Below the pieces are notes generated by a model that was not told where the DNA came from, did not search any database, and saw nothing but the letters and a program-made list of their open reading frames with translations. Shown piece after piece: positions 1-64,000 of a stretch of DNA of 64,000 nucleotides. The DNA is taken from NCBI RefSeq assembly GCF_014192335.1, contig NZ_JACHXU010000018.1, positions 62,001-126,000 of the forward strand, written 5' to 3'. Position 1 is the first letter of the stretch; every line of letters starts with the position of its first letter. The position numbers were made by a program, and so were the translations under genes. Source of the DNA: Aporhodopirellula rubra (GTDB lineage: Bacteria; Planctomycetota; Planctomycetia; Pirellulales; Pirellulaceae).

Positions 1-195
1 ATGCACACCGCACGCAAGGTCGCCGACCGTGTGATGATGTTTTACCCACGTCGAATGCTCGACGAGGGGCAATCACAAATTTTATTCGATGGACCGCCCA
101 GCCAACTCGAAAACGCCGACGACCGACGTGTTCGTCAGTTCGTGCGTGGAGAAGCGGGCGATCGGATTCGCGAAATGTCACGAGCAATGGCGTAA
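1..195 (+). CDS. MlaF-like ABC transporter ATPase, C-terminal end only
   Basis: The gene enters from the left edge, and only its last 64 residues are visible. They look like the end of an ABC ATPase of the Mla/Ttg2A phospholipid-transport family: a stretch just after the H-loop (ARKVADRVMMFY), the usual glycine-rich turn (ILFDGPPSQL), then the VRQFVRG ending typical of MlaF. The ATG at base 1 is an internal Met, not the start. The MCE-domain gene begins four bases after the stop, which supports an mlaF-mlaD order in one operon. In this family the ATPase drives lipid movement between inner and outer membrane. Walker A, Walker B and the signature motif lie outside the window. Confidence 0.8.
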   Translation: MHTARKVADRVMMFYPRRMLDEGQSQILFDGPPSQLENADDRRVRQFVRGEAGDRIREMSRAMA

Positions 196-199
196 TTTG

Positions 200-1756
200 A
201 TGGACGAAAACAAACTACGATTTGGCGTGGGCGTGTTGGTCATCGCGGCGATCGGGATCGGTGTGATCCTGACGTTCCTGTTCGGTGCGTTCCCCGCGAT
301 CCTCAATCGCGAATACACGTTGACGGTCTATTTCGACTCCGCCGAAGGCATCAATACGAACTCGCCCGTACTGCGGGACGGTGTCAAAATCGGCCGCGTT
401 TCGGACATTCAGTTGCGTCCCGAAGGCGGTGTCTTATTGACGCTCGCGATGGACGCTCAACACAAGATGACACACCAATACATCCCGCAAATCGGGATCG
501 GTTCACTCATCACAGGTGATTCAAAACTCGAGTTTCGAAAAGCCGAGCCGCGCGAACTCGAAAAACTTCTCGGTGACGACCTCGACTTGGTCGATCGAAC
601 GTACTCCAACGAAGAATACTTCGCCTACGGACAAAAACTTGACGACCCGTTCTCACTCTTGTTCGGCATGGAAGACGAAATGCGATCGACGTTTCGCAGC
701 ATCCGAGGTGCCGGTGACGCTGTTCAAGACATTGGGCAAAGCATCCAATCCCTCGTTCGCGACGTCCGTGGCGTGATCGGAATCGATCCAACCCCCGCTC
801 CACCACCAACCGCGTTCCCACCGGGAGTGCCACGTCAATCATCGATCGGAATGGGTCACAATGCATCCATGTTTGCGACAACGACTCAGCATCGAATGAT
901 GCCCGGGCCATCGTGGGCACGTCCCGTGAGCCTCGTCTCGCAATCGTCCTCCGACTCCTCGTCGCAGTACGCGATCCAAACCGTGGCGTTTGCCAATCAG
1001 AACCAATTCGCACCTCCGGGATCCCAAGTCGTCCCGCCCGGAACGATGCCTCCGCGATCATTGCAACAGGGACTCACACCGCCCGTCGGAACCCAGCGTA
1101 CCGCGGGACAACCGACGCTGCTCGACCTCCAAAATGAAGCGATCGAAACACTCGAAGAGTTGCAAGGTGCGATCCGTGACGCTCGCTCGATTCTCGGAAA
1201 CGAACAAATCCGGCGTGGACTGAGCGATTCAATCAGTCGATTCCCGGGCGTGCTAGACCAGGCAACCGATACGCTCAAGACGACGCAGAAGACGTTTGAC
1301 AGTTTCGCGGATGTCGGCAAACAATTCGAACAGGTCGGCTCGGTCGCCGAGCAAGCACTCAACGAACTTAAGACAACCGCGGGCGACACGCTCGAAAGTT
1401 TCCAAGCAACCGCCAAAAACGTCGAGGCGATCACCGAACCGATCGGACGGCGTAGCGAAGAACTCGTCGAACAGGTTTTACGCAGCCTCGCGAACGTCGA
1501 CAACGCATTGATCCAGATAGATACGTTCGGCCAAACGCTCAACTCATCCGATGGGACCATCAAACGTCTCCTCGAAGACGACGAGTTGTACTACGAAATC
1601 CGCCGTACCGTGGAGAACATCGAAGCGGCCACCGCTCGAGTTCGCCCGATCCTGGACGACGTACGCGTCTTCACCGACAAAATCGCTCGCGACCCACGTC
1701 AACTCGGCGTCCGAGGAGCCCTCGGCAAACGCCCAACCGGCGCAGGCCTGAAATAG
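200..1756 (+). CDS. MlaD/MCE-domain lipid transport protein
   Basis: A protein of 518 residues from the ATG four bases after the ATPase stop. This start is preferred to an in-frame ATG at 89 because it puts the hydrophobic anchor (about residues 8-30) at the N-terminus and avoids overlapping the ATPase gene. An MCE domain follows at about residues 38-120, with the typical features FDSAEGINTNSPV, DGVKIGRV and GIGSLITGD. After a Pro/Gln-rich segment the last 180 residues are helical and coiled-coil-like, as in long MCE proteins. The family forms periplasm-facing substrate-binding rings for Mla-type phospholipid transporters. The ORF extends beyond the compact E. coli MlaD (about 180 residues), as in planctomycete and mycobacterial relatives. 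Confidence 0.85.
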   Translation: MDENKLRFGVGVLVIAAIGIGVILTFLFGAFPAILNREYTLTVYFDSAEGINTNSPVLRDGVKIGRVSDIQLRPEGGVLLTLAMDAQHKMTHQYIPQIGIGSLITGDSKLEFRKAEPRELEKLLGDDLDLVDRTYSNEEYFAYGQKLDDPFSLLFGMEDEMRSTFRSIRGAGDAVQDIGQSIQSLVRDVRGVIGIDPTPAPPPTAFPPGVPRQSSIGMGHNASMFATTTQHRMMPGPSWARPVSLVSQSSSDSSSQYAIQTVAFANQNQFAPPGSQVVPPGTMPPRSLQQGLTPPVGTQRTAGQPTLLDLQNEAIETLEELQGAIRDARSILGNEQIRRGLSDSISRFPGVLDQATDTLKTTQKTFDSFADVGKQFEQVGSVAEQALNELKTTAGDTLESFQATAKNVEAITEPIGRRSEELVEQVLRSLANVDNALIQIDTFGQTLNSSDGTIKRLLEDDELYYEIRRTVENIEAATARVRPILDDVRVFTDKIARDPRQLGVRGALGKRPTGAGLK

Positions 1757-1785
1757 CAACGTTGATACGTTGCATAATCTCACCA

Positions 1786-1819
1786 AGACACGTTCCGTTC
1801 CCAAAGAGCGGACGTGTCT
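1786..1819. terminator. hairpin in the convergent gap after the MCE gene
   Basis: An 11-bp inverted repeat (agacacgt-tccg / cggacgtgtct) with one bulged T and an 11-base loop. It sits in the 81-base gap between two converging genes, so it could end transcription from either side. No good T-tract follows on either strand, so an intrinsic terminator is only a suggestion. Confidence 0.35.
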
Positions 1820-1837
1820 GCCAGTGTTTCCACACCA

Positions 1838-2194
1838 TCAGTCCGACAAGGTCGCCTTGTCTGCGTCCAGTGTCGCATCGGAACGGGAACGGTGCGATAA
1901 GAAAGATCGCGTGCAGATCCAAACGAGAAGTCCGTTGGGAACGAGAAAATAAGCAACCAGCGGCCACGGGTTGGCTGGTCCCGTTGCCCAATAGTGATGC
2001 TGGTAGGTGACCGGATCCCCGCCGTAACCCGCGGTCTCGATTTCGAACTCGATCCGACTCCACACCAGCGAGCAAAGAACGATTGCCACGGGGACAGCAA
2101 CGAGCAAACCGTTCAACACTAGGAAACGACGCTTCCAACGCGGTGAGTCCGAGTTATCGGGTGATGTCGATGGTGCTTCATACGGGTTAACCAA
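1838..2194 (-). CDS. small membrane protein with NPYEAP N-terminus
   Basis: I chose a TTG start that gives about 118 residues beginning with (M)VNPYEAPST. A GAGG sequence lies about 10 bases upstream. The first in-frame ATG is at 2251 and would add 19 residues in front of the motif. From memory, planctomycete genomes hold many small membrane proteins starting NPY(E/Q)(S/A)P; their function is unknown. Two hydrophobic segments are visible: FLVLNGLLVAVPVAIVLCSL and PLVAYFLVPNGLLVWICT. The region between them (GGDPVTYQHHYW) should lie outside the membrane. The gene converges on the MCE gene and has no functional neighbour on its strand. Confidence 0.6.
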   Translation of the reverse strand: MVNPYEAPSTSPDNSDSPRWKRRFLVLNGLLVAVPVAIVLCSLVWSRIEFEIETAGYGGDPVTYQHHYWATGPANPWPLVAYFLVPNGLLVWICTRSFLSHRSRSDATLDADKATLSD

Positions 2195-2468
2195 TGGAAA
2201 GAAGCCTCGAATTGAGTCGTTATCACGCACGATCTTGAATGAATGCAACAAGCAGACGTTGTGCGCAGTCTACAGCACTCTCGACGTCAAAACCGAATTG
2301 GGCAGACCGCGATACCACGCCAAACTTTCCGGCACACTTTAAGTGCGTTCAGCCCGCACGCATGTGCGTCAATTTTTACCGTGACGAGAGGCCCAAACCG
2401 CGACACCTCGATCTCATGTGTCGAGTAAAATGTGGCCCCCTATCTCTCCACGCAAACTTGAATCCATC

Positions 2469-4307
2469 ATGGCCACCCGCACCTCCATTCGCAAAATCCT
2501 GACCAGTCTCCTGCTGCTGATCACTCTCGGATCGTTCGGCAATGGCCACGCCGAGGACACGCTGCCCGGTCACTCAGCGAAGCCTTCGGACGTCCCGGTC
2601 GCGGTTTCAAAGGAAGAATCACAAACCGACCGTGACGCTCGGATGAAATGGTGGCGTGAAGCTCGCTTCGGGATGTTCGTCCACTGGGGACTCTACTCCG
2701 GTTTAGCCGGGACTTGGGACGGAAAGCCGGTGGCCAAACGGGGAGGCATGGAATGGATTCAACAACGTGTCAAAGCCGACACTGACACTTATGCCCGGCA
2801 GGCGATTCCAAAGTTCAAACCGACGGCAGACTTTGCACGCCAGTGGGCACGAATCGCAAAAGACGCCGGTTGCAAATACCTCGTCTTCACGACCAAGCAC
2901 CATGACGGTTTTGGGTTGTTCGATTCGCAGGCGGGCGATTTCAACGCGGGGCATGTCTTGCAGCGTGACCTCGTCAAGGAGATCACCGAAGCCTGCCGAG
3001 CCGAAGGTTTGAAAGTTGGTTTCTATCATTCAGTCATCGATTGGCATCACGATCAGTACTCCTACGCCGAATCAAAACAGCTGCCACACCCGCTCAAAGG
3101 AAAACCCTACCCCAACGGCACACGTGATCACGCGAAATACCAAAACTATCTCCACCAACAGGTCCACGAACTCCTCTCTAACTACGGTCCCGTGGATATG
3201 CTCTGGTGGGATTACAGCTCGCAAGATTTCCAAGGTGACCAAGCGTGGCGTTCGAGTGAGTTGATCGATCTCGTCCGTACGAAACAACCCGATGTAATCA
3301 TGAACAATCGACTGTTTCGTATCCGCGAAGCAGGATGGGCCGGCATGGGGACTGCCGGATTCACCCCACATCTCGATCCCAAATACGGTGACTTCATCAC
3401 GCCTGAGCAACACATCCCTGCGACCGGCATGCCCGGCATCGATTGGGAAACGTGCATGACACTCAACACGACATGGGGATACAGCGAACATGATCACGCA
3501 TGGAAATCCGATCAGTTGTTGATCCGCAATCTCATCGACATCGCTAGCAAAGGCGGCAACTACCTACTCAACATCGGCCCCAAAGGCGACGGGAGTGTTC
3601 CCGAGGAAAGCATCCGATCGCTAAAGACCATCGGCGACTGGATGGACACCAACGGGGACGCGATCTATGCAACCCAAGCGAGTCCGTTCGCCAAACTCGA
3701 CTGGGGACGATGCACGCAAAAACAACTCGATGGCGACACCACACGTCTGTATTTGCATCTGTTTGATTGGCCCAAAAACGGAAAACTGGTTCTGCCCGGT
3801 CTCGTCAACAAGACTCGCGGTGCAGTCATGCTCGCGAGCAATCAGACGCTAAAGGTCAACAACGAAGCCACTCAGATTTCGATCGATCTCCCGGTCAATC
3901 CAATAGATGAAATTGCGACCGTTGTGGTACTCGATATCGAAGGCAGCCCGAACGTCATCGTGCCCCCTGCCCCCGCGATCTCACAGGTCGGCGACGGGAC
4001 CCTGACGCTCGACGCGACCACCGCGGTGCTACACGGCGAGTTGAAAATCGAGAACAAACGCAAATCAAAAACGTCGGCTTTTGGCTCAACGCGGAAGACC
4101 ACATCGAGTGGAGAATCGAAATCAGTCGCCCCGGCAAGTTTGCCGTCACCGCTGAGATCGCGGCCGAAGCCAGTGGTAAATTCACAATCGCCGCCGACGA
4201 GGACGAACTCACCGCGAACTCTCCCGCAACCGGCGACTACGGAAAGTACCAAACCGTACGTCTCGGGACGCTTGACCTGCCCGCCGGCACGACAACACTC
4301 GTCATGA
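2469..4307 (+). CDS. secreted alpha-L-fucosidase (GH29), C-terminus frameshifted
   Basis: It starts with a Sec-type signal peptide (hydrophobic core LLLLITLGSFG, cleavage near GHA-ED). The GH29 catalytic domain follows, with the family opening MKWWREARFGMFVHWGLYSG and the nucleophile region VDMLWWDYS, where Asp248 is the likely nucleophile. It should release alpha-L-fucose outside the cytoplasm, for example from fucoidan or glycans. The catalytic domain appears complete. Near base 4064-4070 the frame breaks: the listed ORF goes on with about 80 low-complexity S/T/P/R residues to 4307, while the -1 frame gives a normal beta-sandwich tail ending at 4372. An upstream in-frame ATG at 2418 is less likely because it would precede the signal peptide. 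Confidence 0.85.
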   Translation: MATRTSIRKILTSLLLLITLGSFGNGHAEDTLPGHSAKPSDVPVAVSKEESQTDRDARMKWWREARFGMFVHWGLYSGLAGTWDGKPVAKRGGMEWIQQRVKADTDTYARQAIPKFKPTADFARQWARIAKDAGCKYLVFTTKHHDGFGLFDSQAGDFNAGHVLQRDLVKEITEACRAEGLKVGFYHSVIDWHHDQYSYAESKQLPHPLKGKPYPNGTRDHAKYQNYLHQQVHELLSNYGPVDMLWWDYSSQDFQGDQAWRSSELIDLVRTKQPDVIMNNRLFRIREAGWAGMGTAGFTPHLDPKYGDFITPEQHIPATGMPGIDWETCMTLNTTWGYSEHDHAWKSDQLLIRNLIDIASKGGNYLLNIGPKGDGSVPEESIRSLKTIGDWMDTNGDAIYATQASPFAKLDWGRCTQKQLDGDTTRLYLHLFDWPKNGKLVLPGLVNKTRGAVMLASNQTLKVNNEATQISIDLPVNPIDEIATVVVLDIEGSPNVIVPPAPAISQVGDGTLTLDATTAVLHGELKIENKRKSKTSAFGSTRKTTSSGESKSVAPASLPSPLRSRPKPVVNSQSPPTRTNSPRTLPQPATTESTKPYVSGRLTCPPARQHSS

Positions 4308-4372
4308 CGGGCGTCAAGAAAGGGTGGCATCCGCTCAATCTCACGAAACTTACTTTGTCACCGATCAAGTGA
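4064..4372 (+). other. out-of-frame true C-terminal domain of the GH29 fucosidase
   Basis: Read in the -1 frame from about the A-run at 4067-4071, this stretch encodes KNVGFWLNAEDHIEWRIEI, then a beta-rich domain with SRPGKFAVTAEI and ASGKFTIA, ending LTKLTLSPIK. This is the usual carbohydrate-binding-like ending of planctomycete secreted GH29 enzymes, and it begins where the other frame loses sense. One missing base in or near the five-A run would explain it. A real mutation and a sequence error cannot be told apart here. Confidence 0.7.
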
Positions 4373-4580
4373 ACTCACGAGCGACGTTCTCGATCGTGTC
4401 TGTGACTCCGGCAATGGCAGAGTTTGCGGCGTCCAACCTATATTGAAACGCAACTTTAAAATCGCAAACGAGGGATTTCGTCGCGTCATCGGAGCATGCG
4501 GTCTCGACGACGCAACAGCCTGTTTTTGAGCGTCGCCCCCCGTTCGTTCCCATTCGTAAATCACGCGATGAGACGCCGTT

Positions 4581-5090
4581 CTACTCGAGAACCAAGACTC
4601 GCAATTCGCCGACGAGTCGCATGTTTCGCCCCGTCCCCGACACGACATGCACGAACACGGAGCGTGCGTCGGGCTTCGCATCCTGATCAACGCTTAACCG
4701 GACTGACGCGACGGTAACATGCTGGAATGCCCCGTCGGTTTGGCGACCGGTGAACTTCTCGCTCGCGTACAACGCCGCTTGGGCTTCCGCCGACTTTTCT
4801 GCGTCATATTGCAATGTGATTCCGCCCTCGCGGAAGATCGGGGCACCTTTGAGACCGCCTCCCATTTTCGGCTCAGCAAGCACGCGTCGATCACTCAGAA
4901 AAACGACCGGCGAACGACCGGTACCTTCATCCCAGCAAATTTGAAGTTCCTTCGATACACCTTGCCGGACGACCGCCAGACAGACGGGCGTCGTCGCAGT
5001 GGGTGCTTGGGCAATCGCGGCCGTCGTAGTCAGTACAGACAAAGCCAGCACAAAAAATGGATCCAGTGCAGCGTATCGTCGGAGCATCAT
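4581..5090 (-). CDS. secreted protein of unknown function
   Basis: I chose the first of two adjacent ATGs (the other at 5087) because it is followed by a signal peptide: MMLRRYAALDPFFVLAL, then a hydrophobic run and cleavage near AIAQA. The mature part is about 140 residues, mostly beta and charged, with one Cys pair candidate (CLAVV, QICWDEG) and no domain I recognise. The longer ORF reaching 5231 would put 47 basic residues before the signal and is rejected. The gene lies between the fucosidase and the oxidoreductase, with about 160 bases separating it from the oxidoreductase, so co-transcription is possible but unproven. Confidence 0.6.
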   Translation of the reverse strand: MMLRRYAALDPFFVLALSVLTTTAAIAQAPTATTPVCLAVVRQGVSKELQICWDEGTGRSPVVFLSDRRVLAEPKMGGGLKGAPIFREGGITLQYDAEKSAEAQAALYASEKFTGRQTDGAFQHVTVASVRLSVDQDAKPDARSVFVHVVSGTGRNMRLVGELRVLVLE

Positions 5091-5252
5091 CGTGTGGCTT
5101 TGATGGAACGGTAACGAACAAGGATCGTCCTTGGCACGCCTCCGGTCTCCCTCAGCGTGACCTGAACATCGATTTGGTAAACGCGGCGACTTAGATCGCG
5201 ATACCGCTCCAAAAATCCGACAGACCGACAAGCGTCATTCAGCGGTGACAAG

Positions 5253-6555
5253 TCAATCGATTTCCCAGCCTTTGCGGTACGCGGTTTGAATCAAAGTTTG
5301 AGCAACCGTATTGCCAACGGTTTGCAGCGACTCAGCGTCCCAATCAAATCCACCAGCCCGATAGGCAACGTTGCCGAGCAAGACCGTTTCGGCCATTGGA
5401 CCGGAATAATCAAAATGACAGGTTGCCGCTTCACCGCCTTTGCATGCGGAGATCCATTCGTTGTAAAACCCAGGCGAATCTGGAATGAACGGTTCAGGGG
5501 CCGTGAAGTCGGCGAACTTCTCTTCGGGATACAGTTTGCGTTTATCAAACCCGCAAACCAAAACGCCCTCGTCACCTACAAAGATGGTGTTTGCACCTTT
5601 TTCATCAACACCGATTTTTTGAATTACTCCTCGCGGCGCACCATGGTACCAGTGCAGATCGATCGGTGAGTCTTGATTGGTCTCGGCAAAGCGATATGTC
5701 ACATGCATGGACATTCGGAGTACGTTCGGCATCGACTTTCGGTCCCGACGCGTCGACACGCACCGGTGTTTTCAAACCGAGCGACCAGTAGGGGATGTCG
5801 AGAATGTGGCATCCCCAATTCCCGGTTTCCCCTGTCCCATACTCCCACCAAAATCGCCATCCGTACGGACAAATCGATGGGTGATACGGGCGGTACTTCG
5901 CGGGGCCGACCCACAAATCGTAATCAAGTCGATTGGGAACCTTGGGGGTATCGTCGGGCACCGGAGGCATCCCACGTTCACCGCCGACCCAACAGTGAAC
6001 CTCGGTCACCGTGCCGATTGCTCCCGATTGAATAAACTCAACAACACGGTGCATGTTCTTGATCGCGTGACGCTGCGCGCCGAGCTGCGTGGCCAATTTA
6101 TTTTTGCGTGCCAAATCACACAGTGTCCGCGTCTCATAAACGGTGTGCGCTAATGGTTTCTCAAGATAGACGTGCAGTCCCAACTGCATCGCGACATAGG
6201 CGGGATGAAAGTGAGTGTGATCGGGTGTACTAATCACGACAGCATCAAGACTGTCACCGATTTTGTCGAACATTTTGCGATAGTCAGTAAACCGACGAGA
6301 GTTCGGGAATTTCTGAAACGAAATTTTGGCACGCCGTTCATCCACGTCCACCATCGCAACAAGATTCTGTCTCCGGACGCCACTGACGTTTGCCGCTCCC
6401 CGTCCACCGACTCCGATGCACGCAATGTTCAGTTTTTCATTGGGGCTATCGGCTGCAGAGATCGGTCGAAGTATGGCCCCATGGTAGAACGCGATCCCCG
6501 CCGATGCCGCAGCAGTGTTGCGAAGTACGGCTCGACGCGAAATTTGATTCGACAT
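5253..6555 (-). pseudogene. Gfo/Idh/MocA oxidoreductase with Tat signal, broken by a frameshift
   Basis: From the ATG preceded by a GAGAGG sequence, the protein opens with a twin-arginine signal (SRRAVLRNTAAASAG). Next comes a Rossmann fold (IACIGVGGRGAANV), the family motif YLEKPLAHTVYE and the planctomycete block GTGETGNWGCHILDIPYWSL. After VDAERTPN the frame becomes nonsense and ends at 5605. The expected continuation SMHVTYRFAETN... lies in the next frame and runs to 5253, ending QTAYRKGWEID. One extra base near 5712 accounts for it. Intact members are NAD(P)-dependent, exported sugar or inositol oxidoreductases. Without the last 150 residues the substrate domain is incomplete, so I call it a pseudogene or a sequence error. 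Confidence 0.8.
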
Positions 6556-6885
6556 GGCGGGGCCTCTCAGAAAAGCGGGGAGGTTGAGGGTGGTACCACA
6601 TTGTAAGTGCTTGTGCACCGCGTCGTAACAGTCGACGACCGAGAATTCGACCACGACCGAAATAATCGCGAAAAACAAACACCGACTAGACATGCCTCGT
6701 GATCGCGGACATGCACCGCCAGCCGTCCTCAAAAAAAATCTCGCGACCGCTGATCGTTCACGTTCCTTTCAGGTTCGGATGGCAGAATGCCAGCAGAGAC
6801 GCCAAATCGTGAGCTCTCAATCGCGAGTCGCCTCACCCTTTCTCAGCAAAAGCACACCTTTCAACAAAAACTGTGAGTCAAAAAG
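6556..6885. other. intergenic region between divergent genes
   Basis: 330 bases separating the divergent oxidoreductase and EF-hand genes. It should hold promoters for both directions. It contains a run of eight A near 6731. ORFs here have no signal peptide, motif or plausible composition, and I see no RNA gene. Confidence 0.5.
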
Positions 6886-7893
6886 ATGAGACGATATGGA
6901 ATCGGCATTTTGATCGTCCTGATCGCTTGTTCGGCCAGCGCGATCGCGTGGAGCCAAATGACGGATGGTCCGCTAGACGGCGATCGAAATCAACGCGAGC
7001 GTGGCCACCGCCCTCGACATGACGCCCCTCGAAATTGTGGCGGTTCACCCGGATCACCGGATTTCCCGCCGCACTGCGGTGTCAGAAGGCACGAGGACTC
7101 GCCCGGCCGTTTACTCGACAACGATTCAGTCGCCCACGGCCCCGGCGTACGTGACCGCGGACGCCCTCCTCATCCGCTGCTCGAACTTTTCGACGTCGAT
7201 CAAGATGGTGAAATTTCAAACGAAGAAATCGTCGCAGCAACTCCCATGCTGAAAAAAATGGACGCTAACGAAGACGGCAAACTGACGAACGACGAACTGC
7301 CCAAGCCACCTCGTCACGCCGCACCCTCACCACGAAACGAACGCGGTGACACATCCCTCAACACGACCGATAGCGAGATTGACATGAGCCCCCAACCTAA
7401 AGGCCACGTCGTGATTGACCAGGGTCATCAAACCGACCCACGCGATGGCGGCCGACCGGTTAAACTGATCGCGGCCGCACTCGGTGTGGAGGATGAAGTT
7501 TTTCGTCAGGCGTTTTCGACTGTCCAACCAGCACGTGGTGGTCATCCCACCGCACAACGGGCACGCGCAAACAAAGAAGTGTTGATGAGCGCACTGGAAC
7601 CACACGGGGTCACCAATGATCGTTTGGATGAGGTATCGAATTGGTATCGCTATCGTCCAGAAAGCGGCGAACTTTGGCGACACCGAGAGGCAACAATTAC
7701 CCCAGTCATCGAAGACGGAAAATTGGTGAGCGTTCACATCGACGAGGGTGGGGCGGGATACATTTCCACGCCTCGCATCCGCGTGACAGGGTTTGAAGAC
7801 GTTCGCCTGAATTGCGAACTCGCATTTGACGAAGATTTAGAGAGCAATGGTCGAATCGTGTCGATCACAATCGACCCGGCGACTGATATCTAG
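6886..7893 (+). CDS. secreted EF-hand calcium-binding protein
   Basis: 335 residues. There is a signal peptide (about residues 1-23, core GILIVLIACSASAIAW), then a His/Arg/Asp-rich low-complexity stretch. Two canonical EF-hand loops follow: D103-x-D105-x-D107-G-E109-I-S111-x-x-E114, and D126-x-N128-x-D130-G-K-L-T134-x-x-E137. All calcium ligands are present. The remaining 190 residues hold no domain I recognise; they include a segment with GEAGYIS-like Gly turns (DEGGAGYISTPRI). It is the first gene of a unit with a response regulator 14 bases downstream and a kinase. The layout suggests an extracytoplasmic calcium or cation sensor, or an output, linked to that system. Confidence 0.8.
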   Translation: MRRYGIGILIVLIACSASAIAWSQMTDGPLDGDRNQRERGHRPRHDAPRNCGGSPGSPDFPPHCGVRRHEDSPGRLLDNDSVAHGPGVRDRGRPPHPLLELFDVDQDGEISNEEIVAATPMLKKMDANEDGKLTNDELPKPPRHAAPSPRNERGDTSLNTTDSEIDMSPQPKGHVVIDQGHQTDPRDGGRPVKLIAAALGVEDEVFRQAFSTVQPARGGHPTAQRARANKEVLMSALEPHGVTNDRLDEVSNWYRYRPESGELWRHREATITPVIEDGKLVSVHIDEGGAGYISTPRIRVTGFEDVRLNCELAFDEDLESNGRIVSITIDPATDI

Positions 7894-7907
7894 AAGGCAA
7901 CGAAAGA

Positions 7908-8561
7908 ATGCGAGTATTGGTAGTCGAAGATGATCCCGACTTGCTCGCGGGCCTAACCCAGGCGTTGCGTGAAGAAGGCTACGCGGTCGACCACACGAGC
8001 GAAGGCGACGAAGCCCTCGCTCAGGCGCTGGCGTGGCCGTACGACGCGATCGTCTTGGACATCATGCTGCCCAATCTCAGTGGTCTGGAAATCCTTCGTG
8101 AACTGCGGAGGAAACAGTCGACGCCCGTTTTGTTTCTGACCGCCCTCGATTCGATCGACGATCGTGTCTCGGGACTCGACCTCGGCGCCGACGACTATCT
8201 CGTCAAGCCGTTCGATCTTGCCGAGCTGCTGGCGCGATTGCGAGCCGTGATCCGTCGCGGTCATGAGGTTGCCGATCCGATCATTCGGTTCGGCGATCTC
8301 GCGATCAACACGAGCGCGAGGTTGGTGACAAAAGGAGATGCCCCCATCGAATTGACAGCACGCGAGTACGCATTAGTCGAGCTATTGGCGATGAAACGAG
8401 GACGACTCGTGACGCGCACGTTCATCTACGATCATCTGTTTGATGAAAACCACGATTCGATGTCCAATCTGGTCGACGTGTACATTTCGCGAATTCGTTC
8501 AAAACTCGGCAAAGAGTTCGTAAAGACTCGACGCGGCGAAGGGTATTTCGTTGGCAATTAA
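7908..8561 (+). CDS. OmpR/PhoB-family response regulator
   Basis: 217 residues, the normal length for the family. The N-terminal receiver domain has the acidic pair EDD at 7-9, phospho-acceptor Asp51 (IVLDIMLPNLSG), the conserved Thr (LFLTALD) and Lys in DDYLVKPF. A winged-helix DNA-binding domain fills the last 95 residues (ELTAREYALVELL, YISRIRSKLG, TRRGEGYFV). A GAAAG sequence precedes the ATG. It overlaps the kinase gene by 11 bases, so the two are probably translationally coupled. Similar regulators (QseB, TctD, CusR types) answer cations or antimicrobial stress; the EF-hand neighbour points to calcium or another metal. Confidence 0.92.
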   Translation: MRVLVVEDDPDLLAGLTQALREEGYAVDHTSEGDEALAQALAWPYDAIVLDIMLPNLSGLEILRELRRKQSTPVLFLTALDSIDDRVSGLDLGADDYLVKPFDLAELLARLRAVIRRGHEVADPIIRFGDLAINTSARLVTKGDAPIELTAREYALVELLAMKRGRLVTRTFIYDHLFDENHDSMSNLVDVYISRIRSKLGKEFVKTRRGEGYFVGN

Positions 8562-10023
8562 ATCGCTCCGACTGCGTATTCAGATCTGGCACGCCGCGAT
8601 CTTGGCTCTGGTCGTGCTCGGATTCGCGGTATTGACCTATTGGCAACAGTACCACTTTCGGATGCGCGAGAACGATCGCGAGTTGTCGGCCGCTGTGGAA
8701 GTCCTGACCTCCCAACTCGCCGCAATTCCCGCGAGCGATTTGGAAGCCATGATCTCGTCGAATCCTGACTCCATCGAAATCGATCCAAACGTGATCGACG
8801 TTTGGCAACTGCTCGATGTTCCCGACACCTTCACGCATCGTCGCATCCGCAATCGGTTCGAGGCGCCCTACTTCATGATCATTTCGCCGGACGGGCGTGT
8901 CCTAAAGAGTTCGGCGTCGCGGTTTGAACGAACACCACCGGGGATGGTTTACCCACCACGTTCGGCGACGACGGGCATGGCATTCCGCAATCTCGGCGAC
9001 TGGCGAGAAGCGATTTCAAAAGGTCCCGCGAATACCATCATTCTGGCGGGACGTTTTCAAGGTGCCGACTATGGCGACCTGCGTGAATTGGCATGGACTC
9101 TGACGGGTGTGGGTGTGGTGCTAATGTGCGTCGGATTGATCGGCGGATGGATTGCCTCGGGACGTGCCGTTGCACCGATCGAGCAAATCACGGCGGTCGC
9201 CGAACGCATATCAGGTAGCGAACTGTCCAACCGAATTGAGACCGACTCGATGGATCGCGAATTCGCCGGACTCGCCAACACGCTCAATCAAACATTCGAT
9301 CGGCTCGAATCCGCGTTCAGGCGTCAATCTCAATTCACATCGGATGCGTCGCACGAATTGCGGACCCCGTTGTCTGTAATGAACATGCATCAGCAACTCG
9401 CATTATCAAAACCTCGTAGCGAGAGCGAGTATTGCGAGACGATTGAGGTTTGCCAACGAGCGACGAAACGGATGACCGAGTTAGTCGATTCGCTGTTAGT
9501 TCTCGCGCGACTCGATGCCAATATTCATTCTGAGTTCGAGACGATCGATCTCGCGGAGGTAACGCGTGACTGCATCGGGGAACTGCAACCTCTCGCCGAT
9601 CAGCGACGTCTTTTGATTGACACCGAACTCGATGATTCGGTTTGCGTCCGTGGCGACTCGGTACAACTCGCTCAGGTCATCAACAACGTTCTGAACAACG
9701 CGATCAGGCACAGTCCCGAGGGCGAAACGATCCACGTCACTCTTTTCACATCCGATGACCAGGGCGTGTTACACATCATCGATCGAGGCTCGGGAATCGC
9801 GGTGGAACACCTCAACAAAATATTCGATCGCTTTTATCGGATTCAACAAGATCGCAGCCGGGGAGATTCCGGTGGAACCGGATTGGGACTGTCGATTTGC
9901 CAGAGCATCATGACCTTGCACGAAGGGACGATTTCGCTGCGAAGCGATCAGGGTGAAGGATGCGATTTCGAGATCCGGCTCCCTCTCACACCTCCGCCGA
10001 TCACCGAAGCCCCCCACGGGTGA
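8551..10023 (+). CDS. membrane sensor histidine kinase
   Basis: The TTG at 8551 overlaps the end of the regulator gene and gives 490 residues. The protein has transmembrane segment 1 (AAILALVVLGFAVLTYW), a periplasmic domain of about 140 residues, transmembrane segment 2 (GVGVVLMCVGLIGGWIA) and HAMP (RAVAPIEQI). The dimerisation box SDASHELRTPLSVM carries the phospho-His, followed by N box NNVLNNAIRHSP, G1 box DRGSGIA and G2 box GGTGLGLSIC. It is a classical sensor paired with the upstream OmpR-type regulator. The ligand is unknown; an EF-hand protein made from the same unit could present calcium or another cation to the periplasmic domain. Confidence 0.9.
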   Translation: MAIKSLRLRIQIWHAAILALVVLGFAVLTYWQQYHFRMRENDRELSAAVEVLTSQLAAIPASDLEAMISSNPDSIEIDPNVIDVWQLLDVPDTFTHRRIRNRFEAPYFMIISPDGRVLKSSASRFERTPPGMVYPPRSATTGMAFRNLGDWREAISKGPANTIILAGRFQGADYGDLRELAWTLTGVGVVLMCVGLIGGWIASGRAVAPIEQITAVAERISGSELSNRIETDSMDREFAGLANTLNQTFDRLESAFRRQSQFTSDASHELRTPLSVMNMHQQLALSKPRSESEYCETIEVCQRATKRMTELVDSLLVLARLDANIHSEFETIDLAEVTRDCIGELQPLADQRRLLIDTELDDSVCVRGDSVQLAQVINNVLNNAIRHSPEGETIHVTLFTSDDQGVLHIIDRGSGIAVEHLNKIFDRFYRIQQDRSRGDSGGTGLGLSICQSIMTLHEGTISLRSDQGEGCDFEIRLPLTPPPITEAPHG

Positions 10024-10247
10024 GTCGCCTTGACGCCGTGAAGAGCGAATAACGCGAAAAAACGGGCACACCGAAGGTCATAATGGGGAATTCAGCAGAC
10101 TGTGTCAGGCAACGGTTCCGCCCGCCTTCACCCTCGACGAATTTCGGGTGCCCGACTACAACATGGGGGCAGATTGGCGGGAATCCCCTGATTGCCCCGC
10201 CCGATTCGTTTTCCCACTTTTCTCAACTCCGCCGCCCCCATCCGCTC

Positions 10248-11519
10248 ATGTCGACCGCGCCTGCCGAATCCCAGACCGAGACCAACGACCCATATTTTCA
10301 GTCCCTGTTTGCCGAACGGATCGGCGGGGCGAATTATGGCAAGGGAACCGAGATCTACAAATTCGAAAAGATCAAACGGGCCAAACGAAAAGCACTCGCA
10401 GACCAGCCTGAGCGGAAATTGCTGGATTTCGGCATCGGCGAGAACGACTCGATGGCCGATCAAAGCATCCGTGACACGATGCAGCGAGAAATCAACCGCG
10501 TCGAGAATCGTGGCTACGCCGACAACGGTGTCGCGGAATACAAAGAAGCCGCCGCTCGTTTCATGCAACGCAACTTCGGCGTCGAACTCGATCCGGCAAC
10601 CCAGATCAACCACTGCATCGGCAGCAAACCGGCCTACGCGATGTTGCCCGCCTGCTTCATCAACCCCGGCGACATCACGATGATGACCGTCCCCGGTTAT
10701 CCCGTCGCGGGCACCCACACGCGTTACTACGGCGGCGACGTTTACAAACTGCCGCTGCTCGCCGAAAACAACTTCCTGCCCGATCTCGATGCGATCCCTG
10801 ACGACATCTATCGTCGTACGAAGTTAATGGTATTGAACTACCCCAACTCGCCGACCGGCGGAACCGCACCGGCCGAGTTCTTTGAGAAGGTCGTCAAGCT
10901 CGCCAAAGAAAAAGAGTTTGTCGTTGTCAACGACGCCGCCCACATCGTATTGACGTTCGACGGCAAGCCGAGAAGTTTTCTCGAAACGCCCGGTGCACTC
11001 GACGTCGGCGTCGAAGTCCACTCGATGAGCAAGGGCTACGACATGATCGGATGGCGAATGGGATTTGTTGCCGGTCACCCATTGATCGTGCAAGCGTTCG
11101 CGGATGTCAAAGACAATAGTGACAGCGGTCAATTCATTGCCACACAAAAGGCGGCCGCCGCGGCACTCGACGACGACTCGATCCCCGAGCGGATTCGGGC
11201 GAAATACCGTCGCCGGATGGAGAAACTCGTCAAAGTCCTCAAAGACGCTGGCTTCGAAGCCGAGATGCCCGGCGGAACATACTTCCTTTACACCAAAGCC
11301 CCAACGCAATCCGCATCCGGCGAAACGTTTGCCGCTGCCGAAGACGCCACCCGTTTCCTGATCGAACAATTCGGCATCGTTACGGTGCCGTGGGATGACG
11401 CCGGTGCGTTCTTGCGATTCAGCGTGACGTACATCGCCGAAGACGAAGCCGCCGAAGACGCCTTGATGGCGGAAACGGCTTCACGTCTCGCTGGGGCCGG
11501 ATTGCAATGGAAATCCTAG
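10248..11519 (+). CDS. dapL: LL-diaminopimelate aminotransferase-like class I/II aminotransferase
   Basis: 423 residues from the ATG of MSTAPAESQ; the longer ORF from 10083 adds a non-conserved leader. It is a fold-type I PLP enzyme with substrate-entry motif ANYGKGTEIYKFEKIK, the LNYPNSPTGG loop, and the PLP lysine in HSMSKGYDMIGWRMGF. The N-terminal block (ERIGGANYGKGTEIY) matches DapL-type enzymes of chlamydiae, plants and planctomycetes. They transaminate tetrahydrodipicolinate to LL-diaminopimelate for lysine and possibly peptidoglycan. An aspartate or alanine aminotransferase role cannot be excluded from sequence alone. Its last 13 bases overlap the start of aroC, so the two are coupled. 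Confidence 0.75.
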   Translation: MSTAPAESQTETNDPYFQSLFAERIGGANYGKGTEIYKFEKIKRAKRKALADQPERKLLDFGIGENDSMADQSIRDTMQREINRVENRGYADNGVAEYKEAAARFMQRNFGVELDPATQINHCIGSKPAYAMLPACFINPGDITMMTVPGYPVAGTHTRYYGGDVYKLPLLAENNFLPDLDAIPDDIYRRTKLMVLNYPNSPTGGTAPAEFFEKVVKLAKEKEFVVVNDAAHIVLTFDGKPRSFLETPGALDVGVEVHSMSKGYDMIGWRMGFVAGHPLIVQAFADVKDNSDSGQFIATQKAAAAALDDDSIPERIRAKYRRRMEKLVKVLKDAGFEAEMPGGTYFLYTKAPTQSASGETFAAAEDATRFLIEQFGIVTVPWDDAGAFLRFSVTYIAEDEAAEDALMAETASRLAGAGLQWKS

Positions 11520-12721
11520 GCGGCCCCCACTACGCCGTCGCCGGTGCCGGCGAATCGCACGGCCCCGCTGTCACCACGATCATTCACGGTTGCCCTCCCG
11601 GACATCAGATCCGCCGCGCCGAGGTACAACCGTTTTTGGATCGTCGCCGACCGGGCGGAAACAAACACGGCACACCGCGAAACGAAAAAGACAAAGTCGT
11701 CTTCCTCTCGGGGCTGTACCGTGATGACGTCGACGTCCTCCTCGGCGGTTCGACGCTCGGTGTCAATGTCGACGGGGCGTCGTTCGAAACCGAAGGCTAT
11801 GAAGACGGATTCACAACAGGTGAACCGATCGCTGCCATCGTGTTGTCGACGAGTAAAAAATCAGGCGACTACACGCAGTTCACAGGCCCCGGTGGAGAAG
11901 TCCGCCCGGGACATACCGACCTCGTCAAATATCACCAATCCAAAGGGTTCGTCGATATCCGCGGCGGTGGACGGTCGAGTTACCGTAGCACCATCAGTGA
12001 CGTGATCGGCGGCAGCGTCGCGAGGATCGTACTGCAACAATTGTTCGGTGTTCGGATTCTTTCGTCGATCAGCCAAGTGGGGTCTCTGCGAACATCAATG
12101 AAACTGGGCGACAAACTCTCGCTCGAAAACGCGGACGAAACCCAGCGACAACTCGACGAAGCGGAAATCCCATCGATCGATGTGGAGTTTGCTAAAGCCG
12201 CAGGTGAAGCAATCAAAGAAACGCGTCGGCGAGGTGACTCGCTCGGCGCCGCCGTGGAAGTGGTTGCCGTCGGTGTGCCACCTCTGTTGGGTAACCCGCT
12301 CTACCAGAGTTTGAAAGTGCGTCTGATGGGCGTCCTCGGTGGGCTCAACGCCGTGCAGTCCTGCGAGATCGGATCCGGCGTTGACGTCGTCGAACGAACA
12401 GGCAGCGACAACAACGATCCGATCCGGCATGACGGTTACCAATCCAACACGCACGGCGGTCTCATTGGCGGCATCACCACGGGGAATCCATTGGTCGCGC
12501 GCGTCGGATTCAAGCCGACGTCGACGATCAACCTGCCGCAGAAATCCGTCACGAAAAACCTCCGTGACATCGACTTTGAACTCGCTAAAGGACGCCATGA
12601 TCCGTGCGTTGGCGTTCGAGCGGGAGTGACACTTGAGTCGCGAATGGCAATCGAATTGCTCAACTCGCTGCTCGCGTATCAAGCATCCGCTCACGCCGGC
12701 GATCCGATCAATCTGTTTTAG
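11507..12721 (+). CDS. aroC: chorismate synthase
   Basis: 404 residues. The FMN-dependent enzyme makes chorismate from EPSP, the last common step to aromatic amino acids. The family fingerprints are present but diverged: AGAGESHGPA, HGCPPG (usually DGCPPG), FLDRRRPG, GHTDLVKYH, RGGGRSSYRSTISD (usually GGGRSSARETA) and RHDPCVGVRAGV. The catalytic Arg of the second signature is kept. Several inserts make it longer than the usual 350-390 residues. It overlaps dapL at its start, and its last 14 bases overlap the end of the opposing FHA gene. Confidence 0.93.
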   Translation: MEILGGPHYAVAGAGESHGPAVTTIIHGCPPGHQIRRAEVQPFLDRRRPGGNKHGTPRNEKDKVVFLSGLYRDDVDVLLGGSTLGVNVDGASFETEGYEDGFTTGEPIAAIVLSTSKKSGDYTQFTGPGGEVRPGHTDLVKYHQSKGFVDIRGGGRSSYRSTISDVIGGSVARIVLQQLFGVRILSSISQVGSLRTSMKLGDKLSLENADETQRQLDEAEIPSIDVEFAKAAGEAIKETRRRGDSLGAAVEVVAVGVPPLLGNPLYQSLKVRLMGVLGGLNAVQSCEIGSGVDVVERTGSDNNDPIRHDGYQSNTHGGLIGGITTGNPLVARVGFKPTSTINLPQKSVTKNLRDIDFELAKGRHDPCVGVRAGVTLESRMAIELLNSLLAYQASAHAGDPINLF

Positions 12722-13790
12722 ATTGAACAGACTCCTCTGCGGGAGCGATCCAATCGAACCGGATCCCGCTGGCGATTAGTTCCACTAAACTGGCCTCGAG
12801 ACGGGTGATCAACTCGCTTCGATCACGCCTCGGTTGCCCACCACGGCGCAGTCCCATCAACGCCCCTACAACGCGTGTCTGCGGATTGATAATCGGCGAC
12901 GCCACGATCGCGTGATGGGGAGACTTGCTCGGAGGCTCAACAGCGATCGGCGCACTGTGGTAGAGCACCGTTTGCCTCCACCGCCCAATCCGGTCGAGCA
13001 CTTGGGCGAAGTCATTCGCCAATTCGGCACGGATGTTCTCATCAAACTCCGTCGCAAAATCGGCTGGAGACGTTTGGATGTCACCGCGAGAGAGCGAGCA
13101 CGTCAACTGCCAATCCGAATCCACACGCGACCAAATCATCGCTATCTCCAGACCGATGACATCATCAATCGCGTGTAACGCATCCTCTAGAAAACGCGGG
13201 TTTGTCGATGCGGAATAAAACAGTTTCGCAATCGTCCTGAGCCACATCATCAGTTGGTCTCCTTGCTCAGCGTCGAAGCTCGAACCCAGCGTCGCGACGA
13301 GCGAGGTGCGTTGATCACCACTTCCCCGATCGAACACCTGCGAACTCGATTGACTCAGCGGCCTCGGTGTTCCCAACGAAATCATCCGCTCGGTAACCTC
13401 GGTCGGTTCAATCACAATCGTCACGTGCTGCATGTGCAGACGGGCGACGCCACGAACGAAACAAGTTTTACCGGGCAACAATTCGCGTCCTGGGTCGACT
13501 GTGATCCGACAATTCCGGCTAGTATTTTGCAACAATATTTCGCCGCCGGGCAGTGGCGAAACGGTAACATGCGATCGTGAAATCTGGGTCTCGAAACGAT
13601 CCGCGACAATCAAACGCGGAATGCTGTTTTGGTCGTTGTAGTAAAACGGAACTGATTCCGTGCGACGCTGCCGCCCCACCTCGACGGCGCTGACCAAAGG
13701 CACGACGAGCCTCCGCTGCCCACCGGAATACACACTCAACTCGGCCGCGACCGGGCTGGACTCGTGAAAATTGGAAGGGGAATCGATCAT
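12708..13790 (-). CDS. FHA-GAF domain signalling protein
   Basis: 360 residues. An FHA domain covers roughly residues 30-135, with core residues in VEVGRQ, the SRSH motif and NTSRN, which bind phosphothreonine. A GAF-like domain covers about 185-345 (LFYSASTNPRFLEDALHAI, then HAIVASPIINPQTRVVGALMGL), ending FDWIAPAEESVQSKTD. No catalytic output domain is present, so it probably acts as an adaptor or sensor. It is divergent from the giant Ser/Thr kinase, sharing a 289-base promoter region, and FHA domains are common substrates or partners of such kinases. That link is inferred. Confidence 0.75.
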   Translation of the reverse strand: MIDSPSNFHESSPVAAELSVYSGGQRRLVVPLVSAVEVGRQRRTESVPFYYNDQNSIPRLIVADRFETQISRSHVTVSPLPGGEILLQNTSRNCRITVDPGRELLPGKTCFVRGVARLHMQHVTIVIEPTEVTERMISLGTPRPLSQSSSQVFDRGSGDQRTSLVATLGSSFDAEQGDQLMMWLRTIAKLFYSASTNPRFLEDALHAIDDVIGLEIAMIWSRVDSDWQLTCSLSRGDIQTSPADFATEFDENIRAELANDFAQVLDRIGRWRQTVLYHSAPIAVEPPSKSPHHAIVASPIINPQTRVVGALMGLRRGGQPRRDRSELITRLEASLVELIASGIRFDWIAPAEESVQSKTD

Positions 13791-14079
13791 GGTGCCGGGT
13801 CATCAATTTGTCTTGGCCGCCAGCGCAATCTCACATGGCGTCCGCATTCTGTCACCAACTACATTGCAATTAGTGGCAACATTTGGACACGCTTGCCGCG
13901 AAAATTGGATGTACCGAATTGGCAATGCCGTTTTGACGTTCTCGTCGCATGCCATCGATCATGAATGCGAAGACATTTGAAAATTTGACATTCAGGTCGC
14001 CGCACCACAAAATCCGAGACGCGCGAATTGAATTTCCTCCTGAGTTCCACTTCCACTCCGCTGACTTTCCCGATGGCTC

Positions 14080-17000
14080 ATGAATCCTGACGAATCAGAG
14101 TCGCATCTCTTCTCCACACGGGTCCCCGGCGATGACGAAGCGGCCGAATCGGACCCATTTTCGACCCGACCGCCTCCTGATCCGAACGATGCATCCAACG
14201 GTTCCCCGGCCGATGCATCCGACGGCGAGCCTGTCTATCAATCCGAATTCTCTACACGAGTCGACCAATCGCTCGATACGCACGGAGATGTCAGCGAGTC
14301 AGGCTCCGGTGACGCGTCGGCTACCGCGTCATTCCGATCGCCGATGCGATTTCGCGTGCTGCGTCCACACGCGAAAGGTGGATTAGGCCAAGTCTCGTTG
14401 GCACAGGACACCGAACTGAAACGACAGGTAGCCGTCAAAGAGATTCAGGATCGGTACGCGGATCTTCCCGAAAGCCAAGCTCGTTTCGTATTCGAAGCCG
14501 AAGTAACCGGACGACTGGAACACCCCGGCATCGTTCCGGTCTACGCCCTCGGGCGACACCACGATGGACGTCCCTACTATGCGATGCGTTTCATTTCCGG
14601 CACGGCAATGGATGACGCCATCAAGCAACTGCATCGCTCGCCGGACGCGAACACGTTTGATCGTCGTCTTCGCGACCTGCTGAATCGATTCATCAGCGTG
14701 TGCAACACAATCGACTACGCACACTCTCGGGGATACATCCACCGCGACCTCAAACCCGCAAACGTGATGCTGGGCGAGTACGCGGAAACTCTCGTCGTCG
14801 ACTGGGGGCTCGCCAAACAAATCGGCGCCCCCGAAGCGAACACGGAGAAGGCACAAACGAACGATCAAGATGGTCCACTCGGAAGAGTTGCCGACTCAGA
14901 TCACCAGCACGGGCGTGGCAAAACGCGAGCCGGTCGCGCCGTCGGAACGCCACAATACATGGCCCCCGAACAGGCCGCAGGTGATATCGAGAAAATCGGA
15001 CCACACACCGACATCTATTGTCTTGGCACAACGCTGTACCATCTCCTGACCGGCATCGCCCCGCTGGCCGATCAAGGAAAGATGTCAATTTCTCAATTGC
15101 TGCGTCGGATCCAGCAAGGCGAGATTCCGCCGCCCATCTCAGTTCGTCCCGCTACCCGCAAGACACTCGACGCGATCTGCCGAACGGCGATGGCGATCGA
15201 TCCCAAGGATCGCTACGCATCGGCACGTCTGCTGGCGCAAGACATCGAAAACGAACTCGCCGATGAACGGGTCAGCGTCGTCCCCGAATCGATTTCCGAT
15301 CGAGCCGGTCGATGGATGCGCAAACATCGTGGCATCACGGTCACGGCCGGTGTCTCGCTATTCGCCCTGACGCTGCTTTCCACCGCATTCTACGCCGTCA
15401 CGCAATCAACGCTCGATCGAACCCGGCGTTACCTTCAAATCAGCCAACTCGAACAACAATTCGACAGTGCGATTCATGCCGAGACGCAACGACAACGCGA
15501 CGCCGCAATCGTCTCCGATGCGATCACGCCGCCGGAGTCGCTGATCACCTCGAGTCGGCAAATGATCGACCAAATCGAAACTCTTCGCCGAAAAGAGACT
15601 CCCGATTTCGAAGACACCAACCGACGACTCTCGTTGCTAGGGAATTGGACTTCCGCGATCGAGCAACTCAGCCGGAAACGCATGAACCGGGATTTGCACG
15701 CGACCTTGGTCAGTGAAGTCGATCGATTCGGCAAATCGTTTCCTTACACGGATCTTCCAGGATTCGACGAAGAGATCACACGACTGAAACGGTTGGCTCG
15801 TGACCGGATCGCCCAGTGGTATCCCGTCGCATCACCCGAGTTAAGCGAACCTCAATTTGTTTCGATACGCGGCGTGCCAACGCGAGCGAGCGATCCGCTC
15901 GAGCAAGAGACAGTGTCAGTACTCGATACGCCTCCCGGCAACGTGCAAGTCTCGGCGAGGTTTACCGGCGACACCGCGCAAGCGCGCAGTGTCGGAATCG
16001 TGTTGTCGGAATCAAATGATCCGTCGGTCGAAAATTCAGGGTATCGTTTCCTGCTCGCCGATCAAAGCTATCACCCGATCTATGACAATGACGCCCGACC
16101 GAGCATCGCCGAGGCAAACCGTCGAAACAGTTTGATGGCGTTCATCATTCGTGGCGAAGACATCCTGCGCGTGCAACCGGTCACGTTGTCGCCCCGGCCC
16201 GACGCAGCAGGTGACAGCCTGCCAAAGCTAACTGCGCGCCGTGAGCGGGGAACGCTGCTAACGTTTTTAATCGATGACGAACAAATTCGGTTCGAAGATC
16301 TTTTCCCGATTCCACCAGACCAACCCGGCCAAATCGGATTGGTCTGCCCGCCCGACATGGGCGTGCAAGAATTCATCGTCGAGGCCCAACGCGACCGCGC
16401 CAACGTTGAGAGGTTTGTTGAATCGGGAAGCGAGCGAGAAAACCAATCCGTCCCGTCCCTTCAAACCGAAGAAGTTGCCGACCCGATCGAACAAGGTGAC
16501 CGCGCGTTCTCTGAAGGTGACTTCGTCGCCGCCCGTCGATTCTACGAACAACTCCCCGGCAATGTGGAAGCGCTCGCGAAGACAGCCTTGACCCTCGAAT
16601 TTCTGGATCCGGACGAGTATCCGGTTGTCCTCAGAAAGATCATTAACGACTACGCTCCCGAAGGAGTCGAATCCGAGAACGTGCGTCAATGGTATCTGTA
16701 CGCCGGTGTCAAACTGTTTCTTCACTATCTTCGTCAGCCAGACGAACGTTCGCGAGCGGACTGGGTATTGTCGCGTTTGCGGGTCAACTATGACCTCGAA
16801 GACGTGCAGTCATTGATCCCCGAAGTCGAGCGTCAATCCTTCACCCAAACACTACTGCGACCTGGCAAACGAACACGCGTGCTCTTCGGAAACGATGGCG
16901 ATATTGAAGAACTCGAAGGCACGATCGAATTGCTCAGCAACAACCCGCGTTGGCGAAGGCTCGCGTATTGGCGAAAGGCAGACGCGTTGCAGTATGACTG

Positions 17001-18186
17001 GAATCTGTCACCCGAGAAAGCTCGTGCAGCGGCCGCGCCGATACTCGATCGGTTGATCGAAGAAATGGGCGCCGCCCCAAGCGCCGACACACTCGACTGG
17101 ATCACGATCGTACGAGATCGCATTTGGATTCATATCCTCGATGGAACCTACGATGAAGGGAAAGCCCTACTCGTTCGTTCGATCGGAGAACAACGTGAAA
17201 GGATCCCAACCTCTCGGCTGCCCCTGTTGATCGACCGAGCGAGGTTGCTCTACGCCGAAGCCCCATCCAACGATCAAGAAGCAATCGACGACCTCAAGTA
17301 TTTCTTGCAACGCGTGAACCCAGAAACACCGCCACAGGGAATTCACGTCACTCACTACGGCGAGGCGTGTGGGATCCTCGGCATCCTCTATGAACGACGT
17401 GGCGACACCGAGGCTGCCGAAGAAATCTGGCGTGCGGGACGAAGACGTAATTGGGGACCATGGCGGAGCGATCCCGCTTCAATCGTTACCGCCAAGGGCG
17501 CGATCATGGTGCTCGAAACAGAAACCCCCGAACCCATCTTGGCCGCGAGGACCAACGGCTATTCGCAAATCGAATGGCAACAAATTGTCGATGAACTCTT
17601 CGCCGGTTCAGGCCTGAGCGATGTGGCTATTCGCAACATGGTCTTCAACAGCGAACAGGTTCCTGATGAATGGATTCAAACCGTCGCGGAGAAATGCTTC
17701 TCCGGACCACGTGGAAGAGCCATCGGTGATGCCACACTGCTGCATCAAATTCCGCTGATGCAAACCAACACCGGTGGAGTCACCTTGATTCTCTATCAAG
17801 CGATCGTGCACTTGACGATGGGCGGTGAGGAAGTTTTCGAAACCTATCCTGAATTCGACGAAATCGTGTTCGACCGCTGCGGCCGATTGATGTCCGCGTT
17901 TCAGGAAGACCGCATCGGTTGGAACGAGATGGCGTTCATCCTGGCCTCATTCACCGGCAGTTGGAACGAAAGATCGTTTGTGAAACTGTCCGAAAAGCTC
18001 GACGATCACGACCTTTCTGCAGGATTCGCTTTGATTTTTGCGCTGATGCAGCAGGTAAAAAACGACGACGTGCAAAAATCTCGATCAATCGTCGAAAATT
18101 TTGTGCTCCCCGATTCCGAGGAATTACCCTCCCTCTATCGGAGAATCGCGACCGACCGCCTCGGGCCATTTGAAGACTCCCCATAG
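14080..18186 (+). CDS. transmembrane Ser/Thr protein kinase with large C-terminal domain
   Basis: 1368 residues. The first 90 form an acidic, Ser/Thr-rich leader. A Hanks-type kinase domain follows at about 92-390: Gly loop KGGLGQV, catalytic Lys in VAVKEI, IHRDLKPANVML, DWG in place of DFG, GTPQYMAPEQ and a DIYCLGTTLYHLLTG segment. One membrane segment at about 418-440 (GVSLFALTLLSTAFYAV) leaves over 900 residues outside the cytoplasm. That part includes coiled-coil-like stretches, a beta-sandwich-like region near 600-760 and TPR-like helical repeats near 800-1250. The architecture resembles PknB-type receptors in planctomycetes. It heads a run of four plus-strand genes; the two small gaps that follow (78 and 77 bases) suggest co-transcription. 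Confidence 0.88.
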   Translation: MNPDESESHLFSTRVPGDDEAAESDPFSTRPPPDPNDASNGSPADASDGEPVYQSEFSTRVDQSLDTHGDVSESGSGDASATASFRSPMRFRVLRPHAKGGLGQVSLAQDTELKRQVAVKEIQDRYADLPESQARFVFEAEVTGRLEHPGIVPVYALGRHHDGRPYYAMRFISGTAMDDAIKQLHRSPDANTFDRRLRDLLNRFISVCNTIDYAHSRGYIHRDLKPANVMLGEYAETLVVDWGLAKQIGAPEANTEKAQTNDQDGPLGRVADSDHQHGRGKTRAGRAVGTPQYMAPEQAAGDIEKIGPHTDIYCLGTTLYHLLTGIAPLADQGKMSISQLLRRIQQGEIPPPISVRPATRKTLDAICRTAMAIDPKDRYASARLLAQDIENELADERVSVVPESISDRAGRWMRKHRGITVTAGVSLFALTLLSTAFYAVTQSTLDRTRRYLQISQLEQQFDSAIHAETQRQRDAAIVSDAITPPESLITSSRQMIDQIETLRRKETPDFEDTNRRLSLLGNWTSAIEQLSRKRMNRDLHATLVSEVDRFGKSFPYTDLPGFDEEITRLKRLARDRIAQWYPVASPELSEPQFVSIRGVPTRASDPLEQETVSVLDTPPGNVQVSARFTGDTAQARSVGIVLSESNDPSVENSGYRFLLADQSYHPIYDNDARPSIAEANRRNSLMAFIIRGEDILRVQPVTLSPRPDAAGDSLPKLTARRERGTLLTFLIDDEQIRFEDLFPIPPDQPGQIGLVCPPDMGVQEFIVEAQRDRANVERFVESGSERENQSVPSLQTEEVADPIEQGDRAFSEGDFVAARRFYEQLPGNVEALAKTALTLEFLDPDEYPVVLRKIINDYAPEGVESENVRQWYLYAGVKLFLHYLRQPDERSRADWVLSRLRVNYDLEDVQSLIPEVERQSFTQTLLRPGKRTRVLFGNDGDIEELEGTIELLSNNPRWRRLAYWRKADALQYDWNLSPEKARAAAAPILDRLIEEMGAAPSADTLDWITIVRDRIWIHILDGTYDEGKALLVRSIGEQRERIPTSRLPLLIDRARLLYAEAPSNDQEAIDDLKYFLQRVNPETPPQGIHVTHYGEACGILGILYERRGDTEAAEEIWRAGRRRNWGPWRSDPASIVTAKGAIMVLETETPEPILAARTNGYSQIEWQQIVDELFAGSGLSDVAIRNMVFNSEQVPDEWIQTVAEKCFSGPRGRAIGDATLLHQIPLMQTNTGGVTLILYQAIVHLTMGGEEVFETYPEFDEIVFDRCGRLMSAFQEDRIGWNEMAFILASFTGSWNERSFVKLSEKLDDHDLSAGFALIFALMQQVKNDDVQKSRSIVENFVLPDSEELPSLYRRIATDRLGPFEDSP

Positions 18187-18264
18187 GCGACGTCGCGCGA
18201 GTTTGGATATTGTTGGCAACGGATCGCTCGGTTCCTTCCTGATACGCTCTGCTAAGTTTCGCAT

Positions 18265-20208
18265 ATGTTTCGACCACTTGTTCAACCTGCACCGCACGAA
18301 CGCTCCGCGGCACCGCTCACCGTGATCGTCGTTCTGGCATTGATTCTTTTTTGCGGTCGACTCGCCCCACCCACTTGTTTCGCCGAACCCGCCGGTCGAT
18401 CGATTGATACCGGGATCGCCGAACTCAATGGGTCGATCACATCGATCTTGCCCGCCGACACGATGCTATGGATCGGTTCACCGGATTGGTCATCGACAGC
18501 CGACCGTCTAAATGAGTTGCCCATGCTGCGTCTATTGTCGTCGGACGAAATGAAACCGTTTCGCGACCAGACAGAAAAACGCAGCAATGAGTTTTTACTC
18601 GACGCGTACGGCCTCGATTTTAAAGCCATCGACGAGACTGTCTCGGGTGAGTTCATCGTCGCCGGGCTCACCACCGAACAGGGCGAACTCTCGATCACTT
18701 GTTTCGTTCAAACCCCGAATGAAAACGTCGCGAACACGTTCATTCACTCAACCGCTGCTCTGTTAAAGGAACGTGGCGCTCGTGAAGAAACGGCGGCGAC
18801 ATCCAACACGATCCAACTCGCTCTTAAGGCCGTTGGCGAACAGTTAGTCCTCGGAACACTCGGATCACACGCCATGATCAGCGGTGATGTCGCTGTCGCG
18901 GCCAACCTGATCAACCGATGGCAGCAGCGTTCCTCAAACGAGGAACCGACAACGGCGTCCGTCGACTCGGCCGGAAACTCCCGTCTCGTCGAGCAACCCG
19001 AATTCGCAACAACGATTGCCGGACTGCAAGGCTCGCCTCCTTCCTTGCTGCGTTGGTACTTCGATCCGATCGCGTTCGCAGTCGCGAGCGAAAAGACGGC
19101 CAACCGAAAGAGTAGTCTGACATCGACGCCGACATCGTCCGAAGAGTCCTCCCGGATTCCGTTCCCAATGCGTCATGGGTTTCCCGGCTTGAAATCAGTC
19201 GCTGGTCGAGCGTGGATCAATGAAGCGACCGGTGATCTCGAATCACGCACCTTGATCCATGCCCCGACGCGTGAGGAGGCATTGGAGATGTTTCAGTTCG
19301 AACCCGGTTCCCTCGATGTTCCGTTGTGGCTGACGGACGAAGCCAACGTTGCCACCATTGTCCGCTGGAATCTCGATCAGATGATTTCCAATGCCGAGGC
19401 AGTCTATGACGACGTCACCGACGCACCGGGTGCTTTCGCCGGCACGATGCAGGACCTCAAAACCGAATTAAAGGTCGATTTGCTCGACGGGCTATTTCCG
19501 ATCATCGGCCCCGAGTTGGTGATCTACTCCGTCAACGATTCCTCGCAAAACAACGAGTCAACGGTCGTTTCGATCGAGATCCAGGATCCCGCGAAGAACG
19601 AAAAATCGGTTGCCGCGATGATGTACAACCTGTTAATCGGCGATCCCGAGGCGCGGCGCATTCGTTTGCCCGGCAAACGCTATGAGATGTGGCAAATCAA
19701 ACTGATCGTCGACGAAGACACGACGCCGTTTTCGAAAGCAGGCTTGATCGTGGCCGACGGACGTTTGTGGTTTTGCACGCATGCGTCAACGCTGCAAAAA
19801 CTGGTTCTTCAGCGCAAAACAAGTCCTTTGGCCGAGACGAAAGTGTTCCACGTGTTTGACAAAGTCGTCGAGAACGAGCGACATCCTCGCTCATTCGGTA
19901 TCTCCATCGCGCGGATGGATCGTGACGCCCAAAACACCTACGAAGTGCTTCGGGCGCAAGGCGTGCAAGGTCTCGAAAACGTTGAGAGCATCTACGCGAC
20001 GTTGCTGCGTTCTATTTTCTTTCGCGATAACGCTGACGGAGAAAAAGAGTCTCGCGGCACCATCGCGGACGAAATCGACTTCAGCGTGCTGCCGTCTTAT
20101 GAGTTTGCCCGCCAGTATCTCAAAAATCTCGCCGTTATCAGTCGAACCACGGACACGGGGTGGGAAATCTTTGCGGTCGTTTTCGATGAAGAATCCGACT
20201 CACGCTAA
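18265..20208 (+). CDS. secreted protein of unknown function, 647 residues
   Basis: It starts with a hydrophobic segment (LTVIVVLALILFCGRLAPP) read as a signal peptide or anchor. The mature region has no catalytic motif that I recognise. Repeated phrases such as AELNGSITSILPADTMLW and DLLDGLFPIIGPELVIYSV resemble bacterial DUF3352-type proteins, which share repeated beta-alpha units; this assignment is weak. It follows the Ser/Thr kinase by 78 bases and precedes another secreted protein by 77, so it may be a partner or reporter of the kinase ectodomain. The composition matches its neighbours and shows no sign of transfer. Confidence 0.65.
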   Translation: MFRPLVQPAPHERSAAPLTVIVVLALILFCGRLAPPTCFAEPAGRSIDTGIAELNGSITSILPADTMLWIGSPDWSSTADRLNELPMLRLLSSDEMKPFRDQTEKRSNEFLLDAYGLDFKAIDETVSGEFIVAGLTTEQGELSITCFVQTPNENVANTFIHSTAALLKERGAREETAATSNTIQLALKAVGEQLVLGTLGSHAMISGDVAVAANLINRWQQRSSNEEPTTASVDSAGNSRLVEQPEFATTIAGLQGSPPSLLRWYFDPIAFAVASEKTANRKSSLTSTPTSSEESSRIPFPMRHGFPGLKSVAGRAWINEATGDLESRTLIHAPTREEALEMFQFEPGSLDVPLWLTDEANVATIVRWNLDQMISNAEAVYDDVTDAPGAFAGTMQDLKTELKVDLLDGLFPIIGPELVIYSVNDSSQNNESTVVSIEIQDPAKNEKSVAAMMYNLLIGDPEARRIRLPGKRYEMWQIKLIVDEDTTPFSKAGLIVADGRLWFCTHASTLQKLVLQRKTSPLAETKVFHVFDKVVENERHPRSFGISIARMDRDAQNTYEVLRAQGVQGLENVESIYATLLRSIFFRDNADGEKESRGTIADEIDFSVLPSYEFARQYLKNLAVISRTTDTGWEIFAVVFDEESDSR

Positions 20209-20285
20209 TCCGTTCTACTCGACCGCTTGCACCTCGCCTCAACAATCAGATGCCGCACAACGTGATCCTCGCTTAGCCAATCATC

Positions 20286-22271
20286 ATGAGTTTACAGTCC
20301 TTGAATCGGTTTCCATCGTCGACCTCCTCGTGCATCACCACCTTGTTTTGCCTACTGGGTCTGTCGCTTTTTCCAGCCATGACTGCTGCGCAGACAACAA
20401 ACCTCTCAGGAATTTCTAGCGCAACCTTTCAACGACCGACGATCGCGGATTTCGAATCGGCTCGACACGAAGCGATCAACGGTGTCGCTGAATTGAACAC
20501 CTATTTGGGAAACGGCTCGAACGCGGAAGCATGGAAACAGTTTTTAAAACTGCAAGAGCTCAATGAATTACTGAGCACTCTTCCTGCTCCCACGTTTGAA
20601 CCGATCGATTTCGACGACCGCGATCGTGAGCTTAGTGAGATCGAAAGCCACTACCTCGATCAGATTCAAAGTATTCGTGAAACGGCGGCCCGGCTAATGG
20701 GCAAGCACAAAGGACTCGAACGCGGCGTGATCTCGCGGTTGCGAGAGTCGATCAAACGGCTTGTCTTGACCAGCGAATTGAGGGTGGATGCAACGCTGGA
20801 GAAGGGATTCCACTTTCGCCGCGACAATATTGTCGCGATGCTGGAATCTCCCCATCAAAATGACCTTGAGTTCTATCGCGTTCTTCTTCCGATGGCCTCG
20901 TGGATGGACCAATACGGACAAGCCATCGACTGGACCCCGCGTGCCATGTCGCAGTGGTCTCGTCCCAATCTGCGAGTGAGCATTTCCTCCGCCGCAATGA
21001 AACAGGTGACTCTACGACCAATCCGAGAGATCAAACCGATCGAAGAGTGCGAGGATGGACGACGGATTACCGGCCGCGCCCTCGTCACCGGATTTGCCTA
21101 CATGACTCCTGTCAGTTCGGCCCTCACGGGCGCGCCGCATCACATGCTGCACAATCAATCGCTGCTCTATCAACCGCCGCAATGTCAAATCGTGTTCGAC
21201 GGAAACATCGAGTCGACACTGAATGGTTCCGAAGGACCGATCTCCTTTGGATTGATCGGAAACACGCGCATGCACGGAATAACGCCCGTCATGCTGGGGA
21301 CCGATCGGTTCACGGTTTTGCCGATTCAAACGTCGTCATCCACTCACTTGCGAACCCGCCACGTTTCCACGCGGCGAAACGGCGTGGGCAGTCGATTGGT
21401 ACGAAAAATCGCGACGAACGTGATCGAAAAGAAACAACCTGAGTCACAACGTAATCTCGACAAAGGGGCCGTTGAACGATTTAGCACCTCCTTCATGGAA
21501 GACGTGACGCAAGAAATCCTCGACGCGGAAGTCGATTTCAAATCCGACGTCCTCGCGGCGATGGACCGATCCGACGTCCGACCGACCGACTTTCATTTTA
21601 TCGGAAACAACAACCATCTCGAAATCGGCATGACACTCAACGGAGGCTTTGGACTCGGGGCGCCTCCGATCACCCCTCCATCGATCATCCCGAGCCTGCC
21701 GACGTTTTCGCCACGTAGCGATCCCGACGTCACGATCCGAATTCACGAATCCGTCGTCGAACGCGTCGCACAGCGGATGCTGGCAGGCGAAACGATTTCA
21801 GATTTCTCGGCGTTGATCCAGTCCGCGGGACTACCTGTCTCCGAGGACGAGTCCGAACAAATGCCTGATGACATCTTGATCGAATTGGCCGACGACCTGC
21901 CGGTAACCGCGAGGTTCGAGAACAATTCACTCGAACTCGTCGTCCGCTGCGATCGTTTTCAAGTCGGTCGGGCCAGTCCGATCGCGGTAAACTTCACGGT
22001 TCGCTACGATGTCCGCATTGACGCAGGAAACGTGAAGTTTGAACAGATCGGTGACCCCGAGGTCACTCCCCCGGAATCGAAACGTACCGGCATCCGCTTT
22101 TACACCATGAAGAATGTCGTCGCCCGGCGGTTGAAGAAGGAAATCCCAAGGGAAAACTTGCTAGAGGGTTTCGATCTCGACGCCCCCGCAGACCGACTCG
22201 GCCATTTAAGTTTTGATACCGCCGATGTCACCGCGGGTTGGCTCACGTTGACGTTGCGTGGCGATCGTTAA
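20286..22271 (+). CDS. secreted protein of unknown function, 661 residues
   Basis: A signal peptide is visible (SCITTLFCLLGLSLFPAMTAAQ, cleavage near TAA-QTT). The first half is helical (RESIKRLVLTSELRV, DQIQSIRETAARLMGK), and the second half is beta-rich with many Arg-rich turns. No family is recognised. The last 100 residues (FTVRYDVRIDAGNVKFEQIG, then LSFDTADVTAGWLTLTLRGD) look like a repeat of the same beta fold. The position between the kinase unit and hrpB does not tell its function. Confidence 0.65.
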   Translation: MSLQSLNRFPSSTSSCITTLFCLLGLSLFPAMTAAQTTNLSGISSATFQRPTIADFESARHEAINGVAELNTYLGNGSNAEAWKQFLKLQELNELLSTLPAPTFEPIDFDDRDRELSEIESHYLDQIQSIRETAARLMGKHKGLERGVISRLRESIKRLVLTSELRVDATLEKGFHFRRDNIVAMLESPHQNDLEFYRVLLPMASWMDQYGQAIDWTPRAMSQWSRPNLRVSISSAAMKQVTLRPIREIKPIEECEDGRRITGRALVTGFAYMTPVSSALTGAPHHMLHNQSLLYQPPQCQIVFDGNIESTLNGSEGPISFGLIGNTRMHGITPVMLGTDRFTVLPIQTSSSTHLRTRHVSTRRNGVGSRLVRKIATNVIEKKQPESQRNLDKGAVERFSTSFMEDVTQEILDAEVDFKSDVLAAMDRSDVRPTDFHFIGNNNHLEIGMTLNGGFGLGAPPITPPSIIPSLPTFSPRSDPDVTIRIHESVVERVAQRMLAGETISDFSALIQSAGLPVSEDESEQMPDDILIELADDLPVTARFENNSLELVVRCDRFQVGRASPIAVNFTVRYDVRIDAGNVKFEQIGDPEVTPPESKRTGIRFYTMKNVVARRLKKEIPRENLLEGFDLDAPADRLGHLSFDTADVTAGWLTLTLRGDR

Positions 22272-22385
22272 CGGCATTACTGCATGCGAGGAAAACGGTT
22301 GTGTGCCGATCGGAAACTCCGCGTCACGAACCGCCTGTGTTGGGCGATCAACGAAATGGAATTTTGATCCGCGGACTACGCCCCG

Positions 22386-24923
22386 ATGACACGACCATCG
22401 CTTCCGATTGACGAAGTCCTGCCACCGCTCGTCGATGCCATGATGGCGGGAAATCCCGTCGTGTTGAAGGCGCCCCCGGGTGCCGGTAAGACAACCGGTG
22501 TCCCTCTGGCGTTGTCCGACCGCGACGGGATGGGAGACGGCCAAATCTGGGTCATTCAGCCGCGACGTCTGGCCGCTCGCAGCGTTGCAGAATTCCTGGC
22601 AAGGTCTCTTGGTGAACCGATCGGGAAAACCATCGGGTATCACGTCCGGCTCGACCGCAAAGAGTCTGAGGTGACGCGGGTTCTTCTGATGACCACGGGG
22701 ATTTTTCTCCAACGGATGCAATCCGATCCGTTACTCGAACGGACATCCTGTGTGATCCTCGATGAGTTCCACGAACGGAGCCTCGAACTCGACCTCGCAC
22801 TCGCCATGACCCACCGTCTGCGAACACAACTTCGCGACGACCTCCGATTGATTGTGATGTCCGCGACACTCGATCCACAACCGATCGCGATTTTCCTCGG
22901 TACTGAATCACGTTCGCTTGAGTGCGAAGGGAGAAGTTATCCGGTCGAGATATCGCATCACGCTCCCAATCCTCGCGAACGTCTCGAACATTCAATCGTG
23001 CCTCTGATCAGCGAAGCCGCTCGACAAACGGACGGTCACGTGCTCGTCTTTTTGCCTGGGATCGCAGACATACACCGCGTCGAAAACGTTCTCCGCGATG
23101 CGGACGTTGCCCCTTCCGATGCGATCGTCATCCTGCACGGTTCGCTCACTCCGAAGCAACAAGATGATGCCATCCGAAACGCCCCGGCGGGTCCACGAAA
23201 GATCATCTTGTCGACCAACATTGCGGAAACTTCGGTGACGGTCGATGGTGTCACGGCAGTGGTCGATTCGGGACTCGCCAAAACTCCCACGCTCGACTCG
23301 AGACTCGGTCTGACAAGATTGCAAACCGGTCCGATCTCGATCGCGTCAGCGGACCAACGCGCCGGTCGGGCAGGGCGAACCGCAGCGGGAAGGTGCTACC
23401 GAATGTGGTCGACTGCGGCGCATCGGACGCGTGAGGCGTTCGACAGCCCCGAAATATCGCGTGGCGACCTTGCGAGCGCCGTGTTGACGTTGGCAAACCT
23501 CGGCGAAGACGTCGACGGCCCATTCCCGTGGCTGACTCCGCCACCGGATCATGCGATTGACGCGGCCGTGCGATTGCTCTCCGGACTCGGTGCGATCGAT
23601 GACTCGGGACGAATCACCTCGCTCGGACGCACGTTAGCGAGATTACCTCTTCACCCTCGCGTCGGCCGATTTGCGATCACCGCAGTCATGCATCTCGGTG
23701 TTGCCAAAGCTGCCGCGGGGGCGGCGTTGCTCAGCGAACGCGACCCATGGGACGGCGAAACGAACAATGGCCCCGAACGCTCACTCACGGAAAAAATCCG
23801 GTGGGTCATCGAGCATCCGAAATCCACGGGGCGCACCTTTACAAACGTGGTTCGCCAAATCCAGAGATCACTCGAACGAGCGAACCTTGATAAACGCGAC
23901 GATTCGACCGAACTCGCTTCAATTTCTCTGGATGAAAGCCAAACCGTTGCCCGAGCATTACTCGCTGCATATCCCGATCGCGTTGTGCTACGTCGTGAAG
24001 GCGCCCCTGATCGTGGCGTGATGGTTGGACGTCGAGGAGTCCACGGACTCACCAAGATTTCCGGCACCGGTCATGAATCAAGGCTATTGCTCTGTTACGA
24101 CGTCGACGGAAGTGCCACCGAGTCACGTGTTCGTGGTGCGGTCGAAATTGATGAATCGTGGTTACCATCGGACAGCATCACTCAAGGGATCGATGTCGAT
24201 TTTGACACCACCCGCGAAACCGTCGTGTGCCGCTCCACACGTCGGTACGCCGACCTGATCCTCGGTGAAACACCAGTCGCCTGCGACGCGAACCCGGCAA
24301 CGACGGAACGGCTCTACACGGAGGCGATCGAGCGACGTGACCGCGTGCATCCGGAACGTTCGCAGGGACAACCTCACGAACTCGATGCGGCATTGCACCG
24401 GATCCGATTGGTGCTCGAGCATTGCTATAGCGGCGATGAACCACCGTTTGGCAACGTCGACGACCTGTGGCAGGACGTCTGTAAAGAGCTTTGTCATGGC
24501 AGGCGTTCGTTCGCCGAACTTCGACGGGCACCGTGGATGGACCACCTCATCGGAAGAGTGGGCTACGAGTTTTGGGGAACGGTCCAAGCCGAAGCCCCCA
24601 CTCACCTGACCCTGCCCAGCGGCAACCGGGCCCGGGTCGGCTACAGCATGGAGCGACCGCCATGGATCGAGGCCAAAATTCAGGAGTGCTTCGGATGGCC
24701 GCAGACGCCTCGCATCCTCGGCGGAAAGATCCGTGTGCAAATGCACTTGCTCGGCCCCAATCGACGCCCGCAACAGATTACCGAAGATCTTGAGAGTTTC
24801 TGGAAAAATACTTACTCCGAAATCCGCAAAGAGCTTCGCCGCCGATATCCAAAGCACTACTGGCCCGAAGATCCGACGACCGCAACGGCTACTCACAACG
24901 GTCTGAAACCGCGAGACCGATAA
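22386..24923 (+). CDS. hrpB: ATP-dependent helicase HrpB
   Basis: 845 residues, close to the usual length (about 810-850). It is a DEAH-box helicase of the HrpA/HrpB group. Motif I is KAPPGAGKTTGVPL; motif II is DEFHER, with the Phe-His variant that is usual for HrpB. Motif III is MSATLD, motif V STNIAETSVTVDGVTAVVDSG, motif VI SADQRAGRAGRTAAGRCYR. The helicase-associated and HrpB C-terminal domains follow (LRRRYPKHYWPEDPTTATAT). E. coli HrpB is a nonessential RNA helicase with no settled substrate. It is the last gene of the plus-strand run after the kinase; the gap of 114 bases makes co-transcription less certain. Confidence 0.93.
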   Translation: MTRPSLPIDEVLPPLVDAMMAGNPVVLKAPPGAGKTTGVPLALSDRDGMGDGQIWVIQPRRLAARSVAEFLARSLGEPIGKTIGYHVRLDRKESEVTRVLLMTTGIFLQRMQSDPLLERTSCVILDEFHERSLELDLALAMTHRLRTQLRDDLRLIVMSATLDPQPIAIFLGTESRSLECEGRSYPVEISHHAPNPRERLEHSIVPLISEAARQTDGHVLVFLPGIADIHRVENVLRDADVAPSDAIVILHGSLTPKQQDDAIRNAPAGPRKIILSTNIAETSVTVDGVTAVVDSGLAKTPTLDSRLGLTRLQTGPISIASADQRAGRAGRTAAGRCYRMWSTAAHRTREAFDSPEISRGDLASAVLTLANLGEDVDGPFPWLTPPPDHAIDAAVRLLSGLGAIDDSGRITSLGRTLARLPLHPRVGRFAITAVMHLGVAKAAAGAALLSERDPWDGETNNGPERSLTEKIRWVIEHPKSTGRTFTNVVRQIQRSLERANLDKRDDSTELASISLDESQTVARALLAAYPDRVVLRREGAPDRGVMVGRRGVHGLTKISGTGHESRLLLCYDVDGSATESRVRGAVEIDESWLPSDSITQGIDVDFDTTRETVVCRSTRRYADLILGETPVACDANPATTERLYTEAIERRDRVHPERSQGQPHELDAALHRIRLVLEHCYSGDEPPFGNVDDLWQDVCKELCHGRRSFAELRRAPWMDHLIGRVGYEFWGTVQAEAPTHLTLPSGNRARVGYSMERPPWIEAKIQECFGWPQTPRILGGKIRVQMHLLGPNRRPQQITEDLESFWKNTYSEIRKELRRRYPKHYWPEDPTTATATHNGLKPRDR

Positions 24924-25134
24924 ACTCGCGAAAGGATTGGACAAACAGCCGGGCATTTGAGCTTGAGTTCGACTGACCGTAATGCCGAAAAGAATGGATG
25001 ACTCCGTGCTGTTCTAGGACTTATTTGGATTGCACAGGGTGGCCACTCGAATTCGTTGCGGATTCGGCTCCGTGGTCACCGATGCTCTCCGTGGGGTTCG
25101 GCTCCGCTTCAACGACGATGGACTCGCTTAATCG

Positions 25135-27090
25135 ATGGCTCTTCTCCCCGTCACAACGAACCGCGTCAGCACGCCGCTGAACAATCAACGGCTGTTGTAT
25201 CAGCTCAACAACGACCAACTCGCAATCCAGCATCAGTACGACCAACTCAGCACCGGACGTCGGGTGTTGCGGATGAGCGACGATCCGGCGGCGGCGAGCC
25301 GTGCGATCGGATACCAGCGAGGCATCGCCTACAGCGATCAGTTGGTTCGCAACGCCAACGCCACCGAAGCGTTCTATCAATCCACGGACGTGGTGCTCGA
25401 TCGCGTCGACAATGCCTTGATCGAAGCACGCGGGGCCGCCGTCGAAGCCGCCCAGAGCGTGTTGTCCGAAGACCAGCGTGAAGCGCTCGCGATGACGATT
25501 CGTCAAAACATGGAATCGATCGTTGCGGCAGGAAACGGAATGTTCAACGACCACCAATTGCTCGGTGGCGTTTTGGAAAGCGGAGCCGCCCTACAATTCG
25601 AAAACGATACCGTTCGCTTCAACGGGACCGGTGCCGTCGGTCAAACCAAAGTCGGCACCGGAAACGCGGAAACGTTCACGGTGACCGGTGCGACAGCAAT
25701 CGGTATCGGGGGCACTTTCCAAACCGGCAATTCGCTCAATGCCGCCATCAACGACGACACCCGTTTGGTCGACATGCGGCAAGGTATCGGCGTCAACCCA
25801 GGCATCATTACGTTGTCCGATGGTGACAATCACGTCGAACTCGACTTACGAAACGCGGCCACCATCGGTGACGTCGTCGACGTTCTTCGCACCGTGGAAC
25901 TCGGTGGACGATCCCTCGGGGTGAGTTTGGGTGCCGACTCCATTTCGATTCAATATGGCGATTCGCTCCCCGGAACGCTGGCGGTGATTGATGCCGAGGG
26001 AAGCACGCTGGCGAAAGATCTCGGAATTTCCAATCCGATGGGATACCGTTCGCCGCCCCTCGTCGGTGATCGGCTTTCACCGCGGGTAACCTCATCTACC
26101 AAGATCAGTGATCTCGGAGGCGGGGCCGGCCTGAACCTTGCCAATGGAATCGTGATTCAACGCGGCAGCGAAAGTTTCACGATCGAATTCGACGACGCCG
26201 AAACGATTGGCGACGTTTTAATCGCGATCAACCGCAGCGACTCGGCCGTCCACGCCGAACTCGATGAAATTCAAGGGCGAATCAACCTGAGTGGACTGAT
26301 CTCGGGCGTTGACTACAGCGTGGGCGAAAACGGCGGTACCGCGGCAACGGAACTCGGCATTCGCACCGCCGATGCGGACACACTGCTGAGCGATCTGGCT
26401 CGCGGGCGAGGGCTGAGTTTGAACCCCAGTGGTCCCGACCTCGTGATCACGCGGCCCGACGGCATTGATCTTGAATTCGACCTCGAAGGCGCCGAGACGA
26501 TTCAAGACGTGATGGACTTGGTGGCGAACCATCCCGACAACCAAGACACACGCCGCGTTCGAGTTGCACTCAATTCGGTCGGCAACGGACTGCAATTGAC
26601 CGCTCCGACGGGTACCGAACCGATTCGTGTCAGCCAACCGGGCCTGAGCGATGCGGGCGTCTACCTGGGTTGGATCGAAGAAGGTCAAAGCGAAGCGACG
26701 GCCCAAACGAACATCGGTGTCTCGCAGTTAACCGGCGAAGATTACAGCCCTCGCGACGCGGGGGGCGCCATCGACACACTGCTGCGTTTGGAAAAAGCCG
26801 TCCGTGACGGAGACATTTCCGAAATCGGACGTCTGCAGGCACAACTCGACGATGACCTCGATACGAGTAGCCGGACGCGTGGACGAGTCGGCGTGTGGAC
26901 TCAAAGTTTGATCGAAACGCGTTCAGCAATCGAAGACGAAACGGTGTTGCTGAAGTCCCAATTGTCAGACGAACTCGACGCTGACTTAGCAACCGTGATC
27001 AGCGAACTCGGAGCCCGCCAAGCCGCCTTGGAAGCATCAATGCGATTCATCGGACAGGCTTCCAACTTGACTGTTCTGAACTACCTCTGA
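25135..27090 (+). CDS. flgL: flagellar hook-associated protein 3 (HAP3)
   Basis: 651 residues, about twice the usual length. The N-terminal D0/D1 region is typical (NNQRLLYQLNNDQLAIQHQY, then STGRRVLRMSDDPAAA). The C-terminal helix (ISELGARQAALEASMRFIG) matches the flagellin superfamily and ends in a short LTVLNYL. The centre has three copies of a flagellin IN-like beta unit, around NAATIGDVVDVL, DAETIGDVLIAI and GAETIQDVMDLV, which explain the extra length. The protein joins hook and filament and is exported by the flagellar type III apparatus. FliW and CsrA are encoded just downstream on the same strand. Confidence 0.92.
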   Translation: MALLPVTTNRVSTPLNNQRLLYQLNNDQLAIQHQYDQLSTGRRVLRMSDDPAAASRAIGYQRGIAYSDQLVRNANATEAFYQSTDVVLDRVDNALIEARGAAVEAAQSVLSEDQREALAMTIRQNMESIVAAGNGMFNDHQLLGGVLESGAALQFENDTVRFNGTGAVGQTKVGTGNAETFTVTGATAIGIGGTFQTGNSLNAAINDDTRLVDMRQGIGVNPGIITLSDGDNHVELDLRNAATIGDVVDVLRTVELGGRSLGVSLGADSISIQYGDSLPGTLAVIDAEGSTLAKDLGISNPMGYRSPPLVGDRLSPRVTSSTKISDLGGGAGLNLANGIVIQRGSESFTIEFDDAETIGDVLIAINRSDSAVHAELDEIQGRINLSGLISGVDYSVGENGGTAATELGIRTADADTLLSDLARGRGLSLNPSGPDLVITRPDGIDLEFDLEGAETIQDVMDLVANHPDNQDTRRVRVALNSVGNGLQLTAPTGTEPIRVSQPGLSDAGVYLGWIEEGQSEATAQTNIGVSQLTGEDYSPRDAGGAIDTLLRLEKAVRDGDISEIGRLQAQLDDDLDTSSRTRGRVGVWTQSLIETRSAIEDETVLLKSQLSDELDADLATVISELGARQAALEASMRFIGQASNLTVLNYL

Positions 27091-27379
27091 GCAGAAAATG
27101 GCGTGCTGTTTGGCTTGTTCGGCCGAATCCGCCTGACGGTGCGGAGTGCCACGAGACGACACCTCACCGGGTGAATATCTATAAGTCCTTTGGCAAGGCA
27201 GCGTTATGAGCCCGTGGCTTTGACGTGCGAGCTTCCAAACCAGCGACTCGCGAGCCGGTTATGCCGATTTTTTCGATTTATTTGCTGGAATCGGTTATCC
27301 CCCGACGCCCGCGTTGCCGATGAGAGACGTGACGCTACTTTCAACACGTGCATGAACCCTGCCTAACCGGAACTCAGCC

Positions 27380-27844
27380 ATGCGGATTGATACCCATCGC
27401 TTCGGCACCCTCGAACTCAACGCCGATCAGCTGTTCCTATTCCCGCAGGGTCTTGTCGGAATGGAATCCTTGCACCAATGGGCATTGATTCCTGATCCGG
27501 ACAACGATTCGGTCGCATGGTTGCAATCCGCAGCACGCGGTGATCGCGCGATGGCCGTGGTCAGCCCGCGAGCTTTCTTCCCTGACTACCGGGTGCACAT
27601 CGGACGCCGCGACTTGGCGGGACTGCACCTGTCGAGCGGTTCGGAAGTCTACATCATGACAACCGTGGCAGGGCACGTCGGCAAATTGACGACCAACCTT
27701 CGTGCACCCTTGTTGATCAACCTCGATCGTCGGTTGGGTTGCCAAGTCATCACCAATGACGACCGTCCACTCCGCCAACCGTTGCCAACACTGGTTCGCT
27801 CCACCGCCGAACCATTGCCGGTCTCACAGGTGCGTGCCGCTTAA
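27380..27844 (+). CDS. fliW: flagellar assembly factor FliW
   Basis: 154 residues, typical for the family. The conserved start is [13 protein letters not shown], followed by [14 protein letters not shown] and [17 protein letters not shown]. In Bacillus FliW binds flagellin and CsrA, releasing CsrA from the hag leader when flagellin runs low. Having flgL before and csrA after fits that circuit. The last 25 residues ([18 protein letters not shown]) are poorly conserved. Confidence 0.9.
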
Positions 27845-28368
27845 GGCTCTGTCCATCGCCACCGGGAATTCTTTTGCCCCGGTGTTGTCGCAGCGTGAAG
27901 GTTGACCGCGAGCCGAAAGGTTTCGCTCATCGTCACGCGTTTCTTAATCGGCCGATCTTGCCGATCTCCGCGTGGATAATCGCGGATCCAACGCACAACG
28001 TGCTCGTCGTTGTTTCGTTAGTTGACGGATCGCATTCGCGGTTGTTCATTCCATCACGTCAGCCACGACGTGCTGCCGATTGTGTCACCAATCGCAACGA
28101 AAGGCACGGCCTGAGTCAGCAACGCACGCCGACGCACAGTGCGTTTCTTGTGTGCGTGATCTGGTCGCATGCGTGATCCGGCTGCCTCACGGGGGCCCTG
28201 CATCGTCGGCTCTTTGCGCTGACATCGGCGGCAATCGGCCGTCCACACAATCTTCGCGATTTTTTGGCAATCTGCTCGCTAATAGTGCGAACCCGCACGA
28301 CCGGTAAGTGTGGACCTTCTAGGCGGATCTTGGACAAAACGATGTCGTCGCGACGATCACTCTTTTAG

Positions 28369-28412
28369 CGAGGCGGAGTCGACATCGTGTTGACTCCACT
28401 TTAGAGACCTCG
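28369..28412 (+). promoter_or_regulatory. two-tier hairpin upstream of csrA
   Basis: The inner stem is ggagtc (28375-28380) with gactcc (28392-28397), closing an 11-base loop. The outer stem is cgagg (28369-28373) with cctcg (28408-28412). It lies about 120 bases before the csrA start, so it would be in the leader if transcription begins upstream. A GGA is buried in the stem. A role in translational control is possible but only inferred. Confidence 0.3.
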
Positions 28413-28520
28413 TTCGATTGTTGCGATGGAATGCAGATCACGGCACGGATTGCCGAACCGAACGCATCAAGATTCCAACCAATTTGGTCCCACTGATTCT
28501 CCCTCCAGAAATATCAAACC

Positions 28521-28525
28521 GAGGA
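28521..28525 (+). promoter_or_regulatory. ribosome binding site of csrA
   Basis: GAGGA lies 4 bases before the ATG, the best Shine-Dalgarno in this part of the window. It contains the GGA core that CsrA recognises, so self-repression at this site is plausible. Confidence 0.5.
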
Positions 28526-28529
28526 CATT

Positions 28530-28754
28530 ATGCTCGTCCTTTCCCGACACCGCGACGAAAGCATCATGATTGGTGATGACGTGGTTGTGACGATTGTCGA
28601 CATTCGCGGCGATAAAGTTCGCCTTGGCATCGAGGCACCGCAAGCGATTCCGGTGCACCGCCAGGAGGTGTACGACGCGATTCAACGTGAAAATCGTCGT
28701 GCATCGCAAACCGGTGCTGGCGCGACCAAAGACGTCCGCCCACCACAATCATAG
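28530..28754 (+). CDS. csrA: carbon storage regulator CsrA
   Basis: 74 residues. The near-invariant CsrA core is present: MLVLSRHRDESIMIGDDVVV, VRLGIEAP, and the RNA-binding VHRQEVYDAIQREN with the key Arg. The last 20 residues are non-conserved. CsrA is a homodimer that binds GGA motifs in leaders and controls translation, classically of flagellin. A fliW upstream is its usual antagonist in bacteria that lack csrB-type RNAs. Confidence 0.95.
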   Translation: MLVLSRHRDESIMIGDDVVVTIVDIRGDKVRLGIEAPQAIPVHRQEVYDAIQRENRRASQTGAGATKDVRPPQS

Positions 28755-28828
28755 CGGCCGCTGCCTTCGCGTTCCTCACCGACCCCGTGTTTCCAATGAA
28801 ATCACGTCATGGGTGACAAAGAGGTCCG

Positions 28829-31800
28829 CTATGAGGCAGGCGACTCACCGCGAAGAACGGGGCGAGGCATTCGACCGTATGCGTGTGCGAGCAATTTCAA
28901 CGGGTGAACGGCGGAGTAATTCCCACCGTGTTCCATCTGTAATTTGCAAGCGCTGCACTCGGTAGCCGGGGCCGCGTTGCTCGCACGGCGGACGGCTGAA
29001 ATCATCGGCCATCCGATCCGGAGACTGTTGCGATAATTTTTTCGCTGGAGCCCCCAGGTCCCCGCCATTCCGCTGCATCCCTTGCCGACGGTCTCGACTT
29101 CGAGCCCAGGAATCAATCGCATCAATTTCGCCGCAGACGACTCACGGTCGAGCACCCGACTGTGACAAGGTTGATGGTAGATCATTGAGTGATCGATCCG
29201 CTGGAACTCAAGTTCGAGACGATCTTCCTCATGCAGCGACCACAGGTACTCGCACGCTTCGTGTGAATGCCGCGCGACGAGGTGTGCGTCTTCGCTGTCG
29301 AGCAAATTCGGGTACTCGTGTTTCAGACATAACGCCGCAGCGGGCTCGGTAGCCAACACGGTGTAACCCTGTCGAACCGCGTCGGCGAGAATCCGAACGT
29401 TGCGTCTCGCGACCCGTCGGGCTCCCTTCAAATCGCCGCCCGTGATGCGTCCCATGCCACTGAGCCCCTGTCCCGGCGGCACATAAAAACCGATTCGGTT
29501 GTGCTGCAGAATCTCAGCCAACGCACGCCCGATCTCGGGATCGTGATAGTTCGCGAAGTGATCCACGAAGTACACCACTTTCAGCCCACCATGCGGTGAT
29601 GATTTGTGCCAACGGCGACGTGTCGCGTATCGCACAAACGTCTCGTTGGTCAACTTAGGGATGTCACGAGCTGCCGATAAACCGAACAGGCTCTCACTCA
29701 ACCATCGCATCGATCGCCGACGCAGCAGAAAATTGGACAGCCACGCCACACGAGATCCCATTGCGGCGACCATATCGAGCCGCCCCACCAACCAATCCGA
29801 CAACGACATGCCATTGGTGGCAACGTACTGAGCCTTGATCTCACCGACCACTTTGGGAATATCAACGGACGCTGGACATTCAACACGACACGAATGGCAA
29901 TTGAAGCACAAATCGGCGACAGCCTTGGCTCGCTCACTCGTTAGCTCGTTGACGTTTAACTCGCCACTGAGCACTCCACGCAAAAGATTGGCTTTGGCAC
30001 GTGGTGACGCCTCTTCCACTGCCGAAATTCGAAACATCGGACATTGTCGTTCATCATCGCTGTGAGAGCGACAACGTCCACAACCGTTGCATTGACGCGT
30101 GGTATTCGTGATCGGCGAACTGCCCGGCCACTGTTGCAACACTTCGAGTTGCGGCGGCGGTTCGTGCGGCAACAACGACGCGACCAATTTCGACGCCGCG
30201 GACTCGGCCAACCGCTTTTCCGGTTCCTCCTCGACGCTGTCAGTCGCCGTCGACGTGAGCGGGGATGGATCTAGCGCCGCGTTGGAGCCACTAATCGCTG
30301 TCGGATCATCGCCGCGGCGAAGCGGCAACACGCTCCGTCCCGCTTCGACAATCTCAATGGTGTGGTTGAGCGGCCGCAGGTTTTCATCAGGCTTCTGCAA
30401 GACCGCGCCAAAGAGTTTGCCCGCGTTGAAGCGATGCTGTGGATCAAACAGTCTTTTGACCTGCCCCATCGCCGGCCACAAGTCGCCAAACTGCGTCGGC
30501 ATGAGAAACGATCGGCTCAACCCCGCGGCGTGTTCGACACCGATCTGTCCACCCTCACGCCATACGACTTCCGCGATCGATTCACTCAGCGGACGGACTC
30601 GACGACGGTCTTCCTCTTTCGCTAAATCCAACATCGGTCGCACATGCAATTGACCGTGACCGGCGTGGGCGAACACCGTCGCGGTCGTTTGAAACCGCTT
30701 CAACACGTCTTGAACCGCAACCAACATTTGCGGCAACGTTTCCGGTGGCGAGTAGATGTCTTCGACGAAGGGTAAGGGCATCGCCCGCCCGGGAACGCGA
30801 TATTGTCTTTGAATCACTCGGCGAAACAAAATCCAGAACAGATCTCGCAGTTGATTCTGTACGGTGTCTTGGGACGCGAACGCGGCATCCGGCCCCGTCG
30901 CCAACGTTTGTCGCAAGATTCCGAGACGATGGTAAAGGTCGCCGAGCGATTCGCCCTGAATCTCGACCAACATGCCCGCCTCGGCTTCTCGCGGAACCAA
31001 GTCCGCGAATCGCTTTTCACCTTCCCTCGCAATCTGCAACAACCTGCGGTCCATCACATCACACGCGATCGGGCCATGATCCAGCGCCGCAACGGCCGCA
31101 CGCATTGCAGAATCCAACCGCCGAAAGAATAACAACACCACGCCGCGATGAGCCGGGATGAGTTCAGTACGAACGGTGGCGTCAACCATCACCCCCAGCG
31201 TCCCCTGCGTCCCGGCATAAAAACGAGCTAAGTCGACAACGTCCGATGAGTCAATGAAGTCATCAAGTCGGTATCCGTTACTCGCCGGCGATCGAAACGA
31301 ATGCGATTTTAAAACATCCGCAAATTGGTTCCGAATCTCACGCAGCCCTCGCGCCACACGATTGCGATACGCGATCCCACCTTCGCCACCCGCCTCCATA
31401 GGCGACTGCATGTATTCTTCGGGCGAGTGTTGAGAAAACTCGACCAACTCGCCGCTCGCGTTAATCACACGGACCGATTCCACGGTATCGCGAGCCGAGC
31501 CGCTGCGCAGAAAATGGCTCCCAGAGGCATTGGTCGCGATCACACCGCCCATCGTGGTGATCGCTCTTGTCGCTGGATCCGGGCCATACCACCGCCCCGA
31601 ATGCGCCAACAACCGATTCACGCTCGCGAGAGTCGCACCACTTTGCACCGTGACCGTCGCGCCGTCCTCGTGCAACGAAACGCGTCGCAAATGACAAGAC
31701 ATATCGAGCACGATTCCCGGACCGAGCGATTCGCCGGCAACACCACTGCCGCTGCCACGCGGGTGAATCGTGAGCCCATGATCGCCAGCATAAAGCACCG

Positions 31801-31972
31801 TCGCGGAAATATCCGCAGCCGATCGCGGCCGCACCACCGCGAGAGGACGAATCTGATAAACGCTCGCATCGGACGCGTAGAGCTGCAGCGACACGTCATC
31901 GCACAACACCTCCCCGTCGACTAAGCCGCGGAGGTCATCGTGCAATCGTTGTCGATCGAGATCAGTGCGCAT
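28829..31972 (-). CDS. FAD/Fe-S dehydrogenase of the YdiJ (GlcD-GlpC fusion) type
   Basis: 1047 residues. An FAD-binding PCMH domain fills about 40-230 (HPRGSGSGVAGESLGPGIVL, then GGVIATNASGS). An FAD-linked oxidase C-terminal domain follows (VFAHAGHGQLHVRP, RSFLMPTQFG). Next come two ferredoxin-like 4Fe-4S clusters (CNGCGRC-x8-CP and CFNCHSCRVECP). Two CCG-type redox halves close the protein, ending ATECSACKLQMEHG. E. coli YdiJ has the same plan and oxidises D-2-hydroxyacids such as D-2-hydroxyglutarate. Electrons should pass through the clusters to a quinone. The gene is oppositely oriented to csrA. Confidence 0.87.
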   Translation of the reverse strand: MRTDLDRQRLHDDLRGLVDGEVLCDDVSLQLYASDASVYQIRPLAVVRPRSAADISATVLYAGDHGLTIHPRGSGSGVAGESLGPGIVLDMSCHLRRVSLHEDGATVTVQSGATLASVNRLLAHSGRWYGPDPATRAITTMGGVIATNASGSHFLRSGSARDTVESVRVINASGELVEFSQHSPEEYMQSPMEAGGEGGIAYRNRVARGLREIRNQFADVLKSHSFRSPASNGYRLDDFIDSSDVVDLARFYAGTQGTLGVMVDATVRTELIPAHRGVVLLFFRRLDSAMRAAVAALDHGPIACDVMDRRLLQIAREGEKRFADLVPREAEAGMLVEIQGESLGDLYHRLGILRQTLATGPDAAFASQDTVQNQLRDLFWILFRRVIQRQYRVPGRAMPLPFVEDIYSPPETLPQMLVAVQDVLKRFQTTATVFAHAGHGQLHVRPMLDLAKEEDRRRVRPLSESIAEVVWREGGQIGVEHAAGLSRSFLMPTQFGDLWPAMGQVKRLFDPQHRFNAGKLFGAVLQKPDENLRPLNHTIEIVEAGRSVLPLRRGDDPTAISGSNAALDPSPLTSTATDSVEEEPEKRLAESAASKLVASLLPHEPPPQLEVLQQWPGSSPITNTTRQCNGCGRCRSHSDDERQCPMFRISAVEEASPRAKANLLRGVLSGELNVNELTSERAKAVADLCFNCHSCRVECPASVDIPKVVGEIKAQYVATNGMSLSDWLVGRLDMVAAMGSRVAWLSNFLLRRRSMRWLSESLFGLSAARDIPKLTNETFVRYATRRRWHKSSPHGGLKVVYFVDHFANYHDPEIGRALAEILQHNRIGFYVPPGQGLSGMGRITGGDLKGARRVARRNVRILADAVRQGYTVLATEPAAALCLKHEYPNLLDSEDAHLVARHSHEACEYLWSLHEEDRLELEFQRIDHSMIYHQPCHSRVLDRESSAAKLMRLIPGLEVETVGKGCSGMAGTWGLQRKNYRNSLRIGWPMISAVRRASNAAPATECSACKLQMEHGGNYSAVHPLKLLAHAYGRMPRPVLRGESPAS

Positions 31973-32412
31973 TGCGTTTATTACGGCTCAAACGGGCCTA
32001 CTTCGTCAAGGAGTCTGACTCTCACCGTCAGAGCGACAGGTGGAACCAGAGGGACACACGTCGCCCCGTTCTGCCGCGTCATTGTAACCGCTTCCGCCCC
32101 CCAGCTTTCATCAACGATGACGAGATTACCGGGATCCTCCTCGGACATAGACACCCTATCAGACCAGGGTTATCGTTGTTCCTCCTGAGCCATCATGAAA
32201 TCGCCGCCGAAGACGATTCCAAACGAATTCATCATCGCTCCCGATAACCTACGCCTCTGCCGCCGAATCAGGTCGATGGGCGTCACCGATTTTTCGCGTC
32301 AAACGATCTCGCGTGTGGCGTGGGTCCCGTCGAATGTGGACGACTCGCTACATCAACATATGCATCACCTCGGCACGCCTCCCGACTCAGTCACCTCACA
32401 CGAATAGTTTCA
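31973..32412. other. intergenic region between divergent dehydrogenase and permease genes
   Basis: 440 bases. It must hold promoters for both directions. I looked for a missing FetA-type ATPase or its remnants and found no Walker motif in any frame. A small inverted repeat (tctgac / gtcaga, near 32020) is the only structure I could see. Confidence 0.5.
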
Positions 32413-33120
32413 ATGGCTGACCCTATTTCACTCCCGCGTCTCGCCATAGCACTGGTGCCCGTTGTGGGTTTGTTGTTCTGGCTGTTCTACGAGGGGCATC
32501 CCATCGTGACGTCGCTGCAGGGCCTCGCGCGGATGCTGATCCAATTGTCGTTGGTCGGTTACGTGCTCGTGTTTCTGTTTGAGTCCGACCGGGCGTGGGT
32601 CAGTCTCACGACGCTCAGTGTGATGATGTTAGCGGCGTCCGCGATCGCGATCCGCACTTCCGACACTCGCCCCTGGCGACGCTATTTGCAAGTACTCACA
32701 TCAATCATCCTCGGCGGTGGTTTCACACTCGCGGTGATCACCGTCGGCGTTCTCAACGTGGATCCGTGGTACAACCCACGGGTCCTGATTCCGTTGGCGG
32801 GAATGACATTCTCGAATTGCATGAACGCACTTTCGCTCGCGATCGAGCGTCTCGATGGCTCCAAAGAAACCAACGGCGATCCGGAGCACGCGGTGCGGGT
32901 GGCACTGATCCCGATCACGAACAGCCTCTACGCCGTCGGAGTCGTTTCAATCCCCGGAATGATGACCGGCCAAGTCTTGGCGGGCGTATCGCCTTTGATC
33001 GCGGCACGATACCAAATCATGATCATGTGCCTGACCTTCTCTTCAGCCGGGCTGTCGCTATTGATCTTCATGCGACTGCAGCGGCACACCACCAAGCCAG
33101 CAGAACAAACGACGGCGTGA
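32413..33120 (+). CDS. FetB-like (UPF0014) membrane permease
   Basis: 235 residues from the ATG of MADPISLPR; the longer ORF from 32320 has a non-conserved leader. About seven hydrophobic segments are visible. The family blocks are present: ARMLIQLSLVGYVLVFLF, then RVLIPLAGMTFSNCMNALSLAIERL, then NSLYAVGVVSIPGMMTGQVLAG. E. coli FetB pairs with the FetA ATPase and helps export iron under oxidative stress. No ATPase gene is next to it here, so it must use a distant one or act alone. It converges on an unknown gene with only 15 bases between stops. Confidence 0.82.
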   Translation: MADPISLPRLAIALVPVVGLLFWLFYEGHPIVTSLQGLARMLIQLSLVGYVLVFLFESDRAWVSLTTLSVMMLAASAIAIRTSDTRPWRRYLQVLTSIILGGGFTLAVITVGVLNVDPWYNPRVLIPLAGMTFSNCMNALSLAIERLDGSKETNGDPEHAVRVALIPITNSLYAVGVVSIPGMMTGQVLAGVSPLIAARYQIMIMCLTFSSAGLSLLIFMRLQRHTTKPAEQTTA

Positions 33121-33135
33121 AACCAAACGAAGTTT

Positions 33136-33741
33136 CTAGTTCGCTGAATTACCCTGACGATCGCGCCAACGACGAATCACCGACGGCAATCTCCGGTGCA
33201 GCGGTGTTTTGACCGAAGGTTCGATGCAGGGCAAATCGATTCGGCTCGAATTCGCCAAGGCCTCGGGATCAGGTTTGCGGGCGACCATGTAGAACGGATG
33301 CTCGGCAACGGCTTCTCGTCCCTCTTCGACAAAGACCCGAACGCGAATTCCCCACTGAATACTCAACAGGTGACCGCGATAGCTCAGTGGCGACGGAGGC
33401 AACCGGCAGTGGATGGGCTGGCTATCGACCATCCCCAAACGTCGCAATTGGGCGCCGTCGTAACGGCGGAAGTAATGCACACTGAGGTCTTCGTCGCCCT
33501 TGCCCTCGGTATACCAGAGGACTGAAACCTCAACGCTGCTCAATTCCTCGATGCTCACCCGACTAACACGCCAGTTCGCACGCAAGAATCCACCTGCCGA
33601 ATAGGTCGCATCGTCACGACACAACGTCACATTCACCGCGGGCTGTTTGGCGGAACCATTAGCGGCGGATGGACGACGAGCGGGAAACTTCGGCAGAACG
33701 ATGGCCAAGGGCGGGCTTCTCCTGAGACAATCAATCGCCAC
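33136..33741 (-). CDS. protein of unknown function overlapping the upstream gene
   Basis: 201 residues from a GTG start placed 106 bases before the end of the upstream gene, in another frame. No later start would retain the beta-rich region. The core has a beta-sandwich pattern (VNVTLCRDDATYSAGGFLRA, SVEVSVLWYTEGKGDEDL, YRGHLLSIQWGIRVRVF), resembling an arrestin-like or immunoglobulin-like domain, with no signal peptide. The upstream protein has a similar beta region, so the two may act together. Either a long overlap or a frame break between two halves is possible. No function is proposed. Confidence 0.55.
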   Translation of the reverse strand: MAIDCLRRSPPLAIVLPKFPARRPSAANGSAKQPAVNVTLCRDDATYSAGGFLRANWRVSRVSIEELSSVEVSVLWYTEGKGDEDLSVHYFRRYDGAQLRRLGMVDSQPIHCRLPPSPLSYRGHLLSIQWGIRVRVFVEEGREAVAEHPFYMVARKPDPEALANSSRIDLPCIEPSVKTPLHRRLPSVIRRWRDRQGNSAN

Positions 33742-34802
33742 CTCACCGAATTATTCGTCGCACTAAACGAATGCATCACATTAGCGGGCAGCTCGAACTC
33801 TAATTGTTGCTCCCAGGGGGTCTGCGGGTCAACACGAACAGGCCCTTCGGCAAGCAATTCTTTGGAAAGTGCGACGTGTTGATCAGATCGGACGTCCGTT
33901 CCCTGCCGGAAAAACGACTCCTCTTCGCAAACCAGCACAACCCGCAAAGTCCGCAATCGCATCCGGCCCATCTGAAGTATGAAAAGTTGATACGCGCCGC
34001 CGGGCTCGAGCGGATGATCGCTAATCTCGACGACCGTTGGCCCCACGCCCGCAATCTGACGAACCTGCCGAAGAAAGGATTTCAGTGCCCAAACCGCGAC
34101 GCCCGAAAAGGGCACCAACAACATAGCCAGAACGGGGCGCGGACGACCGTACCACCAACCCGAGACCGCAACGGCCAACAGCACCACGCAAACCGAATTC
34201 CAAATCAACGCCAAAGACGCCGCCCCGAAAACCGCCCATCGCCCCGTCGATACCGAAGCGAGTCGATACCGGAGACGCTCGCCCAAACTCTCGTCGAGCG
34301 CCGGACCACGCGGGACCGCGGGCAAACTCGGATACTCATCGGAGGCTTTCGGATCGCCCTCGACATTATCCGCGGCCGACTCGTCGTCTGGCCCCGTTGC
34401 GGGAGGAGCGGCCGCATTCCAGCGTGAAAGCCGCCCCTTTTGTGCAGAAATTCGCTCCTGACTGAATCCGAGGTGCATCAGCCGGTACCCGAGCCCGAAC
34501 GCACCCGAACCGATCGCGGCTACCGAAATGATCGCCACGATCCATCGACCCCAGTGGTGGCCGCCGCCACGAGCCAGATCGGAATCCAGCACCACGCGGG
34601 CCTCCTCGGGCAATTCAATGCCGATCCCGGGGACCATCCACTGAGCGACCAAAACCAGCGTGAAGATAAAGACGCCGGCGAAAATGAGTCCCAGGTAAAA
34701 CGCTAGCTCACCGAGAACACCACGAAACGGTCCCGTACGCAGCCGCCGTCCGAGCTTCTTGCTCCAAGGACGCCACTGCCAGACTGATCGAGACCGTCGC
34801 AC
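33633..34802 (-). CDS. membrane protein of unknown function, 389 residues
   Basis: Hydrophobic segments are FYLGLIFAGVFIFTLVLVAQ, IVAIISVAAIGSGAFGLGY, SLALIWNSVCVVLLAVAVSG and VLAMLLVPFSGVAVWAL, giving four or five membrane passes. Between the second and third is a cytoplasmic linker rich in Pro, Asp and Glu. The last 150 residues form a soluble beta domain (GPTVVEISDHPLEPGGAYQL, then SVRWRLIVSGEA). No family is recognised. It lies 18 bases after the alpha-CTD gene and overlaps the next gene, so it is part of the minus-strand operon. Confidence 0.6.
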   Translation of the reverse strand: MRRSRSVWQWRPWSKKLGRRLRTGPFRGVLGELAFYLGLIFAGVFIFTLVLVAQWMVPGIGIELPEEARVVLDSDLARGGGHHWGRWIVAIISVAAIGSGAFGLGYRLMHLGFSQERISAQKGRLSRWNAAAPPATGPDDESAADNVEGDPKASDEYPSLPAVPRGPALDESLGERLRYRLASVSTGRWAVFGAASLALIWNSVCVVLLAVAVSGWWYGRPRPVLAMLLVPFSGVAVWALKSFLRQVRQIAGVGPTVVEISDHPLEPGGAYQLFILQMGRMRLRTLRVVLVCEEESFFRQGTDVRSDQHVALSKELLAEGPVRVDPQTPWEQQLEFELPANVMHSFSATNNSVRWRLIVSGEARPWPSFCRSFPLVVHPPLMVPPNSPR

Positions 34803-34820
34803 GTAGGAAAAGCCAAACTC

Positions 34821-35102
34821 TTAATGGGCTTTGGAAGTCACGACTTGACGACCAGGACGGAAAAACCCGAGTTGCTCTAACGCGTCGTACACCTCGTCCA
34901 ACGTCTTCTCGCCAAAGTTACTGATTTTCAGCAAACGGCGGGGCGTTGCGTTGAGCAAATCTCGAACGGTCAAAATACCGGTTTCTTCGAGACAGTTGGT
35001 CGTCCTGACCGACAATCCCATCTCGGCGATGCTGAGATCGAGCCGCTCGCGACGCAAACGGGCTTCTTCTTCGGCCTGACTCAGCGGAATTCGCGTCTTC
35101 AT
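34821..35102 (-). CDS. stand-alone RNA polymerase alpha-CTD-like protein
   Basis: 93 residues, matching the C-terminal domain of RpoA and lacking the NTD. A GGAAGG Shine-Dalgarno precedes the ATG. The residues that contact DNA in E. coli alpha-CTD are kept at the same spacing: R33 (R265), N36 (N268), C37 (C269), K59 (K291), G64 (G296), K66 (K298), T67 (S299), E70 (E302). The first 22 residues (SQAEEEARLRRERLDLS) are a charged helix, possibly a partner-binding arm. It could bind UP elements or activators apart from polymerase, or dock on polymerase. It lies in the minus-strand operon with lipoate-ligase-like and permease genes. Confidence 0.85.
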   Translation of the reverse strand: MKTRIPLSQAEEEARLRRERLDLSIAEMGLSVRTTNCLEETGILTVRDLLNATPRRLLKISNFGEKTLDEVYDALEQLGFFRPGRQVVTSKAH

Positions 35103-35244
35103 ATGAATCCTTCCATTTTGATTTGATGGTGAAGCTGCAATTCGTAAACAAAACGCTCGTTATGAACATTCCGTTCGTTGTGCGTGAATCCACAAAGAAT
35201 ACTGTTTCTCGGGATTCCAGCAATGGGCAAAAAGCGGCGGGCTA

Positions 35245-36051
35245 TCATCTTCGCTCATGCCAACCCGGATCGCTATATCGCGTTCGCATTAATTCGTCCG
35301 CAATCGCCTCAATTTTCGCTGCCACGGTCGTGTCTTCCTCTCCTGAACCGCCGACCAGAGACAACCCATTTACCCCAAACTGCCTCGCCAGCGAATCAAT
35401 CAACCTTGGTTCGTCCAAACCAACGTTGCAAATGAAATCACGATGATCACGTCCACGGCGATACTCAGGTTGGCGAGGCGCGAACGCAAGACATTCTGCG
35501 ATCAAATCTAAATCCGCATCGAGCAACAACGTGCCGTGGTAAAGCAGATGATGTCGGGCAACCCGCAAACTGTTCCCAGAGAACTTTCGCGTTTTCCAAA
35601 TCAGATCACAGGTACCGGCGCGATCCGCATCGGGTAGTTGAGCTTGTACCGCCGCGAGCACCCGTTGCATCACGTAGTCATGGGCTACGTCAATCTTTCG
35701 CAGCCCGCCATCGGCAGGCACTCGCACCACAACGCTGTACATCAGACACCCCGGCCCACCGACCACCGAAGCCCCTCCGGTGCAACGCCTTAACACATCG
35801 ATTTGACGTTCGGCACACCACTGGCGATCGACCTCTTCATTGATCCGCGAACTGCGACCCAAGATCACCGTCGGCTCACCAAATCTCCAAACCCGGAACA
35901 ACTCCGTCGCCAACGGCGCACAAGGATCTGCGGCCTCGGCTTTTGCCCCCGCGTGTTCGGACTCCGCAACCGAATCGGCCCATTGCAACATGGCTTCGTC
36001 CCGCGCCAGTTCACGACGCGAGGGAGCCGATTCAAAGTTCAATCGCAGCAT
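35245..36051 (-). CDS. lipoate-protein ligase A family protein
   Basis: 268 residues. The biotin/lipoate ligase fold is visible: RELARDEAMLQW, WRFGEPTVILGRSSRINEEV, RRCTGGASVVGGPG, then the Lys-containing RKFSGNSLRVARHHLLYHG. Members attach lipoate or octanoate to E2 or GcvH proteins, or act as octanoyltransferases; LipM- and LplA-type enzymes cannot be separated here. No lipA is nearby. Its start overlaps the end of the big permease gene by 20 bases, so the two are coupled. Confidence 0.8.
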   Translation of the reverse strand: MLRLNFESAPSRRELARDEAMLQWADSVAESEHAGAKAEAADPCAPLATELFRVWRFGEPTVILGRSSRINEEVDRQWCAERQIDVLRRCTGGASVVGGPGCLMYSVVVRVPADGGLRKIDVAHDYVMQRVLAAVQAQLPDADRAGTCDLIWKTRKFSGNSLRVARHHLLYHGTLLLDADLDLIAECLAFAPRQPEYRRGRDHRDFICNVGLDEPRLIDSLARQFGVNGLSLVGGSGEEDTTVAAKIEAIADELMRTRYSDPGWHERR

Positions 36052-39000
36052 GTTCGGCCCTTAAGGATTCGAGCAGCGGCAAGGTCATTACTCGCCATAC
36101 CGCGATCATTCCGGCGAGCATTCCGAAAACCAAAATGCCCACCAAGATCCACAACGGTTCGGCAATCGGCACCGAATTCCCCGTCATCCACGCGTACGGC
36201 AACACCGCCACAATGGCCGTAACCACGCCACATCCCATTCCCATCAACAGCAAGTAAAAATTTTCACCGAGAACCAATTTTGCTAACCGCGAATGGGTGA
36301 AACCGACCGCCTGCATAACGGCTAATTCGTTGCGTCGTTCCAGCACGCTTCGCAATTGCGAGACCGCCAAACCGATCGTCCCCAGCAACAAACCCAGTGC
36401 ACCGAGACTCTGGAAAGTACGCAGGTAGGTGTTCTGAACCGCTAGCAAGTTTTCGAGAACCTGAGTCGCCGACTTCACATCCATCCCGACATCCACCAAA
36501 CGTGACTCCATCGCGTCAGAGATCGCCTCCGCCTCAACATCATCGCCTCGCCGGATCAGAAAATATCGATAGCCACTCTCATCGGGAAAAACGGTTTCGA
36601 AGTTACGTTCGCCGATCAACAGTTTGCCCTGCAAAATCGACCCCGCTAGCAATCCCACAACTTCAAACGTTAACTCTTTCCCTGAACCATAATCGAACGT
36701 TTTCGTTTGACCAATTCCTCCGGTCATCTGCAAACTCCACATCGCCGTATTTTGGTCAATGACCACGGGAATAGGATTATCGGGTGTCCCCTTTCCGTTT
36801 CGCTCGAGCAGGCTCCACGTTTCAGATCGATCGGGTGCCGCAGATGACGCCCACCCGAATCGGTTCAGCGGGCTCGCATCGATACCGCCCGACGGCAACG
36901 CCACGTCCGCGGACACACCGAGAACGGTCGGCCGAGCCGACTGATACAGGTTGTTACAACTCGCGTCATCGCCCGACAACATTCGAAAGGCAACCATCGT
37001 CGCCCCGTCAAGAACGTCCGCCTCCCGGCCGAGCAGTTCATCTCGAACGATCTTGTCGTTCAGGTCTCTGGCGATCGGACTGCCGGCTTCGGCAATCAAA
37101 TCGAACCCACCGGTGCCTTCCTCGGTGGGCGACATACGAAACGCAGTGATTGAAAGAATCAAGAACGCGGCCGTCGCAACCAAACCGATCGTCAACGTAC
37201 TTCGCAGCGGACTGCGTCTTGCGTTCGCCGTAGCCAACGTTCGCAGCGAGGGCTTCATCGTCGCACGCTTTCCTAATCGTGAATGAATCCACAACAACGA
37301 AGCGATTAACAACAACATCCCGCCACCGACAAATCCGCCTGCCGCTTCCTGAGCACCGCCCCGTGACCCCAAACCCGCCGCCGCGATCGCCGCAATCAAC
37401 AGAACACCGATCGTCAGTGGACGCCAACGAGCCTTGCCTTTCTTGCCCGCGGGGTCGTTCCGTTTCTCGTCAGCCAACGACATCCGCCGCCCACCGAGCA
37501 ACGCCGCTGGGTTCAGTTTCAAAAGAAACCGCAGCGTCCACATCGCGGTCGCCATGCTGGCCAACCAACCCGACAGTCCACCGATCACGATCGACATCGG
37601 CGACGCGTGAAAACGCAAAAACGGAACCGTCACCGCCCCGACCCACCATGACCTCAGGGCCCACAAGACGAACGCCGCGTACGCGATGCCACCGATCACT
37701 CCGAGGATCACGCCCACCGACGCCGTGATTACCGTTTCGCCCAACACCAACGCCATCACCCGTCGCGGCGAAAACCCGACCGCGAGCAGCGTGCCAAATT
37801 CATCGATCCGCTGCCGAACTCCCAACCGCAATAAAATAGCGATCAACATCATCGCCGCCAAAATCACAAACATCGACAACGCCAAGAACAATCCATCAAA
37901 CGGCGTTGTCCCCTTTGAAGCGGCGAGTTGTTCGCTCCGGATCGAACGCGGTGTCCAGCCAAGATCACTGCGAATCGGTTCGATTGCAGCCAAAATTCTT
38001 TTCTCAACCTCCTCAACATCGTACTTCGGATCGATCCGCAGCCCCGTGGTTTGTCCAAACCGGCTGCCGAATTTGGCACGACCATCGGCCAACGGAATAA
38101 ACGCTTTAGGAGTTAAGCGGTGTTCGTTCCAATAGTCATCGTCAGCACGGTCGATGCGTCGTTCCAACTGAAACGGCAAATCCCAATCACTGATCGATTC
38201 TTGGTCGGTCACGCCGGGGACATCGGGCGTCAAGTTCGGATCGTTGTACGGTGTTTCGGGCTGATCGTAGACCGCGTCGCGGTTGCGGCGGTACGGTTTC
38301 GCGGGACGAGTGATTGGCACCACCTGAGTCACCACCGCGTCGAATGATTTTTCGATCTCTTTACCACGTTCCACTTCGGGTTCGTAGAAGTAAACACGCA
38401 CCGGCGAACCCACCTTCACTTTCAATCGATCCGCGGCCCAATCGTTCAAAACCACCGGAATCGCGTTGCCTGCGACAGCGTCTGCATCCGCTGACCCACT
38501 GGGCAACGTGTAATCAAGGTTCAACGTGCCACCGGAATCGATAGCGGCAATCGTGCTATAAGGGACACTCACCTTCTGACTCGAGTCGACCGGTTCATCC
38601 GCGTCGATCGACTCGATCGCGTTGGCGAGATAGGTCATGACCGGAGTAACGTCGCCGTCGGGGAACGCCGCGACGATACGATCGACCGCTTTTTCAGGTA
38701 ACAACAGGCTATCACTCGTCAGTGACACATAACGGTTCGCGTCGCCGATTTGGATCCGTTGCAGATTCCACCCGAGTGCCATCAAATTCAATGTCAGGTC
38801 AGATTCCGTGAGCGGGCGATCCAACAACATCGCGTTGGCTTGACCTTCTCGCTCGAGCACTTCAGCCACCAATCCGCGTGACACAAAAACTGTCTTCGGC
38901 GTCGATTGGCTGGCCATCAACGAAAACCGACCGAGCCCCCGATCAGGCACAATCGCGGCCACCTCCATCCGAGGCAACCCTTCACTCTGAATCTCGCGTT

Positions 39001-39562
39001 TTCCCAACGGGCTGTCTGCCGGAACCGCGCCCTCGACAGGCAACCGCAACGTGACCTCATCGCCGATATCGACACGAAGCTCGTCTGCCGCGGACTGGTT
39101 GAGCACCACGCTGTTTTCACCGGGCATCGCCTCGGGACGCACGCCCGACGTATCGAAATCCCAGAACGAGTCATCCACCCCAACGATCTGAATTCCACCA
39201 ACGCGGCGTGTCCGCTGCGTGTTCTCGGTCTCGTCTGAATCCACCGGGATCTTGGTCTCGATGCTCCCACCAGGAAACAGGATCACATTGGCCGTCGTCG
39301 CGTCATCGTCTCCCGCGGGCAACTCAACACTCGCGATCGGGAAAAAGGCTCCGGGGGCTAAAACCGTTTCGATCCGCCCGAGCCGTTCGACCGTCAACTC
39401 CCGCAAACTGCCTCGCATGGAATCGCCGACCAACAGCGCACCGGTGATCACCGCCGTCGCCGTGGCCACTCCCAATGCGACCGCAAAGCTCACCGCTCGG
39501 CGATGGCGCAACGTCGCCATGATCATCGAAAACAATGAAAATGACTTGGACGAGTTGCCCAT
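36032..39562 (-). CDS. large FtsX-type ABC transporter permease
   Basis: About 1176 residues. The start at MGNSSKSF, with AGGA upstream, is preferred to an ATG 16 codons earlier. An N-terminal membrane segment (AVSFAVALGVATATAVITGAL) is followed by a periplasmic domain of over 450 residues of MacB type. An FtsX core follows (ALSMFVILAAMMLIAILLRL, GTLLAVGFSPRRVMALVLGE), then a second periplasmic region and a second core (LRSVLERRNELAVMQAVGF). This double arrangement is like the LolC/E-type or DevC-type permeases. No ATPase or membrane-fusion gene lies beside it, but a TolC-type lipoprotein is divergently encoded. Confidence 0.83.
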   Translation of the reverse strand: MGNSSKSFSLFSMIMATLRHRRAVSFAVALGVATATAVITGALLVGDSMRGSLRELTVERLGRIETVLAPGAFFPIASVELPAGDDDATTANVILFPGGSIETKIPVDSDETENTQRTRRVGGIQIVGVDDSFWDFDTSGVRPEAMPGENSVVLNQSAADELRVDIGDEVTLRLPVEGAVPADSPLGKREIQSEGLPRMEVAAIVPDRGLGRFSLMASQSTPKTVFVSRGLVAEVLEREGQANAMLLDRPLTESDLTLNLMALGWNLQRIQIGDANRYVSLTSDSLLLPEKAVDRIVAAFPDGDVTPVMTYLANAIESIDADEPVDSSQKVSVPYSTIAAIDSGGTLNLDYTLPSGSADADAVAGNAIPVVLNDWAADRLKVKVGSPVRVYFYEPEVERGKEIEKSFDAVVTQVVPITRPAKPYRRNRDAVYDQPETPYNDPNLTPDVPGVTDQESISDWDLPFQLERRIDRADDDYWNEHRLTPKAFIPLADGRAKFGSRFGQTTGLRIDPKYDVEEVEKRILAAIEPIRSDLGWTPRSIRSEQLAASKGTTPFDGLFLALSMFVILAAMMLIAILLRLGVRQRIDEFGTLLAVGFSPRRVMALVLGETVITASVGVILGVIGGIAYAAFVLWALRSWWVGAVTVPFLRFHASPMSIVIGGLSGWLASMATAMWTLRFLLKLNPAALLGGRRMSLADEKRNDPAGKKGKARWRPLTIGVLLIAAIAAAGLGSRGGAQEAAGGFVGGGMLLLIASLLWIHSRLGKRATMKPSLRTLATANARRSPLRSTLTIGLVATAAFLILSITAFRMSPTEEGTGGFDLIAEAGSPIARDLNDKIVRDELLGREADVLDGATMVAFRMLSGDDASCNNLYQSARPTVLGVSADVALPSGGIDASPLNRFGWASSAAPDRSETWSLLERNGKGTPDNPIPVVIDQNTAMWSLQMTGGIGQTKTFDYGSGKELTFEVVGLLAGSILQGKLLIGERNFETVFPDESGYRYFLIRRGDDVEAEAISDAMESRLVDVGMDVKSATQVLENLLAVQNTYLRTFQSLGALGLLLGTIGLAVSQLRSVLERRNELAVMQAVGFTHSRLAKLVLGENFYLLLMGMGCGVVTAIVAVLPYAWMTGNSVPIAEPLWILVGILVFGMLAGMIAVWRVMTLPLLESLRAEHAAIEL

Positions 39563-39830
39563 CAAAGTTCCTGGTTTGCGTGTCGGGTCATAACGGTTGC
39601 GAGCCTCCACGGAGGGGCAATGGACGGCAACTGTACAAAACGTCGATCAACGATGAGTACGCTTGCGTTTCTAGTTTGTCGGTTTTTCACTTCACTGTCC
39701 ACGCGTGACAAATCAGTCCACGTCCACCTACGGAATTTCGAAAACTCACCGCTCGCCCGCACGCGGCGGCGAGTCGGTGACCGTATGTCCGCACCCAAAA
39801 GACCGAACAATTTCTGGTAGAAGTCACCCC

Positions 39831-41732
39831 ATGTGGCAGATGCCGATCGCGGCGATTGTGTTGCTTTCTGCCTGCGTCACACTGATCGGTTGCCGATCGA
39901 GTTCGCGAGACAACGAGGCCGTCAACAGAGAAAAACAAGTCATCCTTCAAGCTCCCGTCGTGACTCAAGCTTCGCTGCTCCCGCCGATCCAATCCCCGCC
40001 CCCGCAATCCTCCACTCCCTCCTCCCCACATCCTCAAACGGCCCAATCGCTTCACGACACGAATCGGCTGCTGCAAATGGTGTCGCTCCCGATCAATCGC
40101 ACGCCATCGGACACCCTAATCAGCGACGGCGGTGGTGATCTCGCGGATGAGGTACGCCACTGCGGAGTCGCGCCGAGCCGTTTTCGCGACCTCACGCAAG
40201 CGGAACTGATCGCCCTCGCGATGCAGCACAGCGAAGTGATCCGCGCGCTCGGGGTTCGCGTCCTCAACTCTCCCGCATCGGTGACCACCACGTATGATCC
40301 GGCCATCCGGGCCAGCGATCCGTTCTTTGGACCGGCCGCGGCACTGGCCGAGTTCGACAGCCAAGTCGCATCGAGCCTGACGGCCCAAAACAACGACCGA
40401 GTGTTCAACAATTCGACGCTTGGAGGCGACGTCCAGGAACTCGTTCAAGACTACGTCGAGCTGAATTCGACTTGGCAAAAACGAAATGTCTGGGGGACGC
40501 AATTCGACGCCCGCTCGGTCTACACCTACGATTCGAATAACCGTTCAGGCAATCGCTTTCCGAGCTACTGGGAAAGCCAAATCGAGTTCGGCGTTCGTCA
40601 ACCGCTGCTGCGTGGTGCGGGCAAGCAATTCAATTTGATCGCGGGCCCTAATGCTCGTCCCGGCTTCAATTTCTCAAACGGGATTTGGATCGCCCGTATC
40701 AATACGCAAATCAGTCAAACCGATTTCGACATCGCACTACGAGATTACTTTCTCGATCTCTACACCGCCTACTGGGAATTACATCGTCAGTACGCGGCGT
40801 ACGATGCCGCAGTCGAAGCGAGAGACGTCGCCTACGATATTTGGCAGACCGTCCTCTCAAAGAAACGTTCCGGATTGATGGGTGGCGAGGCATACAAGGA
40901 AGCACAAAGCCGCGCGACGTATTATCGCTACACGCGAGAAGTCCAAACCGCACTCGGAGGCGGCGATGGTTCGGCAGGGCTGTACAGCGCCGAACGAACA
41001 CTCCGCCGATTGATCGGTCTTTCGCCGACCAGCCTGGAACTGCTGCGTCCGATCGATCCGCCCGCCGAAGTTCGGTTTCAATACGACTTGCAAACGTCCG
41101 TGTCCAAAGCGTTGTTCCGCCGCAGCGAACTGTGTCGTCAAAGACTCGAACTACAAAACCGCAACCTTCGACTGTTGGCGGCGAAAAACTTCATGCTTCC
41201 GCGGCTCGACTTGATCGGCCGCACAAGGGTTCGCGGGTTCGGAAATGACCTCGACGGTGACGGCCCTCGGTTCGCCTCAGCCACCGACGACTTGCTGTCG
41301 CTCGATCACCAGGAGTGGCAATTCGGAGTCGAGATGGGCGTATCGCCACAACGCCGACAAGCCAAAGCCGCGATACGCAATGCATCACTGCAACTCCAAC
41401 GCGAACGTTCTATGCTACGCGAACAGGAACGAGCCGTTGCGTTCGAAGTCGAAGAGGCGATCGCCGAAATCCAATCCGCATTCCTGACCATGCAAAGTTC
41501 GATCGCGAGAGTCGACGCAGCCCAACAACGGCTCGCGTCCTCCGAAGCGTTATACAGGTCCGGCAAAATCCAGTTGGAATTCCTGATCGACGCAACCGAG
41601 GAAGTCGTCCAATCGAAAACACAACTCGCCGTGGATCGCAGCCGATACAGCCTCGCGTTGGTCAGAATCAGCCGTACGACCGGAACCCTGCTATCGGACC
41701 TCGGCGTGCATTCGTCGCCGTGCTGCCCCTAA
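39831..41732 (+). CDS. TolC-family outer-membrane efflux lipoprotein
   Basis: About 633 residues, from the ATG that begins a lipoprotein signal ending LIGC (lipobox Cys20). The longer ORF from 39705 would precede the signal. A Pro-rich linker follows. The TolC helical core runs from about residue 110: LTQAELIALAMQHSEVIRAL, the beta-barrel-like WGTQFDARSVYTYDS, GVRQPLLRGAG, and paired helices ending RVDAAQQRLASSEALYRSG and QLEFLIDATEEVVQSKTQLA. Such proteins form the outer channel for ABC or RND exporters. The divergent partner is the large FtsX-type permease, so the two may belong to one exporter; no fusion protein is near. Confidence 0.83.
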   Translation: MWQMPIAAIVLLSACVTLIGCRSSSRDNEAVNREKQVILQAPVVTQASLLPPIQSPPPQSSTPSSPHPQTAQSLHDTNRLLQMVSLPINRTPSDTLISDGGGDLADEVRHCGVAPSRFRDLTQAELIALAMQHSEVIRALGVRVLNSPASVTTTYDPAIRASDPFFGPAAALAEFDSQVASSLTAQNNDRVFNNSTLGGDVQELVQDYVELNSTWQKRNVWGTQFDARSVYTYDSNNRSGNRFPSYWESQIEFGVRQPLLRGAGKQFNLIAGPNARPGFNFSNGIWIARINTQISQTDFDIALRDYFLDLYTAYWELHRQYAAYDAAVEARDVAYDIWQTVLSKKRSGLMGGEAYKEAQSRATYYRYTREVQTALGGGDGSAGLYSAERTLRRLIGLSPTSLELLRPIDPPAEVRFQYDLQTSVSKALFRRSELCRQRLELQNRNLRLLAAKNFMLPRLDLIGRTRVRGFGNDLDGDGPRFASATDDLLSLDHQEWQFGVEMGVSPQRRQAKAAIRNASLQLQRERSMLREQERAVAFEVEEAIAEIQSAFLTMQSSIARVDAAQQRLASSEALYRSGKIQLEFLIDATEEVVQSKTQLAVDRSRYSLALVRISRTTGTLLSDLGVHSSPCCP

Positions 41733-41807
41733 ACGCAACCGACACTCCGTTCGGCAAAAGTCTCGTTTGAAAGTAGACCTGTTAACAAAGACCAGCGACG
41801 ACCGCAA

Positions 41808-42545
41808 TTAACCGTTCCCGTTAACTCCTGTCCGGCATCGATCCAGTAGTTGCAAGAGTTGATCCATATCGACAGGCTTGTAGCAAAGGCCCTCAATCTG
41901 TTCGGTGATATCTTCGGCGCGATCACGGCTTCCCGTGACGACCAGCAGCTTCGCATCGGGACGGACACGCTTGACGATTTCGATAACATGTCGTCCATCC
42001 CCATCGTTGAGTCGCAAATCCACGATCGCGGCTTGATAAGGCGATTGCCCGGCCTTCTCAACACCTTCCGCTTCGGTGTGGGCTACATTGACACGATAAT
42101 CATGCCCCTGCAACGTTTGCCAAACGTTATCACAAAAGGCCTCGTCGTCGTCGACGACCAAGATAATTGGCCACCGGCTAACCTCGTCAATCAACGGCAG
42201 TAAAGCCTGCAGATCGAGCGGCTTGGGAAGCACACGCCACGTTCCCGCATCCCGTGCTTGATCGGTTCCGTCGCTACCCGCGTGAGCCGTTATCATGATC
42301 GCGATCAGATCGGGACGAACCTGCCGTATCTCTCGATACAATTCGACACCGTTCATCCCAGGCATCATGTAATCGAGCAATGCGATGTCGTAACGTTGAC
42401 GATGAACCAACTCCAACGCCTCCTTACCGTCCGCTGCCGTATCGACATCGTATCCGAGGTTTTCAAGGATATCGCAAATATTCGATCTTATGTCCGCGTC
42501 GTCATCAACGACGAGAATGCGAGTGGAATCTGACTTCGAGGGCAT
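41808..42545 (-). CDS. double-receiver response regulator
   Basis: 245 residues, all receiver domains: REC1 with DDD, phospho-acceptor Asp58 (IALLDYMMPGMNG), the conserved switch residue in IMITAH and Lys in VLPKPL; REC2 with DDD, Asp176 (AAIVDLRLNDGDG) and Lys in CYKPVD. There is no output domain. It ends the minus-strand unit after two kinases, 12 bases downstream of the PAS kinase, and probably acts as a phosphate sink or a relay between kinases. Both Asp residues are present, so both domains look active. Confidence 0.88.
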   Translation of the reverse strand: MPSKSDSTRILVVDDDADIRSNICDILENLGYDVDTAADGKEALELVHRQRYDIALLDYMMPGMNGVELYREIRQVRPDLIAIMITAHAGSDGTDQARDAGTWRVLPKPLDLQALLPLIDEVSRWPIILVVDDDEAFCDNVWQTLQGHDYRVNVAHTEAEGVEKAGQSPYQAAIVDLRLNDGDGRHVIEIVKRVRPDAKLLVVTGSRDRAEDITEQIEGLCYKPVDMDQLLQLLDRCRTGVNGNG

Positions 42546-42557
42546 TATCGGTCACCA

Positions 42558-43787
42558 TCAATGTTGTGTGTTATCAGTATTGTCTTCTTCGGCGATCGGC
42601 AACACGATGCAGAACCGCGTTCCTTTCCCGAGAGTGCTTTCGACAGCAATCGTGCCGTTGTTTTTTTCAACAATCGTTTTGGTAATGGCGAGTCCCAGCC
42701 CCATCCCGCGGGCTTTCGTCGAGAAGAACGGTTCCATGATTCGGCTTAGTCGTTCCGAATCGATTCCACTGCCAGTGTCCGCGATCGTGACGGACATCTT
42801 CTTTGAATTCCCAATGGCACGTGTTTTCTTTGAATTTTCTGCCACCGCGTTGGGTTCGGTTTGGGTATTCCCATCCGCGTCGATGATTTCAGCGTCGAGT
42901 GTCAATCGACCTCCACTGGGCATCGCGTCACGGGCGTTGCGAATCAGATTTTGAAACGCAATCGGCACTTGATTCTGGTCCGCGAAAACGGGCGGAAGTG
43001 AATCGGCGACGCGATTATCAATTTGAATCGAGTCTCCTAGCGACGACGCTTCGATCGCTGCATCTATCATCTCTTTCAACGGGCAGGGCATGCACTGCGG
43101 AGCGGGCATCCGAACCACGTCCGTCAACGCCGAGATCACGTTGTCAATCACCGACACCTGCCGATCGATGCGTTGCAAATGCTCGGTGAGTTTCTCAGGA
43201 CTGAGCGATCGAGCGTGCTGAAGAAAATAAGCGGACGTTTTGACGGCGTTGAGGGGGTTTCGAATTTCATGAGCGATCCCTCCGGCGACTTGGCCGAGCG
43301 TTGCGAGCTTTTCTTTCTTAACTAATTCCGATTGTGCCTCTCGCAGTTGCTCTGTTCGCTCCTCAACGCGTTGTTCCAATACTGCGTTAATGGCGGCTAA
43401 ATCATTTTGAGCTTTCTTCAAATCGGTGATGTCTCGCAGGATCCCCGTAAACAACACCTCCCCGTCGTATTTCAACTCGCTGACGGCCAGGTGCAGTGGG
43501 AAGACGGTGCCGTTTTTCCGTCTACCGTTCACCTCCCGGCCGATACCGATAATGTTTCGCTGACCACCGCTTCGATACTTCGATAGATAGCCGTCATGGC
43601 GTTCGTGATCCGGCGACGGCATTAACATCGAAACATTTTTACCGATCACCTCCGCCTCGCTGAATCCAAACATTCGCTCCATCGCCGCATTCACGATTCG
43701 AATGATGCCGACGGAGTCCATGACAATGATTGCGTCAACGGCGGTGTTTAACAGTGCGGCCAGAACGGCTTCTTGCTGGTTTTTCAT
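42558..43787 (-). CDS. FixL-like PAS histidine kinase, probable haem oxygen sensor
   Basis: 409 residues, soluble. PAS at about 8-128 is very close to FixL: NVSMLMPSPDHERHDGYLSK then RNIIGIGREVNGRR. His64 and Arg84 sit 20 residues apart, exactly as the haem-ligating His200 and the oxygen-contact Arg220 of Bradyrhizobium FixL. A coiled-coil linker follows, then HisKA with GIAHEIRNPLNAVKTSA (His173), and a HATPase with NLIRNARDAM, DTGSGI and GLGLAITKTIVE. An odd extra stretch rich in Asn, Lys and Thr lies between the N and G1 boxes (about residues 305-335). The start overlaps the REC-PAS-kinase stop by four bases. Confidence 0.88.
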   Translation of the reverse strand: MKNQQEAVLAALLNTAVDAIIVMDSVGIIRIVNAAMERMFGFSEAEVIGKNVSMLMPSPDHERHDGYLSKYRSGGQRNIIGIGREVNGRRKNGTVFPLHLAVSELKYDGEVLFTGILRDITDLKKAQNDLAAINAVLEQRVEERTEQLREAQSELVKKEKLATLGQVAGGIAHEIRNPLNAVKTSAYFLQHARSLSPEKLTEHLQRIDRQVSVIDNVISALTDVVRMPAPQCMPCPLKEMIDAAIEASSLGDSIQIDNRVADSLPPVFADQNQVPIAFQNLIRNARDAMPSGGRLTLDAEIIDADGNTQTEPNAVAENSKKTRAIGNSKKMSVTIADTGSGIDSERLSRIMEPFFSTKARGMGLGLAITKTIVEKNNGTIAVESTLGKGTRFCIVLPIAEEDNTDNTQH

Positions 43788-45235
43788 GAGGTTCGCAAAG
43801 TGAGTGGCAAGCGCAATTCAAACACAGCACCGCCTAGCTGTTTCTGTTTCACAACCCGAATCGTACCATGATGGGCCTCAATAATTCGAGCGACGATCGA
43901 CATGCCCAATCCGGTGCCCGTACTCTTTGTCGTGTAGAAAGGCTCAAAGATCTTCTCACGTTGTTCGATATTCAAACCGGGACCATTGTCGGACAACAGA
44001 ATGCGGACGAAGTCTGTTCCGATCCGCTGGCACTCTATCTGAATGCGTACGGGGTCTTCGGTCGCCGCCAAAGAGTTCTCCATTAGGTTTCGAAACACCT
44101 GCTCGAGACGCAGCACATCAAGACGCATCCGACACCCTTCGCCGTCGAGGACCTCGGTCAGTTCGGCATCGCGTCCATCCCGCGAAACCGCGAGATGCCT
44201 CCATACCCGCCGCCATATCTCCGGAAGACTCGTTTCCTCCAGTTGCAAATGAATCGGCGCCGCGAAAGAGCGAACTTCTTCGAGAAGGTTGTTCAAATCG
44301 TGAGTCGCTCGCTGGATCGAATCCACGTCTCGACGAGCCTCGGGACGATCATCCAGTTCGAGTTCGAGCATCTCTAACCCCGCCTGAATCCGCTGCAGCG
44401 CGTTGCGGCTCTCGTGAGCCAAACCGGTGATCGTGTGGCCAATTGTGGCCAACCGTTCCGACCGCAGCGCCCGTTCCTGCGCGGCCAACAAATCGGTTAC
44501 ATCGACCCCCACCGCAAGCACCGCGTACGTGTCGGCCTGATCATCCTTCAACGTTGTATTGGACCATCGTATCTGTCGCTCGTGCCCGTCGCGTGTCAGA
44601 ATCGGGTGAATGCTACCGCTGGTGTCGATATCCTGTTTCGTATCGAGAAACACCTCTCGGATCGTCGCTCGATCTCGTGATGGCAGACAGACGTCAAACC
44701 AATCCTTCCCTAAACAGTCGGACAGTTTCCATCCCGAGATACGTTCGAAATACGGATTAAAACGCATGATTTTGCCGTCCAAGTTGAGCACCAAGACGAC
44801 GGCTTCGGCCGTTTCAAGAATCTCATCGGCAAACTGCTGTTCCCTCACCAACTCGCCTTCGATCTGCCGGCGTTTCGCGATTCTCGCCACACTCTTACGA
44901 AGAACCTCAGGGTTGATCGGTTTGAGAATGTAGTCCACCGCGCCTTCTCGGAACGCTGCAATCGTACTTTCCATGTCCGCGTAACCTGTGATGACAATGA
45001 CTTCGGCGTCCGGGGCCAGCCCGTGCAATTCGGGCAAGAAATCGTCCGCCGATCCATCGGGCAGATGACGATCGAGCAAAATCAATCCGACCTGATCATC
45101 CACAACGACTTCCCGGGCCATCGCCATGGAGGGTGCGACCAACACTCGATGCCCGTCAATTTCCAAAATGTCTCGCAGGTTGCCACGAGTGTCGGGGTCA
45201 TCCTCGACCAACAGGATCGTTAGTTCGTACTCCAT
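43784..45235 (-). CDS. receiver-PAS-histidine kinase hybrid
   Basis: 483 residues, no membrane segment. A receiver domain with Asp55 (LILLDRHLPDG) and Lys in LKPINP forms the N-terminus. A PAS domain follows near 130-260 (VVLVLNLDGKIMRFNPYFER). HisKA carries GLAHESRNALQRIQAG, where the usual EIRNPL becomes ESRNAL, and HATPase shows NLMENSLAAT, DNGPGLN and GTGLGMSIVARI. The receiver-first order suggests input from another kinase rather than output. It is the first gene of the minus-strand unit and is divergent from the sigma-54 activator. Confidence 0.88.
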   Translation of the reverse strand: MEYELTILLVEDDPDTRGNLRDILEIDGHRVLVAPSMAMAREVVVDDQVGLILLDRHLPDGSADDFLPELHGLAPDAEVIVITGYADMESTIAAFREGAVDYILKPINPEVLRKSVARIAKRRQIEGELVREQQFADEILETAEAVVLVLNLDGKIMRFNPYFERISGWKLSDCLGKDWFDVCLPSRDRATIREVFLDTKQDIDTSGSIHPILTRDGHERQIRWSNTTLKDDQADTYAVLAVGVDVTDLLAAQERALRSERLATIGHTITGLAHESRNALQRIQAGLEMLELELDDRPEARRDVDSIQRATHDLNNLLEEVRSFAAPIHLQLEETSLPEIWRRVWRHLAVSRDGRDAELTEVLDGEGCRMRLDVLRLEQVFRNLMENSLAATEDPVRIQIECQRIGTDFVRILLSDNGPGLNIEQREKIFEPFYTTKSTGTGLGMSIVARIIEAHHGTIRVVKQKQLGGAVFELRLPLTLRTS

Positions 45236-45891
45236 CGTGCCTGCTAAGTTCTTCCCGGGGGGTTCCGCGTCACGCCCGGTGGCCCGCTGCCATTGGACCT
45301 CTCACGGACTGAATGTTCCTTGTCCCACATCACGATCGGATTCGGATGCCTCGTCGCGATGCACGCGTTGTGCCTTCCCGATGGACCTCATTGTCAACCA
45401 CGTCGTTGGGCCGATCCCGATGTCTCCGAAGCCCCCGATATACCGTGTCGTTTCGGCAAAAAAGCATGGTTCGCCCCAATTCAATCGAGACCACAAGAGG
45501 CTCAAATTTCTCAGTGTGAGAAAAACCGCACACCTACCATCGGTGTGCGGGGAGGCAAAACCGTGCGATAATGCACGCACGTTCTCCTGGGTACGTTCAA
45601 GACCGATTGTCTCAACCAAAATGTTCAACGGCAATGGGCTCTCGGTGAAACGCCCCACAGACGTGAAAACAAGGACGAAATGCGGCGACCGACATCGAAA
45701 TGACCTACAAAATGCTCCCTCGCACCGTCCCCCAGTCAATTTAGCGGAACAGACTTCGCTCTATGCAACGACCAGCGACGCCTGCGCAGCGAGCGATGAC
45801 ACTGCACAGCGAGCGGCGGCAATGGATGTCGCACACCGCTCTGACGTCCGATCACCCGCCTCATCGCCCTTTCTGAAGCCTGCTCTCACAG
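45236..45891. other. 656-base intergenic region with an orphan terminator
   Basis: This lies between the divergent kinase unit and the sigma-54 activator gene. ORFs on both strands are Arg/Ser/Cys-rich and carry no motif, so I do not call them. A perfect hairpin with a T-run on the minus strand (45521-45550) has no minus-strand gene above it. No sigma-54 promoter (GG-N10-GC) is convincing. Confidence 0.5.
45521..45550 (-). terminator. intrinsic terminator without a known upstream gene
   Basis: A perfect 9-bp stem (ccgcacacc / ggtgtgcgg) with a 7-base loop, followed on the minus strand by TTTTT. No minus-strand gene lies between it and the plus-strand activator gene. That implies a short transcript, possibly a small RNA, starting somewhere in 45551-45891. 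Confidence 0.55.
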
Positions 45892-47388
45892 ATGTCCGAA
45901 AAACCCATCAAATTGTTGCTCGTTGAAGACGAACACGATTTCCGAGAAACCTGCGCGCGATGGATGCAGCGTAAGGGACACAACGTGACCGCGGTCTCGA
46001 GCGGTGCCGAAGCCCTCGGATTGTGCGAACAAGAAGTTTTTGAAGTCGCCGTTTTCGATATGAACATGCCCGGCATGTCAGGCATGGAATTATTGCAGCG
46101 GGTTCACCAAGCCAAGATCGAGATGGAGGTGATCATCCTCACCGGCCAGGGCACGATCGAGTCCGCGGTTTCGGCAATGAAACTCGGCGCGTGCGACTAC
46201 CTGACCAAACCCTGTGCCCTCGGCGACCTCGAACACCACTGCCAACTCGCCCGTGACCTCGGGCGACTTCGCAAAGAAAACCGACAACTCAAAGCGGTCA
46301 TCTCCCGCGATCGACCTCGCGTTCCACTGATCGGCAAATCGCCCGCGATGAGCGAAGTGACTCGCATGATCGAGAAGATTGGCCCCACCGATAAGCCGGT
46401 CTTGCTGCAAGGCGAAAGCGGCACGGGCAAAGAAGTCATCGCACGATCGATCCAACAATCCAGCCGTCTTCGCGACCAACCTTTCGTGACGATCAACTGC
46501 GCCGCGCTACCCGAACAACTCGTTGAGAGCGAACTGTTCGGGCACACGAAAGGTTCTTTCACCGGAGCCACCGCTGACAAACCCGGACTGTTCGAAATTG
46601 CCGATGGCGGAACACTCTTCATCGACGAAGTCGGCGAACTCCCGTTGACGCTGCAACCCAAACTTCTGCGAGTCCTCGAAGACGGCTCGATGCGACGGAT
46701 CGGCTCGCACAAAGAGCTTCACGTCAATGTTCGAATTATCGCCGCGACCAACCGTGACCTGTCAATCGAAGTCCGTGAAGGCCACTTTCGCGAAGACCTT
46801 TTCTACCGAATCAATGTCCTGTCATTGCATCTGCCACCGCTGCGAGATCGCGTCGGTGACGTTGATGAGTTGATACGACACTACTTGACGCCACCATGGC
46901 ACATCGACGACGCCGCTCATCACGCCCTCGTCCAATACCAATGGCCGGGCAACGTTCGACAACTAATCAACGTCTTGCAACGTGCGATGATTCTCGCTGA
47001 CAGCAACGACATCACGCTCGACGACCTTCCCGAAGAAATTGTAACCGGCTTTGACGGATCACTGCCCAGCCCCATGCGACAGCACGCCCCCGTTGGCCCC
47101 ACGTACGCCGCACCATCATCCAACGGTCACGCACCCGCGGCAGCCCACCCCGTCAGCGCGGAACCAGCCAACGTCAAGCTCGATGACATCGCTCGCGCCC
47201 ACGTGATGGACGTGCTCGCCCAAGAAAACGGCAACAAGGCTCGCACCGCCCGGCGACTGGGCATCCATCGACGCAAACTCTACCGTTTACTCGAACGCTT
47301 CGAAGCCAACGCTAACACGGAAGCCAATGCCGAAGCCGAAACAAATCACTCCGAAGTGGAAGGCAACACTCACTTCGGACAACATTGA
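45892..47388 (+). CDS. NtrC-family sigma-54 response regulator
   Basis: 498 residues. Receiver domain with Asp55-region VAVFDMNMPGMSG and Lys in YLTKPC. AAA+ domain with Walker A GESGTGKEVIA, the sigma-54 contact loop GSFTGA (usual GAFTGA), Walker B LFIDEVGELP and arginine finger RFREDLFYR-like HFREDLFYRINVLS. A 75-residue Pro/Ala-rich linker follows. A Fis-type helix-turn-helix (RTARRLGIHRRKLYRLL) ends the functional part, then a repetitive Asn/Ala/Glu tail. It is divergent from the kinase unit and so is the probable output of that phosphorelay. The Ala-to-Ser change in the loop is tolerated in some family members. Confidence 0.9.
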   Translation: MSEKPIKLLLVEDEHDFRETCARWMQRKGHNVTAVSSGAEALGLCEQEVFEVAVFDMNMPGMSGMELLQRVHQAKIEMEVIILTGQGTIESAVSAMKLGACDYLTKPCALGDLEHHCQLARDLGRLRKENRQLKAVISRDRPRVPLIGKSPAMSEVTRMIEKIGPTDKPVLLQGESGTGKEVIARSIQQSSRLRDQPFVTINCAALPEQLVESELFGHTKGSFTGATADKPGLFEIADGGTLFIDEVGELPLTLQPKLLRVLEDGSMRRIGSHKELHVNVRIIAATNRDLSIEVREGHFREDLFYRINVLSLHLPPLRDRVGDVDELIRHYLTPPWHIDDAAHHALVQYQWPGNVRQLINVLQRAMILADSNDITLDDLPEEIVTGFDGSLPSPMRQHAPVGPTYAAPSSNGHAPAAAHPVSAEPANVKLDDIARAHVMDVLAQENGNKARTARRLGIHRRKLYRLLERFEANANTEANAEAETNHSEVEGNTHFGQH

Positions 47389-47467
47389 CCGCCGACGCAA
47401 TGACGCCCCCCAAAACGTGCTCGAGCATCTAACGACGATAGCTACCGTTGCGGCAAAACGAGAGACT

Positions 47468-48643
47468 CTAGCCTTGGTGGCGGAGCGCTTCGGTGGGATG
47501 CAGCCGGGTTGCCCGGTACGCCGGCAAGAGTGCTCCGACGACACCGATTCCGAGACCGATCATCGCACCGCGCACCCACACCGACATCGCGATCGATGGT
47601 TGAAGTACGCCTGCGGCCGACTCTGTTGAAGATAAAATCGACAGCAAAACCGCCGCACCGATCCCGCCGATCAGCGTCGCTAACAGCGATAGGATCACCG
47701 ATTCCAACATCACGATCATGGCGACTCGGCGAGTAGGCCATCCGATCGCTCTCAACACGCCAATCTCTCCGGTACGTTCGAGCACACTCGTCATCATCGT
47801 GTTCAGCGTCCCAATAGCTCCGACGAGTAGCGCGATTGCCGACGTCATCCACGCCATCGAACCTGCCATTTGCATGCGACGGTCGGTATCGACAAATTCA
47901 TCCGTGGGCAGGGCGAGCAGTTTGGGATCGATCGCCTCCAAACGCTTAACCACTAAGTCGACCTCTTCGCGTTCGACGGTCTCATCAAGCACGACGTTGA
48001 TATACGTCAATTGCCCTTCCCGCCCCGTCAAACGCTGCAGTGCGGACAAGGGCAAAATCATCGCGCCGTTTTCCCAGATGCTGCCACTCTGGAACGTTCC
48101 GCCGACGCGAAACGGCTCGTCAAATAACATCACCTCGTCGCCGACCTTCGACTCCATTCGATCGGCAAGATTCTGCCCCAGATAGATCGTTTCGGCCTCT
48201 TCGTCACCTTCAGGCGACGCAGGATTCAACTCCATCTCCACAACCTTCGAAGCCGAATCCACGTGTGGTTCGAGCCCGTAGTCTGCGAACAGCCAACTGT
48301 CCGTACGCAACCCCATCGCGGGAATGCCGTAAATCTGCTGGTCTTCGATCGACAACGTTTCGAGCAAGACCCCCGCGGCACGGGCCACCCCGTCGACGGT
48401 CGAAATCCTCTGCGGGAAATCATCCGCCAACGAGCTACTGAGCCGGTCGGCGGAGCCCTGCCGCGAAACAACGAGGTCGACTTGGTGGGATTCATACACC
48501 CCACGAAACGAATCCGCGAAACCGTCTGCCACCCCGACCAGTGCCATGACGGAACCGATCGCGGTGGCGAGTGCTGCGAGCGTCAGAAAGGTCCGGAAGG
48601 GACGCCTCAGTAAACTCTTCAAAACGAATCCAAGGAAAGTCAA
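47468..48643 (-). CDS. FtsX-type ABC transporter permease
   Basis: 391 residues. N-terminal membrane segment (TFLTLAALATAIGSVMALVGV), MacB-type periplasmic domain of about 230 residues, then three C-terminal segments (MAWMTSAIALLVGAIGTLNT, MIVMLESVILSLLATLIGG, AMIGLGIGVVGALLPAYRAT). The family motif ERTGEIGVLRAIGW lies between them. No ATPase or membrane-fusion gene is adjacent; partners may be encoded elsewhere. It converges on the sigma-54 activator gene, with 79 bases between the two stops. Confidence 0.85.
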   Translation of the reverse strand: MTFLGFVLKSLLRRPFRTFLTLAALATAIGSVMALVGVADGFADSFRGVYESHQVDLVVSRQGSADRLSSSLADDFPQRISTVDGVARAAGVLLETLSIEDQQIYGIPAMGLRTDSWLFADYGLEPHVDSASKVVEMELNPASPEGDEEAETIYLGQNLADRMESKVGDEVMLFDEPFRVGGTFQSGSIWENGAMILPLSALQRLTGREGQLTYINVVLDETVEREEVDLVVKRLEAIDPKLLALPTDEFVDTDRRMQMAGSMAWMTSAIALLVGAIGTLNTMMTSVLERTGEIGVLRAIGWPTRRVAMIVMLESVILSLLATLIGGIGAAVLLSILSSTESAAGVLQPSIAMSVWVRGAMIGLGIGVVGALLPAYRATRLHPTEALRHQG

Positions 48644-48683
48644 AACCGCTCGCTAGGTTCGTGGGAACGTGGTGCAGGAAGAG

Positions 48684-50207
48684 CTAAACGGCGCCGATGG
48701 CTTCGCTCTCTTCCACAATCTCTTCATCAATATGCTTAGGCTTTTTGAACGCCACGAGCAGAATGAGATACAACAACGCCATCGTCAACGGCACTAACGC
48801 CGTCACCCGTAACGCCATCCGACTACCGTACAAGGTTGCTCCGGCAACCGGTTCGGCGTCCACCTCGGCAAATTCCTTGTTGGCCTGCCACCAATCATAT
48901 TGCTTACGAGGCTCATCGAATTTCTCGGTTGCCCACGCTTCGCCTGCGATTTCTCGTTCGCTTTCGATCGCCTCACCGTTGTCACCGAGCATCCCGGCGG
49001 CCGCTCCATCAATCCCCGTGATTGGCGGGAAGAACAGAAACTGGTTTTCGTTGGGTGCTTTGACGCGTGCGAAAGTCTCCGGTGCGACTTCTTGCAGTTG
49101 ATTGGATGCAAAATAATCCTGCTTGTAACCAATCCCGGGACCACCGAGAGCTCCCGCCGAGAGCATTCCAACGCACCCCATGACGGCCATCCCGATCGTC
49201 GCACTTTGCGGATAACGCTCACCGAGAACACCGAGCATCGTTGGCCACAGGAACGTTTTACCAACGGCGTAGACGGTTGCAGCAAAGAACATGAAGTAAA
49301 CGTTGGTACCGGTGCTGATCAGATACAAACCGAGTGCACCAATCAGGGCACTTACCAACAACAGCCCCAATGACGAAATGCGGTGCACGATCGGCCCGGC
49401 AAAGAAACGCAAGACAGTCATCAACAACGACGTGTAGATAAACAACGCGGTGCCGAGCGTCGCACTGCTCAAAATGCTAGCGGTAATTTTGTTGATCCAC
49501 GAGTCGGTACCCAACTCGACGTAACCAACACAAGCATGTGCAACCAACAGGATCAAGAAGAAAGGCCCGATCAGACGCTGGATCATGCCACCGTACGACG
49601 TCGCTCCTTGCTCCGCAGCCGTCTTCGGGAACGTCTCAAACGCAATGATGAATCCGTAAATTGCCACCGGCACCAGGAACGTCGCCATCAAGATCTCCCA
49701 GGCGACGAGCCCCTTGGCGAACACGATCAAACCGCCGATGACCAAACCAGCCGGCCAACCCGAGTGCAGAATATTGAGGTAGTGCGTCTTCGCTTCGGGA
49801 AACAGATCCGCAGTCAACGGGTTGATCACACCCTCACAAATCCCATTACCAATGGCGAAGATAAACATCGACCAATACAACAGCGCATACACCGCTTCTT
49901 TACCGCTGGCGTTAAACACGGGCGTCGCCGCGAACAACATCGCCGCCGAAATCACGTGGCAAACCAACGCGATCAACATTAGCCGTTTGTAACCGATCGT
50001 ATCGATCAAGAATCCGGCAAACAAAATCACCGCACCAAAACCCACCAAACCACCACCGGTGATTTGACCGAGTTCGGTCATCGTGAATCCATATTGCGCG
50101 GACCATATTTCTAACAACCCGCCCCGCACCGCGAATCCGATCCCGGCCGCAATGAGAGTGAGTATTCCGGCAACAAGCAGCTTCTTTCGATTTTCCATAA
50201 CGTCCAT
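48684..50207 (-). CDS. MFS transporter
   Basis: About 507 residues from MDVMENRKK; another in-frame ATG lies three codons later, and the longer ORF to 50291 adds a Ser/Pro leader without a signal. Twelve hydrophobic segments are visible, with the A motif in DTIGYKRLM. A hydrophilic stretch of about 100 residues, rich in Glu and Gln, lies between segments 11 and 12 (EIAGEAWATEKFDEP). The family is near FucP/sugar-symporter types, and a sugar or sugar-acid substrate would fit the polysaccharide genes elsewhere in the window, but the substrate is unproven. Confidence 0.8.
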   Translation of the reverse strand: MDVMENRKKLLVAGILTLIAAGIGFAVRGGLLEIWSAQYGFTMTELGQITGGGLVGFGAVILFAGFLIDTIGYKRLMLIALVCHVISAAMLFAATPVFNASGKEAVYALLYWSMFIFAIGNGICEGVINPLTADLFPEAKTHYLNILHSGWPAGLVIGGLIVFAKGLVAWEILMATFLVPVAIYGFIIAFETFPKTAAEQGATSYGGMIQRLIGPFFLILLVAHACVGYVELGTDSWINKITASILSSATLGTALFIYTSLLMTVLRFFAGPIVHRISSLGLLLVSALIGALGLYLISTGTNVYFMFFAATVYAVGKTFLWPTMLGVLGERYPQSATIGMAVMGCVGMLSAGALGGPGIGYKQDYFASNQLQEVAPETFARVKAPNENQFLFFPPITGIDGAAAGMLGDNGEAIESEREIAGEAWATEKFDEPRKQYDWWQANKEFAEVDAEPVAGATLYGSRMALRVTALVPLTMALLYLILLVAFKKPKHIDEEIVEESEAIGAV

Positions 50208-51025
50208 CGGATCAAGGGTGTGGGAGGGTGGGTGGGGTGATGAGATAGCAGTTGCCAGCGAACTGGACTGTGGCGACTCTCTCATCGGCAAGCATGCCTG
50301 ACATTAGGAACGATGTGCCTGGTCGCTGAGAATTTGGGCAAGTGATACCGGACTAGAATACCTGCCCGTCACGCGAGCGATCGGGTCGGTCAAAAACCGC
50401 CATCCCGTGACTCAATCTCCAAAATCCTAGCGGTGCCGTGCACGTTCCTATCTAGGCAACAGCGGCAGTATAGTCGCTGCAGTGTCGGCAAAATAGCAGG
50501 CACGTGGCCCCTCATCGCCTTCGTCACGACGCCATGTTCAACCGTCCATACGAGAATCACCGCCAGAGATCCGCACACGGAATCGTCCGAAACCACTCGC
50601 GGAACAAGCGAACCAGCATCGACGCGCGTATTGAAGGCCCGCCCAGCGAACCGAACGCTCAATCTATCGACCTCGCAGCCAATTTCGAACTCTGCCTAAC
50701 GCGTTCGCTCCACCGCGTGTTCTCAGAACGCGAAAACGCCACCAAGTACGCGAAACGATGCTGTCACTCCAACGACACGCACGAAGAACTCGCAGCCTGA
50801 TGCTGCTGCGCATCACGCCATCGCCGTAGGCGGATTGGGCCCCCGTCGGTGACGACGTCCAATCCATTTGAGCAGCCTGGGTCGCCCTGGCCAAAATGAA
50901 AAATCGCGGGCAACGTATTAAAATCGTAACACGTTACCCGCGATCATTGTCCGATTCGTAGCACAGGCCGAGGATGGTTTTGCAGCCTCGCAACCTGCGC
51001 TACGACATTGTTTATTGCTCAGTCG
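50208..51025. other. 818-base non-coding interval
   Basis: It separates the MFS gene from the PpiC gene (both minus strand). ORFs here (for example a 98-codon plus-strand frame rich in Arg, His and Asn) have no motif or homologous look and are not called. A terminator lies near its right end; the rest should hold the MFS promoter. No RNA gene is seen. Confidence 0.5.
50903..50944 (-). terminator. intrinsic terminator after the PpiC gene
   Basis: A 14-bp stem with one mismatch (atcgcgggcaacgt / acgttacccgcgat) and a 14-base loop. On the minus strand it is followed by TTTTTCATTTTGG. It lies about 80 bases after the stop of the tandem PpiC gene and is the best intrinsic terminator in the window. 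Confidence 0.75.
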
Positions 51026-52864
51026 CTAGCGGCCTGCGGGACGCGTAGCCACACGTGCCTGCGAATTGGCCACCGAGAAGAAATTGTCAATCTCAGCGGA
51101 CTGTTTGAGCTGGTCAAACTTCATCCCCATCGCGATGTTGAGCTTCTTCTCCCGAAGATCTCGTTCCAACTCCTCTTGGACCACCGAGATATCATCAACA
51201 ACAGGCTCCGTAAAACCTTGGCAACGGAGAATGATGTACTTGTCACCCGTGGCGATGATGCCACTGAGTTCGCCCGGCTTCATCGCGAAGACTTCTTTTT
51301 CGATCGACGCCTGCCCACCGAACTGGCGAATCGGTGGCACTTTTCCGAAGTTGCTCGACGACGTCGGCTCGATGCTGTACTGCTCAGCAAGTTGACCGAA
51401 GAATGCATCGGTCGGATTGTCACGAGCGAGCTCCCATACCTTTTGTGCCGTTCGTTGATCTGACAACACGACTGCGAGAACTTCGGCACGTGGACCGAAC
51501 GCGGACGCAAATCCCTGCTCGAGATCTTTCTGAGAAATGGTGATCCCTTCCTCAACGAGCAGCTTCAACGCCACACTCGGCCAAACCGAATCCTCGATAT
51601 ACAATTCACGGGTCACATCGCCCTGCGATAAAACCGCTTCCAACCATGCCTCGGTGTCCGCCTGTCCGTTGCTTCGGACGTATCCGTAGCTGATTGCGGC
51701 ACGTGCGATTTCGGCGCTGATGTCTTCTTGCGTGACCGTTTTGTTTGCTTGTTTGAGAGCCTGACCAAGAAGCTTGCGATTGATCTCGCCTTCGAGCACG
51801 TCTTCGCCGTGGCGTTTGATGCATTCCGCGGCGACGGTCGCGATCGAAATTTGCTGGCCGTTGATGATCGCCGCGACACCAGGATGCTGCGTTTGTGCGG
51901 CCTCATCGCCGAGGATCGTGACGACGTTGGCTTGTTTCTGCAATTGAGCGAACAATTCCGATGCCGCACCTTTCATCTTCTCGTCGCGAATTCGATCTTT
52001 GATTTGTTCGTTAATCGCGGGCAACGCTTGTGGACTCGGGTGAGTCGCAGGCATCCGACGAACGGCCTGCATGAAGATCCACTGGTCACCAATTTGAATG
52101 AGCGGAGAGACGTCTCCATCGGCTAATGAAAATGCGGTTTCCTCGAGTCGCGAATCGCCCATGTAACGACGGATCGGTGGGATCAGACCACCAACACTCG
52201 CACTCGTTTCGTCCTCACTGTGTTGCTTCGCCAAACGAACAAAGCTGTCCGGGTCCGCCTTGGCTTGGGCGTGAACTTGGTTGGCTTTGGATTGGTCGCC
52301 GATCATGATCATGCGACATTTGACCGCTTCACCGAATTGCGACAAGAACGCGCGATTGAATTCTTCCTGCGTGACTTCGACGCGGTCGGCGACGAGACTC
52401 CGCAGAGCGAGCATCGGCCAAATGATTTCATTGCTGTACTGGTCCGGCGTGATGTCGCGTTCCTCTTGGAGCAGTTGCAAATAGGCGTCTACCCCGAGCC
52501 CAAACTTCTTCGCAACGCGAATAATTTCCGCACGAACCTCTTCGGCCGTCACGGTGATTCCGCGACGTTTGCACTCTTGCAAGATCAAATGACGGTTGAT
52601 CAGGTTGTCGAGGACATCGGTGCCGTATCGCTGCAATGAGGCGTTGCCCAGAGCGTCCCGGGTGATCGGGTCGGCATTGACCACGGCGACCACGGATGAT
52701 TCGGCAGCTTCGACCCGCATTTGCAAAAACCCGACCGAAATCGCGGTGATTGCGGCGAGCAAGACGAGTGAGCGTCGAATCCGATAACGCAGTGGCTGGT
52801 GCGTGAATGTTGGCGATTGAGTTTCAGATTGCGTTATTGAGCCGAGTGGTGCTGAGTTCGACAT
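51026..52864 (-). CDS. tandem PpiC/SurA-like periplasmic peptidyl-prolyl isomerase
   Basis: 612 residues. The ATG is chosen for the AAAGGAG Shine-Dalgarno 10 bases upstream; the long ORF adds 26 residues with no conserved start. A membrane anchor or signal (SLVLLAAITAISVGFLQM) follows a 29-residue cytoplasmic stretch. The protein is built from two similar halves. Each has a SurA_N-like helical part (INRHLILQECKRRGITVTAE; INRKLLGQALKQANKTVTQE) and a parvulin-like part (GGLIPPIRRY; FGKVPPIRQFGGQ). Such proteins assist folding of exported proteins. It ends in a strong intrinsic terminator. Confidence 0.85.
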   Translation of the reverse strand: MSNSAPLGSITQSETQSPTFTHQPLRYRIRRSLVLLAAITAISVGFLQMRVEAAESSVVAVVNADPITRDALGNASLQRYGTDVLDNLINRHLILQECKRRGITVTAEEVRAEIIRVAKKFGLGVDAYLQLLQEERDITPDQYSNEIIWPMLALRSLVADRVEVTQEEFNRAFLSQFGEAVKCRMIMIGDQSKANQVHAQAKADPDSFVRLAKQHSEDETSASVGGLIPPIRRYMGDSRLEETAFSLADGDVSPLIQIGDQWIFMQAVRRMPATHPSPQALPAINEQIKDRIRDEKMKGAASELFAQLQKQANVVTILGDEAAQTQHPGVAAIINGQQISIATVAAECIKRHGEDVLEGEINRKLLGQALKQANKTVTQEDISAEIARAAISYGYVRSNGQADTEAWLEAVLSQGDVTRELYIEDSVWPSVALKLLVEEGITISQKDLEQGFASAFGPRAEVLAVVLSDQRTAQKVWELARDNPTDAFFGQLAEQYSIEPTSSSNFGKVPPIRQFGGQASIEKEVFAMKPGELSGIIATGDKYIILRCQGFTEPVVDDISVVQEELERDLREKKLNIAMGMKFDQLKQSAEIDNFFSVANSQARVATRPAGR

Positions 52865-53014
52865 GTGCGGACACTCCTTTATCCGAGCGGTTCGAAAGAT
52901 CGAGCCGTTTGCGATCAATCGCGGGGGTCCTCGTTGACCCACCGTGACGCAAGAGCGGCGACTACCGGCGAACCTTAGAAAAATTCGGATTTTGTCTCAA
53001 GTCGAATTTGGCTC

Positions 53015-53524
53015 TCAATCCCCAACGCCGAGATCTTCTTCGAGGGCATCCAAAATCAGCTTCAATTCGGCTTCCTCGTGTTCATTGAACTGCTCAACAA
53101 AGCCTTCAAATCGTCGCAAAATTTTCTCTTGGGCGGTCGTCACCTCTGGCGTCGTCCCCTCAATGGGAGTATCCCCGGTGCAAGCCGCGGCAGCCGCTTC
53201 AGCCATGTGCCTGGCCTCCTCAAACAACACCGCATGTTGCGAACGCAGGCAATCCGCCGTTACCGACAACTCGGCATCGGTCCCGATGGCTTCATCAAAG
53301 TACCCGTAGGCTTCTTCGAGCCCAAAGTGTAACGCCAACTGGTCGCGTAAATCTTCGAACAGGGAGATCAATTCCGACCAATGATTCGCTGCCGCCTCGA
53401 GAGGCTGCGTCAAATGGCGCAGTCGATCCATTAGGATTTTGAGGTCGCGGTTGTCTTCCTTGATGTCCTTGAGAAAAGCGGCGTTTACGGTCAAACGTCG
53501 CGATGTTTCAGGAGGTTTTGACAT
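53015..53524 (-). CDS. hemerythrin-like (HHE) protein
   Basis: 169 residues, no signal peptide. A four-helix bundle is visible with metal-ligand candidates: HWSELISLFEDLRDQLALHF followed by GLEEAYGYF, then SQHAVLFEEARHMAEAAAAA, and FNEHEEAELKLILDAL at the end. The His/Glu pattern fits the HHE cation-binding domain, which often binds a di-iron centre for oxygen or redox sensing. The region between 115 and 135 (CTGDTPIEGTTPEV) is an unconserved linker. It follows the PpiC start by 150 bases on the same strand and may be in its own unit. Confidence 0.75.
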   Translation of the reverse strand: MSKPPETSRRLTVNAAFLKDIKEDNRDLKILMDRLRHLTQPLEAAANHWSELISLFEDLRDQLALHFGLEEAYGYFDEAIGTDAELSVTADCLRSQHAVLFEEARHMAEAAAAACTGDTPIEGTTPEVTTAQEKILRRFEGFVEQFNEHEEAELKLILDALEEDLGVGD

Positions 53525-53914
53525 CAGTTTTTCCTACCTTGGAGAAAAGAAGCTACTCGCATTGTAACTCAAAACGAGGGTGCTGGTGAAGCGACCACAC
53601 TCGCTCCCATGCGGCAAATCGTTTTTGGATACTGGCCTCATGATACCGCCGATGCCAACTGTGATCTCTACCGCATCGCCGCATCGAAAGACGCCGGCGC
53701 ACTCAGTGGCACACAATCTACTGTTCAAACACAGTTTAACCGCATCACTTTTCAGTCCCATTGTTTATCGAGTCACTCTTTACGTGAACGACGGAAACTT
53801 GCTAGTGATCCAAATCCAGCCCGAGCCCTCCGAGCCAAAATCCAACACCACCACCGACCTTTATATCGCGTCGGCGAGTGATCAACAGACCACCAAAACA
53901 AGAAAGTACCTTCC
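53525..53914. other. intergenic region between divergent genes
   Basis: 390 bases between the hemerythrin-like gene and the next plus-strand gene. Small ORFs in it carry no motif. Promoters for both genes are expected; no operator or hairpin stands out. Confidence 0.5.
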
Positions 53915-55108
53915 ATGCTCAGGACGCCCATGAACCGGTTACTGTTTGACCAATGGATCGCGGCTTTGGTGCTCGCGACAACGTTGATCTCGTCACAACA
54001 GGCATTCGGCGACGGACCTTCCTTGCTGAGAATGTTCTCACGCGGAAACAATGCCGTCGAGGCGGATGCGTCCAAAGCCTACAACCTGTCTGAAGAAGAC
54101 GGCCCCTGGATGGTGCTCGCTCACACGTTCGTCGGCGAAGGATCGAAAGAACGGGCTGAACGCCTCGTTCTCGAAATCCGCCGCGACCTGCAATTACCCG
54201 CCTTTGTCTACGAAGAAGACTTTGACTTCTCCGGCAACATCAACCCGGGTTCCCCCATTCGCAACTCCGGCGGCATGTCATCGACAACTCGGCGGATGAG
54301 ATACAAGAACGAGATTCGTTACAAGGCACACGCGGTTCTGGTCGGCGAGTACGACTCGTCACAACACCCGCAGATCGAAACGGACCTGCAGCGAATTAAA
54401 ACAGCATCGTGCGCAGTCTTCGGTGATGAAAAAGAAATGGCCGCCGAAACGGACTACCGCAACCCCGTCACCGCGGTCAAAGCGTTGCACCACCAACTCA
54501 CCAAACGCTTCGGCGACAAAGAACTCGGTGCGATGGGCAACGCGTTCTTAACCCGCAACCCGATGCTGCCGGACGATTACTTCCAAGCACCTCAAGTTGA
54601 CTCGTTCGTTCGCCGCCTCAACGACGACAAACCTCACAGTTTGCTGGACTGCCAAGGCAAATACACCGTCGTCGTTCGAACGTTCTCCGGCTTCAACACG
54701 ATCGTTGACGGCAAGAAGGAGCAATCGTTCATCCCCAACGGTGACCGACTCGAACGTTGCGGTGCCGACGCAAACCGCATGGTTGCGTTGCTGCGTGCCG
54801 ACGGAATCGAGGCCTATCAGTTCCACGATAGAACCAAATCGGTCGTCACGATCGGCAGCTTTGAATCCCTCGGCCGTGAACTCCCCGACGGCGGTTTTGA
54901 ATACGCTCCCGAGATCCTTCGCGTCATGAACGAGTACCGCGCGTTTAACCTCGATCCCAAACTTGCCGAACACGTCAGCCAAAAGACGACGCAAGGTATC
55001 CCAGTTAAGTGTGTTGCTGAACGTTTCCCGTTCGACATTCAACCGACCCCGATTGCCGTACCCAAGGTGTCGAAACGAAGCCTTTACGGTGCCGCGACCC
55101 GGCGATAG
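53915..55108 (+). CDS. secreted protein of unknown function, 397 residues
   Basis: A signal peptide is visible (LFDQWIAALVLATTLISSQQA, cleavage near AFG-DG). An ATG five codons downstream (MNRLLF) is an equally good start. The mature region has two alpha/beta units (HTFVGEGSKERAERLVLEIR; VRTFSGFNTIVDGKKEQSFI). Each has the feel of the SPOR domain family, which binds denuded peptidoglycan, but I cannot prove it. The gene is bordered by 7 bases from the oppositely oriented DUF58 gene. Confidence 0.6.
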   Translation: MLRTPMNRLLFDQWIAALVLATTLISSQQAFGDGPSLLRMFSRGNNAVEADASKAYNLSEEDGPWMVLAHTFVGEGSKERAERLVLEIRRDLQLPAFVYEEDFDFSGNINPGSPIRNSGGMSSTTRRMRYKNEIRYKAHAVLVGEYDSSQHPQIETDLQRIKTASCAVFGDEKEMAAETDYRNPVTAVKALHHQLTKRFGDKELGAMGNAFLTRNPMLPDDYFQAPQVDSFVRRLNDDKPHSLLDCQGKYTVVVRTFSGFNTIVDGKKEQSFIPNGDRLERCGADANRMVALLRADGIEAYQFHDRTKSVVTIGSFESLGRELPDGGFEYAPEILRVMNEYRAFNLDPKLAEHVSQKTTQGIPVKCVAERFPFDIQPTPIAVPKVSKRSLYGAATRR

Positions 55109-55116
55109 ACGTTCCA

Positions 55117-56562
55117 CTATCGCATCATCTGTTCACGACAGACATCACGTATGCTGTCTTGATTCAAGAGATGAGACACGTGAATATTCTCGGCGAGCAG
55201 CGGCGCTGCTAGACGCGTATAGTCGTCAATGTTCAGCGTGTTGATCACAACCGCAATCGCCCATCCTCGTCGAGATAGATTCACCAACGCCGCGACAGTC
55301 TCTTCGGGAGCCTGTTGCAGAATGACCAAGAGCGTCGTTTCACTCGACAGACGCGACTCTGTCTCGATCAGAAAATCGGGTAACGTGAGTCCGTCGGTGC
55401 GTTCCAATCTCGCCAACGTTCGCGTCATCTCCTTCAGATGCAGCGGCCCGCGATCCACATCAATCATGACCGGTCGCAGCCGGTCGTTCTTCGCTAGCAT
55501 CACGGCGGCTTTTCCCGCTGCATCGCGAACTTCGAAATGATCTCCGATCCGGTGATCACCTAGGAATCCTTCGGTGCGAACCCGATCGGCGGCATCTCGC
55601 CCGTTCGTCGCCAAACCAAACGGCTCGCCCGCGTCATGGAGTGCCGCCGCGATCGAAACCGCCGCGACAACGCTCAAATCCGTGCGAATGGGCTCGTTGT
55701 GATCGGGGTTAGTCGACACATGCATGTCGACAATGATTGTCGCACCAATGACCGACGATGGCTCATATATTTTGGTGTGCAGCGTCCCCGTGCGAGCCGT
55801 CGCGGCCCAATGCACACTCCGCATCGGATCTCCGGTTTGCCACTGCCGAATCCCGCGTAACCGCGTGGGGTCGGGCATCACGTTAGCACGAATTCGGATT
55901 TCACCGATCGGCCGTCGCGATCCGATTTCATACGTCGAGATCAGTTCAATTCGTGGCAACACGGTGACAAACATCGGACGCGTCCCCAAGCGATAACGGC
56001 GGAACATCCCCACCGGGTCACCGGTTTCGAGCACCGTGGGACCGATCTGAAAATAGCCCCTCCGTCGACAATGAACGACATATCGCAGGTGCTTTGTTTG
56101 CCCCGGCCACAACGTCATCACTGCTAGGCGAGCACCATCAACGCTCAGTGGAGGCATCCGCACTCGCGCCACCGAGTCGTCGTGCTGCATGCTCTCACCG
56201 CCCGCCGCGCGAGGCAGCAGATCTTCGGCGAGAACCCACGCGACAGGCAATCGACCGTTGTTGGTCACCGCAACACAAACCGGAACACGCGATCCGATCA
56301 ACACCTCGAGGTCGCGGCCCTCGCCCGGAAGATCCTCTCGCTGGGCGACAACATGCACCGACCACTGGGCGGACACGAACGCGCCGGCACCAACGACCAA
56401 CGCCACCGTCACCGCCGCCATCATCCAAAGCCCGGCCCCCGCAATCATCCCCAAAATCAAGATCCCGGCGCAAACGGCCACGACCGTAAACACCCCCGAC
56501 ATGTCCTCGGGGGAATTCGATTCAGCGAGAGAAGTGGGATCTTTCACGGCAGATGACGTCAC
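55117..56562 (-). CDS. DUF58 domain protein
   Basis: 481 residues. Two hydrophobic segments near the N-terminus (AVCAGILILGMIAGAGLW and ALVVGAGAFVSA) anchor it. A beta-rich middle follows, then the DUF58 block RGIRQWQTGDPMRSVHWAATARTGTL and a von Willebrand A-like region (VIGATIIVDMHVSTNP). The start overlaps the MoxR stop by four bases, so the pair is coupled. MoxR-DUF58 pairs act in metal-dependent or stress-related protein maturation in several bacteria, but the target here is unknown. VWA or transglutaminase genes often follow; they do not here. Confidence 0.85.
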   Translation of the reverse strand: MTSSAVKDPTSLAESNSPEDMSGVFTVVAVCAGILILGMIAGAGLWMMAAVTVALVVGAGAFVSAQWSVHVVAQREDLPGEGRDLEVLIGSRVPVCVAVTNNGRLPVAWVLAEDLLPRAAGGESMQHDDSVARVRMPPLSVDGARLAVMTLWPGQTKHLRYVVHCRRRGYFQIGPTVLETGDPVGMFRRYRLGTRPMFVTVLPRIELISTYEIGSRRPIGEIRIRANVMPDPTRLRGIRQWQTGDPMRSVHWAATARTGTLHTKIYEPSSVIGATIIVDMHVSTNPDHNEPIRTDLSVVAAVSIAAALHDAGEPFGLATNGRDAADRVRTEGFLGDHRIGDHFEVRDAAGKAAVMLAKNDRLRPVMIDVDRGPLHLKEMTRTLARLERTDGLTLPDFLIETESRLSSETTLLVILQQAPEETVAALVNLSRRGWAIAVVINTLNIDDYTRLAAPLLAENIHVSHLLNQDSIRDVCREQMMR

Positions 56563-57554
56563 GCGTGGATTGTCGGTACGGCAATCTCTCCAAGAATCTC
56601 GTCGAGAATTTTCTCGGTGGTGAGTTTTCGCAACCGACTCTCAGGCCGCAAAATCAACCGGTGATTCATAACCGGCGGGATCACTTTTTTAACGTCGTCA
56701 GGCAACACGAAACTGCGGCCGCGAATCGCCGCCATCGCTTGAGAACACCGAAACAGGGCGATCGTCGCGCGAGGACTGCCGCCCAACGCGAGATGTTCAC
56801 TGTGTCGTGTTTGATGAACCACCTGCAACAAGTAATGCCTCACACGTGGATCGACATGGACTTCGCGGATCGCTGCCTGTGCGGCGACCAACTGTTCCGC
56901 CGTCGCGACCGCCTCGAGTGTGTCGACCGGGTGGGTCCGTTGCAACATATCGAGCATCCGCAACTCTTCTTCGACCGTCGGATACCCTAACGAGAAACGC
57001 ATCAAAAACCGGTCCAACTGCGCCTCGGGCAATGGGAACGTTCCCTCGTGGTCGACGGGGTTTTGAGTCGCGATAACCAGGAAAGGTGGTTTTAAAGTGT
57101 ACGTCTTCCCGTCAACCGTCACGCGTCCTTCCGCCATCGCCTCGAGCAACGACGCTTGGGTTCTCGGGGTCGCCCGATTGATTTCGTCGGCGAGCAGGAT
57201 CTGTGTGAAAACGGGGCCCGGGCGGAACTCGAACTCCGATTCCTTCTGATTAAAAATAGACGTGCCCGTCACATCCGAGGGCAACAGGTCGGGTGTGCAC
57301 TGCACCCGTTTGAATTGACACCCCAAACTCCTTGCCAACGCGCGAGCGAGCATCGTCTTAGCAACCCCCGGCACGTCTTCGAGCAGGATGTGCCCACCAC
57401 TCAACCACGCGACGAGCGATAAGATCAACTGCTTCCGCTTACCCACGATCGCCAACTCGACATTCCCGATGACGCGTTTGGCCAACTCGGAAACTTGGCT
57501 GACGTCGAGCGTGGGAACTGCGGGCGTAGCAACTGCCGGTGCAGCAACTGCCAT
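56559..57554 (-). CDS. MoxR-family AAA ATPase
   Basis: 331 residues from an ATG with GGAGGG upstream; this gives the normal MoxR length. The ORF can be extended to a TTG at 57698, which would add a Pro/Gly-rich arm. Walker A (EDVPGVAKTMLARALA), Walker B (ILLADEINRATPRTQ), sensor 1 (VIATQNPVDHEGTFPLPEAQ) and the second-region motif FRCSQAMAAIRGRSFVLPDD are all present. It probably works as a chaperone-like remodelling ATPase together with the DUF58 protein. Confidence 0.9.
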   Translation of the reverse strand: MAVAAPAVATPAVPTLDVSQVSELAKRVIGNVELAIVGKRKQLILSLVAWLSGGHILLEDVPGVAKTMLARALARSLGCQFKRVQCTPDLLPSDVTGTSIFNQKESEFEFRPGPVFTQILLADEINRATPRTQASLLEAMAEGRVTVDGKTYTLKPPFLVIATQNPVDHEGTFPLPEAQLDRFLMRFSLGYPTVEEELRMLDMLQRTHPVDTLEAVATAEQLVAAQAAIREVHVDPRVRHYLLQVVHQTRHSEHLALGGSPRATIALFRCSQAMAAIRGRSFVLPDDVKKVIPPVMNHRLILRPESRLRKLTTEKILDEILGEIAVPTIHA

Positions 57555-57745
57555 GTGGTCCGGCCCTCCAGCGGCGACTTTGGGGCCGGACTTACGCGAA
57601 CCACGTGGAACCGGCGGCGCGGGAGGACCAGGATCGGGGGCGGAAGAACTCAACGATGTCACTCGAAACGAAGGTGAGGTGAAAAGATGTTGCCTCAATC
57701 ATACCTGCTCCGAGACGCCGCCGCGCCTCTTTCCCCTCCAATGAG

Positions 57746-59338
57746 TCAACGCTCCTCTTTGGATTCCCACCACGTTTCCCATTGCCGAGTGAGTTCCTGG
57801 ACTTTCTCGGGGTGATCGGAGGTAAGGTCATGACATTCGGTCGGATCGGCGTCGAGATCATACAACTCCCAATTCGACTGACCGAACCGCACCAATTTCC
57901 ACTGGTGATCCCGAATCGCCTTGGCTCGGTTGAACTGCCAGAACATTGGCCACGGGCGGTCTTGAGATGTTCCGTTGAGGGCATCCTGCAACGGTTTGCC
58001 CGGCAACTCCTTGTCCGGAGTCACCCCCGCAGCGGCCAACATCGTCGGCATGAAATCGATTAGGTGACCGACCCGGTCGGTAATCGCCCCAGGCTCGGTC
58101 ACGCTCGGCCAAGCGGCAATCATCGGAGTCCGTGTACCGCCTTCATAATTGGTCGTCTTGTACTTGCGATAAGGCGTGTTCGACGCGTTCGCCCAACCTC
58201 TCCCCTGAGTCTGAAAACTCGTCACTTCCCAGGGCATCGCACCGGCAACGGTGGAGCGATCCGCTGAATCGTCGGTCGCACCATTGTCCGATAGAAAAAA
58301 CACCATCGTGTTTTGCGTGTCACCATTTTTTTCGATCTGCTCAAGGATGCGTCCGATCCCACGATCCATGCGGTCGATCATCGCCGCATAGGTCGCCATT
58401 CTCAAATCCCAGAGATCACGTTCCGATTCGGGAACATCCTCCCATGCCGGCGCATTCGGATCTCGCGGCGAGAGCTGCGTTCCCGGCGGCAGAACGCCGA
58501 GTTCGAGCTGTCTGGCGAAACGCCGCCGACGCAACTCGTCCCAACCGATCTCGCCGTAACGTCCACGGAATTTTGCGATGTCCTCTTCGCTCGCATGCAG
58601 CGGATAGTGGGGTGCTGTGTAGGCTACATACAACAAAAACGGTTTGTCCTCATCTTTGTATTCGTCGAGATACTTCACCGCGTAATCTGTAAACGCATCG
58701 GTCGTATAAAAATCATCCGTCGGTGGCTGATACGGATAAAATTCCTTTTCGTCGATCGCCCAACGCCGAACCCGCTTCTTCGCCGGCTCCGGCTCACCCT
58801 CCCTCGCATGCCCTGGATTCCAATAGTTGCAACACCCATCGGTAAGACCGTAGTGCCGGTCAAACCCACGCTGATACGGCGTCTGCCCCGCGTGCCATTT
58901 GCCAACCATCAGGGTTCGATACCCCGCGTCTCGCATCCGTTCGCCGTACGTTGGCGCACTGTAATGCACCGTAGGCGAGGCTCCCACGTGATGCCACCAA
59001 CGCCCGGTCAACAACGAAGCCCGCGTCATCTCGCACTTGGCATTGTTGTAAAAATTGCGAAACCGCATCCCCCGCGCGGCCAACGCGTCAAGGTTCGGTG
59101 TGTCGATCTCTCCTCCATAACACCCGATGTCAGAGAACCCCATATCGTCAGCCATGATCAAAACGATATTCGGCCGATCAGGTGCATCCGCGTGAGTAGG
59201 TGAGCCAACCAGGGCAACCGACACTATGATGATCGCCACCGTGAGCAACAGTGACAATGGTCGACGTGCCGAATGAGCCAACCTGCGTTGGAACCGTTTC
59301 AAACGCGTGGCCAGAGCTGTGGGGAGGGAATGGAACAT
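57746..59338 (-). CDS. secreted sulfatase (S1 family) with CEMTR maturation motif
   Basis: 530 residues. A signal peptide (PLSLLLTVAIIIVSVALVG, cleavage near THA-DAP) precedes the sulfatase N-terminal block RPNIVLIMADDMGFSDIGCYGG. The formylglycine site would be Cys102 in KCEMTRASLLTGR; the Pro or Ala usually at +2 is Met. Other metal and substrate residues are in place: DDM, MVGKWHAGQ, VFFLSDNGATDD. The chosen ATG begins the signal; the ORF continues 20 codons upstream. It should cleave sulfate esters outside the cytoplasm, perhaps from algal polysaccharide. Whether the variant Cys is matured is unclear. Confidence 0.85.
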   Translation of the reverse strand: MFHSLPTALATRLKRFQRRLAHSARRPLSLLLTVAIIIVSVALVGSPTHADAPDRPNIVLIMADDMGFSDIGCYGGEIDTPNLDALAARGMRFRNFYNNAKCEMTRASLLTGRWWHHVGASPTVHYSAPTYGERMRDAGYRTLMVGKWHAGQTPYQRGFDRHYGLTDGCCNYWNPGHAREGEPEPAKKRVRRWAIDEKEFYPYQPPTDDFYTTDAFTDYAVKYLDEYKDEDKPFLLYVAYTAPHYPLHASEEDIAKFRGRYGEIGWDELRRRRFARQLELGVLPPGTQLSPRDPNAPAWEDVPESERDLWDLRMATYAAMIDRMDRGIGRILEQIEKNGDTQNTMVFFLSDNGATDDSADRSTVAGAMPWEVTSFQTQGRGWANASNTPYRKYKTTNYEGGTRTPMIAAWPSVTEPGAITDRVGHLIDFMPTMLAAAGVTPDKELPGKPLQDALNGTSQDRPWPMFWQFNRAKAIRDHQWKLVRFGQSNWELYDLDADPTECHDLTSDHPEKVQELTRQWETWWESKEER

Positions 59339-59483
59339 AATGCTTGTCCACTTTTGTTGTAGGCGGGAACTGCGCGAGCTCCGACGGATCGGTCTCACGG
59401 CAGCCGGAAATCGAATCGATTACCGGCTCAGTGTCGCCACTCATCTAGGACAAGTCAAATCTTTCACTCCCTGGAGCCCCGCG

Positions 59484-59510
59484 ACGTCTCGCTGCTCAGC
59501 GACGAGACGT
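59484..59510. repeat. perfect inverted repeat between two genes of the sulfatase cluster
   Basis: An 8-bp perfect inverted repeat (acgtctcg / cgagacgt) with an 11-base loop. It lies 28 bases beyond the stop of the FAD oxidoreductase and upstream of the sulfatase gene on the same strand. No T-run follows, so attenuation or mRNA end-protection is more likely than a terminator; this is inference. Confidence 0.35.
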
Positions 59511-59537
59511 TTGAGAAAACATCCACCCGGCAATGGC

Positions 59538-61805
59538 TTATTCACCGATAGGAAGAATCTGTACTGCATCGGCGTGAACATCCCTACCGGCACCCTCCGT
59601 CGCGAGCGTCACCGTGACGGGAACTCCTTCGGCCAAATCAAACCGACCGATCGAATGGAAAATTCCGTCCGAAGGCGGTTCTTGCATGTTCACCCTGACC
59701 GTCGAGACTTTGTCACCAATTCCGATCGTGACAGGAACCTGATCGCCACAATTTGCATGCGGACGATACGCGATGCGAATCTCGAACCGCCCCTGGCTCG
59801 GCGTGTCTGCTTTGAACTCAATGGTCGCATCGTCGTACCCATGGCTGAAAAGGTAGTTCGTTCCCACGAACCCTTCCAAGCTGATACTCGGCCGCCATTT
59901 CGGTGACTTTTTCGCCTGACTGTCGTCAATCACGATCCCAGGAAGTGAAGCGGGATCAATCCCCATCGCGAGCCCCTGGTCAGTCGCTTTGGTCATCGCA
60001 TCTTCAGGAATTTCAATTTCGGCATCGACCGTCTGACGTCGTGCTTTTCCAGGCAACAGGAGCAACTCATGCATTTCGTCCCAGTAACGTTCGTAAATGC
60101 TACGAGGTAAACAATCGTGCAAAATGCAAAGGCTCGTCGCGCGTCCAACAACTTCGCCCATCATTCCACACGTCTTCATCACTCGGGTCGTACCCAACGC
60201 CTCGTGCGTCACGCTGACATTGCGCCCTGCCATGAACAGGTTGTCGATGTTCCGTGAATAGAAACATCGATACGGAACCGGATACCCATAGTTGCGATCG
60301 ATCCGGCGATCATGCACCGCTTTAGAAATGAAAGGATTCTCAGGAAACTTCTCCGCATATTGTTCTTTGGGATAGTGCAAATCAATCGACCACGTCGTCG
60401 GCACGCACCCGTCTTTAAAATCACGTTTCGAGATCACGTCCTCTTTTGTCAAAACAACATCGCCCATCAAACGACGAGATTCTCGAGGACCGCCGATGTA
60501 TGCGATCCATGTCAAGAACGCCGAAGGATGCTCGTCGGCACCGTCACCGTTCTTCATCGCATTGAACGCACCATAGACGGCACGCAAATTCCAATCGCGG
60601 ATCGCTTCGGCACCGTCAATCGGATCTTTGTCGAACCCGCCTTCCCAAAACCACTGACCGTGATGCTCGCGTGGATAGGGGAAGTCGGCCATGTTCAAAT
60701 CCAGTGCCCACGGTGTTTCGGGAAACGTAACAGGAACATCTGCCTCATTCCATGCCCACATGTTGCTCATTCCCATCCGCCCCTTCGGCGTCATTTCGAG
60801 ATCGGCACCGGCGAGATGGCCGATAGTCCCATGACCGGTACAGTCAACGAAGAACCGTCCCGTGAACCGCTTCACCTCACTCGTACGAGTGTCAAACGCA
60901 TGAACCGCCTGGATCGAAGACTGGTTCATCTCCACCTTGAACGCGTGGTGATTAAGGAACAAATCGATGTTCTCTTCGGCACGAACGATCGCTTCCTTTT
61001 TGGCGTCCTCGAATTCTTCATAGGTACCAGGCGATTTCGTGGCGTGATCCGAAATTTCTTCAATGATCTCGCCGATCCGTGGGTACTTGCCGCGACGGAT
61101 ATTCCCCATCGCCCAAACACGAATCTCACTCGATCCGTTCCCACCGAGGACCGGACGATTTTGCACGAGCGCAACTTTGCACCCCATCCGTGCAGCGGAA
61201 ATCGCGGCGCCCAAACCCGAATATCCACCACCGATCACGACGAGGTGATAGCCATCTTCTTCAGTCGGTGTTTCCTTGAGCCCTAACATTTCGCGACGCC
61301 AGCCCGGAAGGATCGCCGAAGTGTTCGGTGGAGCCTCATCGCCCTGGGTAAACAAAATCGCGTCGCATCGACCGTCAAACCCGGTCAAGTCTTTGAGCGA
61401 AACCGTTGTTTGCACATCCTTGATATTAACCGTCCCACCATCATGCCAAAACCATTCCGCCCCTTTGGTTCCGAACGTCTCGTCGAGCGGCTTACCGTCG
61501 ACGATCAACTGAAAACGGCCTGGTTGCCCGGGTGCATTCCAACGGGCTACCCAATCCTTTGTGCGAACATAAACGCGATACTCTCCGGTGCTCGGAAAGG
61601 TAACCGTTGTCGATGCGTCTCTGACCGGTTTCCCCAACCCATGTGCCAACAAATACGGTGACCCCATCGTGTCGATGAACTGCGTATCGAGTTTCCATCC
61701 CCCATGCGTGTCGAAGCTCTCTGCTTCAACGAGTACCTGATCCGCTCTCGCCGGGACGATCATCGCGACCAACAAGACGAAGGCCGAAATTGTTTTGAAT
61801 GACAT
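59538..61805 (-). CDS. secreted FAD-dependent oxidoreductase with flanking beta domains
   Basis: 755 residues. A signal peptide (SAFVLLVAMIVPARA) is followed by a beta-sandwich domain (EYRVYVRTKDWVARWNAPGQ), resembling the golvesin-type domain. The FAD-oxidoreductase fold begins at about 195 with the GxGxxG motif in VVIGGGYSGLGAAISAARMG. Other conserved parts are FFVDCTGHGTIGHLAGADLE and CFYSRNIDNLFMAGRNVSVTH. A second beta domain (RFEIRIAYRPHANCGDQVPV) closes it. The family oxidises unknown substrates outside the cytoplasm; sulfatase neighbours suggest a carbohydrate. It follows the GH110-sulfatase gene by 332 bases on the same strand. Confidence 0.85.
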   Translation of the reverse strand: MSFKTISAFVLLVAMIVPARADQVLVEAESFDTHGGWKLDTQFIDTMGSPYLLAHGLGKPVRDASTTVTFPSTGEYRVYVRTKDWVARWNAPGQPGRFQLIVDGKPLDETFGTKGAEWFWHDGGTVNIKDVQTTVSLKDLTGFDGRCDAILFTQGDEAPPNTSAILPGWRREMLGLKETPTEEDGYHLVVIGGGYSGLGAAISAARMGCKVALVQNRPVLGGNGSSEIRVWAMGNIRRGKYPRIGEIIEEISDHATKSPGTYEEFEDAKKEAIVRAEENIDLFLNHHAFKVEMNQSSIQAVHAFDTRTSEVKRFTGRFFVDCTGHGTIGHLAGADLEMTPKGRMGMSNMWAWNEADVPVTFPETPWALDLNMADFPYPREHHGQWFWEGGFDKDPIDGAEAIRDWNLRAVYGAFNAMKNGDGADEHPSAFLTWIAYIGGPRESRRLMGDVVLTKEDVISKRDFKDGCVPTTWSIDLHYPKEQYAEKFPENPFISKAVHDRRIDRNYGYPVPYRCFYSRNIDNLFMAGRNVSVTHEALGTTRVMKTCGMMGEVVGRATSLCILHDCLPRSIYERYWDEMHELLLLPGKARRQTVDAEIEIPEDAMTKATDQGLAMGIDPASLPGIVIDDSQAKKSPKWRPSISLEGFVGTNYLFSHGYDDATIEFKADTPSQGRFEIRIAYRPHANCGDQVPVTIGIGDKVSTVRVNMQEPPSDGIFHSIGRFDLAEGVPVTVTLATEGAGRDVHADAVQILPIGE

Positions 61806-62137
61806 ATCTGTAATGAGTTTCTCGTAAATTGAAAATCGAAGAATTCGGTCGCGGAACGTTCACAAACGCCGCGATCACAATCCAATAAAAATCACCCCCG
61901 AAGCCAAACAGCTTCGGCCTCACACCGGCTCTCACCAAATCGATTGCACTCCCGAGAACACCCCGAACCGGTGTGTAGCGAAAGAGTTGAGATGGAAGGC
62001 AAATTCGGCATTCGCGACGCGTCCTCATGCTAGGCATGGTGAGTACGCAAACATAGCTATCCATGCGACAAAAACCTTTGCATATGCGACAAACCGCGAC
62101 GATAACCTGCCGCCTGATCAGCTCAACAGCCTTCTGT
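61806..62137. other. intergenic region with a terminator-like hairpin
   Basis: 332 bases between two minus-strand genes. A perfect 7-bp hairpin (ccgaagc / gcttcgg, loop caaaca) lies at 61898-61917; on the minus strand it is followed by GGGGGTGATTTTTATTGG. It may end the fusion gene about 220 bases after its stop. The remaining part should hold the oxidoreductase promoter. Nothing else is seen. Confidence 0.45.
61898..61917 (-). terminator. terminator-like hairpin after the sulfatase fusion gene
   Basis: A perfect 7-bp stem with a 6-base loop. The T-run on the minus strand begins about 8 bases beyond the stem (GGGGGTGATTTTT), later than in a classical terminator, so it is weaker than the one after the PpiC gene. 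Confidence 0.4.
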
Positions 62138-64000
62138 TCACTGAACGCCCGAGTATTCCTGAACTCCCATTTGCACTTCCCACGCAATCAGTTTGCGCGT
62201 CAACGCGTGGACGATCTCCGGGTGAGAAGCCGCCAAGTCGTGTTTCTCGCCTTCATCGTCGGGAATGTTGTAGAGACTGACCTTTCCACTTCGGTAAGCG
62301 AGCAACTTCCAATCGCCCTCGCGGACGGAAACGTACAGATCCTCGTACGCCCGATATCCGACCAAGGGTTCGCCACGATCGAGTACACTGTTTTCGCGTA
62401 TCGTCGACACGAGCGAGACGCCATCGAGGTTTTCATAGTCACCAGGGTTTCCGCCCGCGATCTCGACCATCGTCGGGAACAAATCGGTTGACTGAACGAG
62501 GCTTTCGTTCCGAGTCGGTTTACTGACACCGGGCCAGTGCACCAGCATCGGCACACGGGATCCACCCTCACACAACGCGTCAACGCGTTTGCTGCCGCGA
62601 AGAGGCAAGTTCTGATACCAACTGCCTTGATCGGACAAGAAAATTACCACGGTGTCCTTGTCGATCTCTTTCTGCGCCAGTGCCTCACGCAAACGCCCCA
62701 CCGATTCGTCCACCGCTTTCACTTGAGCGGCGTAAACCGCATCTTCTTTGGCGTACCCTTTTGCCTCGAAGTCTTCAACGAAATCACGGCGCCCCACCGG
62801 TGGCCGATGCACATTGTAATACCACATGGACAACATGAACGGTTGATCGCGATCATATTGCTTTACAAACCGCACCGCCTCATCGGTCAGCGTGTCGGTG
62901 AGGTAGCGTTCTTTCTCATCCGCCAACACATCAGAGTTTTTAAAAAATGGTGGATAGTACGACTTCGGATGCCCCGCGTTGCTCGTTCCGAACTGTGCAT
63001 CAAAGCCTTGTTTGATCGGATGATAGGGCTCATGGCCGAGATGCCATTTACCGAAAAACTGATTGTAATACCCCAGTCCTTTGAGCGTCTCCGCATAAGT
63101 CGTGTGTTCCAACGGCAGCCAATTTCGACACGGAAACTGCGCCGGGTCAGTCTCCCACAAATTGAATTCGTCATCGGTCCGACCAAATTTGTCAAAGCCG
63201 AATTTGGGTTCGTTGGGAATGTGCCGTACGATTTGCAAACGGGTCGGGTGTTTGCCTGTCAGTAGCGTCGCGCGACTGGGACTGCACGTCGGACTCGGGA
63301 TGTAGGCCCGTTCGAAATCAACGCTCTCGGCCGCCAAACGATCAACATTGGGAGTCTCGAACTTCGCGTTGCGATACCCAAGATCATTCCATCCTAGATC
63401 GTCAACGAAGAGCAACAGGATATTCGGTTGATGACCGACCGCCCCGACGTCGTCAACCGATGGCGATTTCTTGTTATCGCGGGCTTCTCCTAAGCCGGCA
63501 TTGCTTTCGACCTTCAGATTGGTTGTGTCTATCGACGCCCCCACGGTCAATTCATGGTCGAACCCGAGGACTTTATTGTTTCGGATCGTCACATCATCGC
63601 AATACTCCAATACAATTGCGTCACCGACATCAACAGGAGGATAATCGTTGCTAAATTCGATCGTGTTTCCGGAAATATTCAGCCCCTTCACCGACCGAGC
63701 GTTGGCGATCAAACCGTTGAAGCTCTTCAGGGTATTTCCAGTGAAATCGATGTTTCGATGATAATGCCCTTCGCCCCAATGCTGATCGGCGGTGAAGAGC
63801 GGCGACGCGAGCAACGGATACCGGGCGGTTGCCTCGTAGCCGACATTGTCAAACACATTGTTGCGAATCGTGATGTCTTGAACCGCTCCCGATTCGTACC
63901 ATTTGTTGTTGTCACCTTCGATCAAAATGCCATGCATTTGCGAACCGAAATAGTTGTTCTCGATCAACACTTTTCCCTTGGTCGTGACCAACACGGCGCG
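62138..64000 (-). CDS. GH110-like beta-helix galactosidase fused to a sulfatase, 5' end off the window
   Basis: 620 residues are visible and the frame continues past the right edge. The first 170 residues are a right-handed beta-helix with repeated ITIRNN, LNISGN and VTIRNN steps. The block MHGILIEGDNNKWYESGAVQ matches the GH110 family of alpha-1,3-galactosidases as I recall it. After a 20-residue linker (EARDNKKSPSVDD) a complete sulfatase begins: QPNILLLFVDDLGWNDLGY, formylglycine site CSPSRATLLTGK (Cys237 from the first GTG), FFGKWHLGHEPY, VVIFLSDQGSWYQN. The sulfatase has no signal of its own, so the fusion is real. It probably removes galactose and sulfate from carrageenan-like chains. 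The GTG at 63994 is internal. Confidence 0.85.
   Translation of the reverse strand, partial: RAVLVTTKGKVLIENNYFGSQMHGILIEGDNNKWYESGAVQDITIRNNVFDNVGYEATARYPLLASPLFTADQHWGEGHYHRNIDFTGNTLKSFNGLIANARSVKGLNISGNTIEFSNDYPPVDVGDAIVLEYCDDVTIRNNKVLGFDHELTVGASIDTTNLKVESNAGLGEARDNKKSPSVDDVGAVGHQPNILLLFVDDLGWNDLGYRNAKFETPNVDRLAAESVDFERAYIPSPTCSPSRATLLTGKHPTRLQIVRHIPNEPKFGFDKFGRTDDEFNLWETDPAQFPCRNWLPLEHTTYAETLKGLGYYNQFFGKWHLGHEPYHPIKQGFDAQFGTSNAGHPKSYYPPFFKNSDVLADEKERYLTDTLTDEAVRFVKQYDRDQPFMLSMWYYNVHRPPVGRRDFVEDFEAKGYAKEDAVYAAQVKAVDESVGRLREALAQKEIDKDTVVIFLSDQGSWYQNLPLRGSKRVDALCEGGSRVPMLVHWPGVSKPTRNESLVQSTDLFPTMVEIAGGNPGDYENLDGVSLVSTIRENSVLDRGEPLVGYRAYEDLYVSVREGDWKLLAYRSGKVSLYNIPDDEGEKHDLAASHPEIVHALTRKLIAWEVQMGVQEYSGVQ

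Follow-up and report, generated by a model that had tools for sequence, protein, structure and literature searches.

A GH110-sulfatase fusion in Aporhodopirellula rubra as a candidate exported two-enzyme protein for sulfated galactans

The locus described here, from the marine planctomycete Aporhodopirellula rubra, raises the question of whether a galactosidase and a sulfatase have been joined into one two-enzyme protein and, if so, in which order the two would act. The window, the whole stretch of 64,000 nucleotides that was analysed (G000:C18:62001-126000, from an 8.5 Mb genome), holds the 3′ part of the gene at 62138..64000 on the (-) strand, where residues 451-1070 and the stop codon are encoded in a frame open to the window edge; contig C18 runs on past it. 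From that part the earlier note had read a GH110-like beta-helix passing in one frame, through a linker, into an active-site-complete sulfatase, had argued against two genes with a missed stop, and had proposed extending the frame to its true start, comparing both halves with HMMs and searching other genomes for the same fused order. Each of these steps bore out the one-frame reading. The whole gene (G000:C18:124138-127350, (-) strand) is a complete ORF of 1070 aa, a single uninterrupted frame of GH110 domain, linker and S1 sulfatase that contains both the MHGILIEGDNN and CSPSR motifs. In Pfam the full protein matches both GLAA-B barrel models (I, 83 bits; II, 44.8 bits), Beta_helix (56.7) and Sulfatase (168.5).

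The GH110 domain covers residues ~41-612, and its C-terminal part (residues 451-612), placed by PDB alignment and a column check, lies at 63515..64000 (-) and holds R451, E478, W484 and E486 of the -1 subsite, while the catalytic Asp residues 319, 342 and 343 fall beyond the window edge. The interdomain linker of ~30 residues (613-641; 63428..63514, (-)) was delimited by hydropathy and by low pLDDT in a model of the orthologue from Aporhodopirellula aestuarii, and the S1 sulfatase domain (residues 642-1070; 62141..63427, (-)) by Pfam, PDB matches and the orthologue fold, with the CSPSR formylglycine signature (residues 689-693) at 63272..63286 (-). The orthologue model, built with AlphaFold2 from a 28-row alignment, shows both domains mostly with good confidence (mean pLDDT 86.2) and a low-confidence stretch at 583-599 between them, and its pTM of 0.60 leaves the orientation of the domains relative to each other unsure. 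At the N-terminus of the fused protein there is a hydrophobic leader, called by hydropathy only (15-residue Kyte-Doolittle maximum 2.31 at residue 26, compared with a maximum of 0.31 in the linker); by eye, each of 20 standalone sulfatases seems to start with its own leader. The earlier claim of one exported two-enzyme protein stands as to the two-enzyme chain, through its residues and Pfam matches, and its export is read from the hydrophobic leader alone; a single exported two-enzyme protein is our best reading of the sequence.

The same in-frame fusion was found in four further Pirellulaceae, in every case with no internal stop: A. aestuarii (G008, 1074 aa open frame), R. sallentina (G012, 1092 aa), R. 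solitaria (G005, 1089 aa) and an uncultured Pirellulaceae MAG (G204, 1063 aa). Because five separate assemblies carry it, a missed stop or a sequencing slip is excluded. The linker varies among the five proteins in both length and sequence. Outside the family, no such fusion turned up among 396 genomes sampled from the order or 274 sampled from the phylum (two candidates scored per genome, E 1e-150). Within the family GH110 is unfused in 11 of the 16 genomes that have it, and the 600 bases downstream of 17 unfused GH110 loci hold no recognisable remnant of the fused sulfatase; the stronger matches in those scans (7 loci, 34-52% identity) look like different sulfatases nearby. Two further candidates were dropped: an 1184 aa open frame in G001, which shortens to a standalone 608 aa GH110 when read from its start codon, and a GH110 match in CA13 that seemed to run past its stop into a sulfatase, with no sulfatase similarity beyond that stop.

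The first half of the fused protein belongs to GH110, as the earlier note had supposed, and this is borne out by sequence, by the fold of the orthologue and by all catalytic residues. Among solved structures it comes closest to PdGH110B and GH110A (7jw4, E 4.7e-93; 9beh, E 6.1e-93), and in Foldseek searches domain 1 of the A. aestuarii orthologue matched GH110A/B at a TM of 0.84-0.92 to the target (9beh and 9bev at 0.91-0.92, 9bev at 0.92). The catalytic and -1-site residues of PdGH110B have been named (PMC7939477): D319, D342 and D343 correspond to its D321, D344 and D345 and are kept in 32/32 aligned GH110 rows; N98, R295, N346, R451, E478, W484 and E486 of the -1 subsite correspond to N85, R265, N348, R453, E480, W486 and E488; and R449 of the +1 subsite corresponds to R451. 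By analogy we predict that this half acts as an inverting alpha-1,3-galactosidase. Glu480 of GH110B versus Arg460 of GH110A separates enzymes for unsulfated from those for 6-sulfated terminal galactose (PMC12549532). The corresponding E478 position is Glu in 27/27 clade rows, Arg in four GH110A-like rows and Pro in one divergent row, and E478 suggests that the fused GH110 prefers unsulfated galactose, with the reservation on GH110B typing that D518 of PdGH110B, the partner of E480, aligns to Pro517. The Arg rows are a second GH110 of the same cluster (L003:5176-6981) and three relatives, so that the cluster seems to carry both GH110 types.

In the second half, alignment with the best PDB match, 9fo1 (AMOR_S1_16A; E 5.1e-76, 116 of 274 aligned residues or ~42% identical, in three alignment blocks), confirmed the active-site-complete sulfatase that the window had suggested. 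All core residues compared are present (D650, D651, C689, R693, H848, D907, Q908 and K921), and CSPSR 689-693 satisfies the C/S-x-P/A-x-R signature. Among the metal and sulfate sites D650, D651, D907, H848 and K921 match, and the position of the fourth ligand, Asn264 in 9fo1, is taken by Q908; it is Gln in 27/27 clade rows versus Asn in 6/6 outgroup rows. The top sulfatase for domain 2 of the orthologue in Foldseek is likewise the S1_16 enzyme 9fo1 (TM 0.81). Second in the PDB search is 6UST, a 6-sulfatase that has been grouped with S1_16 (PMC11760155), and S1_19 enzymes are also near. The clade to which the fused sulfatase belongs has 27 rows in our tree, from Planctomycetota, Verrucomicrobiota and Bacteroidota, none of them among solved structures. 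The A. rubra genome encodes two FGE-type proteins and no anSME at E 1e-20, which fits with maturation of the CSPSR cysteine.

AMOR_S1_16A desulfates the non-reducing-end galactose-4-sulfate of kappa-carrageenan oligomers (PMC11760155), and by analogy we lean towards galactose-4-sulfate specificity for the fused sulfatase. Of the residues that mark S1_16, its His125 and His149 are found as H770 (27/27 clade rows) and H794 (25/27), whereas its pocket Trp (W79) is replaced by H710, a His in 27/27 clade rows; this Trp is present in just 37% of S1_16 sequences (PMC10154612). The position of Glu270 is Q913 in the window protein and Glu in 12/27 clade rows. The change of W79 to His710, the variable Glu270 position and the 6-sulfatase activity of 6UST leave this specificity less than secure.

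The neighbouring genes give the fused protein a setting. Immediately downstream, at 59538..61805 (-), is a FAD_oxidored + Golvesin_C protein, and A. aestuarii and R. sallentina have a homologue of it beside their fused genes as well. On the far side of this gene is another sulfatase gene (57746..59398, (-)) with no counterpart at that place in either of those two loci. Upstream, on the strand of the fused gene, are an S1_15-like sulfatase (L003:3530-5101; 6s20 E 7e-160, 9bas S1_15A E 2.3e-156), the second GH110, whose 6-sulfate site has the Arg of the GH110A type, a GH42-like gene (37.7 bits) and a second FAD_oxidored gene (L003:9873-12503). Further upstream come a symporter-like gene (by eye) and a GH16 (L095:655-1989, G000 C18) whose best PDB match is a kappa-carrageenase, weakly, at E 2.6e-10; this GH16 is matched in two stretches, and an F5/8-type C region (a Pfam match below cut-off) may sit within its catalytic domain. 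No S1_8 was found among the cluster genes typed, the S1_8-like gene of A. rubra being on contig C5 beside a GH97. GH110 is accompanied by S1_15-like and GH42-like genes in loci of Pontiella, Pontiellaceae and Wenyingzhuangia too, and by S1_15-like genes in Pelagicoccus and Polaribacter; no GH42 or S1_15 homologue was found within the ~10 kb flanks of the fusion in R. solitaria and the Pirellulaceae MAG. GH2 is confirmed by Pfam in L104 and was called by eye in other loci. Pontiella F21, which grows on iota-carrageenan (PMC6388578), carries GH110 and the sulfatase clade. In Pontiella sulfatireligans a 1172 aa open frame (L055:1147-4665) is GH42-like over residues 38-813.

From these residues, nearest structures and neighbours we infer, besides export, a regiospecificity, an order of steps, a substrate and a benefit of tethering, and we give about an even chance to the resulting proposal: an exported bifunctional exo-enzyme that would act on sulfated galactan oligosaccharides, probably those of red algae, by GH110 first and then by exo-4-desulfation. 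In carrageenan the 4-sulfate sits on the beta-galactose (G unit) and is exposed only once the alpha-galactose has been removed. The 3-linked beta-galactose carries 4-sulfate in the mu, nu, kappa and iota types and 2-sulfate in lambda, and mu and nu units are alpha-Gal6S or alpha-Gal2,6S on beta-Gal4S. Since 9fo1 removes Gal4S at the non-reducing end, and the 4-sulfated G unit is exposed after loss of the alpha-galactose, GH110 would precede the sulfatase, and the order in the earlier note, desulfation first and then cleavage of the alpha-galactose, is probably reversed. Oligosaccharides from carrageenases begin with the alpha-linked D unit, from which 6-sulfate (and 2-sulfate) would first be stripped by S1_15 (and S1_8) enzymes; the adjacent S1_15-like sulfatase, of 6-sulfatase type, and the GH110A-type gene may handle alpha-galactose-6-sulfate. 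The GH110 half, of GH110B type with unsulfated galactose in its -1 subsite, would then cut the non-reducing-end alpha-1,3-galactose with inversion and uncover a 3-linked beta-galactose bearing 4-sulfate. Exo-desulfation of this galactose would fall to the S1 sulfatase tethered on the same chain, after its maturation by the FGE of the genome. Finally, the neighbouring GH42-like beta-galactosidase would remove the desulfated galactose, and the cycle could restart. The S1_15 sulfatase, the GH110A type and the GH42 next to the fusion point to mu/nu- or lambda-type carrageenan, with mu/nu-type units as the best-fitting predicted substrate and lambda-type second.

The order put forward in the earlier note, in which the sulfatase first removes 6- or 2-sulfate from terminal alpha-galactose and GH110 then cuts, following the logic of lambda-carrageenan, appears to us rather unlikely. 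It fits the known pathway, where GH110A/B require prior desulfation (PMC12549532), as well as the preference for unsulfated galactose at which E478 hints, and if the fused domain were a 6-sulfatase like 6UST, its second-best match, that order would be right. The literature on lambda-carrageenan also speaks for it, as GH110 has been linked with GH150 lambda-carrageenase, also in Rhodopirellula sp. SWK7 (PMC6262041), and R. sallentina, itself a fusion carrier, is reported with a lambda-carrageenase (PMC4807772). However, the 2- and 6-sulfatases of the lambda pathway are S1_8 and S1_15 (PMC12549532), and the best matches of the fused domain are neither; its closest relative by both sequence and fold is an exo-4-sulfatase, the S1_15-like enzyme is a separate neighbour gene, and the S1_8-like gene is on a different contig, next to GH97.

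Apart from the GH110 fusions, the sulfatase clade has a second kind of partner. In Rhodopirellula sp. SM50 (L048:6559-9885) a sulfatase of the same clade (77%) is fused to a GH97 (Pfam 196.8 bits), which matches the alpha-galactosidase 3a24 (E 6.4e-51) and also 5e1q, named a retaining alpha-galactosidase, and which keeps the Asp that is Gly in 5e1q and that we take to be the GH97 nucleophile. In our proposal of GH110 first, this GH97 would do the same job for the sulfatase. At E 1e-50, GH97 occurs in 16/241 genomes, and its close clade (62-100% identity) in 10, nine of them with the sulfatase clade. In CA13 (L112) GH97 is fused in the opposite order, behind an S1_8-like sulfatase that matches the galactose-2-sulfatase S1_8A best (E 3e-104). 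The corresponding S1_8-like and GH97 genes of A. aestuarii adjoin with 23 bases between them, and on contig C5 of A. rubra they are split by a transposase-like gene (L123:6811-8205, IS66-like by eye). A broken remnant of the same GH97, in two pieces with three TGA in one, is present at G179:C1:6672025-6673333, in a genome that has retained the sulfatase. Other features of the SM50 locus are an 814 aa open frame (L048:2455-4899) that is itself another fusion, of a sulfatase with a PhoD-like phosphatase domain, and a pair of related proteins (L048:4892-6562 and 11051-12532) that flank the GH97-sulfatase fusion and in which Pfam finds no enzyme domain. One of the pair matches CARDB only, just under the cut-off. 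An 81% homologue is found near GH97 in G001 (L127:475-2145), and it is possible that these proteins form an unrecognised enzyme family.

The trees suggest how these combinations arose. A nine-row clade of the sulfatase tree (support 100/99) consists of the five GH110 fusions, the GH97 fusion and three standalone copies. One standalone copy, in G222 (L097:7909-9528), has GH110-like first and last segments, in the right order, between its leader and its catalytic domain. For the C-terminal stump, 0/1000 shuffles were as good against four fused proteins, while against R. sallentina 116/1000 were, giving no support there; for the N-terminal stump, 0 to 14 of 1000 were as good against the five fused proteins. 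This pattern suggests that the G222 sulfatase arose by internal deletion of GH110. In G255, a standalone sulfatase has an SM50-type leader joined straight onto the SM50 linker end, which could reflect either a deletion of GH97 in G255 or its insertion in SM50. Well-supported branches of the GH110 tree force at least two of the three changes that the fused label takes there. The record probably goes back to an ancestor in which GH110 and the sulfatase were already fused, with losses afterwards and a single swap to GH97; independent GH110-sulfatase fusions may be the alternative.

The two enzymes also tend to occur together where they are not fused. Across the family set of 241 genomes, the sulfatase clade (E <= 1e-120) is found in 22 and the GH110 clade (56-100% identity, with GH110A types at 34-35%) in 16, with both in 14, some on separate contigs; 14/16 GH110 genomes thus have the sulfatase clade, versus 8/225 of the others. 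The association holds for unfused GH110 genomes (9/11; Fisher 2.3e-10) and among genera, where all five GH110 genera are inside the nine sulfatase genera, of 68 (p 1.2e-5). As controls, we followed two other sulfatases of A. rubra: at the common cut-off one is present in 98 of the 241 genomes, including 8 of the 16 with GH110, and the other in 72, including 10 of the 16. Cut to their best 22 genomes, they overlap GH110 in 7/22 (p 1.3e-4) and 6/22 (p 1.3e-3), compared with 14/22 for the fused-type sulfatase (difference from controls p 0.016); neither control is significant among genera (0.22 and 0.11). Since the controls track GH110 genomes too, through shared ancestry, the raw p overstates the link, and in genus g1 the association is confounded because one control sulfatase is found in the same five genomes and in a sixth. 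The GH110-sulfatase link exceeds shared ancestry alone, but it is weaker than the raw p implies. Seven of the 22 sulfatase-clade genomes have neither alpha-galactosidase clade (GH110 or GH97). Beyond the planctomycetes we found 13 GH110 loci. The sulfatase clade is present in all seven of their genomes that were searched, at a best identity of 51-66% against at most 40% for matches outside it, and two further loci, L049 and L053, show it within the locus stretch. In Wenyingzhuangia the GH110 and the sulfatase are adjoining separate genes, and in a Pirellulaceae MAG a GH2, a sulfatase, a GH16 and a GH110 all lie within ~9 kb.

These patterns bear on whether fusion does anything for the chemistry, or provides joint export and equal amounts only, with the two sites working independently and no kinetic gain. 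We hold the latter to be unlikely. The flexible linker that differs between species and the low pTM are what it would predict, as are the GH110 genes left unfused in 11/16 family genomes and in seven non-planctomycete genomes, and the G222 lineage, which keeps its sulfatase with mere GH110 stumps. Against it, one sulfatase clade has been fused to two unrelated alpha-galactosidases and the GH97 clade also to another sulfatase, and such repeated sulfatase/alpha-galactosidase fusions in differing combinations suggest a selected pairing of activities. That one half is a non-catalytic targeting module is very improbable, as we found no point in its favour and both halves have catalytic residues that are kept across the clade. 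An assembly or sequencing artefact, for which there is likewise nothing to say, is scarcely credible given the in-frame fusion shared by five separate assemblies.

Going beyond the two-enzyme proposal, and more tentatively, we suggest that the sulfatase clade could be a distinct exo-sulfatase subfamily for sulfated galactose uncovered by an alpha-galactosidase, wired to inverting GH110 and retaining GH97 by fusion, swap and un-fusion, and supplying the alpha-Gal to Gal4S step for mu/nu carrageenan. Few S1 sulfatases have a known substrate, and a fused partner is a direct substrate clue; two unrelated alpha-galactosidases on one sulfatase clade predict which sulfate goes, and when. The fused proteins are also ready-made material on whether tethering speeds consecutive exo steps. 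Among the literature matches listed, in the parts available, we found no description of the enzymatic breakdown of mu/nu precursor carrageenan, though mu and nu are among the growth substrates named in PMC6262041. If mu/nu units are the true substrate, this would be an enzyme route for precursor carrageenan, relevant to algal biomass processing and marine carbon turnover.

Glycosidase-sulfatase fusions as such are known, including S1_7 with GH10/GH32 and S1_15 with GH29 (PMC6388578), others in PMC4807772, and PDB 6hr5, a GH78-sulfatase by molecule name. They share with the A. rubra protein a glycosidase and an S1 sulfatase in one chain and occur in planctomycetes and Kiritimatiellales, but they use other glycosidase families. 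No GH110- or GH97-sulfatase fusion was found among the literature matches listed, as far as their accessible text goes and with most subscription papers outside their scope; what appears to be new here is the union of GH110 with an S1 sulfatase, the GH97 partner swap and the record of fusion and probable un-fusion. The closest GH110 system is that of Pseudoalteromonas distincta (PMC7939477, PMC12549532), with which A. rubra shares the fold (in the orthologue model), the catalytic residues and the -1 subsite, as well as a cluster that brings together GH110B, GH110A and S1_15 types. The P. distincta GH110s are separate enzymes, whereas the GH110B type of A. rubra is fused to a sulfatase nearest another subfamily; the lambda-carrageenan cluster of P. 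distincta has a GH2 where A. rubra has a GH42-like gene, and no S1_8 was identified among those A. rubra cluster genes that were typed. The nearest solved sulfatase, AMOR_S1_16A, has the core residues and the two S1_16 histidines in common with the A. rubra clade and differs by Trp79 and Asn264, which are His and Gln in the whole clade; it is not described as fused. Its authors speculate that a galactosidase producing its substrate is perhaps encoded nearby (PMC11760155), and in A. rubra a galactosidase is attached.
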